Shown here: positions 1 through 64,000 of the stretch, piece after piece
Layout: each line of letters starts with the position of its first letter
Position numbering within the stretch: the first letter of the stretch is position 1
Source: Nakamurella flavida
GTDB taxonomy: Bacteria; Actinomycetota; Actinomycetes; Mycobacteriales; Nakamurellaceae
Reading direction: 5' to 3'
Assembly (NCBI RefSeq): GCF_030811475.1
Contig: NZ_JAUSQV010000001.1
Location: forward strand, 3,111,001-3,175,000
DNA length: 64,000 nt
The notes under the pieces: model-generated
Seen by the model: only the letters and a program-made list of their open reading frames with translations
Database searches by the model: none
Told to the model about the DNA's origin: nothing
Program-made: the position numbers and the translations under genes

Positions 1-457
1 CGTGGTCCGGCCGCAGCCGGTCCAGCGCCACCTCGAACGGGTCGTCCGGGTCCGGGGCGTTGCCGACCAGACCCAGCCAGCCGCCCGGCCGGAGGACCCG
101 CCGGGCTTCGTCGAGCGCCTGTTCCTTGCCGAACCAGTGCCAGGCCTGCGCCACCAGGACGGCATCCACCGCGGCGTCGGGCAGGGGCAGCCGACCGGCG
201 TCGGACCGCTCCGCGCGGGCGCCCGGATGTCGATCGGCGAGCACGGCGAGCATCTGCGGGTCCGGTTCCACCGCCGTCACCCGGAGCCCACGGGCCAGCA
301 GGCTGCCGGTCAGCTTCCCGGTCCCCGCACCGACGTCGGAGACCTCGTGCGCCCCCGGGGGCACCAGCCAGTCCACCGCGGCGTCCGGATACCCGGGCCG
401 CCACCGGTCGTAGTCGGCGGCGAAGGAACCGAAGACGCGGGCGCGGCGGGGATCCAT
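1..457 (-). CDS. Class I SAM-dependent methyltransferase (C-terminus outside window)
   Basis: A minus-strand reading frame starts at an ATG (457-455) and runs off the left edge, so about 152 N-terminal residues are visible. It opens with the FGSFAADYDRWRPGYP block typical of small-molecule methyltransferases of the UbiE/type-11 group. The glycine-rich SAM-binding motif DVGAGTGKLT lies near residue 40, an acidic EPD motif follows, and LRPGGWLG is the usual post-motif segment. The substrate cannot be told. It diverges from purD with 63 bp between starts. The family is clear; the missing C-terminus prevents a finer call. Confidence 0.8.
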   Translation of the reverse strand, partial: MDPRRARVFGSFAADYDRWRPGYPDAAVDWLVPPGAHEVSDVGAGTGKLTGSLLARGLRVTAVEPDPQMLAVLADRHPGARAERSDAGRLPLPDAAVDAVLVAQAWHWFGKEQALDEARRVLRPGGWLGLVGNAPDPDDPFEVALDRLRPDH

Positions 458-520
458 CCGGTCATCCTGCTCCGTCCCGGTGCCGGCCGACCGGGTGTGG
501 GGCGGGCGTTAGGGTGCCCT

Positions 521-1786
521 GTGCGCATTCTCGTCATCGGTTCCGGAGCCCGCGAACACGCCCTGCTGCGGGCGTTGCGACGTGACCCGGCGGTGACCGC
601 GTTGGCCGTGGCCCCGGGCAATGCCGGGACGGCCGTGCTCGCCGACACCCATCCCGTCGACGTGGCGGATCCGACGGCGATCACCGAGCTCGCCGTGCGG
701 CTCGGCGTCGATCTGGTGGTCATCGGTCCGGAGGTGCCCCTGGTCGCCGGGGCCGCCGACGCGCTCGCGGCCCGGGGGATCGCGGCGTTCGGCCCGTCCG
801 CGGCGGCGGCCCGCATCGAGGGTTCCAAGGCCTTCGCCAAGGACGTGATGGCCGCGGCCGGGGTGGCCACCGCCGAGGCGGTCACCGTCACGCACCCGGA
901 CGGGGTGTCGGGAGCGCTCGCCGCCTGCGGGGCTCCGTACGTCGTCAAGGACGACGGCCTGGCCGCAGGCAAGGGCGTGGTCGTCACCCCCGATCTCGAT
1001 GTCGCCACCGAGCACGCCCGGGCCGTCCTGGACGGTGGGCATCCGGTGCTCGTCGAGGAGTTCCTGGCCGGGCCGGAGGTGTCGTTGTTCGCGGTCTGCG
1101 ACGGGGAGCGGGCGGTCCCGCTGCTGCCGGCCCAGGACTTCAAGCGCCGGGACGACGGTGACGCGGGCCCCAACACCGGCGGGATGGGTGCCTACGCTCC
1201 GCTGCCGTGGGCGCCGGTCGGGCTGGTCGACACGGTGATGCGGGACGTCGTCGACCCGGTGCTGGCCGAGATGAGCCGCCGGGGAACGCCTTTCGTCGGT
1301 CTGCTGTACGCCGGGCTGGTCCTCACGGTGGACGGTCCGAAGGTCATCGAGTTCAACTGCCGCTTCGGCGACCCGGAGACCCAGGTCGTCCTCGAACTGC
1401 TCGACACCCCGTTGGGCGCATTGCTGATGGCCGCGGCGACGGGTCGCCTGGACACCGCCGAACCGTTGGCGTGGCGGGGCGGGTCCGCGGTCACCGTGGT
1501 GGTCGCGGCGCCGGGGTATCCGCAGGCGCCCACCCTGGGCGGCGCCGTCACCGGTCTGGACGGCGATCTCGTCCTGCACGCGGGCACCCGACGCGATGCG
1601 GACGGCACCGTCCGGTCGACCGGGGGGCGGGTGGTGTCGGTGGTGGGCACCGGGGACGACCTGGCCGCGGCCCGCGTCGCCGCGTACGCCGCGGTCGACC
1701 GGATCCGCCTGGACGGCGCCCATCACCGCACCGACATCGCGCTCGCCGCCCAGGAGGGGCTGGTGGCCGTCCCCGGTACCCCGTGA
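521..1786 (+). CDS. purD: Phosphoribosylamine-glycine ligase (GARS)
   Basis: Catalyses ATP-dependent joining of glycine to phosphoribosylamine, the second step of de novo purine synthesis. The 421-residue protein has the normal PurD length and begins MRILVIGSGAREHAL, the family's N-terminal Rossmann signature. It carries an ATP-grasp domain with the GSKAFAKD, KDDGLAAGKGVVV and EEFLAGPEVS segments and the metal-binding stretch IEFNCRFGDPETQ near residue 280. The GTG at 521 is chosen because the PurD N-terminus begins exactly there; the open frame extends upstream without family similarity. purB and purC lie 22 kb away in the same window, so purine genes are dispersed. Confidence 0.95.
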   Translation: MRILVIGSGAREHALLRALRRDPAVTALAVAPGNAGTAVLADTHPVDVADPTAITELAVRLGVDLVVIGPEVPLVAGAADALAARGIAAFGPSAAAARIEGSKAFAKDVMAAAGVATAEAVTVTHPDGVSGALAACGAPYVVKDDGLAAGKGVVVTPDLDVATEHARAVLDGGHPVLVEEFLAGPEVSLFAVCDGERAVPLLPAQDFKRRDDGDAGPNTGGMGAYAPLPWAPVGLVDTVMRDVVDPVLAEMSRRGTPFVGLLYAGLVLTVDGPKVIEFNCRFGDPETQVVLELLDTPLGALLMAAATGRLDTAEPLAWRGGSAVTVVVAAPGYPQAPTLGGAVTGLDGDLVLHAGTRRDADGTVRSTGGRVVSVVGTGDDLAAARVAAYAAVDRIRLDGAHHRTDIALAAQEGLVAVPGTP

Positions 1787-1832
1787 CGGACGCGACCACA
1801 GCGGGATCCCCGCCCCGGCGCAGGATGACCCG

Positions 1833-3038
1833 GTGACCACCACCCCTGATCCTGCGCCCCGTCCGGACCCCACCGACCGCCCGGCCCCGTTCGCGCCGTC
1901 GGCCCGGTCGCAGGTGGCCCCGTTCCACGTCATGCGGGTGCTGGCCGCGGCGGCCCGGCGGGCGGAGACCGGCGCGGTGGTGCACAACCTCACCGCCGGT
2001 CAGCCGTCCACCCCGGCGCCGCGACCGGTGCTGGATGCCGCCCGCCGTGCGCTCGACTCCCATGTCCTCGGGTACACCGAGACCCCCGGCATCCTGCCGC
2101 TGCGGGAGGCCATCGCCGGCCACTACGCGCGCTGGTACGGCCTGGCCGTCGATCCGGCGGAGGTCGTGGTGACCACCGGCTCCTCCGGGGCCTTCCTGCT
2201 GGCGTTCCTGTCGGCGTTCGACGCCGGGGACCGGGTCGGTCTCGTCCGACCGGGGTACCCCGCGTACCGGAACATCCTGCAGGCCCTGGGATGTGAGGTG
2301 GTCGACCTGCCGTGCGGACCGGAGACCCGGTACCAGCCGACAGTGGAGATGCTCGACGGGCTGGGTCTGGCCGGGCTCGTGCTGGCGAGCCCGGCCAACC
2401 CCACCGGCACCATGGTCCAGCCCGCCGAGCTGGCGGCGCTGGCGACGGCCTGCGCGCAGCGCGGCATCCGGTTGATCTCGGACGAGATCTACCACGGCAT
2501 CACCTATTCCGGTGAGCAGTCGTGCAGCTGGGCCACCGACCGGTCCGGGTTCGTGATCAACTCGTTCAGCAAGTACTTCTCGATGACCGGCTGGCGCCTG
2601 GGGTGGATGTTGGTGCCCGCAGACCTGCTGGACCCGGTCGACGCGCTGGCCGGCAACCTGGCCATCTGCCCGCCGGCACCGGCCCAGTACGCGGCGGTGA
2701 GCGCCTTCGACGCCTACGCCGAGTGCGACGGGCACGTGGTGCGGTACGCCGAGAACCGGCGGATCCTGCTCGACGGGCTGGCCGATCTGGGGATCACCCG
2801 GACGGCGCCGGCCGACGGCGCGTTCTACGTCTACGCCGACGTCTCGCAGCTCACCGACGATTCGCAGGCGTTCTGCGCGGACCTGCTCGCCCGGACCGGG
2901 GTGGCGACCGCGCCGGGGGTCGACTTCGACCCGGTGGACGGGGCGAGCTTCCTGCGCATGTCGTTCGCCGGCTCGACGGACACGGTGCGCGGGGCGTTGG
3001 ACGCCCTCGCCGGGCACCTGGGCCGCCGACGCTGGTGA
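1833..3038 (+). CDS. PLP-dependent class I/II aminotransferase
   Basis: About 401 residues of fold-type-I aminotransferase. The PLP-binding lysine sits in SFSKYFSMTGWRLGW, the substrate-side SPANPTGTM motif and SDEIYHG follow the family pattern, and an N-terminal HNLTAGQPSTPAP block matches aspartate/aromatic aminotransferase-like enzymes. The GTG at 1833 is the first usable start; an ATG at 1825 is in another frame and stops at once. It starts 46 bp after purD and may be co-transcribed with it. The amino-acid substrate cannot be assigned from sequence alone. Confidence 0.88.
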   Translation: MTTTPDPAPRPDPTDRPAPFAPSARSQVAPFHVMRVLAAAARRAETGAVVHNLTAGQPSTPAPRPVLDAARRALDSHVLGYTETPGILPLREAIAGHYARWYGLAVDPAEVVVTTGSSGAFLLAFLSAFDAGDRVGLVRPGYPAYRNILQALGCEVVDLPCGPETRYQPTVEMLDGLGLAGLVLASPANPTGTMVQPAELAALATACAQRGIRLISDEIYHGITYSGEQSCSWATDRSGFVINSFSKYFSMTGWRLGWMLVPADLLDPVDALAGNLAICPPAPAQYAAVSAFDAYAECDGHVVRYAENRRILLDGLADLGITRTAPADGAFYVYADVSQLTDDSQAFCADLLARTGVATAPGVDFDPVDGASFLRMSFAGSTDTVRGALDALAGHLGRRRW

Positions 3039-3176
3039 CGGGCGCCGCTCCCGGGTGACCCTGAGCGGGTTCAGGGTTGATCCGGACGACGGCGGCCTGT
3101 CGGGGAGTGCACAGTGGTGGGGAACGGGATGACGTCCGCCGGCGCCGACGGTGCCGCGTGAGGAGAGGGAGAAGAC

Positions 3177-3359
3177 ATGGACCGCACGCTCAAGATCGTC
3201 GGGGCGATCGCCCTGATCATCATCGCGGTGATCGTGATCGGCAACATCGTGGGATTCCTGGTCAAGGCGCTGTTCTGGGTGGCCGTGGTCGCCGCCGTGG
3301 CGTTCGGGGTGACCTACGTGATCGCGAAGGCCAAGGACAAGGGCCAGCTCCGCCGCTGA
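3177..3359 (+). CDS. Small membrane protein, 60 aa
   Basis: Preceded by a strong ribosome-binding site (GAGGAGAGGGAGAAG) six bases before ATG. Residues 7-50 are almost wholly hydrophobic and read as one long or two short membrane spans, followed by a basic tail with KAKDKGQLRR. No family is recognised; short proteins of this type are common in actinomycetes. It is followed immediately by an 18-bp terminator hairpin, so the unit is probably monocistronic. Confidence 0.7.
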   Translation: MDRTLKIVGAIALIIIAVIVIGNIVGFLVKALFWVAVVAAVAFGVTYVIAKAKDKGQLRR

Positions 3360-3412
3360 TTGTCAGCGCACGACACACCGGGCCGGGCCTCCGCCCGGCC
3401 GGGGCCGTACAG

Positions 3413-3452
3413 CACAGAACCCGGGTCCGCCGCCGCGGACCCGGGTTCTGTG
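3413..3452. terminator. Strong bidirectional terminator hairpin
   Basis: Perfect 18-bp inverted repeat: arm 3413-3430 (CACAGAACCCGGGTCCGC), loop CGCC at 3431-3434, arm 3435-3452. It lies between the convergent small membrane protein (ends 3359) and the fasciclin gene (ends 3490), so it can stop transcription from both sides. There is no U-tract, as is usual in high-GC actinomycetes. Confidence 0.85.
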
Positions 3453-3489
3453 GTTCTCCCGGTCGATCAGCCCCTCCAGGGGGCGTTGA

Positions 3490-4275
3490 TCAGGAAGCCG
3501 GGGGGGTGAGGACGGTGTCGATCAGGTAGACCGTGGCGTTGGCGGTCTTGACGCCACCGCAGATGACGGCGGAGGTGCCGTTGACGGTCAGCGAGTCACC
3601 GGAGCCGGCGACCTCGAGGTCCTGGCCCTCGACGGTGGTGTGGGTGCCCACGATGGCGTCGGGGGCGATCTGGCCCTGGACGACGTGGTAGGTCAGGATC
3701 TTGGTCAGCAGATCGGCGTCGGTGCCCAGGGTGGTGACGGTCTCCGCGGGGAGCTTGGCGAAGGCGGCGTCGACCGGGGCGAAGACGGTGAACTCACCGT
3801 TGTTCAGGGTGTTGACCAGATCCACGTTCGGGTTCAGCTGGCCGGAGACGGCCTTGACCAGCGTGGTCAGCAGGGGGTTGTTCGAGGCGGCGGTGGCGAC
3901 CTTGTCGGCGGCCATGCCGTCGACGGATCCGGCGCCCGAGGGGACGGCGGCGGCGTAGTCGGCGCAGCCCGGGCCCACGAGGGTGGCGGCAGCGGCGTCA
4001 CCGGAGGCGGCCGAGGAGGAGCCGGACATGCTCGACATCTCCGAGGACGACATCGGCGCGGAGGAGGACATGGCCGAGGAGGACATGGGGGCCGAGGAGC
4101 TCATCGAGCTCATGGCCGAACCGGCGGCCGAGGTGGCGGAACCGGCAGCGGAGGTGGCGGCACCGGCGGCGGAGGACACCGCGGAGGTGGCCGTGTCGGC
4201 GGAGGAGCCGCAGGCGGCCAGGGTCAGGGCCAGGCCGGCCCCGGCGACCAGGGAGAGGACGCGCTTCGTGAACAT
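3490..4275 (-). CDS. Fasciclin (FAS1) domain lipoprotein, MPT70/MPT83-like
   Basis: A 261-residue secreted lipoprotein. Residues 1-22 are a lipoprotein signal ending in LTLAAC, with Cys22 the lipidated residue. A low-complexity Ala/Ser/Met-rich linker (about 25-105, repeating [10 protein letters not shown]) follows, then one FAS1 domain (about 120-258) with the usual [15 protein letters not shown] and [10 protein letters not shown] blocks. The start has a good AAGGAGA site. FAS1 lipoproteins are classic SigK targets in mycobacteria, and sigK-rskA lies 2.6 kb away. A SigK-like promoter motif sits 200 bp upstream at 4476-4502. The role is probably surface adhesion; the ligand is unknown. Confidence 0.9.
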
Positions 4276-4475
4276 GGGGATCTCCTTGTGAGGGTGTCGG
4301 CCCGGATCTCGGGCCGACGGGGGATGACTCTCGGACGGTGGGGTCCGCCCGTCGTGGGCAGAACCGTTGTCTGGCAGCAGGTATCGAATTCGTCGTGACG
4401 CGGTTCCGGCCACTTCCCGGCGCCGGCCCGTGGTGTCGGGGGCGGTGAGGTGGTGGACCCTGTCTGACAGCTGTA

Positions 4476-4502
4476 CTTCGACGGTACGTGGCGGGCGGAT
4501 GG
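4476..4502 (-). promoter_or_regulatory. Candidate SigK promoter of the fasciclin gene
   Basis: On the minus strand: CCATCC (4502-4497), 15-nt spacer, TCGAAG (4481-4476). This closely matches the motif before sigK at 6688-6714 (CCATCC-N15-TCGAAT) and, as I recall it, the mycobacterial SigK consensus CCATCC-N15..17-CCGAAT. It implies a 5' leader of about 190 nt before the ATG at 4275. The 4276-4778 gap otherwise holds only the terminator of the oxidoreductase gene; I see no gene in it. Confidence 0.5.
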
Positions 4503-4702
4503 GCCGAGATCTGAATCCATTCGGGTGACGCGGCCGACACCGCTCGACGGAGCAGATGGGGGCCGAGATCGACTCAGAGTGAGATCCGCTGCGGCGCAGG
4601 GGTTGATCACGCGGAATCGGTGATCCCGCTACCGGTCGGAGCCGGTCTTCGGATGCGGATGTCGACTTCCGTTCGGGTCACGGTCCAGCCGGGGGAACGC
4701 GG

Positions 4703-4734
4703 CCGGCCCGGCCGATCGGGATCGGCCGGGCCGG
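4703..4734 (-). terminator. Terminator hairpin downstream of the molybdopterin oxidoreductase
   Basis: 14-bp perfect inverted repeat (CCGGCCCGGCCGAT, 4703-4716; loop CGGG; return arm 4721-4734), 45 bp past the stop codon of the gene ending at 4779. It separates that gene from the fasciclin gene, which suggests each has its own promoter. Confidence 0.75.
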
Positions 4735-4778
4735 TGGGTACCGCGGGAACAGCGGGGACGAAGGACGGGCGGGGGCGG

Positions 4779-6488
4779 TCAGACGATGGTGACGGTGCGG
4801 GAATCCCATCCGGTGGCGCCGTCGGGCAGGACGCCTGCGAGCTGGTCGGTCTGCACCTCGCCGGCGTCGTCGATCGCCCGGACCCGCACGGTGTGCAGTC
4901 CGGGGGTGGCGTCCCACTGGTAGACGTACTGGCGCCAGGTGTCCACGCTGACCAGCCCGGAGAGCTCGGCCTGCACCCAGTCGCCCTGGTCGACCTGCAC
5001 CTCGACGGCGGAGATGCCGCGGTGCTGGGCCCAGGCCACGCCGGCGACGGCCACCTTGCCGGCGGGCAGCCGGTCGAAGCTCTTCGGCACGTCGATGCGG
5101 GACCCGGTCTTGATGGGGCCCTGGGCCGACCAGCCGCGGTCGGTCCAGTAGGCGGAGAAGTCGGCGAACCGGGTGACCTCGAGATCGACGACCCACTTCG
5201 TCGCCGAGACGTATCCGTACAGGCCGGGGACGACCATGCGGACGGGGAAGCCGTGCTCGACGGGGAGCGGCTCGCCGTTCATGGCCACGGCCAGGATGGC
5301 GTCCCGGCCGTCGGTCAGCGCGGCCAGCGGCGTGCCGATGGTCATGCCGTCGACGCTGGTGGACAGCACCGCATCGGCGCCGGCCTGCGGACCGGCCTCG
5401 GCGAGCAGGTCGTCCAGCCGGATGCCCTGCCAGCGGGCGTTGCCGACCAGGTTGCCGCCGACCTCGTTGGAGACGCAGGTCAGGGTGACCATGCGCTCCA
5501 GCATGGGCCGCGCCATCAGATCGGCGAAGTTCAGGGTGATCTCCCGGTCGACCAGGCCGTGGATGCGCAACTGCCAGTCCTCGGCGGTGATCCGGGGCAG
5601 GGTGAAGGCGGTGTCGATGCGGTAGAAGCCGTCGTTCGGGGTGACGAACGGGCTGAGGTCGTCGACCTGCAGGGCGACGTCGCCGACGGTCTGCACGTCC
5701 GACGCTGCGCCCAGCGCGACCCGGTCGCGACTGGCGGCGACCTCGGCAGTGCTGGGAATCCATCGGGCGACGGCGCCGGCCGCGACGGCGACCACGGCCC
5801 CGACCCCGGCCATCCTGAAGAAGGTGCGGCGATCGGTGGTACGGGCGGGGGAGGCGGCCAGCATCGGGTGGGCGGCGCCGCTGCGATCGGTGTCCGTGGT
5901 GGTGCCCCCCGCGGTCGCCGCGGTCGCGGTCACGGTGCCGACCGACACGTCGTCGCGGACGACGGTGCGGCGGAACACGCTGACCAGGAAGACGATCCCG
6001 ACGATGCCGCCGACAGCGGTCGGGAGCACGTCGATCGGGCCCGTCCCGGTGCGGGTGAGCACGGCGGCGGCGGTCACGGCGAGCAGGACGACGGTGAGCA
6101 CGACGGCCGGCCGCGGGCTGCGCCGGGCGAGGACACCGATCAGTCCGGCCAGGATCGCCAGGGTGATCATCATCCCGACGCGCAGGGCCAGCTTGTCGTT
6201 GGTGCCGAACGCCTGGATGGCCTGTTCCTTGAGCCACTCCGGCGTGAACTGGATGAAGGTGGCGCCCAGGGCGGCGAGCGGCGAGGAGTTGACGTGCAGC
6301 ACGCCGACCCAGACACCGAGCGCGGCGACGAGTTCAGCGACCGCGACGGCGAGACCGATGGCGATCAGGCCCATCAGTCCCGCCGTCGCGACGCCCGGCC
6401 GCCAAGGTCGGGGTCTCAGCGGCGCGTTCTCACGGTCGGCGATCGGCGTCGACCGGTGACCTGTGGTCACGCCCTGGGATTCGGTCAT
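4779..6488 (-). CDS. Membrane-anchored sulfite-oxidase-family molybdopterin oxidoreductase
   Basis: 569 residues. Four hydrophobic segments (about 33-60, 104-120, 127-145, 153-173) precede a cytoplasmic-type linker. An RRTFFRM twin-arginine-like motif at 220-226 then leads into a fifth hydrophobic stretch, followed by the extracytoplasmic catalytic part. The Mo-pterin domain contains LTCVSNEVGG, with the molybdenum-ligating cysteine at about 338, and GYVSATKWV. A C-terminal Mo-co dimerisation-like domain runs from about 460. ATG 6488 is preceded by GAGGAGAAG. It sits between the fasciclin gene and sigK, an arrangement I recall from actinobacterial SigK loci. It is likely a SigK target; substrate unknown. 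Confidence 0.88.
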   Translation of the reverse strand: MTESQGVTTGHRSTPIADRENAPLRPRPWRPGVATAGLMGLIAIGLAVAVAELVAALGVWVGVLHVNSSPLAALGATFIQFTPEWLKEQAIQAFGTNDKLALRVGMMITLAILAGLIGVLARRSPRPAVVLTVVLLAVTAAAVLTRTGTGPIDVLPTAVGGIVGIVFLVSVFRRTVVRDDVSVGTVTATAATAGGTTTDTDRSGAAHPMLAASPARTTDRRTFFRMAGVGAVVAVAAGAVARWIPSTAEVAASRDRVALGAASDVQTVGDVALQVDDLSPFVTPNDGFYRIDTAFTLPRITAEDWQLRIHGLVDREITLNFADLMARPMLERMVTLTCVSNEVGGNLVGNARWQGIRLDDLLAEAGPQAGADAVLSTSVDGMTIGTPLAALTDGRDAILAVAMNGEPLPVEHGFPVRMVVPGLYGYVSATKWVVDLEVTRFADFSAYWTDRGWSAQGPIKTGSRIDVPKSFDRLPAGKVAVAGVAWAQHRGISAVEVQVDQGDWVQAELSGLVSVDTWRQYVYQWDATPGLHTVRVRAIDDAGEVQTDQLAGVLPDGATGWDSRTVTIV

Positions 6489-6582
6489 GGCTTCTCCTCG
6501 GATGGCCCGGTGGGCCGGATATATCGAAATTTTTCTTGAGGCCCGCACGGCCCCCTGTCGGGGGAACGCCGGCTGAGATGTG

Positions 6583-6609
6583 CTTCGTGACGAAGGCCCC
6601 GTCGGACGG
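6583..6609 (-). promoter_or_regulatory. Weaker candidate SigK promoter of the molybdopterin oxidoreductase
   Basis: Minus strand: CCGTCC (6609-6604), 15-nt spacer, ACGAAG (6588-6583), 95 bp upstream of the ATG at 6488. Against the sigK motif, one of six bases differs in the -35 hexamer and two of six in the -10 hexamer, with the same spacing. It is offered because it is the best match on this strand in the 6489-6850 gap, which holds no gene. Confidence 0.3.
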
Positions 6610-6687
6610 GCCGTTGCTCCGTTCGGTGCGGAGTGGTGCTGATCGTCGCTCGGGTTCCGAGAGGATTCCGAAATGTCCGAATAGCGC

Positions 6688-6714
6688 CCATCCGTCGCGG
6701 GTCCTGGGTCGAAT
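6688..6714 (+). promoter_or_regulatory. Candidate autoregulatory SigK promoter
   Basis: CCATCC at 6688-6693, 15-nt spacer, TCGAAT at 6709-6714, upstream of sigK. It matches the mycobacterial SigK consensus I recall (CCATCC-N15..17-CCGAAT) at 11 of 12 positions. The predicted leader to the ATG at 6851 is about 130 nt. Confidence 0.5.
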
Positions 6715-6850
6715 CATCTTCATGGCGGGCCCGGAAGGGTCCGTCGACCGACCACCATCCTCCATCTCCGTGTGAGCGGGGGGTGTGCCGGACCGGACGG
6801 TCGCCCGACCGGGTGACCTCCCCGTGATGCGGACAGGAAAGGATGGGCCG

Positions 6851-7474
6851 ATGGTGCCTCCACGGTTGTCGGCCGTCCCTGACCCCTCCTCCGCGGGCGG
6901 GGCCGACGGCTTCGCCGAACCGACCGCCCGGGTGTCGGACGAGAACCTGCTGCAGCAGACGGCATTGGGCCACCAGGACGCGTTCGCCGCGCTCTACACC
7001 GCCTACTCCGCCCGCGTGTTCGGCCTCGCCCGACGCATCGTGCGCGATCCCGGGCAGGCCGAGGAGGTGGCTCAGGAGGTGTTCCTGGAGATCTGGCGGC
7101 GGGCCAGCCGGTTCGACGCCTCCCGCGGCTCGGCGACCTCCTGGATCATGACGCTCACCCATGCCCGGTCGGTCGACCGGGTGCGGTCCGCCCAGGCGGC
7201 GACCGACCGGGAGATCCGGGTCGCGCAGGCGTCCACCGAGCGCGATGTCGATTCCGTCGTGGAGGCGGTCGAGGCCAACTTCGAGCGTCGCGCGGTCCAG
7301 CGCTGTCTGACCGCCCTGACCGACCTCCAGCGCGAATCCATCACGTTGGCGTACTACAGCGGCTACACCTACCGAGAGGTGTCCGAGCTTCTCGGAGCCC
7401 CGCTGCCGACCATCAAGACCCGCCTACGGGACGGACTCATCCGGCTCCGCGACTGTCTGGGAGTGGGAGCATGA
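6851..7474 (+). CDS. sigK: ECF RNA polymerase sigma factor SigK
   Basis: A 207-residue ECF sigma factor. Region 2 runs from about residue 40 to 100 with PGQAEEVAQEVFLEIW and the -10-recognition stretch GSATSWIMTLTHARSVDRVR. Region 4 (about 150-205) has LTDLQRESITLAYYSGYTYREVSE and the helix-turn-helix PLPTIKTRLRDGLIRLRD. ATG 6851 is chosen because AGGAAAGGA lies seven bases upstream; in-frame starts at 6785 and 6827 exist but lack such a site. It overlaps rskA by ATGA. The neighbouring RskA-type anti-sigma gene and FAS1 lipoprotein identify it as the SigK group rather than a generic ECF. Confidence 0.88.
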   Translation: MVPPRLSAVPDPSSAGGADGFAEPTARVSDENLLQQTALGHQDAFAALYTAYSARVFGLARRIVRDPGQAEEVAQEVFLEIWRRASRFDASRGSATSWIMTLTHARSVDRVRSAQAATDREIRVAQASTERDVDSVVEAVEANFERRAVQRCLTALTDLQRESITLAYYSGYTYREVSELLGAPLPTIKTRLRDGLIRLRDCLGVGA

Positions 7475-8283
7475 CCATGAACAACGACCTCTACCTGCTC
7501 ACCGGGGCGATGGCGCTGGACGCCCTCCCTGAGGACGAGACCGCCGACTTCCGCGAGTACGCCGAGCAGGATCCGGCCGTCGCCGCGGAGTACCAGAGCT
7601 TCCTGGCCACCGTCGCCCTGCTGGGATCGGTCGCGGCCGAGTCGCCGCCGGCCGGCCTGCGGGACAAGGTGATGGCCCAGATCGCGGTGACCCCGCAGCT
7701 GCCGCCGCTGACCTCACACCAGCCGATCGTCACCAGCACCGCACCGGTCGCCCCGACCCCGCCGGCCCCGGCCGCCGGGACGGACGACGACGGCCACCTG
7801 GCGCCGGTCGTCCCATTGCGTCCCTGGTTCCGGCGCCCGGCCACCTGGATCGCCGCCGCCGCTGCGGCCATCGTCATCGGGACGGGGACGACGATCATCG
7901 TCGAGCAGTCCTCGTCGCCCACCGATCCGCTGGTCGCGGTGTCCGACTGCGTGCTGTCCGATCAGGGCCGGCAGGTCATCACCCCGCAGGTCGGCGCGGG
8001 CGCCCAGGTCATCCTGTCCCGGGCCTGCAACGGCGCGGTGCTGGACGTGACGTCGTTCGAGCAGCTCCCGGCGGGCAGCCAGTACCAGCTGTGGGCGTTG
8101 GAGGGGGATGCGGCGCCGAAGTCGTTGGGGCTGCTCGTCGACGCGTCCAAGGGCGAGGCCCAGCAGCAGGTGGCCTCGTTGGCCGGCGGGGAGACCGGGA
8201 TCGCCGTCTCGGTGGAGCCCACCGGCGGTTCGGTGGCCCCGACGCAGGACAAGATCGTCTTCGTGGCACCGATCAGCGCCTGA
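7471..8283 (+). CDS. rskA: Anti-sigma-K factor RskA
   Basis: A 270-residue single-pass membrane anti-sigma factor. The N-terminal cytoplasmic part (about 1-75, LYLLTGAMALDALPEDE) is the SigK-binding region, a Pro/Ala linker follows, and the membrane helix is about 125-143. The external C-terminal RskA domain has LDVTSFEQLPAGSQYQLWAL and ends with GIAVSVEPTGGS-type sequence. There is no HxxxCxxC zinc motif, consistent with RskA. Its ATG overlaps the sigK stop (ATGA), so the two should be made together and SigK held at the membrane until RskA is cleaved. A strong terminator follows. Confidence 0.88.
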   Translation: MTMNNDLYLLTGAMALDALPEDETADFREYAEQDPAVAAEYQSFLATVALLGSVAAESPPAGLRDKVMAQIAVTPQLPPLTSHQPIVTSTAPVAPTPPAPAAGTDDDGHLAPVVPLRPWFRRPATWIAAAAAAIVIGTGTTIIVEQSSSPTDPLVAVSDCVLSDQGRQVITPQVGAGAQVILSRACNGAVLDVTSFEQLPAGSQYQLWALEGDAAPKSLGLLVDASKGEAQQQVASLAGGETGIAVSVEPTGGSVAPTQDKIVFVAPISA

Positions 8284-8301
8284 TCGACCCGTCCGCACCG
8301 C

Positions 8302-8340
8302 CCGTCAGGGGCATCACCGGTCCGGTGGTGCCCCTGACGG
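8302..8340. terminator. Bidirectional terminator between rskA and the EamA gene
   Basis: An 18-bp stem with one G-U pair and a 3-nt loop; the outer arms are CCGTCAGGGGC (8302-8312) and its complement at 8330-8340. It begins 18 bp after the rskA stop and covers the last codons and stop of the convergent transporter gene (stop at 8314). Confidence 0.8.
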
Positions 8341-9300
8341 CGTTCCGCGTCCGGCCCGTCCGTGCCGGCGTCGGCCGAGTCGCAGGGCCCCGGACTCGAC
8401 GATGGCCATCGCGGTCAGCATCAGCAGACCGCCCAGGGTGATCCGCCAGGTGAGCTCCTCGTCCAGGAAGGTGATGGCCAGCACCGCGGCCCAGACCGGT
8501 TCGGTCGACATGATGATCGCCGCCCGGGACGGATCGAGATGGGCCTGGGCCCAGGACTGCGCGACCAGCGCCACCGCCCCGGGGATGACGGCCAGGTAGA
8601 CCAGCACCGTCCAGTCGACCGCGCCGCTGGGCAGGAAGTTCGCGCCGGGATCGTGCACGACGGCCCCGGCGGCGCAGATCACGGCGGTGACCACCGCCTG
8701 GACCACGGCCAGACCGAGCGCGTTGCGGGCGGTGGCCCACACGCCGAGACCCACGATGTGCAGGGCGTAGAGCGCGGCCGACACCAGGGTCAGGGCCTCG
8801 CCGGTGCCGACCGAGAACCCGTTCAGCGCGAGCAGCGCCAGCCCGACGGTGGCGATGACGGCGGCCACCCACACCCGGGGCGGGATCCGGATCCGCAGCA
8901 GGACCGCGGCCCACAGCGGGGTCAGCACCACGTACAGGCCGGTGATGAACCCGGACACGCTGGCCGGGGTGGTCTCCAGCCCGAACGTCTGGACGATCTG
9001 CGCGCCGCCGTAGGCCAGGCCCAGCCAGACCCCCCGGCCCAGGTCCCGCCGGGACAGCCGTCGCAGCGCCGGCAGGAACAGCGCGACCATGACCACCGCG
9101 GCGAGGGTGAACCGGGTGGTCAGGAAGGGCAGCGACGCGAGCGAGTCGAGCATGACCTTGGTGAGCGGGAAGCTGGATCCCCAGCCGACCGCGACGACCA
9201 GCAGCACGAGCACGGCCCAGGTCGCCGTCCGGGGCGACCCGGTGGCCGCTACGGTTCCACCCTGGCCGGGCGGACGGTGGGGGGAGTCGGTCGATGACAC
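8314..9300 (-). CDS. EamA/DMT-family transporter (10 TM)
   Basis: A 328-residue integral membrane protein with about ten hydrophobic helices in two homologous halves. The first half begins ATWAVLVLLVVAVGWGSSFPLTK and the second contains the typical EamA end SWAQAHLDPSRAAIIMSTEPVWAAVLA. This is the drug/metabolite exporter superfamily; the substrate is unknown. The start is a GTG at 9300 with no convincing ribosome site, so the N-terminus is uncertain by some residues. It diverges from the sigma factor at 9438. Confidence 0.85.
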   Translation of the reverse strand: MSSTDSPHRPPGQGGTVAATGSPRTATWAVLVLLVVAVGWGSSFPLTKVMLDSLASLPFLTTRFTLAAVVMVALFLPALRRLSRRDLGRGVWLGLAYGGAQIVQTFGLETTPASVSGFITGLYVVLTPLWAAVLLRIRIPPRVWVAAVIATVGLALLALNGFSVGTGEALTLVSAALYALHIVGLGVWATARNALGLAVVQAVVTAVICAAGAVVHDPGANFLPSGAVDWTVLVYLAVIPGAVALVAQSWAQAHLDPSRAAIIMSTEPVWAAVLAITFLDEELTWRITLGGLLMLTAMAIVESGALRLGRRRHGRAGRGTPSGAPPDR

Positions 9301-9437
9301 GAGAGGTCATGCTGCCCCATCCGCACGCCCGCGTCCGTCCGCCGACGGGCCGGACCCCGCCCCCGCGCAGCCGGATCGCCCGCCGGTGCAACCGTTCGGT
9401 GGCCCCCCTCCGTCCGATGAGCAGGCAGGAGGGCTGA

Positions 9438-9986
9438 GTGCGCACCGAGGAGGAGGCGGCGTTCGCCGAGTACATGACCGCCCGTCGCGATGCGGTGCGA
9501 CGCACGGCCTATCTGCTGTGCGGGGAGTGGCACAAGGCCGACGACCTCACCCAGACGGCGTTCGTGAAGCTGTACGGCGCCTGGGGTCGGATCCGGGATC
9601 GCGGCGCCCTGGACGCCTACGTCCGGTCGTGCCTGGTCCGGGCGACGATCGACGAGTCACGCCGACCCTGGCGGCGGGAGCGTGCGGTGGAGTTTCTGCC
9701 CGAACCGCATCCGTCGGCCGGCGGGTCCGCCGATCTGGCCGACTTCGCCGGTGGCCTGGCCGATCGGGACGCCGTCCGGGAGGCGCTGCGGCAGGTGCCG
9801 CCCGGGCAGCGCACCGTGCTGGTGCTCCGCTACTACGAGGGATTGGACGTCAAGGCCGTGGCGCAGGCGCTGGGGTGTTCGGACGGGACGGTCAAGTCGC
9901 AGACCTCCCGCGGGCTGGCCGCGCTGAAGGCCGCGCTGGCCGTGACGGGGACGACCCCCGAGCGCCGCGAGGGGGAGGGGCGATGA
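9438..9986 (+). CDS. ECF sigma factor, SigE-like family
   Basis: 182 residues. The N-terminus MRTEEEAAFAEYMTARRDAVRRTAYLL is characteristic of the actinobacterial SigE-like ECF group. Region 2 carries ADDLTQTAFVKLYGAWGRI; region 4 carries LPPGQRTVL-type sequence and the recognition helix CSDGTVKSQTSRGLAAL. The GTG at 9438 has AGGAGG six bases upstream. Its stop overlaps the next gene's ATG (ATGA), the normal arrangement for a sigma factor and its membrane-bound antagonist. Confidence 0.85.
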   Translation: MRTEEEAAFAEYMTARRDAVRRTAYLLCGEWHKADDLTQTAFVKLYGAWGRIRDRGALDAYVRSCLVRATIDESRRPWRRERAVEFLPEPHPSAGGSADLADFAGGLADRDAVREALRQVPPGQRTVLVLRYYEGLDVKAVAQALGCSDGTVKSQTSRGLAALKAALAVTGTTPERREGEGR

Positions 9987-10897
9987 CCGGGCCCGACCCC
10001 ACGCCCCCGCCGGGTGCCGCGGACGAGGAGGCGCTGCGGCAGCTGTTCACCCACCTCGCCGACGATCCCGACGCACCGCCCAGCTCGGTCAGCGCCCTGC
10101 GGGTCCGCGCTGCGGCCGGTCGGCGCCGGGACGCCCGCCGCCGCACGCTCCGCACCACCCTGCTGGCCGCCGCCGGGGTCGCCGTCGTCGCGTTGCTGGT
10201 GCCGATCGCCCTGCGGGCCACCGGTGGGGCCACCACCAGCACCGCCTCGTCCGACCGGACGCTGGTCGAGGCCGCGAGCTCCGCGGCCGGATCGGCCGCG
10301 GCGGCCGCTCCCGGCCAGGCCCAGCTGCCCGACGAGGGGGGGGCGCGGGCGTTGTCCCTGGGGGAGTCGTCGGCCGGCAGCAGCTCGGCCCCGGCGGGCG
10401 CGAACGGGAGCGCGGCGGCGTCGTCGGCGGCATCGTCGGCCGCGTCGTCGGCTGCCACAGGGTCCGCTGCGGGTTCGGACCGCTGCGCGTCGACCTCGCT
10501 CGATCCCGCCGCCGCCGCGGCGGTGGTCGACGCACTCCCGGGCCGCGGGGGCGTGGTGCAGGAGGTCGCGCCGGCCGTCCTGCCGTGCACCCGGGGCGGG
10601 GTGTCCGGGACGGCGTTCGACGTCGTCGCCGGCGCCCAGGCCGGGTCGGTGCAGGTCGCGCTGCTCGGCTCCGCCCCCGCGGAGTGCGCCGCGGGGTGTC
10701 CCGCGGTGGACGGATCCGGTGCGGTGCTGCTCCGGGACGACCCCACCGGGACGGAGGTCGCCGTGCCCGGACCGCAGGGCTGGGTGCTGCTGCAGCAGGA
10801 ACTGACCAACCTGTCCGGCCTGGACCCGCTGACCCAGCTGCCGTTCACCGCCGCGGAGCTGGCGGCCGCGGGTCGCGCCGTGCTCGCCGCCGGGTGA
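9983..10897 (+). CDS. Membrane protein, probable anti-sigma partner of the upstream ECF factor
   Basis: 304 residues. The N-terminal 50 residues are hydrophilic and cytoplasmic-like, with a basic RRRDARRRTLRTT stretch before one membrane helix (about 56-75). An Ala/Ser low-complexity linker (about 85-165) follows, then a folded external domain with paired cysteines. No named family or zinc-binding anti-sigma motif is visible. The assignment rests on translational coupling to the sigma gene (ATGA overlap) and topology. The low-complexity stretch could instead mark a cell-wall-spanning linker. Confidence 0.6.
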   Translation: MTGPDPTPPPGAADEEALRQLFTHLADDPDAPPSSVSALRVRAAAGRRRDARRRTLRTTLLAAAGVAVVALLVPIALRATGGATTSTASSDRTLVEAASSAAGSAAAAAPGQAQLPDEGGARALSLGESSAGSSSAPAGANGSAAASSAASSAASSAATGSAAGSDRCASTSLDPAAAAAVVDALPGRGGVVQEVAPAVLPCTRGGVSGTAFDVVAGAQAGSVQVALLGSAPAECAAGCPAVDGSGAVLLRDDPTGTEVAVPGPQGWVLLQQELTNLSGLDPLTQLPFTAAELAAAGRAVLAAG

Positions 10898-10906
10898 CGC
10901 CGGGCG

Positions 10907-10989
10907 GTTGCTCGGCCGGGGGCGCACTGCTCGCGCGTGGGTGCGGTGCTCACGACCGGTCGCGAGCACCGCGTCCCGCGCCGAGCAAC
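10907..10989. repeat. Large nested inverted repeat between genes
   Basis: Outer arms GTTGCTCGGC (10907-10916) and GCCGAGCAAC (10980-10989) enclose a second hairpin: GCGGTGCTC (10943-10951) with GAGCACCGC (10964-10972), whose centre is the 10-bp palindrome CGACCGGTCG (10953-10962). As RNA it would fold into a long two-part stem just after the stop at 10897, and so may be a terminator. The 80-bp size is larger than the other terminators here. Confidence 0.6.
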
Positions 10990-11050
10990 GAGCCCCCTGC
11001 CCACCGGACTTGCCCGTCGAACCCTGGGGCTGGTCGGCCATACTGCGGCC

Positions 11051-11518
11051 ATGTCCTCCGCCGATGTGCCCACACCGGGTCCGGACGAGCACCGGCGGGC
11101 GGCGGTGAGCGCCAACCACCACGCCTGGACGCTCCTGACGGTGCCGTCGAGATCGGCCGACGAGGACGAGGACATGGTGCGCAGCGCCTACGCCGCCGCC
11201 CACCACTGGCAGCACGCGCGCGGGGCCGGCCCCGAGAACGAGGCCCGGGCCGCCTATCTCGTGGCCAAGGTCCTGCTGCTGACCGGTCACCCGGAGGGGG
11301 CGCTGCGCTCGGCGGACCGGTCGCTGCGGGCCTGCGAGGAGCATGGGCTGGCCGATTTCGACCTGGCGTACGCGCACGAGATCCGGGCCCGCGCCCTGGC
11401 CGCACTGGACCGGGAGGACGAAGCGGCGTGGGAGTGGGTGGCCGCGGTGGCCGTCCCCATCGCCGACCCCGACGACCGCGCCCTGGTCGAGGCGGACTTC
11501 GCGGACCGGCCCGTCTGA
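11051..11518 (+). CDS. Conserved-type hypothetical protein, helical repeat-like
   Basis: 155 residues, mostly alpha-helical in composition, with two Ala-rich helix pairs (AAHHWQHARGAGPENEARAA and the HPEGALRSADRSLRACEEHG region) that look like tetratricopeptide units. There is no membrane segment and no catalytic motif. The ATG at 11051 is chosen because the open frame upstream lies in the inverted repeat and has no protein-like sequence. It is convergent with the esterase, 16 bp apart. Function unknown. Confidence 0.6.
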   Translation: MSSADVPTPGPDEHRRAAVSANHHAWTLLTVPSRSADEDEDMVRSAYAAAHHWQHARGAGPENEARAAYLVAKVLLLTGHPEGALRSADRSLRACEEHGLADFDLAYAHEIRARALAALDREDEAAWEWVAAVAVPIADPDDRALVEADFADRPV

Positions 11519-11534
11519 TCCGGGCGGGACGCGG

Positions 11535-12473
11535 TCACGGGAGCAGCGCACCCCGCAGCGCATCGGCCTGCGACCGCCAGAAGGTCCGCGAGACAGCGGC
11601 TCTCGGCAGCAGGGCGTCGAAACCGTGGAAGGCTCCCGGGACCACGTCCAGGGCGCAGGGCACGTCGGCGTCCCGCAGTCGCCGGGCGTAGGCGACGTCC
11701 TCGTCGTGGAACAGGTCGAGCGAACCGACGCCGATCCAGGCCGGGGGCAGGCCGGTGAGGTCCTCGCGCCGGGCCGGGACGGAGTACGTCGGCACCTCCG
11801 GTGAGCCGGGTTCCCGTCCGAGATAGGACGTCCAGCCGAACCGGTTGCTCCGCGGCGTCCACGCCCGGACGTGCGGGACGCGGTGGCCGGGCCGGGTGAC
11901 GGTGCGGTCGTCCAGCATCGGGTAGACGAGCAGCTGGAACGCCACCGCCGGCTCGCCGTCGCGTCGTGTGTCATGCATGCGATGGGCGAGGGCGGCGGCC
12001 AACCCACCACCGGCGCTCGCCCCGCCGACGGCGACCCGGGACGCTTCGATCCCGAGCTCGTCGGCGCGATCCAGGAGGCCCCGCAGCCCGGCGAACACGT
12101 CGTCGACGGCCGCGGGGGCCGGGTGTTCCGGGGCCAGGCGATAGCGGACCGAGGCCACCGCGATGCCCAGTTCGCGGACGAAGCCCAGGCTGCTGCGCTC
12201 GTCCTGCTCCGGCCGGCCGATGATCAGCCCACCGCCGTGGATCCACAGCAGCAGTGGCACCGGGCCGCTCGCGGCGGCGGGCCGGAGCAGGCGGAGCGAC
12301 ACCTCGGGCCCGCCGTCGTACCCGGGGACGGTGATCTCCCGGGCCCGGACGTCGGGGCCCGGGTCGGGGGCGGGCCGCTCGGGAAGGTGCCGGAGGAGCC
12401 GCACCACCGCCGGGCCGAAGGACACCGGGGGGAGCAACCGGGCGATGCGCAGATCGGGGTGAAAGGCGTTCAC
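11535..12473 (-). CDS. Alpha/beta hydrolase, hormone-sensitive-lipase (acetyl esterase) type
   Basis: 312 residues. The oxyanion motif HGGG lies in LLLWIHGGGLIIG near residue 84, the nucleophile serine in VAVGGASAGGG, and the acid/histidine pair in the C-terminal LDLFHDEDVAYARRL and PGAFHGFD segments. These are the hallmarks of the HSL (family IV) esterases that cleave short acyl esters. GTG 12473 follows AGGGCGG. It may be read from the same strand as the haloperoxidase-like gene, but the hairpin at 12508-12543 separates them. Confidence 0.85.
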   Translation of the reverse strand: MNAFHPDLRIARLLPPVSFGPAVVRLLRHLPERPAPDPGPDVRAREITVPGYDGGPEVSLRLLRPAAASGPVPLLLWIHGGGLIIGRPEQDERSSLGFVRELGIAVASVRYRLAPEHPAPAAVDDVFAGLRGLLDRADELGIEASRVAVGGASAGGGLAAALAHRMHDTRRDGEPAVAFQLLVYPMLDDRTVTRPGHRVPHVRAWTPRSNRFGWTSYLGREPGSPEVPTYSVPARREDLTGLPPAWIGVGSLDLFHDEDVAYARRLRDADVPCALDVVPGAFHGFDALLPRAAVSRTFWRSQADALRGALLP

Positions 12474-12507
12474 CCGCCCTGCCTACCCGACGAGCGGCCC
12501 GGACGCA

Positions 12508-12543
12508 GCCGGGCCCGGCGCGCAGTTGCGCACCGGGCCCGGC
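12508..12543 (-). terminator. Terminator hairpin downstream of the haloperoxidase-like gene
   Basis: 11-bp perfect arms GCCGGGCCCGG (12508-12518) and CCGGGCCCGGC (12533-12543), with an inner GCGCA/TGCGC stem. It lies 15 bp past the stop at 12559. Confidence 0.7.
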
Positions 12544-12558
12544 GGGAATGCGGGGGAC

Positions 12559-13431
12559 TCAGCCGGCCAGGAACTTCACCAGCGCCGCGTTGAACTCCTC
12601 GGCGTGGGTGGTGTTGATGCCGTGCGGGCCGCCCTCGATGAGGACCAGCTCGCTGTTCGCGATCAGTTCGTGCGACCGCTTGCCGCTGACCTCGAACGGC
12701 ACCACCTGATCGGCGTCGCCGTGGATGACCAGGGTGGGCACATCGACCTTGGCCACGTCGCCGCGGAAGTCGGTGCGGCCGAAGGCGGCGATGCAGTCCA
12801 GGGTGCCCTTGGGCGAGGCGACCTCCGCCAGGGACAGGGCGTAGTCGTGGGTCGGCCCGCTGACGAGCTCGCGCACGCCGGTCGCGGTCACCAGCTTGGA
12901 CAGGAAGCCCTCGCCGCCCGGGGTGAAGAAGTTGCTGACGAACCCGTCGAGGAACTTCGGCCGGTCGGTCTTCACGCCGGTCTCGAAGCCGCCGATGGTG
13001 GCGTCGTCCAGGCCGCCGTCCGGGTTGTCGTCGGACTGGTAGAGGTACGGCGGGACCGCGGCGGCGAGCACGGCCTTGCTGACCCGGCTGCTGCCGTAGG
13101 TACCGATGTAGCGGACGACCTCGCCGCCACCCATCGAGAAGCCGACCAGGGCGACCTCGGTGAGATCCAGCTCGGTGAGCAGGGTGTTCAGGTCCGCGGC
13201 GAACGTGTCGTAGTCGTACCCGTTCCACGGCTGCGTGGACTGGCCGAAACCGCGACGGTCGTAGGTGATGACCCGGTGACCGGCCTCGACGAGGGCGGGG
13301 ACCTGGGCCTCCCAGGACCGGCCGGACAGCGGCCAGCCGTGGATGAGGACGACCGGCTTGCCGGTGCCGTAGTCCTCGTAGTGCAACTCGATCGGCGATC
13401 CGGCCTCGGTGCCGACGGTGACCTTGGGCAT
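12559..13431 (-). CDS. Alpha/beta hydrolase, cofactor-free chloroperoxidase/esterase type
   Basis: 290 residues. IHGWPLSGRSWE near residue 30 supplies the oxyanion hole, GFSMGGGE holds the nucleophile Ser near 100, VIHGDADQVVPF holds the acid, and GGPHG the histidine. The CIAAFGRTDFRGD segment is typical of the non-heme haloperoxidase group, which acts as perhydrolases/esterases. ATG 13431 matches the family N-terminus (MPKVTVGTEAG); the frame stays open far upstream only as antisense of the antiporter gene. It diverges from the antiporter with 204 bp between starts. Confidence 0.88.
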   Translation of the reverse strand: MPKVTVGTEAGSPIELHYEDYGTGKPVVLIHGWPLSGRSWEAQVPALVEAGHRVITYDRRGFGQSTQPWNGYDYDTFAADLNTLLTELDLTEVALVGFSMGGGEVVRYIGTYGSSRVSKAVLAAAVPPYLYQSDDNPDGGLDDATIGGFETGVKTDRPKFLDGFVSNFFTPGGEGFLSKLVTATGVRELVSGPTHDYALSLAEVASPKGTLDCIAAFGRTDFRGDVAKVDVPTLVIHGDADQVVPFEVSGKRSHELIANSELVLIEGGPHGINTTHAEEFNAALVKFLAG

Positions 13432-13635
13432 GGTGTCTGCGCTCCTGACGTCGTGGGGACCTCCGCGCGGATCGTTCCCGCTGGATCGGACCCGCTGGGG
13501 CGGTGTCCGGCATGTCGTATTCGGAACCAACCGTGCTGCGGTGCGGTCCATTCCCGGTGCCGGGACGGCTGTCCCATCGGGTGAGATTGCCGCGGATGGT
13601 CGGGTGGGCACGACCCTGCGGGGCACTATCAGGCC

Positions 13636-15423
13636 ATGGCCGCAATCCTCCCGACCATCGGACTCATCGTCGGGGTCCTGCTGATCACCTCGGTGGCGAC
13701 CCGGTTCTCCCTCCCCGCGCCGATCCTGCTGGTGCTGATCGGCCTGGGCGTCTCGTTCATCCCCGGCATCCCCGGCTACGAGGTCTCCCCCGAGATCGTG
13801 CTGTACGTGCTGCTGCCGCCACTGCTCTACGGGGCGGCCTACGAGTCGTCCGCGGTGGCCATCCGCCGGCTGATCCGCCCGATCGTGCAGTTGGCCGTGG
13901 TGCTGGTCCTGCTCACCGCGTTCACCGTCGCCTTCGTGGTGACGGCGATCGTGCCGGGCGTGCCGTTCGCCGCCGCGCTCGCCCTGGGGGCCATCGTCGC
14001 CCCGCCGGACGCGGTGGCCGCGGTCGCGGTGGCCCGGAAGGTCGGCCTGCCCCGCCGGCTGCTCACCGTGCTCGAGGGCGAGTCGCTGTTCAACGACGCG
14101 ACCTCCCTGGTCACCCTCAAGGTGGCCATCGCGGCCATCGGGGCGACCTCGGTGGCGTGGGCGCCGGCGCTCGGCGAGTTCGCCTGGGCCTCGGGCGGTG
14201 GCGTGATCATCGGGGTGCTGCTGGGTCTGTTCCTCTCGTTCGTCCGTCGGCACGCCGGGTCACCGCTGACCATCACCGCGCTCTCCCTGGTCACCCCGTT
14301 CGCGGCCTACCTGATCGGTGAGGAGGCCCACGCCTCCGGGGTTCTCGTCGTCGTGGTGACGGGGCTCGTGCTCGGGTACCGGTCGCCCACGGAGGTGGCG
14401 GCGTCGGTCCGGCTGACCGAGACGGCCACCTGGGCGGCGTTGCGCTTCGTCCTGGAGGGCGGGGTGTTCGCGCTCATCGGACTGGAGCTCCGCGGCATCA
14501 TCCAGGGGCTGGACACCAGCACCGACAACGTCTTCCTGGCCATCGGCGCGGTGCTGCTGACGGTCATCGTGAGCCGGCCGATCTGGGTCGGGCTGATCCA
14601 CGCCGTCAGTCGGCTCACCGGGAAGGAGAACGAGCACGTCGGCCGCAAGGGGGTGGCGGCGGTCTCCTGGGCCGGGATGCGCGGCGTGGTGTCGCTGGCT
14701 GCCGCGCAGACGCTCCCGCTGGACACCCCGTTCCGTTCCCTGCTGCTGGTCTGCACCATCACCGTCATCCTGGGCACCCTGGTGCTCCAGGGGCTGAGCC
14801 TGCCGTGGGTGATCCGGCGGCTGGGCATCGTCGAGGACACCCGGGCCGACGATCTCGCCGAACGCACCACAGCGCTGACCAAGGTCAGCGAGGAGATCAA
14901 CGCCCGGGTGGACGCGCTCTGCTCCGACGGCAAGCTGTCCGAGCGGCAGGGCGAGCTGATGCGCAAGTGGGCCTCGCTGCGCGACTGGCGGAACTGGGAG
15001 GACGACGACGCGTCCCGCGACTTCGCCCGCCGGCTGTCCGTGCTGTCGGACTGGCGGCGCACCCTGCTGGGCATCGAGCGTGAGGTCATCGTGGGTCTGC
15101 GCAACAGCGGTGAGCTCTCCGAGAACGTCCTGAACGACATGCAGCACGACCTGGACCTGGAGGAGGCCCTGCTGGAACGGCGCAGCCAGGCGGTCGACGG
15201 GCACCTCGGCGAGCTCCCCGCCCAGGAGGACCCGGAGGGGTCCGGCCGTCCCGAGCTCGACCAGGAGCCGTCCCCGGACGGGGAGAGCGGTGACCGACGG
15301 GACGCCGATGTGGACGAGGACGCCGCCGTCGACGACGCGGACGTCAGTGCCCTGCTGATGGACGAGCAGCGTGCCGAGGGCACCGTCATCGGACAGCGCT
15401 CCGGGCGGACCGGCCGGGACTGA
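13636..15423 (+). CDS. CPA1-family Na+/H+ antiporter (NhaP-like)
   Basis: 595 residues: about 12 membrane helices over residues 1-410, then a long charged cytoplasmic tail. The ion-binding region reads ALGAIVAPPDAVAAVAVARKVG followed by VLEGESLFNDATSL, the CPA1 signature with the essential acidic residues. WAGMRGVVSLAAAQTLP is the conserved late helix. The tail (about 415-595) has coiled-coil-like helices and an acidic, disordered end, which may serve regulation by pH or partners. It exchanges external protons for internal sodium or potassium. Confidence 0.92.
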   Translation: MAAILPTIGLIVGVLLITSVATRFSLPAPILLVLIGLGVSFIPGIPGYEVSPEIVLYVLLPPLLYGAAYESSAVAIRRLIRPIVQLAVVLVLLTAFTVAFVVTAIVPGVPFAAALALGAIVAPPDAVAAVAVARKVGLPRRLLTVLEGESLFNDATSLVTLKVAIAAIGATSVAWAPALGEFAWASGGGVIIGVLLGLFLSFVRRHAGSPLTITALSLVTPFAAYLIGEEAHASGVLVVVVTGLVLGYRSPTEVAASVRLTETATWAALRFVLEGGVFALIGLELRGIIQGLDTSTDNVFLAIGAVLLTVIVSRPIWVGLIHAVSRLTGKENEHVGRKGVAAVSWAGMRGVVSLAAAQTLPLDTPFRSLLLVCTITVILGTLVLQGLSLPWVIRRLGIVEDTRADDLAERTTALTKVSEEINARVDALCSDGKLSERQGELMRKWASLRDWRNWEDDDASRDFARRLSVLSDWRRTLLGIEREVIVGLRNSGELSENVLNDMQHDLDLEEALLERRSQAVDGHLGELPAQEDPEGSGRPELDQEPSPDGESGDRRDADVDEDAAVDDADVSALLMDEQRAEGTVIGQRSGRTGRD

Positions 15424-15445
15424 CCGACCCGGCCCCGCCCCCCGG

Positions 15446-17627
<2,182 letters not shown>

Positions 17628-19055
17628 TCAGCCGGCGAGATCCAGTTGCGCGTCGACCACGGCCAGCACCGTCCAGCTCGCGCCGGTGCTGTCGGTCATC
17701 GCCCAGGCGGGCAGCACGAGCACGGTGCCGTCGGCCCGGTACTCGGTCGTCAGGGCGGGAGTGGCTGCGGTGAGGGTGATCTCGGTGGTGGACCAGGGCA
17801 GCGGGGCGCCGGGGGTCGGCGGGGTGACGGGAGTCGTCGCCGCTCCGTCCGAAGCGGGAGACCGGACCGTGTCGGTGGCGACCAGGGGCATGGCCCCACC
17901 GCCGGCGGCGCCGAACCGGGTGTCGTTCATCCGGGCGACGGCCTGGGCCGGGCTGATCAGGTCGTAGTCGCCCAGGCTCGCCAGCGGTGCGAGCGGTCCG
18001 GAGAAGTACGCGAGGCGATCCCCGACGAAGCTGAACGACCAGGCGTACCCGAGGCTCACCCCGTCGAGCTGCGGGGACGCGGTCACCGATCGGTAGCCGC
18101 CACTGACCTGGTCGTCCGGCGAGGTCAGGGTGAAGGCGGCCGGGTCGAGACCGATGGTGGTCAGCAGCGCGGTACTGCGGTCCACGGCGTCCTGGCCGGT
18201 GATCGGCGCGGGGCACGTTCCGGTGGGCGGCGTGCCGACCGACGGGGTGCTGCCCGCCGGCGCCTCGGCCGCCGGGGCCGGCAGCGGCTCCACCGCGACG
18301 GAGCAGTCACCGCCGACGGTCGGATCGGTGTAGCTGAACGACGCGGTGCCGTCCTGTGCGACGCTCACCGAGGGCGCCGTCCCGTCGTTCGGCCCGACGG
18401 TGAACGCGCCGTACTCGTCCACCGCGGATCCCGGGACACCCAGCGCCCCAGCGATTCTCTCGGCGGTCGCCGCCGCGCCGGTCCCCGCGGCGTCGTAGAC
18501 CCAGGCGCTCCCGGTGCTGCCTTCCGCGGGGAGCCCGCCGTCGACGAAGTGCAGCCGTCCGCCGTAGCCGATCAACCGACTGTCCTGGCCGGCGCCTGCG
18601 GACATCGCACCCGCCTCGGACGGCAGCCCGGGCGCGGCGGACGCGCTCTGCTGGCCTCCGGTGGCGGCCGAGGGCAGGGCGGATGCGGACTCCGGGACGG
18701 CCGCGTTCGACCCGGCCGCGGCGACGGGTGTGTCCCGCCCGGCCGTCTGCTGCCCGACCACGAAGGCGCCACCACCGACCACGGCCACCGCGGCCGCCAC
18801 CGCCGCGAGCCGCTGCCAGCGGCGGGCCGGTGCGCGCAGCGGGGTGACCCCGGGCGCGGTGTCCCGGGGCAGAGGGGTGGGTACCGGGCCCGGTTCCAGG
18901 GTCGGTCCAGCGGCGATCCGCCGGTCGACCCTGCGCCGCAGGGCGGCGAGATCGGGGGCGGCGGGACCGACCGGGTCGGCCGCGCGGAGCCGGTCGAAGG
19001 CGTCGGCCGACTGCGTGTCGGGGGACTGCGGGTCGGGTGTCCGGTCGTCGGTCAC
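17628..19055 (-). CDS. Single-pass membrane protein, probable anti-sigma partner
   Basis: 475 residues. The N-terminal 85 residues are cytoplasmic and charged (LAALRRRVDRRIAAG), one membrane helix follows (about 85-105), then a Ser/Ala/Gly-rich linker and a large external domain (about 150-475) with aromatic beta-rich sequence (YAWSFSFVGDRLAYFSGP). It lies 76 bp behind an ECF sigma gene on the same strand; that and the topology are the basis for the anti-sigma idea. No zinc motif is seen. GTG 19055 has an AGGAG site. The external domain family is not recognised. Confidence 0.65.
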   Translation of the reverse strand: MTDDRTPDPQSPDTQSADAFDRLRAADPVGPAAPDLAALRRRVDRRIAAGPTLEPGPVPTPLPRDTAPGVTPLRAPARRWQRLAAVAAAVAVVGGGAFVVGQQTAGRDTPVAAAGSNAAVPESASALPSAATGGQQSASAAPGLPSEAGAMSAGAGQDSRLIGYGGRLHFVDGGLPAEGSTGSAWVYDAAGTGAAATAERIAGALGVPGSAVDEYGAFTVGPNDGTAPSVSVAQDGTASFSYTDPTVGGDCSVAVEPLPAPAAEAPAGSTPSVGTPPTGTCPAPITGQDAVDRSTALLTTIGLDPAAFTLTSPDDQVSGGYRSVTASPQLDGVSLGYAWSFSFVGDRLAYFSGPLAPLASLGDYDLISPAQAVARMNDTRFGAAGGGAMPLVATDTVRSPASDGAATTPVTPPTPGAPLPWSTTEITLTAATPALTTEYRADGTVLVLPAWAMTDSTGASWTVLAVVDAQLDLAG

Positions 19056-19131
19056 GGGGGCTCCTGTCGTCGGGTGCGGATCAGGTGGAGGGTCGGGAAG
19101 AGCGCGGGTGGGGCGGGGCGGCGGGTGCGGA

Positions 19132-19629
19132 TCAGCCCGCGGCGTCGACGCGGTCCCAGGCCTGCTGCAGGCGGGTCCGGGCGCGGGACAGGGCGGCGGC
19201 GGCCCCGCCCCGGGAGATCTCCAGGACGGCGGCCAGGTCGTCGCCGGACAACCCGTCCCAGGCGGACAGCAGCAGGATGCGCTGGTCCCGGGGGGACAGG
19301 TCGGCCATCACCCGGCGGAGGTCGTCGCCGCCGTCGGACCACTGCGGGGTCTCCGGATCGCCGTCGTCGGGGACGACGGCCAGCGGTGTCGGGCGGGCCT
19401 TGCGGTGATGGTTGGCCACGACGAACCCGGCGGTGCGGTAGAGCCACGGGAGCTCGGCGCCGGCCGGGATGTCCGCCCGTCGCCGCCAGGCCACGGTCAG
19501 GACATCGGCGGTGAGATCCTCGACGTCGCTGCGGTCGGCCCGACGGGCGACGAAGCGGTGCACGGCCACGGCATGGGCGTCGAACAGCCGGGTGAACCAC
19601 TGCTCGTCACGGGCGGTCACCTCGTCCAC
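19132..19629 (-). CDS. ECF RNA polymerase sigma factor
   Basis: About 165 residues. Region 2 has FTRLFDAHAVAVHRFVARR, DVEDLTADVLTVAWRR and the LPWLYRTAGFVVANHHRK DNA-melting segment; region 4 has LSPRDQRILLLSAWDGLSGDDLA and a final helix ISRGGAAAALSRARTRL. The start is either GTG 19629 or GTG 19620. This is the third ECF gene within 13 kb and is followed by its probable membrane partner. Confidence 0.82.
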   Translation of the reverse strand: MDEVTARDEQWFTRLFDAHAVAVHRFVARRADRSDVEDLTADVLTVAWRRRADIPAGAELPWLYRTAGFVVANHHRKARPTPLAVVPDDGDPETPQWSDGGDDLRRVMADLSPRDQRILLLSAWDGLSGDDLAAVLEISRGGAAAALSRARTRLQQAWDRVDAAG

Positions 19630-19810
19630 CCCTGTACGCCGTCCACCTCTGCACCGACCATCACAGCGCACCCCGTTCGTCGTCCTGCCGTCACCACCAC
19701 CCTGTCTGTGTGGTGGACCGGGCCGGTGTTGCAGGGCTGCGCGATGTTCCGTGGTGTGCCGGGTGGCGCCGAGGGGCGCTGTCGGGTTCCGTCGGCTCGG
19801 CCGGACGGGC

Positions 19811-20266
19811 TCAGCGGGTGTCCCACGCTCCCGGGAGTGCCGCGAACGAGGTGACCGGCCCGGGGAGTTCGCCGTCGCGGATCTGCTGGAGGGTGACGGT
19901 GTCGAGCACGCTGCGCAGGGCGGCCCGGGCGGCGATCCACACCTCCGTCAGGTGTTCCGCGCAGCCGTCGTAGGCGATGTCGTTGGGGCGCTGCCCGCGC
20001 ACGTTGACCAGCGGACCGTCGATGGCCCGCATGATCTCGCCGACGGTGATCAGTTCCGGGCCGCGGGCCAGGGAGAACCCGCCGCCGTTGCCGCGGTGGC
20101 TGTCCACCAGGCCGTTGCGCCGCATGGTGGCCATCACGGTCTCCAGGAACTTGCGCGGGAGGCCGTGCGCGGTCGCGATGGTCTGGACGCTGACCTGACC
20201 CGGCCAGGCGGCGGCGATGTGCAGCATCGCGTGGACGGCGTAGTCGGAGCGGGCGGTGACGTGCAT
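19811..20266 (-). CDS. Rrf2-family transcriptional regulator
   Basis: 151 residues. N-terminal winged helix MHVTARSDYAVHAMLHIAAA, then VQTIATAHGLPRKFLETVMATMRRNGLVDSHRGNGGGFSLAR, a near-complete Rrf2 signature. The Fe-S-binding three-cysteine cluster of IscR/NsrR is absent: only one Cys (YDGCAEH) remains in that loop. It therefore probably does not sense through a [2Fe-2S] cluster. ATG 20266 fits the family start. Its target is not evident from neighbours. Confidence 0.88.
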   Translation of the reverse strand: MHVTARSDYAVHAMLHIAAAWPGQVSVQTIATAHGLPRKFLETVMATMRRNGLVDSHRGNGGGFSLARGPELITVGEIMRAIDGPLVNVRGQRPNDIAYDGCAEHLTEVWIAARAALRSVLDTVTLQQIRDGELPGPVTSFAALPGAWDTR

Positions 20267-20378
20267 GTCAGGGGTCCACGGTCCAGCCACTCGGAGGGGC
20301 GCAGGGCGACGCGGCTCCGGATCGGAACCGCCGCCAGGGTAGCGCGGGGCGGTCGGGTCGGCGTGCGGTCGGCACCGG

Positions 20379-20750
20379 TCAGCCGGTGACCTCGGCGTCC
20401 GCCTCGTCCTGCAACAGCGGAGCCCGGTCCGAGAGCCGTTGCGGCAGGGGGTTCCTGGGCTCGCGGTCGTGGCTGTCCGGGCCGCCCTGGTGGGTGAGGG
20501 CGACCACCACGCTGTCCCCGGCGAACCGGCCCGACCCGCCGACCGGCTCCTGCGTACTGACCACCCAGCGACCGGAGGACCGGAGCTCGGTCAACGGCGG
20601 GTGGGGGCCGGCCAGGGCGAGGCGGAAGTGGTGGTCGGCGGCCTGCCGGAGGGCCGCGGAGACGAGCATCCCGGACAGGTCGGGGACGGTGATCGCGTCC
20701 GGCGGTGTCCCGGCCGGCTCGAACCGCGTGGACTGTCGACCTCGACCCAT
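20379..20750 (-). CDS. Stand-alone PASTA-like domain protein
   Basis: 123 residues with an excellent GGAGGT site. Residues 20-88 resemble one PASTA unit: VPDLSGMLVSAALRQAADHHFRL at the start and VVSTQEPVGGSGRFAGDSVVVAL at the end. PASTA domains normally sit outside the cell on PknB-type kinases or penicillin-binding proteins and recognise peptidoglycan. This protein has no signal peptide or membrane helix and no kinase domain. The C-terminus is polar. Function unknown; a cytosolic or leaderless role is unusual. Confidence 0.65.
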   Translation of the reverse strand: MGRGRQSTRFEPAGTPPDAITVPDLSGMLVSAALRQAADHHFRLALAGPHPPLTELRSSGRWVVSTQEPVGGSGRFAGDSVVVALTHQGGPDSHDREPRNPLPQRLSDRAPLLQDEADAEVTG

Positions 20751-20850
20751 CGGGACCTCCCGGAACGTATGGCTGATGGTCGCAGGCTAGGCCGATCCCC
20801 GCTGTCCCGGAACGGGCTTCTCGGTGGGCGAACAGCGGCGGCCGGTTCGC

Positions 20851-21300
20851 TCAGTTGTTCTCGATGACCTGCGTCTCGCAGCCGGACGCGTCGCACGAGG
20901 AGTTGCTGACCGAGCTGTGGCCACCGCCGGTGTTCCGGGAGACGTTGACGTGGTCACCGTTCCCGTCCACGAACTGCTGGTCGGTCGCGCCGGCCGGGAA
21001 CTGCATGTCCATGAACCCGCTCGGGTCCGAGGTGACGGTGCCGGTGGTGGACGACGGGGTGAAGTCGCTGTCGGCGGAAAGGGGCGCGCCGGGGGTCGGG
21101 GTCGGCATGCCGATCGGCGCCCCGGTCGTCACGACGACGTTCGGCGTGCCGGTGACCGCCGGACCGGCGTCGGCGCCGCCCGGGCCGCAGGCGGTGAGCG
21201 CGACCAGGACGGCACCCAGGCCGGCGGTGCTCAGCGCGGTCCGGGCCACCGACCAGCGGCGGGGGGCGGGGGTGGGCAGGACGGACTGAGTCTGGATCAT
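20851..21300 (-). CDS. Small lipoprotein of unknown function
   Basis: 149 residues. Signal peptide 1-38 with basic RRWSVARTALSTAGL and a lipobox ending VALTAC, so it should be lipid-anchored. The mature part is short, rich in Thr/Pro/Ser/Gly, with an aspartate/asparagine-rich segment (QQFVDGNGDHVNVSR) and two Cys near the end (CDASGC) that could form a disulfide. No family is recognised. Confidence 0.65.
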   Translation of the reverse strand: MIQTQSVLPTPAPRRWSVARTALSTAGLGAVLVALTACGPGGADAGPAVTGTPNVVVTTGAPIGMPTPTPGAPLSADSDFTPSSTTGTVTSDPSGFMDMQFPAGATDQQFVDGNGDHVNVSRNTGGGHSSVSNSSCDASGCETQVIENN

Positions 21301-21526
21301 CGGAAGTCCCTGGGGGGCGGGGGCCGGCTCGTCGCGGTCCCGGTGGGCGTCCGGGCGGATCACCCGGTGCTGGTTCCCAGGTTAGGAATCGCGCTGTCGG
21401 GTCGGCGTCTGCCGATCGGCCGCATCCGGCGCGCCCGGCGTAGGCCGCAGGAGGTACCCCGAAGGAGAACGACAGCGGGGCGGGCACCCCGGTGGTGTGT
21501 CGTCCGGCAGCAACGGCGCCACCGCG

Positions 21527-21553
21527 GGGTCCGACCGCGGTCGGTGCGGACCC
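21527..21553 (-). terminator. Terminator hairpin downstream of the membrane-anchor gene
   Basis: Arms GGGTCCGACCG and CGGT-g-CGGACCC (one bulged base) around a CGGT tetraloop, 22 bp past the stop at 21575. The rest of the 21301-21574 gap shows no gene. Confidence 0.6.
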
Positions 21554-21574
21554 GGTGGCACCGGCGTGCCGGGG

Positions 21575-22048
21575 TCAGCGGACCTTGTCGATCGTCCGAT
21601 TGCCGATCGAGATGTCCACGGTGGCCGGCAGGTTCGGCTGGTCCATGGCCTGCCGGACGTGGCCGATGGTCTCGTCCTCGATGCGTCGGCGCACGGCGGT
21701 CGGGTCGGCGTCCCGGTTGAGCGTCACGTCGACCACGAGCTCGGGGGCGGTCGGATCGCCGATGAGCCGGGCGGCGGCGCTCTGCACCCCGGTGAACGAC
21801 TCGATCTCGCGCTCGGTCGCCGCGGTCAGCGCGCCGGCGGCCAGGGTGGTGGTGCCGTGCGCCCGGTCACCCGGGAGCACGACGTCCCCGGACCGGTCCG
21901 TGGAGAAGAGCACGGCGATCAACCAGCGCACCACCAGGAGCAGGACGACCAGGCTGACCACCCCCACCACGGGCCAGAACCAGGTGCGGTTGTCGTCGAC
22001 GAACGCGCCGACCAGGTCGTCGTCAACGTGACCGTGGACGACGTGCAC
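21575..22048 (-). CDS. Asp23/AmaP-type membrane protein (alkaline-shock anchor-like)
   Basis: About 157 residues: one strong membrane helix (WFWPVVGVVSLVVLLLVVRWLIAVLF, about 24-49) followed by a cytosolic domain with repeated charged segments and ending DQPNLPATVDISIGNRTIDKVR. The layout resembles membrane anchors of Asp23/alkaline-shock proteins (AmaP-like, DUF6286-type). Only one in-frame GTG (22048) leaves room before the divergent gene at 22083, so it is taken as the start, but no ribosome site is clear. Function is probably envelope-stress related by family only. Confidence 0.55.
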   Translation of the reverse strand: MHVVHGHVDDDLVGAFVDDNRTWFWPVVGVVSLVVLLLVVRWLIAVLFSTDRSGDVVLPGDRAHGTTTLAAGALTAATEREIESFTGVQSAAARLIGDPTAPELVVDVTLNRDADPTAVRRRIEDETIGHVRQAMDQPNLPATVDISIGNRTIDKVR

Positions 22049-22082
22049 GTCGAACCGGACGCCCCGACCCGCAGGCGCTGAC

Positions 22083-22439
22083 GTGCTGATCCGCCCGACC
22101 GAGCTGGACGCGCTGGTGAGCGGCGACATCGACCTGGCGTTCCGGCGCTGGGACCGACCGCGGCTGCGGGTGGGCACCCGGATGCGGACGAAGGTCGGTC
22201 TGGTCGAGGTGACGGAGGTGGAAACCGTCCCGCTGCGGTCGATCACCGCGCGGGACGCCCACCGGGCCGGCGCGGCGACCCGCGCCGACCTGCTGGGCCG
22301 GCTCGCCGACCACCCCGAGCGCCCGGTCTTCCGCATCGGCCTGCGCTTCGCGGGCGCCGACCCGCGGATCGCGTTGCGGCAGGACGCGGCGCTGACCGAG
22401 GACGAACGCTCGACCCTGCTCGCCCGGCTGGACCGGTAG
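22083..22439 (+). CDS. ASCH (PUA-like) domain protein, apparently truncated by in-frame amber
   Basis: 118 residues from GTG 22083 to TAG 22437-22439. It has the ASCH/PUA start MLIRPTELDALVSGDIDLAF and RVGTRMRTKVGLVEVTEVE; these domains bind RNA or modified bases. In relatives I recall, this domain runs straight into a winged helix beginning FGPWT. Here the same frame continues past the stop with TFGAWTRPTLRLIAEHPAV, so the stop splits what is normally one protein. Either it is a recent nonsense mutation, a readthrough stop, or a sequencing error. Confidence 0.75.
   Translation: MLIRPTELDALVSGDIDLAFRRWDRPRLRVGTRMRTKVGLVEVTEVETVPLRSITARDAHRAGAATRADLLGRLADHPERPVFRIGLRFAGADPRIALRQDAALTEDERSTLLARLDR
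22437..22439 (+). other. In-frame amber codon interrupting an ASCH-winged-helix-GNAT reading frame
   Basis: TAG at 22437-22439 is the only stop in frame 3 between 22083 and 23105. Codons on both sides encode continuous family-like protein (LARLDR before; DTTSTFGAWTRPTLRLIAEH after). There is no in-frame ATG or GTG between 22440 and 22565 to restart the winged helix, so its first helices would not be made by independent initiation. Confidence 0.7.
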
Positions 22440-22565
22440 GACACCACCTCCACCTTCGGGGCCTGGACCCGGCCCACGCTGCGGCTCATCGCCGAGCACC
22501 CCGCCGTCCGCGCCCCCGACCTCGCCGCCCGACTCGGCCGCCCCACGGCGGACTTCAAGCGCGAC

Positions 22566-23105
22566 GTGCGGCGGCTCAAGGAGCTGGGCCTGACGCAGTC
22601 GCTGGACGTCGGCTATCTGCTGGCGCCCCGGGGTCGCGCGCTGCTCGGCCTGCCCGCCGTGTCCACACCGGGCCCCGAGATCGAGATCGCCGTCTCTGAC
22701 GGTGATGTCGACGTCGCCGAGCTCACCGCGCTGTACGACGCCGTCGGCTGGACCGCCTACACCCGCGACCCCGCCGGTCTCCTCGCCGCGGTCACGGGAT
22801 CGTCCCGGGTCGTGCTGGCGCGCCGGGGTGCGGCCCTCGTGGGGTTGGCCCGGGTGATCACCGACGGGGCCAGCATCTGCTACCTGCAGGACCTGCTCGT
22901 GCATCCCGACGACCAGCGGACCGGCATCGGCGGTCGGCTGGTCCGGGCCGTCCTCGAGCCCTACGCGCACGTCCGGCAGACCGTCCTGCTCACCGACGAC
23001 GATCCCGCGGTGGGGATGTTCTACCGCGCACTGGGTTTCGCCGAGACGCGCGAGCACGGCGACGGCACCCTGCGGGCGTTCGTCCGGGTGCTGCCGCCCT
23101 CCTGA
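22566..23105 (+). CDS. GNAT N-acetyltransferase with partial winged-helix N-terminus
   Basis: The open frame resumes directly after the amber at 22437. Sequence 22440-22640 encodes a winged helix (APDLAARLGRPTADFKRDV, KELGLTQSLDVGYLLAPRG). From about 22680 a GNAT domain begins (ALYDAVGWTAYTRDPAG), with the acetyl-CoA loop VHPDDQRTGIGGRLV and FYRALGFAE at the end. The first start after the amber is GTG 22566, inside the winged helix; GTG 22659 would give a clean 148-aa GNAT. The acetyltransferase itself looks intact; the target is unknown. Confidence 0.7.
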   Translation: MRRLKELGLTQSLDVGYLLAPRGRALLGLPAVSTPGPEIEIAVSDGDVDVAELTALYDAVGWTAYTRDPAGLLAAVTGSSRVVLARRGAALVGLARVITDGASICYLQDLLVHPDDQRTGIGGRLVRAVLEPYAHVRQTVLLTDDDPAVGMFYRALGFAETREHGDGTLRAFVRVLPPS

Positions 23106-23140
23106 TCCGACACCGTCGGGCGCGGGGGAGAATGGGGTCC

Positions 23141-24616
23141 GTGACGACACCCGCCCCGCAGAGTCCCGCCGCCGCCCGCCCCACCCGACCGGCCAAGCCG
23201 GTCCTGGAGGACGTCCTCGCGCAGCGGTACGCCTCCCCGGAGATGGTGGCGATCTGGGCGCCGGAGAACAAGATCGTCGCCGAGCGACGGCTGTGGCTGG
23301 CCGTGCTGCGGGCCCAGGGCCGGGCCGGGCTGACGGTGGACCCGCAGGTGCTGGCCGACTACGAGGCCGTGATCGAGCAGGTCGACCTCGGTTCCATTGC
23401 CGCGCGCGAGCGGGTCACCAAGCACGACGTCAAGGCGCGCATCGAGGAGTTCAACGCGCTCGCCGGGCACGAGCAGATCCACAAGGGCATGACCAGCCGG
23501 GATCTCACCGAGAACATCGAGCAGATGCAGATCCGGGCCTCGCTCACCCTGCTGCGGGGCCGGTCGCTCGCGGTGCTCGACCGGCTCGCCGCGCGGGCCG
23601 CGCAGTACAGGGACACCGTGATGGCCGGCCGGTCGCACAACGTCCCCGCGCAGGCCACCACCCTGGGCAAGCGGTTCGCCTCGGCGGCCGACGAGATGCT
23701 GCAGGCCCACCACCGGCTCACCGATCTGCTGGCCCGGTACCCGATGCGGGGCGTCAAGGGTCCGGTCGGCACGGCACAGGACATGGACGACCTGCTCGGT
23801 TCCGCCGCGGCCGTGGCCACCCTGGAGGCCGAGGTCGTCGCCGAGCTGGGTGGCGGCACCGTGCTCACCTCCGTCGGTCAGATCTACCCGCGGTCGCTCG
23901 ACCACGACGTGCTCTCCGCGCTGGTCCAGCTGGCCGCGGCGCCGGCCTCGCTGTCCACCACGCTGCGGCTGATGGCCGGGGCGGAGCTGGCCACCGAGGG
24001 CTTCCAGCCCGGGCAGGTCGGCTCGTCGGCCATGCCGCACAAGATGAACGCCCGGTCCTGCGAACGGGTCTGCGGGCTGGCCGTCGTCCTGCGCGGCTAC
24101 GCCTCGATGGCCGCCGAGATGGCCGGGGCGCAGTGGAACGAGGGTGACGTCTTCTGCTCGGTGATCCGCCGGGTCGCCCTCCCCGACGCGTTCTTCGCCC
24201 TCGACGGGTTGATCGAGACGTTCCTGACGATCCTGCGCGACCTCGGTGCCTACCCGGCCGTCATCGCGCGGGAGCTGGAGCGGTACCTGCCGTTCCTGGC
24301 CACCACCAAGGTGCTGATGGCCGCGGTGCGCTCCGGGGTGGGCCGGGAGGTGGCGCACGAGGCGATCAAGGAGCACGCGGTCGCGGTGGCCCTGGAGATG
24401 CGGGAGCAGGGCCGCACCGACAACGACCTGGTCGACCGGTTGGCGGGCGATGCCCGGCTCCCGCTGGACCGGGACGCCCTCGTCGCGCTGCTGGCCGACC
24501 CGCTGTCGTTCACCGGTCTGGCCGGCAGCCAGGTCGACGCGGTGGTCGCGCAGATCTCCGAGCTCACCGCACAGGACCCGGCGGCGGCCGCCTACCGGCC
24601 CGGCGCCATCCTCTGA
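23141..24616 (+). CDS. purB: Adenylosuccinate lyase
   Basis: About 491 residues. Cleaves SAICAR and adenylosuccinate in purine synthesis. The fumarase/aspartase signature GSSAMPHKMNARSCERV is present near residue 300, with the catalytic-His regions GMTSRDLTEN and AGRSHNVPAQATT. GTG 23141 is preferred because GGGGGAG ends ten bases upstream; ATG 23132, nine bases earlier, sits too close to that site but is possible. purC follows after a 246-bp gap that holds an iron-box-like site. Confidence 0.95.
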   Translation: MTTPAPQSPAAARPTRPAKPVLEDVLAQRYASPEMVAIWAPENKIVAERRLWLAVLRAQGRAGLTVDPQVLADYEAVIEQVDLGSIAARERVTKHDVKARIEEFNALAGHEQIHKGMTSRDLTENIEQMQIRASLTLLRGRSLAVLDRLAARAAQYRDTVMAGRSHNVPAQATTLGKRFASAADEMLQAHHRLTDLLARYPMRGVKGPVGTAQDMDDLLGSAAAVATLEAEVVAELGGGTVLTSVGQIYPRSLDHDVLSALVQLAAAPASLSTTLRLMAGAELATEGFQPGQVGSSAMPHKMNARSCERVCGLAVVLRGYASMAAEMAGAQWNEGDVFCSVIRRVALPDAFFALDGLIETFLTILRDLGAYPAVIARELERYLPFLATTKVLMAAVRSGVGREVAHEAIKEHAVAVALEMREQGRTDNDLVDRLAGDARLPLDRDALVALLADPLSFTGLAGSQVDAVVAQISELTAQDPAAAAYRPGAIL

Positions 24617-24653
24617 CCCGCTCCCGGGACCAGGCTTGCCTTCACGGACCGGG

Positions 24654-24672
24654 GCAGGTTAGCCTTACCTTG
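24654..24672. promoter_or_regulatory. Iron-box-like (DtxR/IdeR) site, with a weaker copy 24 bp upstream
   Basis: GCAGGTTAGCCTTACCTTG matches the DtxR/IdeR consensus I recall (TTAGGTTAGSCTAACCTAA) at 14 of 19 positions, with the inner AGGTTAGSCT intact. A related block AGGCTTGCCTTCAC starts at 24632, 24 bp upstream. It sits in the 246-bp gap between purB and purC, 190 bp before purC, with no iron-uptake or siderophore gene beside it. Confidence 0.4.
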
Positions 24673-24862
24673 GTTGAGGCCGCCAGGGTCGGATGAGCTC
24701 CCGCGGCGGGGACGAGGATCGACTTCTCCGTCCGACACCCGTGACGCCACCGACATCCGGTGCGCGGCTGCGGGCCTCACCGAGGTCGGTGGACGTGCCG
24801 CGGCGGGTGCGTCCACCGACCGACCAAGCCCCCGCGCCCGGCCCGGCCGATAGGCTGCCCGC

Positions 24863-25750
24863 GTGTCGAACCCGGTGCTGTCGGACTACCGTCACCTCTC
24901 CTCCGGCAAGGTCCGTGAGCTGTACGAGGTGGACGACGAGCTGCTCCTCATGGTGGCCAGTGACCGGATCAGCGCGTACGACCACGTGCTGGACACCCCC
25001 ATCCCCGACAAGGGCCGCATCCTCACCGCGATGAGCGTGTTCTGGTTCGAGCTGCTCGCCGGCCTCGTGCCCGGCCACGTGGTGGCCGTCGAGGACCAGC
25101 GCATCCCCGCCGAGGTCCGCGGTCGGGCCCTGCTGGTCCGGCGGTTGGACATGGTGCAGGTGGAGTGCGTGGCGCGCGGGTACCTGACCGGATCGGGACT
25201 GGCGGACTACCGGCGGACCGGGGCGGTGTGCGGGATCGAGCTGCCGGCCGGGCTGGACGAGGCGTCCTGGCTGCCCGAGCCGATCTTCACCCCGGCCAGC
25301 AAGGCCCCCCTGGGCTCCCACGACGAGAACGTCACCTACCAGGCCGTGGTCGACGAGGTCGGTGCCGAGCGCGCCGAACAGCTCCGGGCCCTGACCCTCG
25401 CGCTCTACACCCGGGCGGCCGAGCACGCCGCCGGCCGCGGACTGCTGCTGGCCGACACCAAGGTCGAGTTCGGGCTGCGGGGCGACACCCTGGTGCTGGG
25501 TGACGAGGTGCTCACCCCGGACTCGTCCCGCTTCTGGCCGGCCGACGGATACGCGCCGGGTCGGGTGCAACCCTCGTTCGACAAGCAGTACGTCCGCGAC
25601 TGGTTGACCTCCCCGGACTCCGGCTGGGACCGCGCCGCCGACGGCCCGCCGCCGCCCCTGCCCGCGGAGGTGGCCGTGGCCACCCGCGACCGGTACGTGG
25701 AGGCCTACGAGCGGATCTCCGGTTCGTCGTTCGCCGACTGGATCGGCTGA
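24863..25750 (+). CDS. purC: Phosphoribosylaminoimidazole-succinocarboxamide (SAICAR) synthase
   Basis: 295 residues. Joins aspartate to CAIR using ATP. The N-terminus [28 protein letters not shown] is the SAICAR synthase start. [13 protein letters not shown] and [11 protein letters not shown] followed by [17 protein letters not shown] give the two family signatures. GTG 24863 corresponds exactly to the usual first residues ([12 protein letters not shown]). It is about the standard length for the longer, eukaryote-like form found in actinomycetes. Confidence 0.95.
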
Positions 25751-25754
25751 GGGG

Positions 25755-26282
25755 TCAGCGGGCGCGGTGCCGGCGCACTGCGGCGCGGTTGGCGCAGCGC
25801 ACCGAGCAGTACTGCTGACGCCCGTTGCGGGTGACATCGACGACCACGCTGCGGCAGGGATCGCCGGGGTCCCTCCCGGCCCGGCAGCGGCCCAGCCGGT
25901 GCATGCCCCGGGTGACCAGGTGCAGCGCGGTCCCCACGCCGATCACCGCGGCCAGGATGCCGGGCAGGTCCTGACCCTCGTCCCGGTAGTGCAGGTGCCA
26001 GCCCTCCCCGTCGTGGTTGGTCATCCGCGGATAGGCCGTCACCGCCGCCATCTGCAGGTTCAGCTCCGCCGCCCGCACGTCCGGGTCGGGTGCGTCGACG
26101 ACGCGGAGCCAGCTGTCGATCACGGTCCGAGCACCCGGGTGGTCGTACGGGGCCACCGGGAACGGGTTGGTCATCCCGAACTCCCGGGCGCGCCGGACGA
26201 CACCGTCGCGGTCGCCGGGCCAGTCGTTGGCCAGGGAGGCGGCCAGCAGCACGGCGTACTCCCCGTAAGGGTTGAGATGCAC
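25755..26282 (-). CDS. CGNR zinc-finger (ABATE domain) protein
   Basis: About 175 residues. The N-terminal ABATE-type domain (YAVLLAASLANDWP, TVIDSWLRVVDAPD) is followed by a C-terminal zinc finger with CRAG, DPCRSVVVDVTRNGRQQYC and SVRCANRAAVRRHR: the CGNR pattern with cysteines that bind zinc. Such proteins are thought to be transcription factors. GTG 26282 is the best start and leaves 25 bp to the divergent gene at 26308. Confidence 0.82.
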   Translation of the reverse strand: MHLNPYGEYAVLLAASLANDWPGDRDGVVRRAREFGMTNPFPVAPYDHPGARTVIDSWLRVVDAPDPDVRAAELNLQMAAVTAYPRMTNHDGEGWHLHYRDEGQDLPGILAAVIGVGTALHLVTRGMHRLGRCRAGRDPGDPCRSVVVDVTRNGRQQYCSVRCANRAAVRRHRAR

Positions 26283-26307
26283 AAGGGCATTACAGCACGG
26301 TGGGGGC

Positions 26308-26532
26308 ATGACCGAACCCGACCTCCTGGATCCCCCCGTCTCCGCCCTCCGCCCGACCCCCCACGAACACGCCTGGACGACCGACTCGATCCACCGGGTC
26401 GTCGCCGGCTGGGTGCTGTACGTGCGGTGCGGATGCGGCGCCCGTCGGGTCGACACCCGTGCCGCCCCGGACGCCCCGCCCGTCGCCGCCAGCCGGACCG
26501 TGCCGGCCCGGTGGGCGCCGTCGACGACCTAG
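26308..26532 (+). CDS. Small hypothetical protein with CxC motif
   Basis: 74 residues. ATG 26308 follows a GGTGGGGGC site. The centre reads HEHAWTTDSIHRVVAGWVLYVRCGCGARRVD, with a C-G-C pair and nearby histidines that could bind a metal. It is divergent from the CGNR gene with only 25 bp between starts, so they probably share a control region. No family name is known to me. Confidence 0.55.
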   Translation: MTEPDLLDPPVSALRPTPHEHAWTTDSIHRVVAGWVLYVRCGCGARRVDTRAAPDAPPVAASRTVPARWAPSTT

Positions 26533-26599
26533 CCGAAGCCCCACACCGGCCGCGCTACCGTGACCGCGTCGGCCATCGGGGCCGGTCGGAGGGAGCGTC

Positions 26600-27442
26600 G
26601 TGGCCGGAGCGACCCCGACGGCCCCCGGGCAGACCGGACGGCTGCGGTCGGCGGCCGGTCAGGCGGGTCGGCAGGTCCACCGGAGCGCGACCTTCCACCG
26701 CTTCGTCGCCGTCGGGCTGTGCGCCTACGGCGTCGTCCATCTGACCATCGCGTGGATCGCGGTCCGGGTCGCGTGGATGGGCTACCGCGGGTCGGACACG
26801 CAGACCGGCGCGCTCACCGATCTGGCGTCGACCGGCTTCGGCGAGTTCTCCCTCTGGTTCGCCGCGGTCGGGTTGTTCGCCCTGGTCGTCTGGCAGGTCT
26901 TCGAGGCGATCTGGCGCCGGCAGACCGGCGAGCGGCCGTGGCGGGCGTGGGCCGGGCGGGCCGGTTCGATCATCAGTGCCGGGTCGTACCTGTACCTCGG
27001 CGTCAGCGCCGTCGGTGTCGCCCTGGATGGCCGGGCCCTTCGCTACGGCCGCGTCCGCGAGCACCGCGACCTGCTGACCCCAGCCATGGTCGCCGCGCTG
27101 GTCACCGTCATCGGAGTGGTCCTGCTGGTCATCGCCGGTCGGGCCGTCTGGCGGGGCTGGACCCGCGGCTTTCTGGAGGACCTGCGTCCGGGAGTGGGGC
27201 GCTGGGTGGTCGTCCTCGGCGTCGCCGGCTACATCGGCAAGGGCCTGGCGTTCGGCCTCATCGGTTTCCTGATGATCGTCACGGTGGTGCAGGGGCACCG
27301 CCCGCACCACCCGGGCCTGGATGCGGTGCTGCGGCTGATCGACCTCTCCCCGGCCTCCGAGGCCCTGCTCGCCCTGAAGGCCGCCGCCATCGGTGCGTTC
27401 GGCGTGTACTGCTTCGTGTGGGCGGTGGAGCGCCGGAGATGA
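26600..27442 (+). CDS. DUF1206 membrane protein
   Basis: 280 residues with six membrane helices in three repeated pairs. The repeated motif (F.RFVAVGLCAYGVVHLTIAW; AGSIISAGSYLYLGVSAVG; VLGVAGYIGKGLAFGLIGFL) is the DUF1206 triplet unit. GTG 26600 has GGAGGGAG upstream. Function is unknown in the family. Confidence 0.88.
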   Translation: MAGATPTAPGQTGRLRSAAGQAGRQVHRSATFHRFVAVGLCAYGVVHLTIAWIAVRVAWMGYRGSDTQTGALTDLASTGFGEFSLWFAAVGLFALVVWQVFEAIWRRQTGERPWRAWAGRAGSIISAGSYLYLGVSAVGVALDGRALRYGRVREHRDLLTPAMVAALVTVIGVVLLVIAGRAVWRGWTRGFLEDLRPGVGRWVVVLGVAGYIGKGLAFGLIGFLMIVTVVQGHRPHHPGLDAVLRLIDLSPASEALLALKAAAIGAFGVYCFVWAVERRR

Positions 27443-27482
27443 CGGTCGGCGCCACCGGGTCCGTGACGACCCGCCGTCCCGA

Positions 27483-28448
27483 TCAGCCGCGCAGGGACTC
27501 CGTGAGCCGGGCGAACCCCGCGTCCAGCGGGACCTGCGGCACCCAGTCCAACGCCTGCCGCGTCCGCCGCTGGTCGAACCAGTGCGCGGTGCCGAGCTGC
27601 TCGGCGAGGAACCGGGTGAGCGGCGGGGTGTCCCGGCGACGCAGCACCGTCCAGGCCGCCTCGACGACGGTGCCGGCCACCCGGGCCAACGGCAGCGGCA
27701 CCGACCGGGCGGGGACCGGGACCCCGGCGGCCAGGCAGATCCGGTCGAGGATCTCGCCGACCGGACGCGGCTCGCCGTTGGAGACGACGAACGCCTCGCC
27801 GTGCACGGGGCCGCAGGCGTCGAGCGCCGCGACCATCGCGTCGGCGGCGTTGTCGACGTAGGTGGTGTCGATCAGGGCGGCTCCGGTGCCGATGATCGGG
27901 AGTCCGCCGCGGGCGGCGCGCTGCACGATGCGGCCGACCAGCTGCGTGTCGCCCGGGCCCCACACCAGGTGCGGCCGGACGCTGATGACGGCGAGGTCGG
28001 GGGAGTCCGCCGCGAGGGCGAGCTGCTCGGCGCGGGCCTTGGAACGGGAGTAGTGGCTGCCGGCGGTCGCCGGGTCGGCGGGCTGGGCGCCCACCCCGAC
28101 CAGGGGCTCGCCGGCGTGCGCAACCGACGGGGAAGACACGTTCACCAGCCGCCCGACCCCGGCGGTACGGCAGGCGTCCACCACGGTGGCGGTGCCCTCG
28201 ACGTTGACCCGGTGGTACTCGGCGGCCGCGCCGACCACGTCCACCTTGGCCGCCATGTGCAGCACGGCGTCCTGACCGGCCACGGCCCGGGCGACCGCCG
28301 CGGGATCGGTGAGCGATCCCAGCACCTCGCGACAGTCGAGCCCGGCGGGGTTCCGCTGCAGCACGGTGACCTGGTCACCGCGGGCGATCAGCCGGTGCGC
28401 GGTGGCCCGGCCCATCATCCCGCTGGCCCCGGTGAGCAGGACCTTCAT
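27483..28448 (-). CDS. oleD: OleD: NADPH-dependent 2-alkyl-3-oxoalkanoate reductase
   Basis: 321 residues of the extended SDR/epimerase fold. Rossmann motif TGASGMMG at residues 6-13, VLHMAAKVDVVG near 70, the YSRSK catalytic Tyr-Lys pair near 145, and RPHLVWGPGD. Alone it could be any sugar epimerase or 3-beta-HSD-like protein. Position 13 bp after oleBC, itself overlapping oleA, makes OleD the best call: it reduces the beta-keto acid made by OleA to the beta-hydroxy acid used by OleC. ATG 28448. Confidence 0.85.
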   Translation of the reverse strand: MKVLLTGASGMMGRATAHRLIARGDQVTVLQRNPAGLDCREVLGSLTDPAAVARAVAGQDAVLHMAAKVDVVGAAAEYHRVNVEGTATVVDACRTAGVGRLVNVSSPSVAHAGEPLVGVGAQPADPATAGSHYSRSKARAEQLALAADSPDLAVISVRPHLVWGPGDTQLVGRIVQRAARGGLPIIGTGAALIDTTYVDNAADAMVAALDACGPVHGEAFVVSNGEPRPVGEILDRICLAAGVPVPARSVPLPLARVAGTVVEAAWTVLRRRDTPPLTRFLAEQLGTAHWFDQRRTRQALDWVPQVPLDAGFARLTESLRG

Positions 28449-28461
28449 CCGCCCGCGACCG

Positions 28462-31044
28462 TCATCCGCCGGCCAGCTCGTCGGCGGCCCAGCGGGCCAG
28501 GGCCGAGCGGTCGATCTTGGAGTTGTGCCGGATGTCCACGGGCAGGGACTCGCGGCGCAGCACGGCGGCCACCGGGACTCCGGCGGCGGCCCGCACCCGG
28601 TTGGCCAGGCCCGTCCCGACCCGCAGCTCGCCGGGCCCGGACAGCACCACGACGACCTGCTGGGTGCCGGCCGGCCCGACACCCACGACCGCGGCCGGGG
28701 TGCCCTCGTCACCGACCTCGAGCTCGACGCGCTGCTCGATGCCGACCGGGGTCACGGGGCCGTCCGGGCCGGTGATGACATGGACGAACCGCCCCTGCAC
28801 CCAGAGTCGACCCTGCTCGTCGAGCATCCCGACGTCGCCGGTGCGGTGCCAGCCCGGGTGGGCGGCCGCGAGCTGGTCGGTGAACCACAGCGCGTCGTAG
28901 CTGTCCTTGACGTGGGCGGCCCGCACCCAGATCTCCCCGGTGATCCCGGGCCGGTCGGTCAACTCGGTGGTGGAGACGCCGTCGGCGTCCAGCGGCGTGA
29001 TGCGCACCTGCACCCCGGCCAGCGGGTGCCCGACGCAGACCCCGTCACCGCGGCCGGCGGCGTCGATGCCGGCCAGCGAGATGTCCGCGACCGGGAGGGC
29101 CTCGGTCATCCCGTACGGCGTGTGGGGATCGGCGTGCGGCAGCAGGTCGGCCAGGGCGTGCAGCACGTCGGCGGGCACCGGCGCTCCCGCACTCATCAGC
29201 AGCCGCACCCTGGCCAGGGCGTGGCGCTGACGGCGGTTGGCCAGCTCGGCGGTGGCCAGCACGTTGCGCAGCGCGGCGGGGGAGGCGAAGACGACGGTGG
29301 CGTCGATCGCCCGCGCCGCGTCGCCCAGGGCCCGCGCGGTGAGCGACCCCGGCTTGGTCACGTCGGTGGCGGGCACGGCCGAGCGGACCCCCAGCGCCGG
29401 CCCGTAGAGGGCGAACGGCGCGAACGCGGCGACCATCCGGTCGTCCGCGGTGAGCCCGTAGGTGCTGCGGATGAGCGCGAGCTGGGCCCGGAGCTGCCGG
29501 TGCCGGTATAGCACGCCCTTGGCCGGGCCGGTGGCGCCGGAGGTGAACAGGACGGCGGCCTCGGCATCGAGCTCGGGCTCGATCGGGTCCACCGGGTGCA
29601 GGTCCCCGTAGTGCTCCAGCCCGGGCAGGGTCCAGCTGACGGACCCGGCTCGGCGCACGACGCCGGACGGCTCGCGGACGCTGATCCGGGTGCCGGGCAG
29701 ACCCATCGGGGCGGCGGCGAGCAGGCCGGGGGTGTCGGCGATGAGGTGGTCGATGCGGGCGCTGCGCAGCGCCCGGGCCATCCCCCGCAGGCCGAGCCCC
29801 TTGTCGGCGACGACGACGACGCCGCCGGCCCGCCAGACCGCGTACAGGGCGACGGTCAGCTCGATCGACGGCGGCACGAGCAGGGCGACCCGGTCACCGG
29901 TACGCAGACCGTGGCCGCGCAGACCGGCGGCGATCCGGGTGACCCGGGTGTGCAGCTCGCGCCAGGTGATGGAGCGGCCGCCGACCTCGGTGACGGCGGG
30001 TTCGTCGTCCTCGCGCCGGGCCTCCAGCCGGTCGAAGACCGACGGGGCGTCGGAGGGCAGCGCGGCGGGGATCTCCGGAGCACCGTCGAGCAGGCCGCTC
30101 ACCCAGCTCACCGTGGCGTCGACGTACTGCGGGGCGTCCTCGGCGAGCAGATGGCCGGCGGTCTCGAAGCGGTGCAGCTGCGCCTGGGGCAGCCGGTCGA
30201 GTAGGTCGCGCAGGTGCTCCTCGCGGAACACCGGGTCCTTCGGCCCCCACAGCAGCAGGGCCGGTACGTCCAGGTCGCGGGTGCCCTCGGCGATGACGTC
30301 CAGGGTGGGCCGGCTCGGGTGGTCGGCGGCGAACGGCACGTCGGCGACGAACTCACCGACCGCGGCCCGCTGGGCGGGGGAGCGGTACGGCGCCGCGAAG
30401 GCGTCCCGGACGTCCTTGGGGGCCCACGGGCGGACCAGCGACGTGGTGGCCCGGACGAAGAGCGGGGTGGCCACGCAGGCCACCGCGTTCACGGCGGGGA
30501 CGTGGGCGAGCCGGATGAGCGGGGGCCCGGCCGAGGTGCCCGGCTGGTGGACCGCGGTGTTGGTCAGTACGACCCCGGCCAGCAGTTCGGGGTGCTCCCG
30601 GGCCCAGCCCAGGGAGACGATGCCGCCCCAGTCATGGGCGACGGTGACGACGGGGCCGCGCAGGCGCAGCGCCTCGGTCAGCGCCCCGAGGTCGGCGACC
30701 CGGTCGGCGAGCACCCGGGGGCCGTCGAGCCGTTCGGACCAGCCCATGCCGAGCTGGTCCGGGGCGACGACCCGCCAGGTCGACGGGGCCTGCTCGACGA
30801 GCCGGCGCCAGAGGTAACTCCAGGTCGGGTTGCCGTGCACGCACAGCAGGGTGACCTCGGGGACGTCCGGGACGGGTCGGTCGGCCCAGCTGTCCAGGAC
30901 GTGGAACGTGCGCTCAGCGCCCTTCGCACCGCCATCACTGCCGTCACCGACCCGTGCCCGGACCAGTCGCGACCACGCCGGGTCGAGCCCGGGCAGGCCG
31001 GCGGGCGGCCGGGAGGCGGAACGGGCGCGGAGGTGCCCGATCAC
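28462..31044 (-). CDS. oleBC: OleBC fusion: beta-lactone decarboxylase (OleB) + beta-lactone synthetase (OleC)
   Basis: 860 residues, two enzymes in one chain. Residues 1-320 are an alpha/beta hydrolase of the haloalkane-dehalogenase branch with Asp nucleophile at about 138 in VAHDWGG and the His in TAGHLLAED near 298. Residues 335-860 are an AMP-forming ligase-like domain with LFTSGATGPAKG near 500 and TPYGMTEALPVAD. OleC closes beta-hydroxy acids to beta-lactones and OleB decarboxylates these to cis-olefins. The GTG at 31044 overlaps the oleA stop (GTGA). Fusion of OleB and OleC is known in some actinobacteria. Confidence 0.9.
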   Translation of the reverse strand: MIGHLRARSASRPPAGLPGLDPAWSRLVRARVGDGSDGGAKGAERTFHVLDSWADRPVPDVPEVTLLCVHGNPTWSYLWRRLVEQAPSTWRVVAPDQLGMGWSERLDGPRVLADRVADLGALTEALRLRGPVVTVAHDWGGIVSLGWAREHPELLAGVVLTNTAVHQPGTSAGPPLIRLAHVPAVNAVACVATPLFVRATTSLVRPWAPKDVRDAFAAPYRSPAQRAAVGEFVADVPFAADHPSRPTLDVIAEGTRDLDVPALLLWGPKDPVFREEHLRDLLDRLPQAQLHRFETAGHLLAEDAPQYVDATVSWVSGLLDGAPEIPAALPSDAPSVFDRLEARREDDEPAVTEVGGRSITWRELHTRVTRIAAGLRGHGLRTGDRVALLVPPSIELTVALYAVWRAGGVVVVADKGLGLRGMARALRSARIDHLIADTPGLLAAAPMGLPGTRISVREPSGVVRRAGSVSWTLPGLEHYGDLHPVDPIEPELDAEAAVLFTSGATGPAKGVLYRHRQLRAQLALIRSTYGLTADDRMVAAFAPFALYGPALGVRSAVPATDVTKPGSLTARALGDAARAIDATVVFASPAALRNVLATAELANRRQRHALARVRLLMSAGAPVPADVLHALADLLPHADPHTPYGMTEALPVADISLAGIDAAGRGDGVCVGHPLAGVQVRITPLDADGVSTTELTDRPGITGEIWVRAAHVKDSYDALWFTDQLAAAHPGWHRTGDVGMLDEQGRLWVQGRFVHVITGPDGPVTPVGIEQRVELEVGDEGTPAAVVGVGPAGTQQVVVVLSGPGELRVGTGLANRVRAAAGVPVAAVLRRESLPVDIRHNSKIDRSALARWAADELAGG

Positions 31045-32066
31045 CACACGATCTCGGCGAAGGAGGCGTTGAGGCCGGACCCGATGCCCATCAGCAGCAC
31101 GCGGTCGCCCTGGGTGAGCTCGTCGGCCACCGTGGCCAGGGTGAACGGGATCGCCGCCGGCCCCATGTTGCCGCGGGTCGGGAAGGTCAGCGGGGCCTTG
31201 TCGGCGTCCAGGCCGAGCGCGTCGATGATCGACTTGGTGTGCACGTTGCTGACCTGGTGCATGACGTACCGGTCCATGCCGCCGTCCCAGCCGAAGTCGG
31301 CGGCCGACTCCTCCCACAGTGCGGTGGAGAGCTCCATGCCGGCCGTCATCAGGCCGGTGCTGTCGGTGCGCATGTCGTCCATGTCGCCGACGCAGAGCAT
31401 GTGGTGCTCGCTGCCGGCGCGGGTGGCGCCACCGAGGAAGCGGTGCCCCTCGGGGTGCAGATCGGCCCGGCCGAGGACCATCGCGGCGGCGCCGGAACCC
31501 AGGGTGAGCGAGGCGAACTGGGCGAAGACCTCGCGGGCGTCGCCGTCGCCCTCCTGCAGGCGGCGGATGGTCGACTCGTGCATCTCGCGGGCGTCCTCGC
31601 CGTTGACCACGAGCGCGTAGTCGATCTGCCCGCTCTCGATCATCGCGGCGGCCAGCTGCATGCCGTTGACGAAGCCGAGGCACGCGTTGGTGACGTCGAA
31701 GTTCTGGCACGAGCTGGGCAGGCCGAGGGCGTGGTGCACGGCGACCGCGGTGGACGGCTCCAGGTGCGCGCGACTGACCGAAGTGTTGACCATCAGGCCG
31801 ATCTGCGAGGGGTTGACGCCCGCCTCGGCCATCGCCTTGGCGCCCGCCATGGCGGCGCCGTCGGCGTAGGTGGTGCCCGGCTCCCACCAGCGCCGCTCGG
31901 CGATGCCGGCCAGGCGCTGCATCATCCCGGGGCGCAGGCTCACGCGGGTGTAGACGTCGGCGAGGCGCTCGTCGATCTCGGCGGAGGTGACCACGCGCGG
32001 GGCGTCGATGGCACACACGGCGAGCACGGTGGTGTTGGCGAACCGATGGATGGCATTGCCGGCCAT
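31041..32066 (-). CDS. oleA: OleA: thiolase-type acyl-CoA condensing enzyme
   Basis: 341 residues of the KAS III fold. Catalytic Cys129 (VTNACLGF), His270 (VMHQVSN) and Asn300 (RGNMGPAAIPF) are present. Glu103 (HLEPS) lies 26 residues before the Cys, the same distance as the diagnostic OleA base Glu117 and Cys143 of the Xanthomonas enzyme. That separates OleA from ordinary FabH. It joins two long-chain acyl-CoAs head to head into a beta-keto acid. ATG 32066 has an AGAGGA site. First gene of the oleA-oleBC-oleD unit; 263 bp separate it from the divergent thiolase. Confidence 0.9.
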   Translation of the reverse strand: MAGNAIHRFANTTVLAVCAIDAPRVVTSAEIDERLADVYTRVSLRPGMMQRLAGIAERRWWEPGTTYADGAAMAGAKAMAEAGVNPSQIGLMVNTSVSRAHLEPSTAVAVHHALGLPSSCQNFDVTNACLGFVNGMQLAAAMIESGQIDYALVVNGEDAREMHESTIRRLQEGDGDAREVFAQFASLTLGSGAAAMVLGRADLHPEGHRFLGGATRAGSEHHMLCVGDMDDMRTDSTGLMTAGMELSTALWEESAADFGWDGGMDRYVMHQVSNVHTKSIIDALGLDADKAPLTFPTRGNMGPAAIPFTLATVADELTQGDRVLLMGIGSGLNASFAEIVW

Positions 32067-32329
32067 GCAGATCCTCTCGAGGACAGAGACAGGAGGACTT
32101 CTGCGTCGGCCGGTGTGCACGACGAGTCCGGGGACCCACCGCCGTCTCTGGGGCAAGTCGGTGTCCACGGTAACGGGCGCGACGGCGGGCGTCGGCGTGG
32201 CGGGTGCCGCGAGTGGCACCGGTCACGTCGCCGGGGGCTGTTCGGGCGGTGTTCACCCGGCGTTCGGGCCGGATGCCCACCTTCCCGCGCGAGGGGCGAG
32301 CCCGCGGACGGATGGTTAGCATCCACAGG

Positions 32330-33484
32330 ATGGCTGCTGCGCAGGCGTATCTGATCGATGCCGTCCGGACCCCGGTGGGCAAGCGCAACGGGGGCCTGGC
32401 CGCCGTGCACAGCGCGGACCTCGGCGCCCATGTGCTGTCCGCGTTGATGGAGCGGACGGGCATCGACCCGGCCGCGGTGGACGAGGTGATCCTCGGCTGC
32501 CTGGACCAGATCGGCCCGCAGGGCATGGACGTGGCCCGCACGGCCTGGCTGGCCGCCGGGCTGCCGGAGACCACCCCGGGGACGACGATCGATCGGCAGT
32601 GCGGGTCCTCGCAGCAGGCGCTGTCCTACGCCGCGCAGGCGGTGATGAGCGGGACCAGTGATCTCGTGGTGGCCGGCGGCGTGCAGAACATGTCGACCAT
32701 CCCGATGATGTACGCCACCACCGCGGCCGCCGGGTTCGGCCACCCCGATCCGTTCTCCGGGTCCGTCGGCTGGGTCCGCCGGTACGGGGATGCCCCGGTG
32801 TCGCAGTTCCACGGGGCGGAGCTGATCGCCGAGAAGTGGGCGCTGACCCGGGAGGCGTTGACCGACTTCTCCCTGTCCTCCCACGTCAAGGCCCTGTCCG
32901 CGCAGGCGGCAGGCTTCTTCGACGCCGAGATCGCCCCGTTGGCCGGAGTGAGCGCCGACGAGGGTCCGCGGCAGCCGAACAGGGCCAAGGTCGACTCGCT
33001 GCCGCCCATCACCGCGGGCGGGCGGATCACCGCGGCGATGGCGTCCCAGATCTCCGACGGGGCCGCGGCGATCCTGGTCGCCTCCGAACGGGCGGTGGCC
33101 CAGCACGGCCTGACCCCGCGGGCCCGGGTGCATCACATCTCCGCCCGGGGCGACGACCCGATCCTCATGCTCACCGCGCCGATCCCGGCGACCGCCCACG
33201 CCCTGGCCCGCACCGGCCTGAGCATCGACGACATCGACCTCATCGAGATCAACGAGGCGTTCGCCCCCGTCGTGCTGGCCTGGCTGGCCGAGACGGGAGC
33301 CGACCCCGACCGGGTCAACGTCAACGGCGGCGCCATCGCGCTGGGGCATCCGCTGGGCGCCACCGGGGCCCGGCTCACCACCTCCCTGCTCGGGGAGATG
33401 GAGCGTCGTGGCGCCCGGTACGGCCTGCAGACCATGTGCGAGGCCGGTGGGCAGGCCAACGTCACCATCCTCGAACGGCTCTGA
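32330..33484 (+). CDS. Thiolase (acetyl-CoA C-acetyltransferase, FadA-like)
   Basis: 384 residues. Nucleophile Cys in IDRQCGSSQQAL near residue 88, His in NGGAIALGHPLGATGARL, and the second active Cys in QTMCEAGGQANVTI. The latter reads CEAGG rather than the CGGGG-type sequence of biosynthetic thiolases, closer to the steroid/fatty-acid-degrading FadA5 branch. It either degrades acyl-CoAs or condenses acetyl-CoA. It diverges from oleA, so the pair may compete for, or feed, the same acyl-CoA pool. Confidence 0.9.
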   Translation: MAAAQAYLIDAVRTPVGKRNGGLAAVHSADLGAHVLSALMERTGIDPAAVDEVILGCLDQIGPQGMDVARTAWLAAGLPETTPGTTIDRQCGSSQQALSYAAQAVMSGTSDLVVAGGVQNMSTIPMMYATTAAAGFGHPDPFSGSVGWVRRYGDAPVSQFHGAELIAEKWALTREALTDFSLSSHVKALSAQAAGFFDAEIAPLAGVSADEGPRQPNRAKVDSLPPITAGGRITAAMASQISDGAAAILVASERAVAQHGLTPRARVHHISARGDDPILMLTAPIPATAHALARTGLSIDDIDLIEINEAFAPVVLAWLAETGADPDRVNVNGGAIALGHPLGATGARLTTSLLGEMERRGARYGLQTMCEAGGQANVTILERL

Positions 33485-33522
33485 CCTCCGCCCGTCGGAA
33501 TGCCCCGGGGGTGGGCGCCGTT

Positions 33523-34239
33523 GTGACCGAGGTGAACATCGACATCTGGTCCGACGTCGTCTGCCCGTGGTGCTACATCGGCAAGCGCCGGTTCGAGACG
33601 GCCGTGGCCGCCTTCCCGCACGCCGACGAGCTGCAGATCCGCTGGCACTCCTTCCAGCTGGATCCCTCCGCGCCGGCCGAGGAGGCGGGCACCCAGGCCG
33701 AGCGGCTGTCGGCGAAGTACGGCACCGGGCTCGCGCAGGCGGAGAAGATGCTGACCGACATGACGGGCACGGCGGCCGCCGAGGGCCTGGACTTCCACTT
33801 CGACCGGCTGTGCGGCGGCAACACCTTCGACGCGCACCGGCTGCTCCACCTGGCCTGGGCCCGCGGCGTGCAGAGCGATCTCGAGGAGCGTCTGTTCGAC
33901 GCGACGTTCTCCCGCGGCCTGCCCGTCGGCGACCACGCCACCCTGACCGAGCTGGCCGTCGAGGCCGGGCTGGACCGCGACGAGGTCAGCGCGGTGCTGG
34001 CCGGTGACGATTACGCGACGGACGTCCGGGCCGACCTGGCCCAGGCCCGGCAGTTCGGCATCACCGGGGTGCCGTTCTTCGTCATTGACGGCAAGTACGG
34101 CGTTTCGGGTGCCCAGCCCGCGGAACTCCTGGGGCAGGCCTTGACCCAGGCCTGGTCGGAGCGGCAGCCCGCCCCGCTGGCCATGGTCGCCGCCGCCGGC
34201 TCCGCGCCCGGCTGCGAAGGCGATTCCTGCACCGTCTGA
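33523..34239 (+). CDS. DsbA-family (FrnE-like) thiol oxidoreductase
   Basis: 238 residues with no signal peptide, so cytosolic. CPWC active site within IDIWSDVVCPWCYIGKRRFE; the helical insert has GNTFDAHRLLHLAWARG; the cis-Pro loop is FGITGVPFFVIDGKYGVSGAQ. The C-terminal GCEGDSC tail is common in FrnE proteins. GTG starts at 33511, 33523 and 33532 are all possible; 33523 best matches the family start. It starts 39 bp after the thiolase and 39 bp before the next gene. Confidence 0.9.
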   Translation: MTEVNIDIWSDVVCPWCYIGKRRFETAVAAFPHADELQIRWHSFQLDPSAPAEEAGTQAERLSAKYGTGLAQAEKMLTDMTGTAAAEGLDFHFDRLCGGNTFDAHRLLHLAWARGVQSDLEERLFDATFSRGLPVGDHATLTELAVEAGLDRDEVSAVLAGDDYATDVRADLAQARQFGITGVPFFVIDGKYGVSGAQPAELLGQALTQAWSERQPAPLAMVAAAGSAPGCEGDSCTV

Positions 34240-34277
34240 CCCGCCCCACCCGATCTCTCCCGAGAGGCTCCGCCCGC

Positions 34278-35324
34278 ATGCTCGCTGCCGTCCTGCACGC
34301 CGCCCGTTCCATCTCCGCCGACCAGGTCCCCGACCCGGAGCTGATCGACCCGACCGACGCGATCGTGCAGGTGACCGCGGCCTGCGTGTGCGGGTCGGAC
34401 CTGTGGCCGTACCGCGGGGTGCGGGAGGCGTCCGGCCGGATCGGCCACGAGTTCGTCGGTGTGGTGCAGGAGGTCGGTGCCGAGGTGCGGACGGTCAAGG
34501 CCGGTGACTTCGTCATCGCCCCGTTCGTCTGGAGCGACGGCACCTGCGCGAACTGCCAAGCCGGCATCCAGACCTCCTGCCTGCACGGCGGTGGCTGGGG
34601 CGCCGACGACCGCAACGGCCACCTGGTCGACGGCGGGCAGGGCGAGTTCGTCCGGGTGCCCCAGGCCGACGGCACCCTGGTCTGGGCGCCGGTCTCCGCG
34701 GACAGCCCGTTGGTCCCCGCTCTGCTGAGCCTGTCCGACGTGATGGGCACCGGGCACCATGCGGCGCTGGCTGCGGGGGTGACCCGGGGCAGCACCGCGG
34801 TCGTCGTCGGTGACGGCGCCGTCGGGCTCAGCGCCGTGCTCGCCGCGTCCCGGTTGGGGGCCGAACGGATCATCGCGCTGTCCTCGCACGCCGACCGCGC
34901 CGAGATGGCGACCCGGTTCGGCGCCACCGACATCGTCGGGGTGCGCGGGGACGAGGCGGTGGCCGCCGTCCGCGAGTTGACCGACGGCCTCGGCGCGGCC
35001 CACGTCCTGGAGTGCGTCGGCACCACCCAGTCCTGGGACACCGCGTTCGGCGCCACCCGCCCCGGCGGCACCATCGGCTACGTCGGAGTGCCCGCCGGGT
35101 TGACCGAGTCGTTCCCGATCCGCAAGGCGTTCGGCGGCAACATCGCCGTCCGCGGCGGCGTCGCACCGGTCCGCGCCTACATTCCGGAACTGCTCGCCGA
35201 TGTTCTGGACGGCACCCTCGACCCGTCCCCGGTGTTCACCCTGGAGCTCCCGCTCACCGAGATCGCCCAGGCCTACCGAGCCATGGACGAGCGGACGGCC
35301 ATCAAGGTTCTCGTACGCCCCTGA
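34278..35324 (+). CDS. Zinc-dependent medium-chain alcohol dehydrogenase
   Basis: 348 residues. Catalytic zinc ligands lie in CVCGSDLWPYRG and GRIGHEFVG. The NAD(P) Rossmann motif is VVVGDGAVGLSAVLAA near residue 175. The structural zinc loop (CANCQAGIQTSC) keeps three cysteines where four are usual, so that site may be incomplete. It resembles the glutathione-independent formaldehyde/polyol dehydrogenase-like group; substrate unknown. It may be co-transcribed with the DsbA-like gene. Confidence 0.88.
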   Translation: MLAAVLHAARSISADQVPDPELIDPTDAIVQVTAACVCGSDLWPYRGVREASGRIGHEFVGVVQEVGAEVRTVKAGDFVIAPFVWSDGTCANCQAGIQTSCLHGGGWGADDRNGHLVDGGQGEFVRVPQADGTLVWAPVSADSPLVPALLSLSDVMGTGHHAALAAGVTRGSTAVVVGDGAVGLSAVLAASRLGAERIIALSSHADRAEMATRFGATDIVGVRGDEAVAAVRELTDGLGAAHVLECVGTTQSWDTAFGATRPGGTIGYVGVPAGLTESFPIRKAFGGNIAVRGGVAPVRAYIPELLADVLDGTLDPSPVFTLELPLTEIAQAYRAMDERTAIKVLVRP

Positions 35325-35450
35325 CGGCGGCCACGGCCGGCCGGTGCCGGCCCCCCGCCGCCGCGTGGTGCGGCGCCGGCTCCTAGCGTCGGACCCGCGG
35401 GGCCACCGGCGGTCCCGGACACGACGCGACGACGGAGTCGAGGTGACGGC

Positions 35451-36218
35451 ATGAGCGGATCACGTTCGGTGGCGGACAGGAGCCGCCCGGTGGACGGCAA
35501 GCGGGTGGTGGTGACCGGCGCGGCCTCGGGGATCGGCAAGGGGGTGGCCACGGCGCTGGTGCAGGGCGGCGCCCGGGTGGTGCTGCTGGACCGGAACGTC
35601 GACGCGGTGACGGCCGTGGCGGACGAACTGGGCGCCACCGCGATCGGCTGCGACGTCACCGACGAGGACCAGGTCCGTGCGGCGATGCGCGGGGCGGCCG
35701 AGCACCTGGGCGGTCTGGACGGCGCGGTCAACAATGCCGGGATCGTGCTCAACGAGCCGGCCGAGTCGATGAGTCTGGTCGACTTCAACCGGGTCATCGC
35801 GGTCAACCTGACCGGGGTGTTCCTGTGTGCGCGGGAGCAGTTCCCGTTCCTGGCCGACGGGGGCGGGAGCATCGTGAACACCGCGTCGATGTGCGCGGGC
35901 ATCGTGGTGCGCCCGCAGCCGCAGGTGTCCTACAACGCCTCGAAGTCGGCCGTGGTGGGGCTGACCCGGAGCCTGGCCGCCGAATGGGCCGACCGGAACA
36001 TCCGGGTCAACTCGGTCAGCCCCGGCTACACCCTCACCGAGCTGGTCCGCAGCCCGGAACTCGCGCCACAGCACGAACAGTGGTCCTCGCTGACCCCGAT
36101 GAAGCGGCTGGCCGACATCGACGACCTGGTCGGCGCCTACCTGTTCCTGCTGTCCGACCAGGCGGGGTTCATGACCGGTCAGGACATCGTCATCGACGGT
36201 GGTTACACGGTCTGGTGA
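35451..36218 (+). CDS. Short-chain dehydrogenase/reductase
   Basis: 255 residues of classical SDR. Cofactor motif VTGAASGIGKG near residue 20; NNAGIV; catalytic Ser in NTASMCAG with Y-x3-K in SYNASKSAV near 165; and the C-terminal MTGQDIVIDGGYTVW. An Asp after beta-2 (LLDRNVDA) suggests NAD(H) preference. ATG 35451 has a GAGGTG site. The last 16 bp overlap the convergent acetyltransferase gene. Substrate unknown. Confidence 0.9.
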   Translation: MSGSRSVADRSRPVDGKRVVVTGAASGIGKGVATALVQGGARVVLLDRNVDAVTAVADELGATAIGCDVTDEDQVRAAMRGAAEHLGGLDGAVNNAGIVLNEPAESMSLVDFNRVIAVNLTGVFLCAREQFPFLADGGGSIVNTASMCAGIVVRPQPQVSYNASKSAVVGLTRSLAAEWADRNIRVNSVSPGYTLTELVRSPELAPQHEQWSSLTPMKRLADIDDLVGAYLFLLSDQAGFMTGQDIVIDGGYTVW

Positions 36219-36874
36219 CCCGGCGGGCCCACCCACGACGGTTCCGCCACCAGCGCCCGGAAATCCTCGATGAGCCGGGCGGTGTGGAACCCGTCGGCGA
36301 CGGCGTGGTGGGCCTGCACGGCCATCGGCAGTAGGGTGCGGCCCTCGCGTTCGGTGAACTTCCCCAGGGTGAAGACGGGCGTGAGGGAGTTCCAGCCGCC
36401 GGCGATGTGCAGGGTGAAACCGGTGAACGAGGTCCACGGCAGGCTCGACACGTCGACGATGTTGGCGGGTAGATCGTCCTGCGGGGTGAAGGTCTCGGCG
36501 TCGCGATGGGTCCGGAGGACCTCGGCGGCCCGGTCGTGGAACACCGCGAAGTCCTCGTCCCAGGGCGACCAGACGATGGCGAACGTCTCCCGGGCGGGGT
36601 TGAAGACGGTGAACGCCGGGTGCACCACGTTCCACACCGCGGGCGCCCCGTCGACCATCGTCATCCGGAACTCCGGACGCCGATTGACCACGGCCGCCAC
36701 CGCCCAGACCTGGCCGAGATACGTCTTCCGCCCGGCCGTCCTCAGCGCGGCCCGCAACTCGGTGACGTCCACCTCGACGGTGATCGTGTACGAGACCGCG
36801 ACCTCGCCGGTGTAGTACGCGAACTGTTCACGGCGGGGCCAGGTCTCCAGGTCGACGGGGGTCGTGTGATCCAT
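36203..36874 (-). CDS. Chloramphenicol acetyltransferase family (type A) enzyme
   Basis: 223 residues, the normal CAT subunit length. Active-site motif HHAVADG (HHxxxDG) near residue 190 carries the catalytic His; the N-terminal WPRREQFAYY and FAIVWSPWDEDF match the trimeric CAT fold (TFTPQDDL and LPWTSFTGF further on). CATs acetylate chloramphenicol with acetyl-CoA, but chromosomal relatives may act on other substrates, so a resistance phenotype is not proven. There is no transposon signature nearby and composition matches the neighbours. Confidence 0.85.
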   Translation of the reverse strand: MDHTTPVDLETWPRREQFAYYTGEVAVSYTITVEVDVTELRAALRTAGRKTYLGQVWAVAAVVNRRPEFRMTMVDGAPAVWNVVHPAFTVFNPARETFAIVWSPWDEDFAVFHDRAAEVLRTHRDAETFTPQDDLPANIVDVSSLPWTSFTGFTLHIAGGWNSLTPVFTLGKFTEREGRTLLPMAVQAHHAVADGFHTARLIEDFRALVAEPSWVGPPGHQTV

Positions 36875-36906
36875 CGGTCCATGATCCGCCGTCGGCGGCC
36901 CCGCGC

Positions 36907-38997
36907 TCACACGGTGACCAGGCCCCGCTTCGGCGTCAGCAGGAACGCCAGCCCGTAGAGCACGGCGACGACGATGAGCAGGTTGCGGTAGCCGGTGAGC
37001 AGCGCGAAGTACTCCAGGCAGCCGCCGAGCATGGCGCCGAGCAGGTTGATGCCGAACGCCGACGGGGCGTCCGCCGGGTCCTCGGTGGCCCCGAACCGCT
37101 TGGCGAAGGCGATGTTCGCCAGGTAGATCGGGACGAAGGCCAGGAGCACCGCGCCGATGAGCCGGGGGACGAACGGCCAGCTGAGCAGCCAGTCGGGTTG
37201 CACCAGGTACGCCACCGCGAGCGCGGCGGCGATGGCCCCGTAGACCACCGGCAGCGGTGGCGTCCTGAGCCGTCGGGTGGTCTCCACCGCGGCCAGCACG
37301 ATGATGAGCACGCCGCCGAAGACCAATGCGTTGACCACCCAGGTGGTGCCGAAGAGCAGCGCGAAGGTGGCGATGTTCTTGGTCTCCAGCAACAGGAACG
37401 CCGCGCCCATGAAGAACAGGTCGGCGTACGGGCGCATGGTGCGCAACGGACCGCCCAGGGCCCGCACGCCGATCAGCGACAGCAGCAGCACCCCGGCCAA
37501 CGTCCACAGGTAGATCGGCGGGATCGCCCCGCCCTGGTAGTAGAGGAACGGTCGGTCGTCGGTGGCCGGGGCGATGACGGCGCCCGCCGGCACCCACGGC
37601 GTCCCGCACGCCTGGTTGGCCTCGTCCAGCGAGGCGGTGACCACGGCCTGTCCGGCGCCGACCTTGTCCACGCAGGGCGCGTGGCCGAAGGCGGCCTGAG
37701 CGGTCCCGGCCAACCGGTCGATCAGCCAGTCCTCGCGGTAGTAGTTGTACATCGCGAACGTGCCCTGCTCGGTGAGGTGTTCGCGGGCGGAGGCCAGCGC
37801 CTGCTCGGTGAACAGGAAGCTCTCCAGCCGGATCTGCGAGGCGCCGGTGACCAGGGCGAGGGAATCGGGCAGGGCGAAGAGGATCAGGTCGTACTTCGTG
37901 TCGGTCGTCTGCAGGAACGCGCGGCCGTCGTTGACGTACCGGGTGACGCGGGAGTCGGAGTACGGCTGGTTCGGGTTCTGCTCGGCGCCGATCTGCAGGA
38001 TGCGCGGGTCGATGTCGACGGCGTCGATGTGCTGGGCGCCCTTGGACAGGGCGATGGCCACGTCCGAGCCCGACCCGGCCCCGATGATGAGCACGTTGCC
38101 GAGCGGGTTGCCGGGGGACCGTTCGTACGGCAGCCCGTACTGGGACTCCTCCTCCAGCTTGAGGTTCGCGTCCCGCATGAGCTGGTGGGGCACCCCGTTC
38201 ACGGCGATGTTGACCCAGTTCAGGCTGCCGTCGGCGTTGTAGTTCTCCTCGGTGGTGACCTTGTAGTACGGCGACCAGGACACCCCGGAGGTCAGCGTCT
38301 CGACGAGCAGGATCGCCACCATGCCGCCGCCGGCGACCACGGCCAGGATCCGCGGCCAGCGCCGGATCAACGCGACGAAGCCGATCGCCACGACCAGGCC
38401 CCACACCACGGACGGCGCCCGCACGAAGGACAGCGCGGTGAACGAGGCGATGCCGATGACGGACCCGACGAGGTCCCAGCGGTAGGCGGTCAGCGGGGTC
38501 AGCTTGCTGAAGCAGCGCCCGACGACCTCGGCCGGCCCGGCGAGCACCGCGGCGACCAGGATGAAGATGAGCGGCAGCACGGCCCAGGCCGGTGGCCCGG
38601 ACGTCTCCAGCGACGTGAAGTAGATGATCTGGTCGCCCGCGCGGTCGATCGTGACCGGTTCCAGATACACGCCGATCACCAGGATCGCGAGGATCACCGG
38701 CGCGGCCGGCAGGATCGACCAGCTCTTGCGGGCGATGAGGAAGCCCAGCCCGATGCCGAGGAACGAGCCGAGCAGGACGAAGTTCGAGAAGTAGCTCAGA
38801 TGGACGACATTGGCGCCCAGCCAACGGATCAGGGCCAGCTCGAGGAACAGCATGAGCGCGCTGCCGGCGACCAGCCGGACGACCACCGCCCGGTCCGCCG
38901 GCACCACGTCCCGGCTGTCCCCGGCCGACCGGCGGAACCACGACCGCGCATTCCCCTCCGGCGCATCGGCGATCCGGGGGCTGGTGCGGTCGGCCAT
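36907..38997 (-). CDS. Polytopic membrane protein with internal spermidine-synthase-like domain
   Basis: 696 residues. Residues 40-270 contain about seven membrane helices. Residues 300-500 hold a soluble Rossmann domain with VLIIGAGSGSDVAIALSKGA, AVDIDPRILQIG and YDLILFALPDSLAL, as in spermidine synthases and related SAM-type enzymes. Residues 510-690 return to about six more helices. The SpeE GGGDG motif is replaced by GAGSGSD, so classic putrescine aminopropyl transfer is uncertain. ATG 38997 has GGGAGAAC. Substrate unknown. Confidence 0.82.
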   Translation of the reverse strand: MADRTSPRIADAPEGNARSWFRRSAGDSRDVVPADRAVVVRLVAGSALMLFLELALIRWLGANVVHLSYFSNFVLLGSFLGIGLGFLIARKSWSILPAAPVILAILVIGVYLEPVTIDRAGDQIIYFTSLETSGPPAWAVLPLIFILVAAVLAGPAEVVGRCFSKLTPLTAYRWDLVGSVIGIASFTALSFVRAPSVVWGLVVAIGFVALIRRWPRILAVVAGGGMVAILLVETLTSGVSWSPYYKVTTEENYNADGSLNWVNIAVNGVPHQLMRDANLKLEEESQYGLPYERSPGNPLGNVLIIGAGSGSDVAIALSKGAQHIDAVDIDPRILQIGAEQNPNQPYSDSRVTRYVNDGRAFLQTTDTKYDLILFALPDSLALVTGASQIRLESFLFTEQALASAREHLTEQGTFAMYNYYREDWLIDRLAGTAQAAFGHAPCVDKVGAGQAVVTASLDEANQACGTPWVPAGAVIAPATDDRPFLYYQGGAIPPIYLWTLAGVLLLSLIGVRALGGPLRTMRPYADLFFMGAAFLLLETKNIATFALLFGTTWVVNALVFGGVLIIVLAAVETTRRLRTPPLPVVYGAIAAALAVAYLVQPDWLLSWPFVPRLIGAVLLAFVPIYLANIAFAKRFGATEDPADAPSAFGINLLGAMLGGCLEYFALLTGYRNLLIVVAVLYGLAFLLTPKRGLVTV

Positions 38998-39220
38998 GGG
39001 GTTCTCCCTACCGCCGGTCGCGGGAAGCGCCGGGCCCGCCGATCATCGCGTGCACCCCCGGTGGCGGCAAGAGATCCGCGAGGATGCCCTGGAGGCGGGT
39101 GCAGAGCCTTGCGACTGTCGGAGCGAAGCGCGGGCCCGGGGAATGGATCCCCCTGGGGGATGTGAGGCCGGTCGTCCTGGGTGGGAAGCTGCATCATCAC
39201 GTGAGGGGGCGGGGGACCCG

Positions 39221-39898
39221 ATGAGCACCACCGGTGAGGAACGGACCCGGGCGGCACTGGATCTGCTGTCCGACCAGCCCGGGCCTCGTTCCGAGGACCT
39301 CCGTCGCGACGGCACACGCCGCACTCGGCTCTTCCTCTGGGGGAGCCTGGTCCCGCTGGTGGTTGTGGGGGGTCTGGGTGGCGTCCTGCTGGCTCGGGCG
39401 GACGAGCGCGCGGGCCGATGGGCGCACCAGCCCGCCCCGTGGCAGACCACCGTTGGGCTGATCGTGGCGGGTCTCGGTGTGCTGATCGCCGTCGGCGGGA
39501 TCATGGCCCGCGCGGTCAGCAAGCGACGCCACGGCGCTCCCCCGGGATGGAACTCCCCACTGCTCGCACTGACCTCCCGCGAACGTCGAAGGCTCAACAA
39601 GCAGGTGATGGGTCAGGCGCTGATCGACATGAGGACCCTCCCCCTGGCGCGGCTGCTTGCCCACACGGTCCGTCATGCACGGTTCGCGGCCTGGTCCCAG
39701 GTCGGGCTGACCGTGATGTTCCTCGGCCAGATGCTGCTCAACGCCTCGCCTCTCCTCTGGGCGGTCTTCGGGATCGGGGCGGTGATGACGGCTGTCGGGG
39801 CGGTGGCCGGGTTACGTCACTCCGCCCTGGCCGACCGCTTCCTCGCTCGGCACCCCTCGGACGACCCGCCCTCCACGGCGTCCGCCGACCCCGCTTGA
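39221..39898 (+). CDS. Membrane protein of unknown function (4 TM)
   Basis: 225 residues. Membrane helices at about 40-60, 75-95, 150-170 and 175-195; the loop between the second and third is basic with an RRRLNKQVMGQ helix. No family recognised. ATG 39221 follows GGGGGAC. It is convergent with the PHP gene 4 bp away. Confidence 0.65.
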   Translation: MSTTGEERTRAALDLLSDQPGPRSEDLRRDGTRRTRLFLWGSLVPLVVVGGLGGVLLARADERAGRWAHQPAPWQTTVGLIVAGLGVLIAVGGIMARAVSKRRHGAPPGWNSPLLALTSRERRRLNKQVMGQALIDMRTLPLARLLAHTVRHARFAAWSQVGLTVMFLGQMLLNASPLLWAVFGIGAVMTAVGAVAGLRHSALADRFLARHPSDDPPSTASADPA

Positions 39899-39902
39899 CC
39901 AG

Positions 39903-40931
39903 TCAGCGGTCCCGTCCGGCCCATTCCAGCAGTTGCTCGACGGGCCAGGTGTTGACGATGCGATCGACAGGCACTCCGCACTCCTCGGCCCGCTCGCAGC
40001 CGTAGACCTGCCAGTCGAGCTGGCCGGGGGCGTGGGCGTCGGTGTCGATGCTGAACAGGCATCCGGCGTCCACCGCCTCGCGGAGCAGTCGGCGCGGCGG
40101 GTCGAAACGCTCGGGCCTGCTGTTGATCTCGACCGCGACCCCCCGCTCGGCGCAGGCGGCGAACACGGCGGCCGAGTCGAAGTCGCTCTCCGGGCGGGTG
40201 CCGCGCCCACCGGTCACCAACCGCCCGGTGCAGTGCCCGAGGATGTCGATGTGCGGGTCGTCGATGGCGCGGAGCATCCGGGTGGTCATGGTGCGGGAGT
40301 CGGCCCGCAGTTTGGAATGCACCGAGGCGACGACGATGTCGAGCTCGGCCAGCAGCTCGGGCTCCTGGTCCAGGGTGCCGTCCTCGTTGATGTCGACCTC
40401 GATCCCGGTGAGCAGCCGGAAGCCGCTGTTCTCCTGGTCCAGCGCGGCATTGACCGCCCCGACGACGCCCAGCTGCTTGCGCAGCCGGGCCGGGGTGAGT
40501 CCGTTGGCCACGGTCAGCCGGGGGGAGTGGTCGGTCATCGCCTGGTACTCGTGCCCCAGTTCGAGCCCGGTGACGGCCATCTCCTGGATGGGACTGCCGC
40601 CGTCCGACCAGTCGCTGTGGGTGTGCAGGTCGCCGCGGAGCGCGCCCCGGATCTCGTGCCCCGCCTCGGTCAGTTCGCCCATCTCGTCCTGCAGACCGAC
40701 CAGGTAGGCGGGTGTGTCACCGGCGGCGGCCTCGTAGGCGACAGCCGCCGTCTTCGGCCCGATGCCGGCGAGCTCGGTCAGGGTGCGCGCGTGTACCCGG
40801 GCATCGAGATCCTCGACGGTGAGGTCACCCAGGATCGCCGCTGCGGTCCGGAACGCCTTCACCCGGTACGTGGGCTGCCGTGACCGCTCCAGCAGGAAGG
40901 CGATGCGGCGGAGCGCGGTGACCGGGTCCAT
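39903..40931 (-). CDS. PHP-domain metal hydrolase with N-terminal helix-hairpin-helix (PolX C-terminal type)
   Basis: 342 residues. Residues 1-85 carry a PolX-like helical region with an HhH motif (LTELAGIGPKTAAVAYEA). The PHP domain follows with GDLHTHSDWSDGG near residue 105, AMTDHSPR, TGIEVDINEDG, ASVHSKL, HIDILGHCTGR and the final FSIDTDAHAPGQ: the metal-ligand set. The PolX polymerase palm domain is missing. It likely is a phosphoesterase or 3'-5' nuclease. ATG 40931 matches the usual start (MDPVTALRRIAF). Confidence 0.85.
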   Translation of the reverse strand: MDPVTALRRIAFLLERSRQPTYRVKAFRTAAAILGDLTVEDLDARVHARTLTELAGIGPKTAAVAYEAAAGDTPAYLVGLQDEMGELTEAGHEIRGALRGDLHTHSDWSDGGSPIQEMAVTGLELGHEYQAMTDHSPRLTVANGLTPARLRKQLGVVGAVNAALDQENSGFRLLTGIEVDINEDGTLDQEPELLAELDIVVASVHSKLRADSRTMTTRMLRAIDDPHIDILGHCTGRLVTGGRGTRPESDFDSAAVFAACAERGVAVEINSRPERFDPPRRLLREAVDAGCLFSIDTDAHAPGQLDWQVYGCERAEECGVPVDRIVNTWPVEQLLEWAGRDR

Positions 40932-41001
40932 CAGGGCAGCGTAGGACGGCACCGCGGGCACGTCGCCGCCCGGGCGGATCAGGGAGGGGGGAGCGGGGTG
41001 G

Positions 41002-41574
41002 TCACGGCGCCGTCGAGGTGCGCAGGCCCCGGTCGACGAAGTCGACCATCCAGCTGAAGCTCTCGTCGACATCGGTGGACATCTGGAAGCCGTCCGATGC
41101 CTCCAGGGTCGCGAACCCGTGCAGGATGCTGCGCAGCATCCGCAGGGCGTGGATGCGGTCGCGCGGGTCCAGCCGGTATCCGTGCAGGACGGCGGCCAAC
41201 GAGGCGAGGGTGCGTTCCAGGGCGCCGGTGAGCGGATCGTCCGGGCCCGTCGGACGGATGCCCACCGTCGCGGCGTACCGGCCCGGGCGCCGCTTGACGT
41301 AGGCGCGGATGGTCTCGGCCGCGGCGGTGAGCGCCTCGCCGCCGGCCCGGCCCTGCATGGCCTCCCGGAGCTCGTCCCCCAGCTCGGTCGCGGCGAGGAT
41401 GGCGATGCGGTGGATGAGGTCGGTCAACCCGTCGACGTGCTTGTACAGCGACGGCCCGCGCACACCGAGCCGTTCGGCGACCAGGCTCATGTTCAGGTGC
41501 GCGAGGCCGACCTCGTCGGCCAGTGCGGCCGCAGCGGCGGTGACGATCGCGGGGTCCAGGCCCGCCCTAGGCAT
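41002..41574 (-). CDS. TetR-family repressor
   Basis: 190 residues. N-terminal helix-turn-helix VTAAAAALADEVGLAHLNMSLVAERLGVRGPSLYKHVDGL is a clear TetR signature; the C-terminal helical domain has SILHGFATLEAS, as in the WHG-type TetR group. It overlaps the end of the hydrolase gene by 8 bp, so the two form an operon. The probable operator is the inverted-repeat cluster at the hydrolase start codon (42433-42473), which would give autoregulation. Confidence 0.9.
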   Translation of the reverse strand: MPRAGLDPAIVTAAAAALADEVGLAHLNMSLVAERLGVRGPSLYKHVDGLTDLIHRIAILAATELGDELREAMQGRAGGEALTAAAETIRAYVKRRPGRYAATVGIRPTGPDDPLTGALERTLASLAAVLHGYRLDPRDRIHALRMLRSILHGFATLEASDGFQMSTDVDESFSWMVDFVDRGLRTSTAP

Positions 41575-42433
41575 GGTCGACCGGGGCGGTGTCCGTCAGC
41601 GTCCGGCGCAGGAAGGGCAGCAGCAGGGCGACGACCTGGGCGGGGGTCTCGGTGTGCGGGTAGTGGCCCGCGCCGTCGATGACGGCGATCTCGCCCACTC
41701 CGTCCGGGAGGTCCCCGAGGATCTTGACCGCTTCGGCCCGGGGGTCGGCCCAGTCCGGGTCGGCGCTGCCTTCCACGATCAGGACGGGGCAGTGCACGTC
41801 GGCCAGGCGGGCGCCGGCGTCCTTCGGCGAGGTCCTGGTCATCGCCCGCAGGGCGGCCATGCGCTCCGGCCTGCGCAACGCGGTCTCGATCCGCCCGCGT
41901 TCGGCGGCCCAATCGGCGGGTTTCGTCGGGATCGCCGCGTCCAGGTAGGTGAGCCAGCCCGGCAGGCTGCCGGTCATCATCACCTTGGCGAGCTGGACGG
42001 TCCCCGCGCGGTGGCGGCTGTTCCGGATCAGCCCGACCAGGTCGACCGACTGTGCGCGGGTGAACGGCGCGAGCTCCACGATGCCGACGACGACATCGGG
42101 GGCGGTCGCGGCGGCGATGGTGGCGGCCCCGCCGCTGATGGACTGACCGACGACGACGGCCGGACCGCCCAGCTTCCGCACGACGGCGACGAGGTCGCGG
42201 GCGATGTCGGCGCGCTGGTAGCTCGGCCATTCCGCGGTCGAGTCCCCGCATCCGCGGATGTCGACGTTGGCGACCCGGTACCCCGCCGCGACGAGCTCGG
42301 GGACGACGAAGCGGTAGGAGTGACGGCTGTCGCCCATGCCGTGGGCCAGGACCACGAGCGGCCCGGCTCCGCTGACCTCGTAGACGATGGTGCCCTCGGG
42401 GGTCTCCAGGTGATCGATCACGACGTCCTCCAT
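41567..42433 (-). CDS. Alpha/beta-fold hydrolase
   Basis: 288 residues. Oxyanion motif LAHGMGDSRHSYR near residue 35; nucleophile Ser in VGQSISGGAA near 100 (GxSxxG form); acid in IVEGSADPDW; His in IDGAGHYPHTETP. It belongs to the general esterase/epoxide-hydrolase-like group; substrate unknown. ATG 42433 lies inside the operator cluster, and the start region is strikingly AT-rich for this genome. Confidence 0.88.
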   Translation of the reverse strand: MEDVVIDHLETPEGTIVYEVSGAGPLVVLAHGMGDSRHSYRFVVPELVAAGYRVANVDIRGCGDSTAEWPSYQRADIARDLVAVVRKLGGPAVVVGQSISGGAATIAAATAPDVVVGIVELAPFTRAQSVDLVGLIRNSRHRAGTVQLAKVMMTGSLPGWLTYLDAAIPTKPADWAAERGRIETALRRPERMAALRAMTRTSPKDAGARLADVHCPVLIVEGSADPDWADPRAEAVKILGDLPDGVGEIAVIDGAGHYPHTETPAQVVALLLPFLRRTLTDTAPVDHA

Positions 42434-42473
42434 TGGCTATTGGCTGTAGCTAAAAGCTAGAGCACGTAGCCAA
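42433..42473. promoter_or_regulatory. Nested inverted-repeat operator (probable TetR site)
   Basis: Outer arms TTGGCTA (42433-42439) and TAGCCAA (42467-42473) enclose a second copy TTGGCTG (42440-42446) and a compact palindrome TAGCT-AAA-AGCTA (42447-42459). It overlaps the hydrolase start codon and fills most of the 45-bp gap to the DeoR gene. TetR proteins bind such palindromes, and the TetR gene is the second gene of this unit. Confidence 0.65.
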
Positions 42474-42478
42474 AGCGG

Positions 42479-43249
42479 TCAAGGGGTCTGCCGGACCTCG
42501 ACCCCGTGCTCCGCGCACCAGTCCCGGACCTGCTCGTTCGCCACTTCGGTGACCAGCACGTCGATGCGGTCGAGACCGCAGACCCCGACGAAGTCGGTGA
42601 TGCCGAACTTGCTGCTGTCCACGGCGAGCACGACCTTGCGGGCCCGGTCGAGCACGGCCTGTTTGATCTGCGCCTCGCCGAGGTCGGCGACGGAGATGCC
42701 CGCCCCGGTCACCCCGGTGGCCCCGAGGACGGCCACCCCGACGGTGAACCGGGCCAGGTTCTCCAGGGCGATCGGGCCGGTCACCGAGTCGCCGAGGGTG
42801 CGCAGCTGTCCGCCGAGCAGGGTGTGCCGCACGTCGGCACGGTCGGCCAGCACGCGGGCCACCCCCACCGAGTTGGTCAGCACGTTCAGGCCGGGCTGGG
42901 TCAATCGCGCGGCCACCGCCTGCACCGTGGTGCCGGTGTCCAGGAAGACCGCGTCACCGGCGCCGATCTCGGCGGCACAGGCCACGGCGATGGCGTCCTT
43001 GGCGATCCGGTTCCGCCGGCTCCGGTCGGTCACACTGGGCTCGGCATGATCCGTCCCGACGGCGATCGCGCCACCGTGGGTGCGGCGCAGCAGGTCCCGC
43101 TCCTCCAGCACGCTGAGGTCCCGGCGGATCGTCGGTTCGGTGACGCCGTACTCGCGCACCAGGTCCGCCAGGCGCACCCGGCCGTCGGCGGCCACGGTCT
43201 GCGCGATCCGCCGGCGACGCTCCTCGGCGAAGGCGTCGGGTCGCGGCAT
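42479..43249 (-). CDS. DeoR-family sugar-responsive repressor
   Basis: 256 residues. N-terminal winged helix AEERRRRIAQTVAADGRVRLADLVREYGVTEPTIRRDLSVLEERDLLRRTHGGA is the DeoR signature. The C-terminal sugar-phosphate sensor has VFLDTGTTVQAVA, TNSVGVARVL and VVLAVDSSKFG. The ligand is probably a phosphorylated sugar made by the adjacent cluster. Its likely operator is the AACCGAAA pair at 45986-46013. ATG 43249; the gene follows the hydrolase by 5 bp. Confidence 0.92.
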   Translation of the reverse strand: MPRPDAFAEERRRRIAQTVAADGRVRLADLVREYGVTEPTIRRDLSVLEERDLLRRTHGGAIAVGTDHAEPSVTDRSRRNRIAKDAIAVACAAEIGAGDAVFLDTGTTVQAVAARLTQPGLNVLTNSVGVARVLADRADVRHTLLGGQLRTLGDSVTGPIALENLARFTVGVAVLGATGVTGAGISVADLGEAQIKQAVLDRARKVVLAVDSSKFGITDFVGVCGLDRIDVLVTEVANEQVRDWCAEHGVEVRQTP

Positions 43250-43254
43250 GGCGG

Positions 43255-44043
43255 TCAGCGTAGGCCGCGGGCCACGGCGACCCGCACGGCCGCGAGATGG
43301 TCGAGCTGACCAGCGGGATCCGGTCCCTTGGCCGGCACCAGCACCAGTTCCGCGCCGGGGATCCACCCGGCCAGGGTGCGGGCGAGCGCCTCGGGGTGCA
43401 CGGGATCGCCGGGCGCGGCGACGACCGTGGTGGGGACACCGAGCTGAGCATGGGCCGCCGCGGTCGCCGGGGCGTCCACGGGCAGGGTGGCCAGCACCCG
43501 GCGGCGTGCCACGGCGTGCGGGCGGTCGAACTGACCCAGCAGGGACGCGGCCATCGTCGGCGAGACAGCCCGCACCGCCGCGAATTCCTCGGTCCGGGTG
43601 AACGCCTCGGCGCCGGCCCCGGGGCCGAGGGTGCCGAGGAGATCGGCCACCACACGGAAGACCGCCAGATGGGTCGGCGGCCGGTCGAGCCACGCCGGCC
43701 GGACGAGGATCAGCCGGTCGACCAGGTCGGGCCGGGCGGTGGCCAGGGCTACCGCGACACCCGCGCCCATCGACACCCCCACGACGGGCACCGGCCCGGA
43801 GATCGCGAGATCGCCCAGCAGGGCGGCGGTCAGGTCGGCGAACGGCGCGAACCCGACCGGGCGGTCGTCGAGGTCGGTGTCGCCGTGCCCCGGGAGGTCG
43901 GGAGCGATGCGGGTGGCCCGCAGATCCGGCGGGAGGAGATCCAGGGCCTGCCGGTGATCCCCGCCCAACCCGTGCAGCACGACCACCGGGGGGCCGTCCC
44001 CGACCACCCGGAACGACACACCGCCGAACGCGCCGCCTGTCAC
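43255..44043 (-). CDS. Alpha/beta hydrolase of the carbohydrate cluster
   Basis: 262 residues. HGLGGDHRQAL near residue 25, nucleophile Ser in VVGVSMGAGVA near 92, acid in VAAPGDPVHPE. The usual C-terminal His motif is not plain: the expected place reads AKGPDPAGQLDHL, where the histidine may be the one in LDH. It begins with GTG 44043 overlapping the isomerase stop (GTGA). In this setting it may open a sugar lactone or ester. Confidence 0.82.
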   Translation of the reverse strand: MTGGAFGGVSFRVVGDGPPVVVLHGLGGDHRQALDLLPPDLRATRIAPDLPGHGDTDLDDRPVGFAPFADLTAALLGDLAISGPVPVVGVSMGAGVAVALATARPDLVDRLILVRPAWLDRPPTHLAVFRVVADLLGTLGPGAGAEAFTRTEEFAAVRAVSPTMAASLLGQFDRPHAVARRRVLATLPVDAPATAAAHAQLGVPTTVVAAPGDPVHPEALARTLAGWIPGAELVLVPAKGPDPAGQLDHLAAVRVAVARGLR

Positions 44044-44903
44044 CGTCCGGCCTCGTCGTGCCAGCGCAGCAGGTCCCGGCGGACGCGGGCGGCATCCTGC
44101 TCGCTCGCGTCCTGCACGATCAGGGGCACCGCGGGCCCCCGGGCCAGCTGCCGGAGCACCGCCGGGTAGTCCAGCATCCCGGCCCCGGCGGCGGAGTACC
44201 CCTGGGCCACCACGTCCTTGGCCTGGGCGCCGATCAGTCGGTCACCGAGCAGATCCATGGCTTCACGGAGGATCTCGTCCTGCTGGGCGATCGTCCCCGG
44301 CGTGATCAGGTTGGCCGGATCCAGCACGATGCCGAGGGGAGCGTCCGGCCCCAGCTCGGCCAGCAGTCGGGCCGCGCGAGCCGCGTCGGTGATCACGTTG
44401 CCCGGCTCGGGTTCCACGCCCAACCGGATCCCCGCGTCGCGGGCGGCCTCCAGCAGGGGGTCCAGGGTGCGGCGGAGATCGTCCCAGGCGTCGGGACCGG
44501 AGTTGCCCGGATGGGCGCGCCACATGTCGTCGGCGTCCCGGGTGCCCGTGCACAGGGTGAGCACGTCGGCGCCGAGGGCGGGGACGAGCCCGATGAGCCG
44601 TACCGCCGACCGCACCTGCGCCGCCCGCAGCTCGGCGTCCGGGTGGATGACGTTGAACGTCCCGGAGACGCTGGGGATCCCCACCCCGGCCGCGTCGAAC
44701 GCGGCGCGCACCCCGGTCACCTCGTCGGGAGTGACGCCGTCGGCCAGGGTGGGCCGGCCGATCGCCGCGAAGTTCCAGTGCGCCAGGGGGTATCCCGCGT
44801 CGGCCACCGCCCGGGCCACCTGGTCGGGGGTCGCGCGCCGGAAGGTGCGGGCGAAGATGCCCAGCCGGTCGGCCCACCCGCCCCCGGGCGTGACGCTCAG
44901 CAC
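44040..44903 (-). CDS. Sugar phosphate isomerase/epimerase (xylose-isomerase-like TIM barrel)
   Basis: 287 residues. Barrel segments with LGIFARTFRRATPDQVARAVADAGY, the metal-site acid in LGVEPEPGNVITD near residue 155, IVLDPANLITPG near 190 and a C-terminal IVQDASEQDAARV. This superfamily isomerises or epimerises sugars and eliminates from 3-keto sugars. GTG 44903 overlaps the dehydrogenase stop by 7 bp, so production is coupled to the Gfo/Idh/MocA enzyme. Confidence 0.88.
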   Translation of the reverse strand: MLSVTPGGGWADRLGIFARTFRRATPDQVARAVADAGYPLAHWNFAAIGRPTLADGVTPDEVTGVRAAFDAAGVGIPSVSGTFNVIHPDAELRAAQVRSAVRLIGLVPALGADVLTLCTGTRDADDMWRAHPGNSGPDAWDDLRRTLDPLLEAARDAGIRLGVEPEPGNVITDAARAARLLAELGPDAPLGIVLDPANLITPGTIAQQDEILREAMDLLGDRLIGAQAKDVVAQGYSAAGAGMLDYPAVLRQLARGPAVPLIVQDASEQDAARVRRDLLRWHDEAGR

Positions 44904-45931
44904 CGGATCTCCCGGCCGGTCTCCGCCGCCTGCGCCACGGCGTCGATCAGGTCGACCGCGGCGAGACCGTCGCGCACGTCGGGCACCGGACGCCCGCCGG
45001 AGCGCACGGTGGCGGCGAACGCCTCGGCCTGCCGCTCGTAGGCGTCGCCGTCGACCAGTTCCGGCACCACCGTCCGACCGGCGGAGTAGGCGTGCACGGT
45101 GGAGGCCCGCCGGTAGAACGGGAAGTGGGTGTCGACGCGCACGGTGCCGTCCGACCCGAACACCTCGATCCCCTCGCTGGGCTGCCCCGGGACGTCGACG
45201 GTCAGCGAGACGGTGCCGATCGCCCCGGTGTCGGTGATGAGGATGATCTGCCAGGCCTGATCGGTCCCGTCGTCCCGGTGGCGGGCGACGACGGACGTCA
45301 CCTCACCCGCGAGATACCGGACCGTGTCGAAGATGTGGGCTCCGTGGGTGGCCAGCAGATAGCGGCTCCTATCGGCCTTGAAGCCGGCCTCGACCTGCCG
45401 CACCCCGGCGTCCGCGTACACCCGGGGGAACAGGGTGGCCTCGATGCCGGCGCGTAGATCACCGATCCGGTACCAGGCGGTGAACGTCCGCACCTGCCCC
45501 AGTTCCTCGGTGACGAACCGGCGGGCGAACTGCATGCCCGCGTCGTGCCGCTTCATCGCACCGACCTGCAGCACGAGCCCGGTCCGGTCGACGAGGTCCA
45601 CCAACTCGCGGGCCTGTTCGACGGTGGAGCAGAGCGGCTTCTCCACCAGGACGTGCTTGCCGGCGGTCAGCGCGTCGGCCGCGAGGGTGTGGTGGAAGCG
45701 GTCCGGGGCGGCGACCAGGACGGCCTCGATCGTCGGGTCGTCGAACACCTGCCGCGGATCGCTGTACGCCGCGGGCACCGCGTATCGCGTCGCCACCGCC
45801 CGCGCGATGTCCTCCGCGGGGTCGCAGACGGCGACCAGTTCGATGCCGTCCGCCTTCTCCAGGGCGGGGAAGTGGGCGATCTGGGCGATGCGGCCACACC
45901 CGATCACGGCGAGACGGACAGGTGCGGTCAC
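44897..45931 (-). CDS. Gfo/Idh/MocA-family sugar dehydrogenase
   Basis: 344 residues. N-terminal NAD(P) domain VRLAVIGCGRIAQIAHFPAL and the catalytic EKPLC motif near residue 97; the C-terminal domain has the LLATHGAHIFDTVRYLAG helix with the catalytic His-x3-Asp. First gene of a four-gene minus-strand operon (dehydrogenase, isomerase, hydrolase, DeoR). It probably oxidises a sugar or polyol to the 3-keto or keto form. GTG 45931 follows GGAGG. Confidence 0.9.
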   Translation of the reverse strand: MTAPVRLAVIGCGRIAQIAHFPALEKADGIELVAVCDPAEDIARAVATRYAVPAAYSDPRQVFDDPTIEAVLVAAPDRFHHTLAADALTAGKHVLVEKPLCSTVEQARELVDLVDRTGLVLQVGAMKRHDAGMQFARRFVTEELGQVRTFTAWYRIGDLRAGIEATLFPRVYADAGVRQVEAGFKADRSRYLLATHGAHIFDTVRYLAGEVTSVVARHRDDGTDQAWQIILITDTGAIGTVSLTVDVPGQPSEGIEVFGSDGTVRVDTHFPFYRRASTVHAYSAGRTVVPELVDGDAYERQAEAFAATVRSGGRPVPDVRDGLAAVDLIDAVAQAAETGREIRC

Positions 45932-45985
45932 GGCAGCCTCCGGGGGCGTTGACAGGGCGGTCCCCGCGCTGATCTGATGCGGGAG

Positions 45986-46013
45986 AACCGAAAGAAGAAG
46001 AACACAACCGAAA
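45986..46013. promoter_or_regulatory. Direct-repeat operator, probable DeoR site
   Basis: AACCGAAA occurs at 45986-45993 and again at 46006-46013, exactly 20 bp apart (two helical turns), within an A-rich purine tract that stands out from the surrounding GC-rich DNA. It lies between the divergent dehydrogenase operon and the epimerase-like gene, so one DeoR repressor could control both. GAAA-rich direct repeats are typical DeoR targets. Confidence 0.6.
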
Positions 46014-46082
46014 CAGAAGCAAAGTCAGCTGTCAAGCGATCCGGCTGTCCGGCCGGCGCACCCCGACCCCCGGAGGATCCCC

Positions 46083-46730
46083 GTGCAGGCCTACGTCTCG
46101 CTCTGGTCGGCCGACCTGCTCGACCTCGGCCGGGCCGTCGATCTCGTCGGCCCCGTCGCGGACGGATTCCACGTCGACGTCTTCGACGGGCACAACGTCG
46201 ACGAGCTGCTGTTCGGCCCGGACCTGGTCGCCGCGCTGCGTCGCCGGACCGATCTGCTGTTGGACGTGCATCTCAACGTCACCGACCCCGACCGCTGGGC
46301 CCGGCGGTTCATCGACGTCGGCGCCGACATGGTCACCGTGCAGACCCGGCCGTGCCCGGATGTGCACGCCACCCTCGACGCCATCCGTGAACAGGGGGCC
46401 CGGGCGTCGCTGGGGGTCGAGGTGGACGAGCCCGTGGTCGGCGCGGTCGCTCTCGCCGGTCTCGTCGACCGTTATCTGCTGATGGGCACCGCCATCGGGA
46501 TCAAGGGTGTCGGACTGGACGCGGCCACGCCCGAGCGCATCCGGGAGCTCCGCCGATCGGTCACCCGGCCGGTGTTCGTGGACGGCGGCATCCGCGCCCA
46601 CACCGTGGCCGGGCTCGCCGCGGCCGGGGCGGACGGGGTGATCCCCGGGTCCCTGGTGTTCGCCGACGCCGACCCGGTGGCGGCGATCGGTCGGCTGCAC
46701 GATCTGCCCGGGCCCACCGCCGTCCGGTAG
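46083..46730 (+). CDS. Ribulose-phosphate 3-epimerase-like protein
   Basis: 215 residues of TIM barrel. Metal ligands are kept: HVDVFDGHN (His, Asp), LLLDVHLNV (His) and FVDGGIRAHT (Asp). However, the usual PGFGGQ loop is replaced by GTAIGIKGVG, and the N-terminal PSLLAAD reads SLWSADL. It is therefore a divergent Rpe relative and may act on another ketose phosphate. The GTG at 46083 has CGGAGG. It is driven away from the dehydrogenase operon across the AACCGAAA repeats. Confidence 0.85.
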   Translation: MQAYVSLWSADLLDLGRAVDLVGPVADGFHVDVFDGHNVDELLFGPDLVAALRRRTDLLLDVHLNVTDPDRWARRFIDVGADMVTVQTRPCPDVHATLDAIREQGARASLGVEVDEPVVGAVALAGLVDRYLLMGTAIGIKGVGLDAATPERIRELRRSVTRPVFVDGGIRAHTVAGLAAAGADGVIPGSLVFADADPVAAIGRLHDLPGPTAVR

Positions 46731-46827
46731 GCGTCCCGACGGCGGTCGTCGTGGGCGGATGTCATGATCGGAGACCGGAACGCGCCGCGGCCACCGCCGG
46801 CCCGGCCCGCAGACGAAGGAGCAGACG

Positions 46828-47157
46828 ATGATCGTCATCACGGTGCGCTTCAAGGTGTTGCCCGAGCACGTCGACGGGTGGCTCGATCGGGTCGCCGACT
46901 TCACCACCTCCACCCGCGCCGAGCCGGGCAACCTGTGGTTCGACTGGTCGCGCAGCATCGACGACCCGAACGAGTTCGTCCTGCTCGAGGCGTTCCAGGA
47001 CGACGCGGCGGGTGCCCACGTGAACTCGGCGCACTTCCAGCAGGCCATGAAGGACATGCCCGAAGCGCTGGCCGAGACCCCGCGCATCATCAACTTCACC
47101 GTGCCCGGTGAGGACTGGGGCCGGATGGGGGAGCTCGAGGTTCCCGACCGCGGCTGA
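46828..47157 (+). CDS. Antibiotic biosynthesis monooxygenase (ABM) domain protein, YgiN-like
   Basis: 109 residues, one ferredoxin-like ABM domain: MIVITVRFKVLPEHVDGWL, TTSTRAEPGNLWFDWSRSIDDPNEFVLLEAFQD and HVNSAHFQQAM. Relatives are cofactor-free quinol monooxygenases or heme-degrading enzymes. ATG 46828 has AAGGAG. Single-gene unit ending in a shared terminator. Confidence 0.9.
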   Translation: MIVITVRFKVLPEHVDGWLDRVADFTTSTRAEPGNLWFDWSRSIDDPNEFVLLEAFQDDAAGAHVNSAHFQQAMKDMPEALAETPRIINFTVPGEDWGRMGELEVPDRG

Positions 47158-47167
47158 CCCCGGACCG

Positions 47168-47198
47168 GGTCGGGGGTGCGCCGCGGCCACCCCCGACC
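47168..47198. terminator. Bidirectional terminator
   Basis: 11-bp perfect arms GGTCGGGGGTG (47168-47178) and CACCCCCGACC (47188-47198), 9-nt loop, between the convergent ABM gene (ends 47157) and permease (ends 47205). Confidence 0.75.
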
Positions 47199-47204
47199 GG
47201 GCGG

Positions 47205-48617
47205 TCAGTGTCCGATCGGCGGGGTCCGGCTGCCGGCCGGATTGCTGGCCCCGTGCCGGCGCTGCACGATCACCCCGCAGGTGATCACCACCGCGGCCGA
47301 CAGGGCCGAGAGTCCGACCGCGGTCCGTTGTTCCGGGAACACCACCATCATGATCAGCACGAACACGATGAACCCGATGGCCAGATAGGTCAGCCACGGG
47401 AACAGCCACATCCGCACCGGCGCCCCCTCACCGCGACGGTCCATCCCCCGGCGGCTGATTAGCTGGGTGACCGCGATGGTGAGGTAGACGAAGAGGGCGA
47501 CCGCGCCGGTGGTGGCGAGCAGGTAGCCGAAGAGGGTCTCCGGCAGGACGTAGTTGCCGATCACCCCGAGGAAGCCGAGCACCATCGAGATGAGCACGGC
47601 GTTGCGCGGCACCCCGTTGCCGGTCACCCGGCTCAGTGCCTGGGGCGCGTCACCCCGCTGCGAGAGCGAGAACACCATCCGGGATGCGGTGTAGAGGCCG
47701 GAGTTCAGGCACGAGGCGACCGCCGTCAGCACGACCACGTTCATGATCTCGTCCGCCTGCGGGATGCCCATCACGTTCAGCGCCGACTGGTACGAGCCCA
47801 CGGCCGGGTCCAGCGTGTTCCACGGCACCAGGCAGACGACGATGAAGATCGAACCCAGGTAGAACAGGCCGATCCGCCAGATCACCGAGTTGGTCGCCCG
47901 GGTGATGCCCTTCTCCGGGTCGGCCGACTCGGCCGCGGCGATGGTCACGATCTCGGTGCCCATGAACGAGAACATCGTGGTGAGCATGGCCGCGATGACG
48001 GCACCGAAGCCCAGCGGCATGAACCCGTCGGTGTCCCACAGATGGGCGATGCCGCTGGTGTCGCTGCTGGGCAGCAGGCCCAGGATGGCCGCCAGTCCGA
48101 GCGCGATGAACGCCACGATGGCCACGACCTTGACGAGTGCGAACCAGAACTCGAACTCGCCGTAGTTGCCCACGCTGATGAGGTTCGACGCGGTGAGCGC
48201 GACCACGATGACCAATGCCCACAGCCACTGGGGGCCACCGATCCAGTGGTTCAGGATGAGGGCGCCGGCAGTGGCCTCCACCGGGATGACCAGCACCCAG
48301 AACCACCAGTAGAGCCAGCCCACGGAGAACCCGGCCCAGCGCCCGAGCGCGCGTTCGGCATAGGTGGAGAACGAGCCGGTGTCCGGGTTGGCCGTGGCCA
48401 TCTCGCCGAGCATCCGCATCACCAGGATCACCAGCGTGCCGGCGAACAGGTACGACAGGATCACGGCCGGCCCGGCCATGTTGATCGCGGTGGCCGAGCC
48501 GACGAACAGCCCGGCCCCGATCACCCCGGCGATCGAGATCATCGTGACGTGACGGGGTTTCAGACTGGTACCGAGCGATCCCGCCGCCACGTCCTTCGCC
48601 GGATCCACCTGGACCAT
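47205..48617 (-). CDS. Amino acid permease (APC family, GabP/AnsP-like)
   Basis: 470 residues with 12 membrane helices. The first helix region SIAGVIGAGLFVGSATAINMAGPAVILSYL is the APC signature, with VILVMRMLGEM next; it also has FSFMGTEIVTIAAAESADPEKGI and the FVYLTIAVTQLISRR end. The type imports neutral or branched amino acids, GABA or asparagine with protons. ATG 48617 has GGAGGAGA eight bases upstream; the frame extends further without homology. Confidence 0.92.
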   Translation of the reverse strand: MVQVDPAKDVAAGSLGTSLKPRHVTMISIAGVIGAGLFVGSATAINMAGPAVILSYLFAGTLVILVMRMLGEMATANPDTGSFSTYAERALGRWAGFSVGWLYWWFWVLVIPVEATAGALILNHWIGGPQWLWALVIVVALTASNLISVGNYGEFEFWFALVKVVAIVAFIALGLAAILGLLPSSDTSGIAHLWDTDGFMPLGFGAVIAAMLTTMFSFMGTEIVTIAAAESADPEKGITRATNSVIWRIGLFYLGSIFIVVCLVPWNTLDPAVGSYQSALNVMGIPQADEIMNVVVLTAVASCLNSGLYTASRMVFSLSQRGDAPQALSRVTGNGVPRNAVLISMVLGFLGVIGNYVLPETLFGYLLATTGAVALFVYLTIAVTQLISRRGMDRRGEGAPVRMWLFPWLTYLAIGFIVFVLIMMVVFPEQRTAVGLSALSAAVVITCGVIVQRRHGASNPAGSRTPPIGH

Positions 48618-48755
48618 CGCGTTCTCCTCCCGACGGGGTGCGGGAGCGTCCCCGGTCCCGGACGGAGTAGACACCCGGCTCGGCACCGACGCATGTCGGT
48701 GCCGATCATCGTGGTGCCGCCCGCCGGGACGAATCGTGCGTCCGGGGCGGAACGG

Positions 48756-49394
48756 TCAGAGTTCCGCGGGCTGCCCGTCGTCGAGGTCGAGCCAGCGGGT
48801 GTCGGCCGGGGCGAACTGCTGCAGCAGGCCGTAGACCATGCCGGTGGCCGCCAGCACCTTCTCGTGGATCGGCACGGCGACCTGGGGGTCGACGGCGCGG
48901 AGGTAGTCGATGGCCTCCTTCACGGCCATCCACGGCGCGGAGACGGGCAGCGCGAGGATCTCCACGGGCTGGTCCGGCACGACCAGGGAGTCGCCCGGGT
49001 GGAAGAGCCGGCCGCCGACCAGGTACCCGGCGTTGCCGATGACGGGCATGTCGCGGTGGATCACCGCGTGCTCGCGCCCGACCACCGTCAGGCTCGTCCC
49101 GATCTCGTCGGGGTCGAGGCTGTCGCCCTCGGTCAGCGTGCGCACCCGGGCGCCCGCCTCCGTGAGCACGGCCGCGCTGTCGGCCTCGGCGAGCACCACC
49201 GCGTCGGGGTTGGCGGCCAGCAGGGGGAGCACCCGGTCGACGTCCAGGTGGTCGGGATGCTTGTGGGTGATCAACACCGCGGTCAGTCCGGTCAGCTGCT
49301 CGAATCCCGCCGAGAACGTGCCCGGGTCGATGAGCAGGTTGGCCCGGTCGACCTCCACCTGCAGGCAGCTGTGGCCGTACTTGGTGATGCGCAT
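48756..49394 (-). CDS. MBL-fold metallo-hydrolase (UlaG/UPF0173-like)
   Basis: 212 residues. Metal motif THKHPDHLD (HxHxDH) near residue 43, RLFHPGDSL with the bridging Asp, and VPIHEKV near the end. No lid for beta-lactams. The N-terminus MRITKYGHSCLQVE is typical of L-ascorbate-lactonase-like proteins. ATG 49394 has AGAGGAA. Confidence 0.88.
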   Translation of the reverse strand: MRITKYGHSCLQVEVDRANLLIDPGTFSAGFEQLTGLTAVLITHKHPDHLDVDRVLPLLAANPDAVVLAEADSAAVLTEAGARVRTLTEGDSLDPDEIGTSLTVVGREHAVIHRDMPVIGNAGYLVGGRLFHPGDSLVVPDQPVEILALPVSAPWMAVKEAIDYLRAVDPQVAVPIHEKVLAATGMVYGLLQQFAPADTRWLDLDDGQPAEL

Positions 49395-49493
49395 GGCTGT
49401 TCCTCTCGATGACCGGTGGGCGGCGGCCCGATCGGGCCGACGTCCGACCCGATACTGCCCTGCCCGCCGGGCCGGTTGCCCCGCCGGTCGCCG

Positions 49494-50126
49494 TCAGAGC
49501 GGTCGGCGGCTCCGCCGGTTGCCCTCGGGTTCGACGACCTCGAGGACCAGGCGTCCGAGCAACGCGTTCGAGGCCTCCGCGCGCATCACCAGCACCTGGA
49601 ACACGATGGGGCCGAGGATGCGGGCCACGACCATGTCGTCGACCACGAGGCGCTGCGGGGAGATGGCCTCGTCCAGTGCACGGCGCTGTGCGGTGGCGTA
49701 GTTCAGCAGGTTGTCGGCGCTGATGGTGTTGCGCGGGGCCCGGCCGACCAGCTCGGCCAGTGACGCCCCGCCGATCGGGGTGTCCTGCAGCTGTCGCCGC
49801 AGTCGGTCCAGGAACTCGAAGAGCCGCCCGGCCTCGGTGGCCCCCGCGCCGCGGGGATCGGTGATGCGGGCGTAGTCCAGGGTGTCGCCCACCAGGTCCT
49901 CGCGGGACTGCCAGTGCTTGCGGACGGTCGGCGGGGAGACGTCGGCGCGCTGCGCGGTGGTGGTCACCGTGACGGCACCGGGTCCCTCCCGCAGCAGCAG
50001 GTCGCACGCCACGGCCAGGATGTGCTGGCGCTTCCCGACCCGGCGGCGGTCCAGGCCGACCGCGATGACGTCGTTGACCGACAGTCGCCGGGCGGCCGGC
50101 TGCGTCGTGCGGGAGGGGGTGCTCAC
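49494..50126 (-). CDS. TetR-family regulator
   Basis: About 210 residues. Helix-turn-helix KRQHILAVACDLLLREGPGAVTVTTTAQRADVSPPTVRKHWQSRE is a good TetR match; the helical ligand domain has RQLQDTPIGGASLAELVGRAP. The GTG at 50126 has no ribosome site of its own but overlaps the stop of a 26-codon ORF with an excellent one (GTGA), so it may be made by coupled reinitiation. An in-frame GTG at 50228 would add 34 residues with no TetR character. Confidence 0.82.
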   Translation of the reverse strand: MSTPSRTTQPAARRLSVNDVIAVGLDRRRVGKRQHILAVACDLLLREGPGAVTVTTTAQRADVSPPTVRKHWQSREDLVGDTLDYARITDPRGAGATEAGRLFEFLDRLRRQLQDTPIGGASLAELVGRAPRNTISADNLLNYATAQRRALDEAISPQRLVVDDMVVARILGPIVFQVLVMRAEASNALLGRLVLEVVEPEGNRRSRRPL

Positions 50127-50203
50127 GCGTGGGCCCGACCGTGGTGGGCGGTGGTGGGCTCGATGACGGACGACGGGTCCGGGTGTCGGGCGGTCGACGT
50201 CAT
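50123..50203 (-). CDS. 26-codon leader ORF coupled to the TetR gene
   Basis: ATG 50203 is preceded by GAGGAGC at good spacing, the strongest start signal in this region. The ORF encodes 26 residues (MTSTARHPDPSSVIEPTTAH...) and ends TGA at 50125-50123, overlapping the TetR GTG at 50126. It may be a real small protein or only a translational entry point for the repressor. Confidence 0.45.
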   Translation of the reverse strand: MTSTARHPDPSSVIEPTTAHHGRAHA

Positions 50204-50584
50204 ACCAGCTCCTCGGGTGCTCGATCACGGCCGTCCGGCGGACGGTGGGTCGTGCTCCGGACGGAGGACGGCGCCCATCTTCAGCTGTGACGGAGAGTGA
50301 TGCAGAGACTACCCACCTGGGGGTCTCGTGACCATAGGTGGTCGCTCACATGCCCTCGGTAGCCAAGAGTGGCGCGATTTGTCGGGTTCTCACCCGAAGG
50401 GCGCGATCACCCGTCCGGACTCGGTCAGGACGCACCGGCAATCTTCGCAACGAGGATCAGGGACATCAAAGGTTCACCCGGACGGGGCAGGCGCCGTCGT
50501 GACGGCGTCCCGGGACGGACGGCGACGGATCGTGCGACACGCCGGAGAATCGTCCCGGATGCGCCCCCTCGGGGGAGTCGGACG
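50204..50584. other. Gene-free intergenic stretch
   Basis: 380 bp between the TetR leader and the CPBP protease. It is less GC-rich than its surroundings in 50290-50470 and holds one small hairpin, CGGGT-TCTC-ACCCG (50383-50396), on neither gene's expected terminator side. I see no tRNA or credible ORF. It is probably the control region of the TetR unit, whose transcript would start here. Confidence 0.5.
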
Positions 50585-51328
50585 TCAGTGGATGATCAAC
50601 CAGGCGACCAGGAACCCCAGGGAGTTGGTCGCCCAGTGCAGCAGGATTGTCGTCTTGATGCCCTTGCCCAGGCGCACCAACGCGCACATCGCGATCCCCG
50701 CGGCGATCATCGAGACCACGGCCAGCACCGTCGTCACCAGCTGGCTCCCGCCGAGCGCATCGGCCACCGCGGCGTTCCCGGTGTTCATGCCCAGCGACGG
50801 CAGGATGTGCCACAGGCCGAACAGGGTCGAGGCGCCGAGCACCGGTCCCCACCGCCACCGCACCGCGGGCGAGGCGCCCATCAGGGCGGGGAGCACGCCG
50901 CGGAACGCGACCTCCTCGAGCAGCACGGTGCCGAGCGGGATCCGGACCAGGGTGTTGTAGAGCATCCCGCCGACCCCCCACTCCTGGACCCGGCGGTCGA
51001 TGAACGCCTCCCGGGTCGCCGGCAGCACCATGGCCACGGCGAAGAGCAGGGCGGTCAGCCCGGCCAGCGCGAGACCGACCGCGACCGGCCGGTGCCAGTG
51101 CCGGACGCCCAGGCCCACCGCGCCCAGTCCGGCGCCGCCCGCCCGGGCCAGCACCAGCAGCAGCACCGCCACGCTGACGTTCCAGGGCACGTAGGCCCAG
51201 GTCGGCAGCACGCGATTGGACATCACGTTGCTCAGGGCGAGGACGGCGATGACGACCGCGAGCATCCACCAGCGCCGTCCGGCGGTGCCGGTGGCGGGTG
51301 CGCGGCGGGCATCGAGGAGAACTCCCAT
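50585..51328 (-). CDS. CPBP-family intramembrane metalloprotease
   Basis: 247 residues, about seven membrane helices. The EExxxR motif is in LLEEVAFRGVLPAL near residue 140, the second His in STLFGLWHILPSL near 170, and the third in TILLHWATNS near 233: the CAAX-protease/bacteriocin-processing (CPBP) set, similar to MroQ and Abi proteins. ATG 51328 has AGGAG directly before it, unusually close, so the start is uncertain by a few residues. It diverges from the acyltransferase with 73 bp between starts. Confidence 0.85.
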   Translation of the reverse strand: MGVLLDARRAPATGTAGRRWWMLAVVIAVLALSNVMSNRVLPTWAYVPWNVSVAVLLLVLARAGGAGLGAVGLGVRHWHRPVAVGLALAGLTALLFAVAMVLPATREAFIDRRVQEWGVGGMLYNTLVRIPLGTVLLEEVAFRGVLPALMGASPAVRWRWGPVLGASTLFGLWHILPSLGMNTGNAAVADALGGSQLVTTVLAVVSMIAAGIAMCALVRLGKGIKTTILLHWATNSLGFLVAWLIIH

Positions 51329-51401
51329 GCTCCTATGGTGAACCCGTCGGCGGGGGATCCGCTGCACGCCCGGTGGGGCGGGAAGGTGGGAGGGTCGGCC
51401 G

Positions 51402-52667
51402 ATGAGCGAGTCCACGGACGCTGCCGTGCCGGCCGGGTCCACCCCGTCGCCTGCCGCCGTCGGGGACGCCGCCCCGCCCGCCCGGCCCCGTCGCGATCCG
51501 TACGCGGACTTCCTGCGGTCCTTCTCGCTGCTCGTTGTCATCCTGTGGCACTGGTGCTTCACGATCCTGATCTGGGGAGACGACGGTCCGTTCGCGACCA
51601 GTCCGCTGGGGTTCACGTCGGGTCTGTGGATCGCCACCTGGCTGCTGCAGGTGCTGCCGGTCTTCTTCATCACCGGCGCCTACGTGCACCTCAAGTCGTG
51701 GGAACGGTCGTCGGCCCGCGGGGAGCGGTTCTGGCACTTCGCCCGGCGCCAGGCCGGCAGTCTGGCGGTCCCGTCCGCAGCCCTGCTCGTCACCTGGGTG
51801 GTGCTGGGCATCGTGGTCGGGACGGTCTTCGACCTGGACTGGATGGGCCGCGCGGTCCTCATGGTGGTCTCACCGCTGTGGTTCGTCGCGACGTACCTGT
51901 TCTTCGTGCTGATGATGCCGATCACCGTGTGGCTGCACCGCCGGTACGACTCACTGGTGCTGGTCGTCCTGGCCGGCCTCGCGGTGGTGGTCGACCTGCT
52001 GCGCTTCCGCTACGACATCCCGTACGTCGAGTGGCTCAACATGGTCTTCGTCTGGGGCTTCTGCTTCCAGCTCGGGTACTTCTACCGGCGGGTGACGGGC
52101 CTGGACTCCGCACCCCGCGACGTCGACGGGACGGTCGACTGGGCGGCGCAGTCGCCCCGGGCCCGCCAGGGCTCCCGGGTGTTCACCCTGTCCGGTCTGT
52201 TCGCGTTGGTCGGGCTGGTCTTCTCCGGGCTGTACCCGGGCTCGATGGTCGGCGTGCCCGGCCAGGGCTCCAACATGGCTCCGCCGACCGTCTGCATCCT
52301 GGCCCTCGCGGTGTTCCAGCTGGGCGTGGCCGAGTGGATCCGGCCTCGGGTCGTCCGTGCCCTGGGCCACGGCGGCCTGTTCGCCCGGACCACGGCCCTG
52401 TTCACCCGCTTCGCCCTGCCGCTCTTCCTGTTCCACACCACCGGGATGGCGCTGTCCCGGGCCATCGAGTGGACCATCTTCGGCCGGGACACCGAGATGA
52501 CGGTGCCGACGCTGTCGTGGTGGCTGATGCGGCCGGTGTCGATCGTCGGACCACTGCTCTGCACGCTGCCGGTCATCTACCTGTTCGGCCGCCGGTGGCG
52601 GACGCGGCGGGCTGTGCCGTCGGGGGCCGCGGGTGCGCCGGTGGGGGACAGGACCCGGACGGGCTGA
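51402..52667 (+). CDS. Membrane acyltransferase (acyltransferase 3 family)
   Basis: 421 residues with about ten membrane helices. The N-terminal RDPYADFLRSFSLLVVILWHW carries the family's conserved Asp/Arg and His residues, followed by WLLQVLPVFFITGAYVHLKSW. It is the OafA-like group that O-acylates cell-surface glycans or lipids. The first 32 residues are a disordered Pro/Ala-rich tail. Substrate unknown. Confidence 0.85.
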   Translation: MSESTDAAVPAGSTPSPAAVGDAAPPARPRRDPYADFLRSFSLLVVILWHWCFTILIWGDDGPFATSPLGFTSGLWIATWLLQVLPVFFITGAYVHLKSWERSSARGERFWHFARRQAGSLAVPSAALLVTWVVLGIVVGTVFDLDWMGRAVLMVVSPLWFVATYLFFVLMMPITVWLHRRYDSLVLVVLAGLAVVVDLLRFRYDIPYVEWLNMVFVWGFCFQLGYFYRRVTGLDSAPRDVDGTVDWAAQSPRARQGSRVFTLSGLFALVGLVFSGLYPGSMVGVPGQGSNMAPPTVCILALAVFQLGVAEWIRPRVVRALGHGGLFARTTALFTRFALPLFLFHTTGMALSRAIEWTIFGRDTEMTVPTLSWWLMRPVSIVGPLLCTLPVIYLFGRRWRTRRAVPSGAAGAPVGDRTRTG

Positions 52668-52698
52668 TCGTCGTCAGCGGGGTGCCGGGGGGTCGCGG

Positions 52699-52824
52699 TC
52701 AGTCGGTCTCGGGGCCCAGGCAGAACGGGCAACCCGGGTCGCAGGACAGGTCGTGCGCGACCACGGCCGGGGCGGGATCGGTGACGGCGGAGTCGAGGGT
52801 GCGTGTGCTGGTGATCGGGGTCAT
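52699..52824 (-). CDS. Small Cys-rich protein, 41 aa
   Basis: ATG 52824 to TGA 52699. The C-terminus reads HDLSCDPGCPFCLGPETD, with C-x3-C-x2-C spacing that could bind zinc or an Fe-S cluster; the N-terminus MTPITSTRTLDSAVTDPAP is flexible. Convergent with the acyltransferase, 32 bp away. The ribosome site is weak (GAAGA). It is listed because the Cys cluster looks deliberate; there is no known family. Confidence 0.4.
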   Translation of the reverse strand: MTPITSTRTLDSAVTDPAPAVVAHDLSCDPGCPFCLGPETD

Positions 52825-52965
52825 GGTCTTCGGACGCCCGTCGCCCGGGTGGGGATGCCCCGTGGCCCGCCCGGGTCGGGTGTCCTGGGTCACACGCGGG
52901 CGGAGAGACGGACGGTGACCTGCGACCTGCCGCCAGTCACACAGCGGGGCGGGGACACTGGAGGG

Positions 52966-54108
52966 ATGGGACTCCGCAGGCCGTCCGCCCCGGGCCGCCC
53001 CGTGCGTCGGCCGGGCCGGGTGCTGGCCCTCGTCGTCGCCGTCCTCCTCGCGGTGGCGGGGTGCACCACCGACGGCACGCCCAGTGCGGTCGCGATCGAA
53101 CCCCCGCATCGGCTGACCGCCGAACAGGCCGGCCAACTGGCCCAGATCCGGTTCGTCAACTACACCACCGGCACCCGCGGCGTGCGGGTGCAGTTGCCCG
53201 CAGCCACCGACCAGCCGGCCCTGGACGTGGTCGGCTACTACGACTTCACCCAGCACCTCGGCTACGCCAAGGTCGACCAGATCCAGGACGAGGTCCGCTC
53301 GGTGCTCGGCCTGGTCAGCTGGACCCCGGCGACCATCGGGGTCGCCGACGCCACCCGCGACGACCTGCCGCTGCCGATCCCGGACGAGGCCACCCCGCTG
53401 ACCCCGCTCGACCCGACCACCTCGACGCTCAACACGATGCTCGCCGTCATCACCAACCTGGGTGCCGATCAGCCGGAGAACGCCGATCTGCTCGAGCAGT
53501 CCGACGCCCTGTGGTTGCGGTCCGAGCTGCTGAACGGGGTCCCGGTGGCGGTCTACGCCGGGCCGAGCGCCGACGCCGAGACCGGGGTCGCGTCCTCACC
53601 CGCGGAGTCGGCGACGTCCCCGACCACCGCCTCGCCCGCGGACCCGTCGGCGGTCCCCGCCCCCGCCGACGACCAGCCGCTGGAGTACTGGGTGACCTCA
53701 GCGGGCGAGCTGCGCCGGGTCCAGAAGGTGGTCGACCTCGGGGGCGGGACGACCGGCGTCGCCGTCATCGACTTCCTGTCCGCCGACGGGGTGAGCCTGG
53801 TCGAACCGACCGGCACGGGGACCACGGGCGCATCGACCGGCGCCGTCCCCACCGATGCCGTCCCCACCGAGGAGCCGTCGACGGATGCGGCCACTGGAAC
53901 TGCGCCGACGGAGGAGCTGCCGACGGAGGAGCTGCCGACAGGGGAGCTGCCGACAGGGGAGCTGCCGACCGGGGTGCTCCCGCCGGAGGAGGCGTTCCCC
54001 GGCGGCCAGCCCACCGACCCGCGCTTCGGCGACGCGCTGCCCCCCGACGCGTTCTCGCCCGAGGAGCCGCCGCTCGACCAGCCGACCGATCAGGAGGGGC
54101 CGGGCTGA
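52966..54108 (+). CDS. Secreted lipoprotein with C-terminal tandem repeat
   Basis: 380 residues. Lipoprotein signal with basic RPVRRPGRVLALVVAVLLAVAGC, lipidated Cys near 33. The mature domain (about 40-260) is mixed alpha/beta with SDALWLRSELLNGVPVAVYAG and EYWVTSAGELRRVQ; a Pro/Thr/Glu-rich tail includes four near-identical 15-bp repeats encoding (E/G)ELPT units. Family not recognised. Its end overlaps the convergent GNAT gene by 19 bp. Confidence 0.72.
   Translation: MGLRRPSAPGRPVRRPGRVLALVVAVLLAVAGCTTDGTPSAVAIEPPHRLTAEQAGQLAQIRFVNYTTGTRGVRVQLPAATDQPALDVVGYYDFTQHLGYAKVDQIQDEVRSVLGLVSWTPATIGVADATRDDLPLPIPDEATPLTPLDPTTSTLNTMLAVITNLGADQPENADLLEQSDALWLRSELLNGVPVAVYAGPSADAETGVASSPAESATSPTTASPADPSAVPAPADDQPLEYWVTSAGELRRVQKVVDLGGGTTGVAVIDFLSADGVSLVEPTGTGTTGASTGAVPTDAVPTEEPSTDAATGTAPTEELPTEELPTGELPTGELPTGVLPPEEAFPGGQPTDPRFGDALPPDAFSPEEPPLDQPTDQEGPG
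53911..53985 (+). repeat. 15-bp tandem repeat inside a coding gene
   Basis: Units at 53911, 53926, 53941, 53956 and 53971: four copies of G(A/G)GGAGCTGCCGAC(G/A/C), each differing by one or two bases, plus a degenerate fifth. They encode E/G-E-L-P-T and keep the frame, so copy-number change would only lengthen or shorten the tail. Confidence 0.85.
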
Positions 54109-54611
54109 GCCAACTCCTTGGCGAAGCAGAACGACTGCGGCATGGTCCGGTCGTACGGCGGGTACAGCGGGATGGACCGGTACCCCAGCGAGCGGTACAG
54201 CGCGACGGCCTCGGGCTGACGGTCCCCGGTGTGCAGGACGACCCGGGGCGCGCCGGTCGCCCGGGCTGCCTCCTCCAGCGCCGTCATCACCGCGGCGGCC
54301 ACCCGTTTCCCGCGGTGCTCGGCGTGCACGATCACCCGCTTGATCTCCACCTCGGGCCGCCCGTGGATCTGCAGCCGGCGCAGCGCCCCGTGCCCCACCG
54401 CCGTCCCGTCCGGCAGCACGGCCAGGATCGTGGTGATCACGTCCGCCCCGTCGACCGTCAGTGTCGCCTTCAGCGGATCGTCCGCGGGCCGGGCCGCCAT
54501 CTCCGGGTACCGGATGTCCAGTTCCGCGGTCATCGCGACGCGGAGGGCCTCGGCGCGGGGATCGTCCCAGGGGACGGCGATGCAGGCGACGGGTACGCGG
54601 GTGACGGACAT
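54090..54611 (-). CDS. GNAT N-acetyltransferase
   Basis: 173 residues. Acetyl-CoA-binding region VEIKRVIVHAEHRGKRVAAAVMTALEEAA (R/Q-x-x-G-x-A form, here EHRGKRVA) and C-terminal LYRSLGYRSIPLYPPYD. The PEMAARPADDP insert is typical of the amino-acid/antibiotic-acting group. ATG 54611. Substrate unknown. Confidence 0.85.
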   Translation of the reverse strand: MSVTRVPVACIAVPWDDPRAEALRVAMTAELDIRYPEMAARPADDPLKATLTVDGADVITTILAVLPDGTAVGHGALRRLQIHGRPEVEIKRVIVHAEHRGKRVAAAVMTALEEAARATGAPRVVLHTGDRQPEAVALYRSLGYRSIPLYPPYDRTMPQSFCFAKELAQPGPS

Positions 54612-54706
54612 GCCCCTGAGTATGTGCGGCTTGCGCGACCGGACGATGGCGCCCACCCTGGCGTGATGATCGCTTCGAGCACCGCAGAGATGAGCACCCC
54701 CGGCGC

Positions 54707-55315
54707 GTGACCGGGCGTCGACGGAGATCCTCCGTCGTCCTCCCCGTCCTGGTGGGTCCGGCCGAGCACGCGTGCTGCGGCCCGCCGCTGTTCCTCGGAG
54801 CCCCGTTCCGAGTGTCCCTCGGCGCTGATCCGGACTGGGTCGTCGTCCGGGCCGCGGCCGGACCGCCGCTGCTCGCCGGGACGTCGGACTGTTCCGTGCA
54901 CCGCGACGAGGCCGGCCGGGTGGCCGTCCGAGCCCGGATCGGCGGTGCGCACGTCGTGGCGCGCAGTCCGGTCCCGGTCCCCGCGACGATCGAGATCCAC
55001 GGAGCGCTGATCCACCACCAGCATCCGATCACCCGGCCCGTGGACGGGTCGGCGACCTGGGGCCACGTGCGCCGTCTGCAACTGGTCAGCACCCCGTCCG
55101 GCGGCTGGCCGCGCGACGACGACGGGTCCGGTCGCCCGTACCGGCTGACCCCGGTGCAGCACGTCGCCCGCTCGGTGCTCTGGGCCGAACCGCTGGGCGG
55201 GTGGCGGCTCTCCTCGGTGCTGGTCGACCTCGAGGTGCCCGACGATCAAGGCCGGCTGGCTGCCGCGGGGGTGGCGCGGTACCGCCGGGAGCGGGGGCTG
55301 GACGCGCCCGGCTGA
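54707..55315 (+). CDS. Hypothetical protein, 202 aa
   Basis: GTG 54707 start with a strongly basic first ten residues. Beta-rich composition (FRVSLGADPDWVVVRA, VAVRARIGGAHVVARS) with conserved-looking IEIHGALIHHQHPITRPVDGS, in which His pairs could bind metal. No membrane helix or known domain. Convergent with kdpE. Function unknown. Confidence 0.55.
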   Translation: MTGRRRRSSVVLPVLVGPAEHACCGPPLFLGAPFRVSLGADPDWVVVRAAAGPPLLAGTSDCSVHRDEAGRVAVRARIGGAHVVARSPVPVPATIEIHGALIHHQHPITRPVDGSATWGHVRRLQLVSTPSGGWPRDDDGSGRPYRLTPVQHVARSVLWAEPLGGWRLSSVLVDLEVPDDQGRLAAAGVARYRRERGLDAPG

Positions 55316-55338
55316 GCCGCGCCGGCGCGTCCACCGGT

Positions 55339-55385
55339 GTTCGCGCCCGGGATACGTGAACGCGCCGGAAGCGCGGGACGCGAAC
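55339..55385. terminator. Imperfect hairpin between convergent genes
   Basis: GTTCGCGCCCG (55339-55349) pairs with CGGGACGCGAAC (55374-55385) with one mismatch and a 24-nt loop containing further GC pairs. It follows the stop at 55315 and may serve both that gene and kdpE. Confidence 0.4.
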
Positions 55386-55473
55386 GGTCATCCGGGGCGC
55401 GTCCGTAGGATGCGCCGACACCGCGGGCGCGGGTGGCGAAGGGGCGATGTCCCGGGACGCGGGTGCCTTCGGC

Positions 55474-56157
55474 TCACACCTCGAACCGGTACCCCTGCCC
55501 GGGAGCGGTGATCAGGTAGCGCGGATGCCCCGGGTCGGGTTCGAGCTTGCGGCGGAGCTGGGCGAGATAGACGCGGAGATAGTGGGTCTCGGTGGCGTAG
55601 GCGGGGCCCCACACCTCCTGCAGCAGGTCCGTCTGGGTGACCAGGCGGCCGCGACGGCGCACCAGGATCTCCAGCATCGACCATTCCGTGGGGGTGAGGT
55701 GGACGGGCACCCCGCCGCGCAGCACCCGCTTGGTGGCCAGGTCGACGGTGAAGTCGGCGGTCTCCACCGGGTCGTCGCCGCCGGGTGGTGCGGCGACGGC
55801 GGCCCGGCGGACGGCGGCGCGCAGCCGGGCCAGCAGCTCGTCCATGCCGAACGGCTTGGTGACGTAGTCGTCCGCGCCGGCGTCCAGGGCGTCGACCTTG
55901 TCGGCGCTGTCGGCCCGGGCGGACAGCACGATGACGGGAGTCCGCCCCCGGCGGCGGATCTCGGCCAGCACCGCCGTGCCGTCGATGTCCGGCAGCCCGA
56001 GGTCCAGCACGATGACCTCGGGGTCGACGGCGTCCAGCGCGCGCAGGGCGGACGCGCCGTCGGCGACGGTGGTCACCGCGAAACCCCGGGCGGACAGGTG
56101 GATCCGCAGGGTGGACAGCAGGGCCGGCTCGTCGTCGACGACCAGGACCCGGGTCAT
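55474..56157 (-). CDS. kdpE: Response regulator KdpE
   Basis: 227 residues, OmpR/PhoB type. Receiver domain VLVVDDEPALLSTLRIHL with phospho-acceptor Asp near 51 in VIVLDLGLPD and Lys in YVTKPFGMDELLARL. The C-terminal winged helix has LTPTEWSMLEILVRRRGRLVTQTDLLQEVWG and the recognition helix THYLRVYLAQLRRKLEPDPGHPRYLITAPGQGYRFEV, the KdpE ending. Overlaps kdpD by ATGA. Its probable operator is 63486-63534. Confidence 0.95.
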   Translation of the reverse strand: MTRVLVVDDEPALLSTLRIHLSARGFAVTTVADGASALRALDAVDPEVIVLDLGLPDIDGTAVLAEIRRRGRTPVIVLSARADSADKVDALDAGADDYVTKPFGMDELLARLRAAVRRAAVAAPPGGDDPVETADFTVDLATKRVLRGGVPVHLTPTEWSMLEILVRRRGRLVTQTDLLQEVWGPAYATETHYLRVYLAQLRRKLEPDPGHPRYLITAPGQGYRFEV

Positions 56158-58721
56158 CGCGCCGCCCCCCGCCAGTCCGCCGCGGACGCCGCGGGCAGGT
56201 CGACGAGCATGGTCAGTCCGCCTCCGGGGGTGTCCTCGGCGGTCAGCGTGCCACCCATCGCCTCGGTGAACCCGCGGGCCACGGCCAGGCCGAGGCCCAC
56301 CCCGGTGGAGGTGTCCCGGTCGCCGAGTCGTTGAAAGGGCTCGAACAGGTGGTCGGCGGAGCCACGGGGCAGGCCGTGTCCGGTGTCGGCGATGCGCAGG
56401 GTGACCCGGCCGCCGAGCTCGGCCGCCGAGACGGTGATGGCGGCGTCGTCCCCGGCGTACCGCAGGGCGTTGGTGAGCAGATTGGCCACCACCCGCTCGA
56501 GCAGTCCGGGGTCGGCGAGCACGGCGGGCACGAGCTCGTCGTCGGTGCTGCCGGTGACGTCGTTGCCGCCGTCGATGACGATCCGCTCCCGATCGGTGCG
56601 GCGCAGCTCCAGCAGGGTGCGCTGGACGACCTCCTCGCAGGACACCGGGACGGCCTGCGGGGTCAGTACCCCGGCCGCCAGTCGGGAGGAGTCGAGCAGG
56701 TTGTCCACGAGCGCGGCGAGCTGGTCGGTGGAGGTCTCGATGCCGGCGAGGATCTCGTCGGCGTCCTCGGGTGCGAGGGCGACGTCGGTGCTGCGCAGGC
56801 TGGACACACTGGCCTTGACCGCGGCCAGCGGGGTGCGCAGGTCGTGGCTGACCGCGGAGAGCAGGGCCCGGCGCAGCCGGTCGCCCTCGGCGACGCCGGC
56901 GGCGGAGTCGGCGCGGCGGGCCAGCTCGGCCTGCTGCAGGAGCCCGACGGCCTGGTGGGCGACGGACCGCAGCACCCGGCGTTCCCGCCCGGAGAGTTCG
57001 GGGCCCCGCAGGGTCAGGTGGTAGGCGCCGTCGAGCAGCTCGGTGCTGGTGTCGGCCGTCTCGACCGGGACGGGTCCGGTCGGGCCGGTCGTCGCGGCCA
57101 CGGTGAGCCGCCCGTCCTCCTCTCGCCGCAGCAGGCTGACCGCCTGCTGCCCGTAGGTCTCCCGGACCCGGTCGAGCAGGGCGGACAGGTCGGCGCCCCG
57201 CAGGACCGAGGAGGAGAACAGGGTGAGGAGCTCGGCCTCCCGGGAGGCGGCCCCGGCCTCCCGGGTGCGCCGGGCCGCCGTGTCCACCAGGGCGGCGACC
57301 GCCACGGCCACCACCATCAGCACCAGCAGGGTGACCAGGTTGTCGGGCTGGGCGACGGTGAAGGTGTAGCGCGGATCGGTGAAGAAGTAGTTCAGCAGCA
57401 GCCCGGAGAACGCCGCCGCCAGGACGGCCTGGGGGATCCCGCCCAGGAGGGCGACGCCCAGCACGACCAGGAAGTACAGGACGCCCTGGCTGGCGAAGGT
57501 GGCGACCTGGCCGAGGCCGAGCAGCACCCCGGTCATCGCGGCCGGGCCGGCCACGGCCGCGGCCCAGCCCAGCAGCCGGCGGCGGCGGGGACGCCGGGGG
57601 ATGGCACGTGCGGAACCGGCCTGGTCGTGGGTGACCAGGTGGACGTCGATGGGCCCGGAGTTCTGCACCACCCGGGCGCCGACCCCCTCGGTGAGGATGC
57701 GGGCCCACCGGGACCGCCGGGAGGTGCCGAGCACCAGCTGGGTGGCGTTGACCCCGCGGGCGAAATCGAGCAGGGCTCCGGGGATGTCGTCCCCGGTGAT
57801 GGTGTGCGTGGTCGCCCCGAGGGCGTCGGCGAGTCGGCGGATGCGCCCCATCGCGGTCGGCGGCGCGCCGGCCAGGCCGTCCCCGCGGACGATGTGCACC
57901 ACCAGCAGTTCCGCGCCCGCCCGGGAGGCGATGCGGCTGGCCCGGCGGATCAGGGTCTCGGACTCCGCCCCACCCGTCACCGACACCACGACCCGTTCCC
58001 GCGCCTCCCAGGTCGCGGTGATGTGGTGCTCGTCGCGGTAGCGGGCCAGTGCGGTGTCCACCTGGTCGGCCACCCAGAGCAGGGCCAGTTCGCGCAGTGC
58101 GGTCAGGTTGCCGGCCCGGAAGTAGTTGGTCATCGCCGCGTCGACCTGCTCCGGGCGGTAGACGTTGCCGTGGGACAGACGGCGCCGCAACGCCTCCGGG
58201 GTGATGTCGACCAGTTCGACCTGCTCGGCCCGGCGGACCACGTCGTCCGGCACCGTCTCGCGCTGCACGGTGCCGGTGATCCGGGCGACGACGTCGTTCA
58301 GGCTCTCCAGGTGTTGCACGTTGACCGTGGACAGCACGTCGATGCCCGCGTCGAGGAGGGTCTGCACGTCCTGCCAGCGGAACGGGTTCGTCGAACCGGG
58401 GGCGTTGGAGTGGGCGAGTTCGTCGACCAGGGCCACCTGAGGCCGCCGGGCGAGGACGGCGTCCAGGTCCATCTCGGCCAGGGCGACGCCGCGGTGCTCC
58501 ACCGTCCGCCGCGGCACCATCTCGAGACCGTCGAGCAGACCGGCGGTCTGGGCCCGGCCGTGGGTCTCGACCACGGCGACCACGACGTCCGCCCCGCGCT
58601 CGGCCCGGCGGTGGGCCTCACCGAGCATCGCGTAGGTCTTCCCGACGCCCGGGGCGGCGCCCAGGTAGATGCGCAGTTCGCCGCGAGCTGGTTCCCCCCG
58701 AGCCGTTTCACCGCGAGACAT
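56154..58721 (-). CDS. kdpD: Sensor histidine kinase KdpD
   Basis: 855 residues. N-terminal KdpD domain with Walker-type GAAPGVGKTYAMLGEAHRRAERGADVVV, then a USP-like segment, four membrane helices (about 390-490), a GAF-like region and the kinase core with phospho-His in ALLSAVSHDLRTPLAAVKAS and the ATP-binding DTGHGLPRG and TGVGLGLAVARGF boxes. It senses K+ limitation and phosphorylates KdpE. ATG 58721 is chosen (AGGATG upstream); GTG 58760, 4 bp from the kdpC stop, would add 13 residues. Confidence 0.93.
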   Translation of the reverse strand: MSRGETARGEPARGELRIYLGAAPGVGKTYAMLGEAHRRAERGADVVVAVVETHGRAQTAGLLDGLEMVPRRTVEHRGVALAEMDLDAVLARRPQVALVDELAHSNAPGSTNPFRWQDVQTLLDAGIDVLSTVNVQHLESLNDVVARITGTVQRETVPDDVVRRAEQVELVDITPEALRRRLSHGNVYRPEQVDAAMTNYFRAGNLTALRELALLWVADQVDTALARYRDEHHITATWEARERVVVSVTGGAESETLIRRASRIASRAGAELLVVHIVRGDGLAGAPPTAMGRIRRLADALGATTHTITGDDIPGALLDFARGVNATQLVLGTSRRSRWARILTEGVGARVVQNSGPIDVHLVTHDQAGSARAIPRRPRRRRLLGWAAAVAGPAAMTGVLLGLGQVATFASQGVLYFLVVLGVALLGGIPQAVLAAAFSGLLLNYFFTDPRYTFTVAQPDNLVTLLVLMVVAVAVAALVDTAARRTREAGAASREAELLTLFSSSVLRGADLSALLDRVRETYGQQAVSLLRREEDGRLTVAATTGPTGPVPVETADTSTELLDGAYHLTLRGPELSGRERRVLRSVAHQAVGLLQQAELARRADSAAGVAEGDRLRRALLSAVSHDLRTPLAAVKASVSSLRSTDVALAPEDADEILAGIETSTDQLAALVDNLLDSSRLAAGVLTPQAVPVSCEEVVQRTLLELRRTDRERIVIDGGNDVTGSTDDELVPAVLADPGLLERVVANLLTNALRYAGDDAAITVSAAELGGRVTLRIADTGHGLPRGSADHLFEPFQRLGDRDTSTGVGLGLAVARGFTEAMGGTLTAEDTPGGGLTMLVDLPAASAADWRGAAR

Positions 58722-58764
58722 GGGTGCATCCTGCTCCGCCGCGCCGGCTCCGGTGGTCACCGGC

Positions 58765-59409
58765 TCACCCGGTGCAGGTCGGGGCGGTGAGCCCCAGCGC
58801 GACGTTCAGTGCGGGCACGTCCACCCGCTCCTCGCCGAGGAAGCCGAGCTGGCGTCCCTGGGTGTGCTCGTCGACCAGCGCCTGCACCCGGTCGGTGGGC
58901 AGGCCGGTCACCCGGGCCACCCGCGCGACCTGCAGCGTGGCGTAGGCCGGGCTGATCTGTGGGTCGATGCTCGATGCGGAACCGGTCACCGCGTCGGCGG
59001 GCACGGCGGCGGGGTCGACGCCCTCCCGGTCCGCGATGACCTGGCGCCGTTCCTGCACGAAGGCCAGCAGGGTGTCGTTGTTCGGCCCCATGTCGTTGGC
59101 GTCCGCGGCGGACGGATCGCCGGGGGTGAGCGCGCCGACAGCGGTGTCGTCGGCGGTCGGGTCGCCGTCGAGCCGCAGGTGGAAGTACGGGTCCGGCGTG
59201 CCCGCGGGGACCTGCGGGTCCACGCCGATGAGCTCGCTGCCGACCACGCAGCCGTTGGAGTCGCGCAGCGGGGCACCCTCGGCGGCGGCGGTGCCCAGGC
59301 GGCTCGCGCCCCAGACGAACGCCGGGTACAGCACGCCGAGGACGACGGTGAGCAGCAGCAGCACGCGGAGGGCGCCGCCGAGCTGTCGGAGTGCGGAGGT
59401 GATGCGCAT
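58765..59409 (-). CDS. kdpC: Potassium-transporting ATPase subunit C
   Basis: 214 residues. One N-terminal membrane helix (LLLLTVVLGVLYPAFVWGAS) and an external domain with GSELIGVDP, SGSSIDPQISP-type sequence (here GSASSIDPQISPAYATLQVARVA) and VPALNVAL at the end: the KdpC pattern. It assists K+ binding by KdpA-B. 4 bp downstream of kdpB. Confidence 0.95.
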   Translation of the reverse strand: MRITSALRQLGGALRVLLLLTVVLGVLYPAFVWGASRLGTAAAEGAPLRDSNGCVVGSELIGVDPQVPAGTPDPYFHLRLDGDPTADDTAVGALTPGDPSAADANDMGPNNDTLLAFVQERRQVIADREGVDPAAVPADAVTGSASSIDPQISPAYATLQVARVARVTGLPTDRVQALVDEHTQGRQLGFLGEERVDVPALNVALGLTAPTCTG

Positions 59410-59413
59410 GGTG

Positions 59414-61519
59414 TCAGCCGATCCCGGGGATGTGCCGGACGAGCAGGTCGATGAGCCAGATGCCGACGAACGGCACCAGTACCCCGCCCAGTCCGTAGAG
59501 GAGGAGGTTGCGCTGCAACAGCTTCGCTGCCGTGGTCGCCCGGTAGCGGACGCCCTTGAGGGCCAGCGGGATGAGCGCGACGATGATCAGGGCGTTGAAC
59601 ACGACGGCGGAGACGATGGCCGAGGTGGGGCTGGCCAGCCGCATGACGTTCAGCGCGTCGAGCTGCGGGTAGATGCCGGAGAACAGCGCCGGCAGGATCG
59701 CGAAGTACTTGGCCAGGTCGTTGGCCAGGGAGAACGTGGTGAGCGCGCCGCGGGTGATGAGCAGCTGCTTGCCGATCTGCACCACGTCGATCAGCTTGGT
59801 CGGGTCGGAGTCCAGGTCGACCATGTTGCCGGCCTCCTTGGCCGCCGACGTCCCGGTGTTCATGGCCACGCCCACGTCGGCCTGGGCCAGGGCGGGGGCG
59901 TCGTTGGTGCCGTCGCCGGTCATCGCGACGAGCCGTCCGCCCTCCTGCTCCTTGCGGATCAGGGTGAGCTTGTCCTCCGGGGTGGCCTCGGCGAGGAAGT
60001 CGTCCACCCCGGCGGTCTTGGCGATCGCCGCGGCGGTGAGCGGGTTGTCGCCGGTGATCATCACGGTGCGGATGCCCATGGCCCGCAGGTCCGCGAAGCG
60101 CTCGGCGATGCCCGGTTTCACCACGTCGGACAGTTCGATCACCCCCAGGACGCGGGCGCTCCCGTTCTCCAGGACGGCCACCACGAGCGGCGTTCCGCCC
60201 CGCTGACCGACCTGGTCGGCCACCTCGCGCACCTCCGGCAGGTCCGCCGATGAACCACCGGCCTCCTGCACCCACGAGACCACCGACCCGGTGGCGCCCT
60301 TGCGGATCTGCCGACCGTCGAGATCCAGTCCGCTCATCCGCGTCTGCGCGGCGAACGGGACGAAGGTGCCGACCGCCTCGGCCGCGGTCGCCTCCGCGGG
60401 CAGGTCGAACCGTTCGGCGACCAGGGCCACGATGCTGCGGCCCTCGGGGGTCTGGTCGGCCAGCGACGACAACCGTGCCGCCTGCGCCAGCTCGAGATCG
60501 GTGAACCCGGCAGCGGGGTGCAGGGCGGTCGCCCGCCGGTTGCCGAAGGTGATGGTGCCGGTCTTGTCCACGAGCAGCACGTCGATGTCGCCCGCGGCCT
60601 CGACGGCGCGACCGGACATGGCCAGCACGTTGCGCTGCACCAGGCGGTCCATGCCGGCGATGCCGATGGCCGACAGCAGCGCGCCGATGGTGGTGGGGAT
60701 GAGGCAGACCAGCAGGGCGATGAGCCGGATCGGGTCCTGCAGTTCGCCGCCGTACGCGGCCATCGGCCCGACGGCCACCACGGCCAGCAGGAAGATGATC
60801 GTCAGCGCGGCGAGCAGGATGTTCAGCGCGATCTCGTTCGGGGTCTTCTGTCGGGACGCCCCCTCGACCAGGGCGATCATCCGGTCGACGAAGGACTCCC
60901 CGGGCCGGGTGGTGATCTGCACGACGATCCGGTCGGACAGCACGGTGGTGCCGCCGGTGACGGCGCTGCGGTCACCGCCGGATTCCCGCACCACCGGTGC
61001 GGACTCGCCGGTGATGGCGGACTCGTCGACGGTGGCGATGCCCTCGACGATGTCGCCGTCGCCGGGGATCACCTGGCCGGCCACCACCACGACCCGGTCG
61101 CCGAGGCCCAGGGATGACCCGGGCACCTCCTCGGTGCTGCCGTCGGCGCGCAGCCGCACGGCCACGGTGTCCTGCTTGGCCTGGCGCAGGCTGGCGGCCT
61201 GGGCCTTGCCGCGACCCTCGGCGACGGCCTCGGCCAGGTTGGCGAACAGCACGGTGAACCACAGCCAGCCGGTGACCAGCCAGGCGAAGACGCTGGGCTG
61301 CAGCACGGCCAGCACGGTGGTGAGCACGGAGCCGACCAGCACCACGAACATCACCGGGTTGCGGGCCTGGTGGCGCGGGTCGAGCTTGCGGAAGGCGGTG
61401 GGCAGGGAGGCGACGAGCTGGTGCGGGTCGAACACCCCGGAGGGCGCCCGCTTGTCACCGGCTCCGTCTCCGGTGGCGGTGCCGGTCGGGGACGGGTCGA
61501 GGGTGGTGGTGCCGGTCAT
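59414..61519 (-). CDS. kdpB: Potassium-transporting P-type ATPase subunit B
   Basis: 701 residues. Phosphorylation motif DKTGT in [17 protein letters not shown] near 315, actuator loop [11 protein letters not shown] (here [16 protein letters not shown]), [22 protein letters not shown] near 535 and [14 protein letters not shown]-type final helices ([19 protein letters not shown]). Hydrolyses ATP to drive K+ uptake through KdpA. Its ATG overlaps the kdpA stop (ATGA). Confidence 0.97.
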
Positions 61520-63198
61520 GCGAGGGCCTCCGCGATGGGACCGAGAGAGAGGGCGGGGAAGAAGGTGAGGGCGGCGACGAGGACGACCACGCCGACCAGC
61601 AGCACGCCGAACAGCGGGCCGCGGGTGGGGAGGGTGCCGGCGCCGGCCGGGGTCGGCTTCTGGGCGGCCAGCGACCCGGCCAGGGCCAGGACGAACACGA
61701 TGGGCAGGAAGCGGCCGAGGAACATGGCCAGGCCCAGCGCGATCTGGAAGAAGTCGTTGGTGACGGTGATGCCGGCGAACGCGCTGCCGTTGTTGTTGGC
61801 GGCGGATGCGAAGGCGTACAACACCTCGGAGAAGCCGTGGATCGAGCCCGGGGTGCCGGTGTCCCCGGAGTTGCCCAGGGCGCCGGACGTGGACGGCAGG
61901 AACACGGCCAGGCCGGTCCCGACGAGGACGAGGGCGGGCATGACCAGGACGGACAGGGCGGCGGTGGTGATCTCCCGGCGGCCGATCTTCTTGCCCAGGT
62001 ACTCCGGGGTCCGGCCGACGAGCAACCCGCCGATGAACACGGCCAGGATCGCGAGCACGAGCATCCCGTAGAGCCCGGTGCCGACACCGCCGGGGGCGAC
62101 CTCGCCGAACAGCATGTTGAGGATGAGCCCGCCGCCGCCGGCCGCGGTGAAGCTGTCATGCATGGAGTTGACCGCACCGGTGGACGTCCCGGTGGTGCTC
62201 ACCGCGAACAACACCGAGGACGGGATGCCGAAGCGGGTCTCCTTGCCCTCCATCATCGCGCCGGCAGCCAGCGCGGCGGTGCCGCGGGGGCTGCTCTCGG
62301 ACCAGGTGACCAGGGCGAGCTGCGCGGCCCAGAGGAGGGTCATCACGCCGAGGATGGTGCGGCCCTGGCGCTGGTCGCCGACCATGGTGCCGAAGGTCCG
62401 GGTGAGGGCGACGGGGATGAGCAGCAGGGCGGCGATCTGGGCGAGATTGGTGAGCGGGGTGGGGTTCTCGAACGGGTGGGCGGAGTTGGCGTTGAGGATG
62501 CCGCCGCCGTTGGTGCCGAGCTCCTTGATCGCCTCCTGCGAGGCGACCGGGGCCAGCGCGATCTGCTGCGCGGTGCCGTCCAGGCCGGTCGCGGTGAACG
62601 AGGCGTGCAGGGACATGATCACGCCCTGGGTCAGCAGGAACAGGGCCAGGACGACCGAGAGCGGCAGCAGGATGCGCAGGCAGCCGCGGGTCAGATCGAC
62701 CCAGAAGTTGCCCAGCCGGCCACCTCCGGCGCGGACCAGGCCGCGGATCAGCGCGACCGCGACGGCCAGCCCGACCGCGGCGGAGACGAAGTTCTGCACG
62801 GCCAGCCCGACGAGCTGGGTGAGGTGCCCCATGGTGGTCTCGGGGACGTAGGACTGCCAGTTCGTGTTCGTCACGAACGAGACGGCCGTGTTGAACGCGA
62901 CGGCCGGGCTGACCCCGGACAGGCCGTTGGACAGCGGCAGCACGCCCTGGATCCGCTGCAGCCCGTAGAGGAACAGCATGCCGACCACGGAGAACGCCAG
63001 CACGCTCGCGGCGTAGGCGCCCCAGGTCTGGTCGGTCTCCGGGTCGACCCGGGTGATCCGGTAGACCCCCCGCTCGATGCGCAGGTGCCGCGGGCTGGTG
63101 AACGTCCGTGCCATGTGGTCACCCAGCGGGGCCCAGGCGATCGCGAGAACGGCGACCAGCAGGGCGATCTGGAGGCCGGCGGCGAGAGCGGGGCTCAT
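61516..63198 (-). CDS. kdpA: Potassium-transporting ATPase subunit A (channel)
   Basis: 560 residues and ten membrane helices. Selectivity-filter-type loops include [58 protein letters not shown] and [10 protein letters not shown], all KdpA signatures. It binds K+ and forms the permeation path. ATG 63198 overlaps kdpF's TGA by one base. Confidence 0.97.
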
Positions 63199-63293
63199 CA
63201 GAACCGGTCCGGCTGCAGCAGGGCGATGACCAGGTAGACCAGCAGTGCGGCCGAGACGACGAGCAGCGGCACGGTGACCGCGGCCCCGGTCAC
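63198..63293 (-). CDS. kdpF: KdpF small stabilising peptide
   Basis: 31 residues with one membrane helix (PLLVVSAALLVYLVIALLQPDRF). The YLVIALLQPDRF end is the KdpF hallmark. It lies between the Kdp leader ORF, whose stop overlaps its GTG (GTGA), and kdpA (TGATG). KdpF stabilises the Kdp complex. A GTG at 63272 would give a 24-residue form. Confidence 0.85.
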   Translation of the reverse strand: MTGAAVTVPLLVVSAALLVYLVIALLQPDRF

Positions 63294-63391
63294 CGGGCGT
63301 CCGTGCGGGTCGGGCCGCCCAGTGCGCGCAGCACCAGCAGGCAGGCGAGGTAGCCGATCAGGATGATCAGCACGAACAGCAGGTCGGTCAC
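63290..63391 (-). CDS. Uncharacterised 33-aa membrane peptide at the head of the kdp operon
   Basis: GTG 63391 with a GAAGAG site; 33 residues beginning VTDLLFVLIILIGYLACLLV, one membrane helix, then a polar tail ending TDAR. Its TGA overlaps the kdpF start (GTGA), so the two should be translated together. It resembles KdpF in size and topology but lacks its LLQPDRF end. No family name is known to me. Confidence 0.6.
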   Translation of the reverse strand: MTDLLFVLIILIGYLACLLVLRALGGPTRTDAR

Positions 63392-63423
63392 GGTGGCTCT
63401 TCCCGGGCTCTGGACAGGGTCTC

Positions 63424-63444
63424 GACACCCCGCTGCGGGGTGTC
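63424..63444. repeat. Perfect 21-bp inverted repeat upstream of the kdp operon
   Basis: GACACCCCGC-T-GCGGGGTGTC, 10-bp arms with a single central base, 33 bp before the first kdp start codon. It could be a protein site, a 5'-leader structure, or the terminator of the gene ending at 63558; there is no U-run to favour termination. Confidence 0.6.
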
Positions 63445-63485
63445 TCCCAGAGCCTTCGCCCGGTTCGGGCCCACCGGGGGCTTCT

Positions 63486-63534
63486 TGACGCGATCCTGAC
63501 GCCGCCGGCCCCGATCCTGACGCGTTCCTGACGC
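63486..63534. promoter_or_regulatory. Candidate KdpE operator: four TGACGC half-sites
   Basis: TGACGC at 63486, 63497, 63518 and 63529. Spacings are 11, 21 and 11 bp, and three of the four are preceded by CC (CCTGACGC). Pairs of direct repeats 11 bp apart are the usual target layout of OmpR/PhoB-family regulators such as KdpE. The block is 95-143 bp before the first kdp start, and kdpE is the last gene of that operon. Confidence 0.7.
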
Positions 63535-63557
63535 CGGGCGGGTGGTGCCCGCCGGGG

Positions 63558-63995
63558 TCAGCCGATGGTGTCCGAGCCGGGTGCAGGCACGTGGGTGACC
63601 TCGACCCGCTCGCTGCGCACCGCCGCGGTCACGTCCCGCATCTCGGTGACGGGGGTGACGTCCAGCCGGACCCGTTCCACCGGCACCAGGTTCTTGGTGA
63701 CGACGACCTGCTCCTCACTCAGCACCAGCCAGGGACCCTCCGGCCCGGCCGGACGGGCGGCTCCGCGGTCGTCGACGTCCGACCCGGCGGTGTCCCGGTC
63801 GATGACCAGGCGCACCTCCTCGCGGACGACATCCACGGTGAAGGTGCGGGTCTCGGTGACCCGGATCTTCTCCAGGCGGGCGATCCCGGCGACCACGCGA
63901 CGGGTGGTCACCGCGAGCCGCTCCTCGGAACGGATCAGCACACTCTGCTCGCGGGCGGGGCCGTCGACCGGGAAGGGGGGTCGGTCTGTGGGCAT
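63558..63995 (-). CDS. DUF2382 (YsnF/AvaK-like) stress protein
   Basis: 145 residues. Two copies of the DUF2382 strand pattern: LIRSEERLAVTTRRVVAGIARLEKIRVTETRTF and LVLSEEQVVVTKNLVPVERVRLDV, a repeat of conserved E, R and V positions. ATG 63995 lies near the window edge, so a longer N-terminus upstream cannot be excluded. Family members are linked to stress or membrane maintenance. It lies upstream of the kdp operon on the same strand, separated by the operator block. Confidence 0.85.
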   Translation of the reverse strand: MPTDRPPFPVDGPAREQSVLIRSEERLAVTTRRVVAGIARLEKIRVTETRTFTVDVVREEVRLVIDRDTAGSDVDDRGAARPAGPEGPWLVLSEEQVVVTKNLVPVERVRLDVTPVTEMRDVTAAVRSERVEVTHVPAPGSDTIG

Positions 63996-64000
63996 GGCAG

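Follow-up and report, generated by a model that had tools for sequence, protein, structure and literature searches.

ASCH domains are suspected of reading modified bases, and fusions of an XRE-type helix-turn-helix (HTH) to an ASCH domain have been described in (PIN)-GNAT-EVE operons (PMC11037411, PMC7641849). The locus analyzed here resembles these operons in that a GNAT and an ASCH-HTH protein lie near each other; it differs in that the operons carry an XRE-family HTH and a GNAT fused to EVE (PMC7641849). A Pfam search of the two products of the locus returned no EVE or PIN match. The portions of the literature that we could consult on ASCH with winged helix, helix-turn-helix, GNAT, or EVE yielded no ASCH-winged-helix-GNAT protein. 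The locus is like actinobacterial ASCH-winged-helix proteins (L029, L002, L028, L100, and L101) in start region, domain order, and the conserved residues on both sides of an in-frame amber codon. Unlike the intact proteins, in which a hydrophobic residue closes the joining helix, it has TAG there; its frame enters a GNAT domain, whereas theirs end or add a helix-hairpin-helix-like tail. Standalone GNATs are alike in the GNAT domain, from which the copy studied here differs by the winged helix ahead of it in frame. Escherichia coli YqfB, an N4-acetylcytidine amidohydrolase (9kyf, 9kyh), has the ASCH fold in common with the first 89 residues of the homologue L101; the two are 20% identical, the match does not extend to the winged helix, and the likeness is one of fold.

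The window, a 64,000-nucleotide stretch of the Nakamurella flavida genome, contains a frame at positions 22083 to 23105 that translates into 118 residues, TAG at 22437 to 22439, a further 221 residues, and TGA at 23103 to 23105. The TAG is the sole stop inside the frame that runs from GTG 22083 to this TGA, just as a first-pass annotation made by eye had claimed. We consider it probable that the locus is an ASCH-winged-helix gene recently broken by a nonsense change and lying beside an independent GNAT gene. The features that bear on this reading are as follows.

9987 to 23131: region containing an alpha/beta hydrolase, a Na/H exchanger, an FAD monooxygenase, a second sigma factor, and an Rrf2 regulator
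21575 to 22027, minus strand: AmaP-like gene fragment missing its N-terminal segment, with a homology edge 56 bases from the ASCH start
22083 to 22439, plus strand: ASCH part of the ASCH-winged-helix gene, 118 amino acids, with a GTG start and a premature TAG end
22437 to 22439, plus strand: in-frame TAG, in a column that holds Leu 37 times, Met 18 times, Trp 12 times, Phe twice, and a gap twice among 71 relatives
22440 to 22658, plus strand: winged-helix part, with its first in-frame ATG, GTG, or TTG only at 22566
22659 to 23105, plus strand: GNAT acetyltransferase domain (PF13508), with a candidate GTG start of its own at 22659 and a TGA end

A long open frame is by itself little evidence, because such frames abound in this DNA: across the six frames of the whole window, 153 stop-to-stop runs out of 1489 reach at least 221 codons, and these 153 take up 51% of the six-frame codons. 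The frame is more than chance because homology flanks the TAG on both sides within it. GC content by codon position is coding-like in the ASCH, winged-helix, and GNAT parts alike, with values of 0.78/0.58/0.96 and 0.77/0.50/0.92 around the winged helix/GNAT junction. Past the TAG, the earliest in-frame ATG, GTG, or TTG is GTG 22566, at codon 43 and within the winged helix. The annotation was thus correct that no ATG or GTG lies between the stop and mid-helix and that initiation within the winged helix, which is possible at this codon, would lose the first helices. It had not listed the second in-frame candidate past the TAG, GTG 22659, directly ahead of the GNAT domain.

We assessed the ASCH part by sequence and by the predicted structure of an intact homologue. 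Its start lines up with those of L100, L101, L103, and L002, and it is 65% identical to L029, 65% to L002, and 54% to L028. The Pfam ASCH profile matches it at an E value of 0.049 and 14.8 bits, below the 21.2-bit cut-off, and attains an E value of 0.01 in 2 of 30 family members; an NCBIfam search with the ASCH part gave no match. Searched by sequence against solved structures, the family profile found weak matches only (best E value, 0.046). A model of L101 (mean pLDDT, 80.5; pTM, 0.48; built on an alignment of 5 rows) superposes residues 1 to 89 on E. coli YqfB with a Z score of 12.2 and an rmsd of 2.3 over 88 aligned residues, a fold match obtained on the intact homologue and not on the window protein alone. 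Foldseek with the same model returned nothing at an E value of 0.001 or below, its best match (1.6e-3) again being YqfB. The ASCH label, weak by sequence, is thus supported by the fold of L101. Residues from about 105 to 196 of the model resemble the winged helices of Rio2 (Z score, 10.8), MarR, CggR, and CzrA, with Z scores of about 9 to 11, a range often seen with this fold. The amber column corresponds to residue 117 of L101, close to the end of the helix at residues 104 to 120, so that in this model a product ending there would keep the whole ASCH domain and would lack the winged-helix core.

The family was delineated mostly through the winged helix, for which Pfam gives only weak matches between the ASCH and GNAT parts. 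The set of 71 distinct relatives consists of a first 35 and 36 added winged-helix matches, with L101 and L095 merged as a duplicate; A1 comprises 29 of the first 35 homologues and the window. ASCH and the winged helix share one uninterrupted frame in all of the first 35 and in 34 of the 36 added relatives. Each of the first 35 ends past the winged helix, in some cases after an additional tail. The first-pass expectation that the winged helix normally continues the ASCH protein is confirmed in 69 of 71 relatives, the other two being broken by a frame change. In this pair, L239 (G363) and L273 (G096), ASCH remains are found in another frame than the winged helix, which marks them as broken copies or sequencing errors; if broken, family copies fail elsewhere too and the gene looks dispensable. 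The ASCH part as a query gave matches in 21 of 61 genomes, that of the window included. Outside its own genome, 21 matches divide into 17 whose frame runs on without interruption into the winged helix, 3 with ASCH only, and 1 that is spurious (L022, an off-frame match that we discarded as an ASCH relative).

The amber column itself is occupied by Leu in 23, Met in 6, Trp in 5, and Phe in 1 of the first 35 relatives, and by Leu in 14, Met in 12, Trp in 7, Phe in 1, and a gap in 2 of the 36 added ones; the gaps belong to L268 and L272, fragments whose alignment is uncertain at this point. None of the 71 has a stop in this column, which argues that the stop is derived and is no normal gene end. 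The next column is Asp in all of the first 35 relatives and in the window. Of 51 family-conserved columns across the ASCH and winged-helix parts (conserved in 30 or more of the first 35 homologues), the window keeps 48, and the 3 missed ones all fall after the TAG, in the winged-helix part. We also considered that the gene might normally be split here and rejected this, because none of the examined homologues ends at the amber column as an ASCH protein; the ASCH-only L015, L016, and L021 are distant and end earlier, by eye roughly 30 residues before it. In family members, the ASCH barrel and the winged helix follow each other in one open frame that either stops shortly past the winged helix or continues into a tail other than GNAT. 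At this locus, TAG 22437 separates the two domains and the frame runs into GNAT, so that by its sequence the locus is a broken, not an intact, member of the ASCH-winged-helix family.

Several observations concern the range of this family. A C-terminal helix-hairpin-helix-like tail (...HGVGP...) occurs in L028, L088, L092, L095, L100, L101, L238, L240, L241, L245, and L246 and is perhaps a further nucleic-acid-binding part; HHH_5 is detected in 2 of 30 family members. Winged-helix matches that continue stop-free beyond the winged helix (G264, G116, G086, and G074, all within the 36 added relatives) do so into such a tail and are negative for the GNAT profile. In G036 and some other genomes, matches cross a stop past the winged helix, where the frames terminate. 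An ASCH-winged-helix homologue in the alphaproteobacterium Methylopila jiangsuensis (L103), 62% identical to the winged helix of the window, suggests transfer. The plasmid collection held one distant match, on an Embleya plasmid, at 64.8% over query positions 39 to 555, a span that includes the amber site. For the species itself, one genome was covered.

The GNAT part stands on firmer sequence grounds, matching PF13508 at an E value of 1.2e-10 and 42 bits against a cut-off of 27. GNAT acetyltransferases have a Q/RxxGxG/A loop motif, present here as QRTGIG, and the window keeps 45 of the 47 columns that are conserved in 8 or more of 9 standalone GNAT relatives. The standalone proteins L078, L079, L098, L099, L024, and L025 are 53 to 67% identical over the domain, and the nearest GNAT relatives are separate frames with no winged helix ahead of them. 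Standalone GNATs have their starts at about the position of GTG 22659: L081 reads MVEIEIVEPTG... from its GTG, and the window reads STPGPEIEIAVSDG after GTG 22659, the start codons of relatives such as L081 being a choice made in this analysis. Shine-Dalgarno pairing at GTG 22659 is almost nil (-1.1 kcal/mol).

Queries spanning the winged helix and GNAT together found the two at different places in the 61 genomes and likewise in 17 genomes of the genus and 397 of the order, three samples that overlap. None of the GNAT matches in G285, G137, G155, G150, G243, G333, and G138 starts before query residue 78 or extends into the winged helix, and no winged helix was seen by eye upstream of eight GNATs chosen for matches that start early or span widely (L102, L104, L105, L107, L112, L117, L125, and L128). 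Conversely, the GNAT profile matched none of the frames of the 71 winged-helix relatives, and no GNAT flanked any of the first 35 family members (loci of 2 to 6 kb) or lay within 12 to 15 kb around nine family loci. The intact three-domain form that the first-pass annotation had envisaged is therefore unsupported, with GNAT in none of 71 relatives' frames and the nearest GNATs encoded as separate genes.

Under the explanation that we favor, a member of the common actinobacterial ASCH-winged-helix family, built of an ASCH barrel, a joining helix, and a MarR-like DNA-binding winged helix, would have acquired a single nonsense substitution close to where the joining helix ends. Ribosomes that start at GTG 22083 would then make a 118-residue product that consists of ASCH alone and lacks the DNA-binding part. 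The GNAT would be a separate acetyltransferase gene that lies in frame with the broken gene, continuing its frame because the junction has no stop codon, and, if expressed, would most likely start at GTG 22659. We infer that the family acts as a modified-base or nucleotide dependent regulator, a function that this copy has presumably lost through a mutation that is probably recent. Some of the evidence counts against a broken gene, since the winged helix and GNAT look unharmed, as readthrough also predicts. When winged-helix distance is fitted on ASCH distance across 35 mutually nonindependent homologues, the window has a mean residual of +0.008 (rank 23 of 36), which amounts to no measurable excess divergence of the winged helix after the TAG. 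Either the change happened recently or the part past the TAG is still being translated; downstream decay, sought as proof of a pseudogene, was not found, a result that neither proves nor excludes readthrough.

A different history, in which the amber codon disrupted a true ASCH-winged-helix-GNAT fusion that had first formed in this lineage, would account for the lack of a stop between winged helix and GNAT and for the coding-like codon-position GC on both sides of the junction. Against it stand the lack of GNAT in the frames of all winged-helix relatives, a junction GTG placed about where standalone GNATs start, and the abundance of open frames of such length in this DNA, and we regard it as unlikely. 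We hold it to be slightly less likely still that the TAG stems from faulty assembly or base calling in an intact ASCH-winged-helix part. The lack of excess divergence past the TAG fits such an error; however, the genome is a single contig with a completeness of 100 and a contamination of 0.41, and the three-domain form would have no relatives even then. Consensus substitution errors are also rarer than indel errors, which counts against this possibility.

Programmed or leaky readthrough of the amber codon would yield a little ASCH-winged-helix-GNAT protein besides the short ASCH product, in keeping with the conservation of winged helix and GNAT past the TAG. In-frame stops in bacterial genes that keep a dN/dS under 1 have been reported to be widespread, although the authors work from the assumption that functional recoding does not account for the vast majority of them (PMC7918605). 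A programmed stop would be conserved among relatives with coding sequence beyond it, whereas the amber column has a stop in none of the 71, and no fused relative occurs among them. We rejected an amber suppressor tRNA, as none of the 45 tRNA genes found (RF00005 at an E value of 0.001, typed by ARAGORN) has a CUA anticodon that could read UAG. A readthrough-stimulating RNA structure was likewise rejected, since the sequence past the TAG folds like its shuffles (z score, -0.62), 48 of 200 of which fold at least as well. Readthrough is accordingly improbable. Its lineage-specific version, in which a low-abundance protein would join an ASCH sensor of nucleotides or bases, a MarR-like DNA-binding winged helix, and an acetyltransferase while the free ASCH domain would be the main product, is the most improbable of all, and if true it would make the stop codon a switch between a regulator-enzyme and a bare ASCH sensor.

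In the surroundings of the locus, the distance from the ECF sigma gene (9438 to 9986) to purB (23132 to 24616) is about 13.1 kb here and 1.0 to 3.9 kb in six relatives, which suggests that this interval is a site of gene gain and loss; the approximately 13 kb between the two genes is missing at this place in the same number of relatives. Next to the ASCH start lies the fragment of a gene whose product we take to be AmaP-like. The genome matches only residues 42 to 190 of the 191-amino-acid homologue in G012, and a hydrophobic N-terminal segment is present in the homologues from G012, G008, G005, and G002. Pfam assigns the fragment DUF7937 only, below cut-off, and no Asp23 match was found across the genome. 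As AmaP-like homology ends 56 bases from it, the ASCH start is close to a break, and the original promoter of the ASCH-winged-helix gene may have been lost. No promoter-like site was found by a scan that has little power in GC-rich actinobacteria, and together with the weak Shine-Dalgarno pairing at GTG 22659 this leaves separate expression of the GNAT a candidate.

Alignment with homologues, which the first-pass annotation had proposed as a check, bears out a sense codon at the amber position in relatives and found no fused ASCH-HTH-GNAT. Among the three options that it had offered, a recent nonsense change fits best, and readthrough is without positive evidence. Our analysis thus corrects the by-eye view of a three-domain ASCH-HTH-GNAT protein, which is unsupported by any relative examined. 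The locus is most probably an ordinary gene that was broken not long ago, and its analysis outlines an actinobacterial ASCH-winged-helix family that is barely detected by Pfam and that is broken in at least two other sampled genomes.
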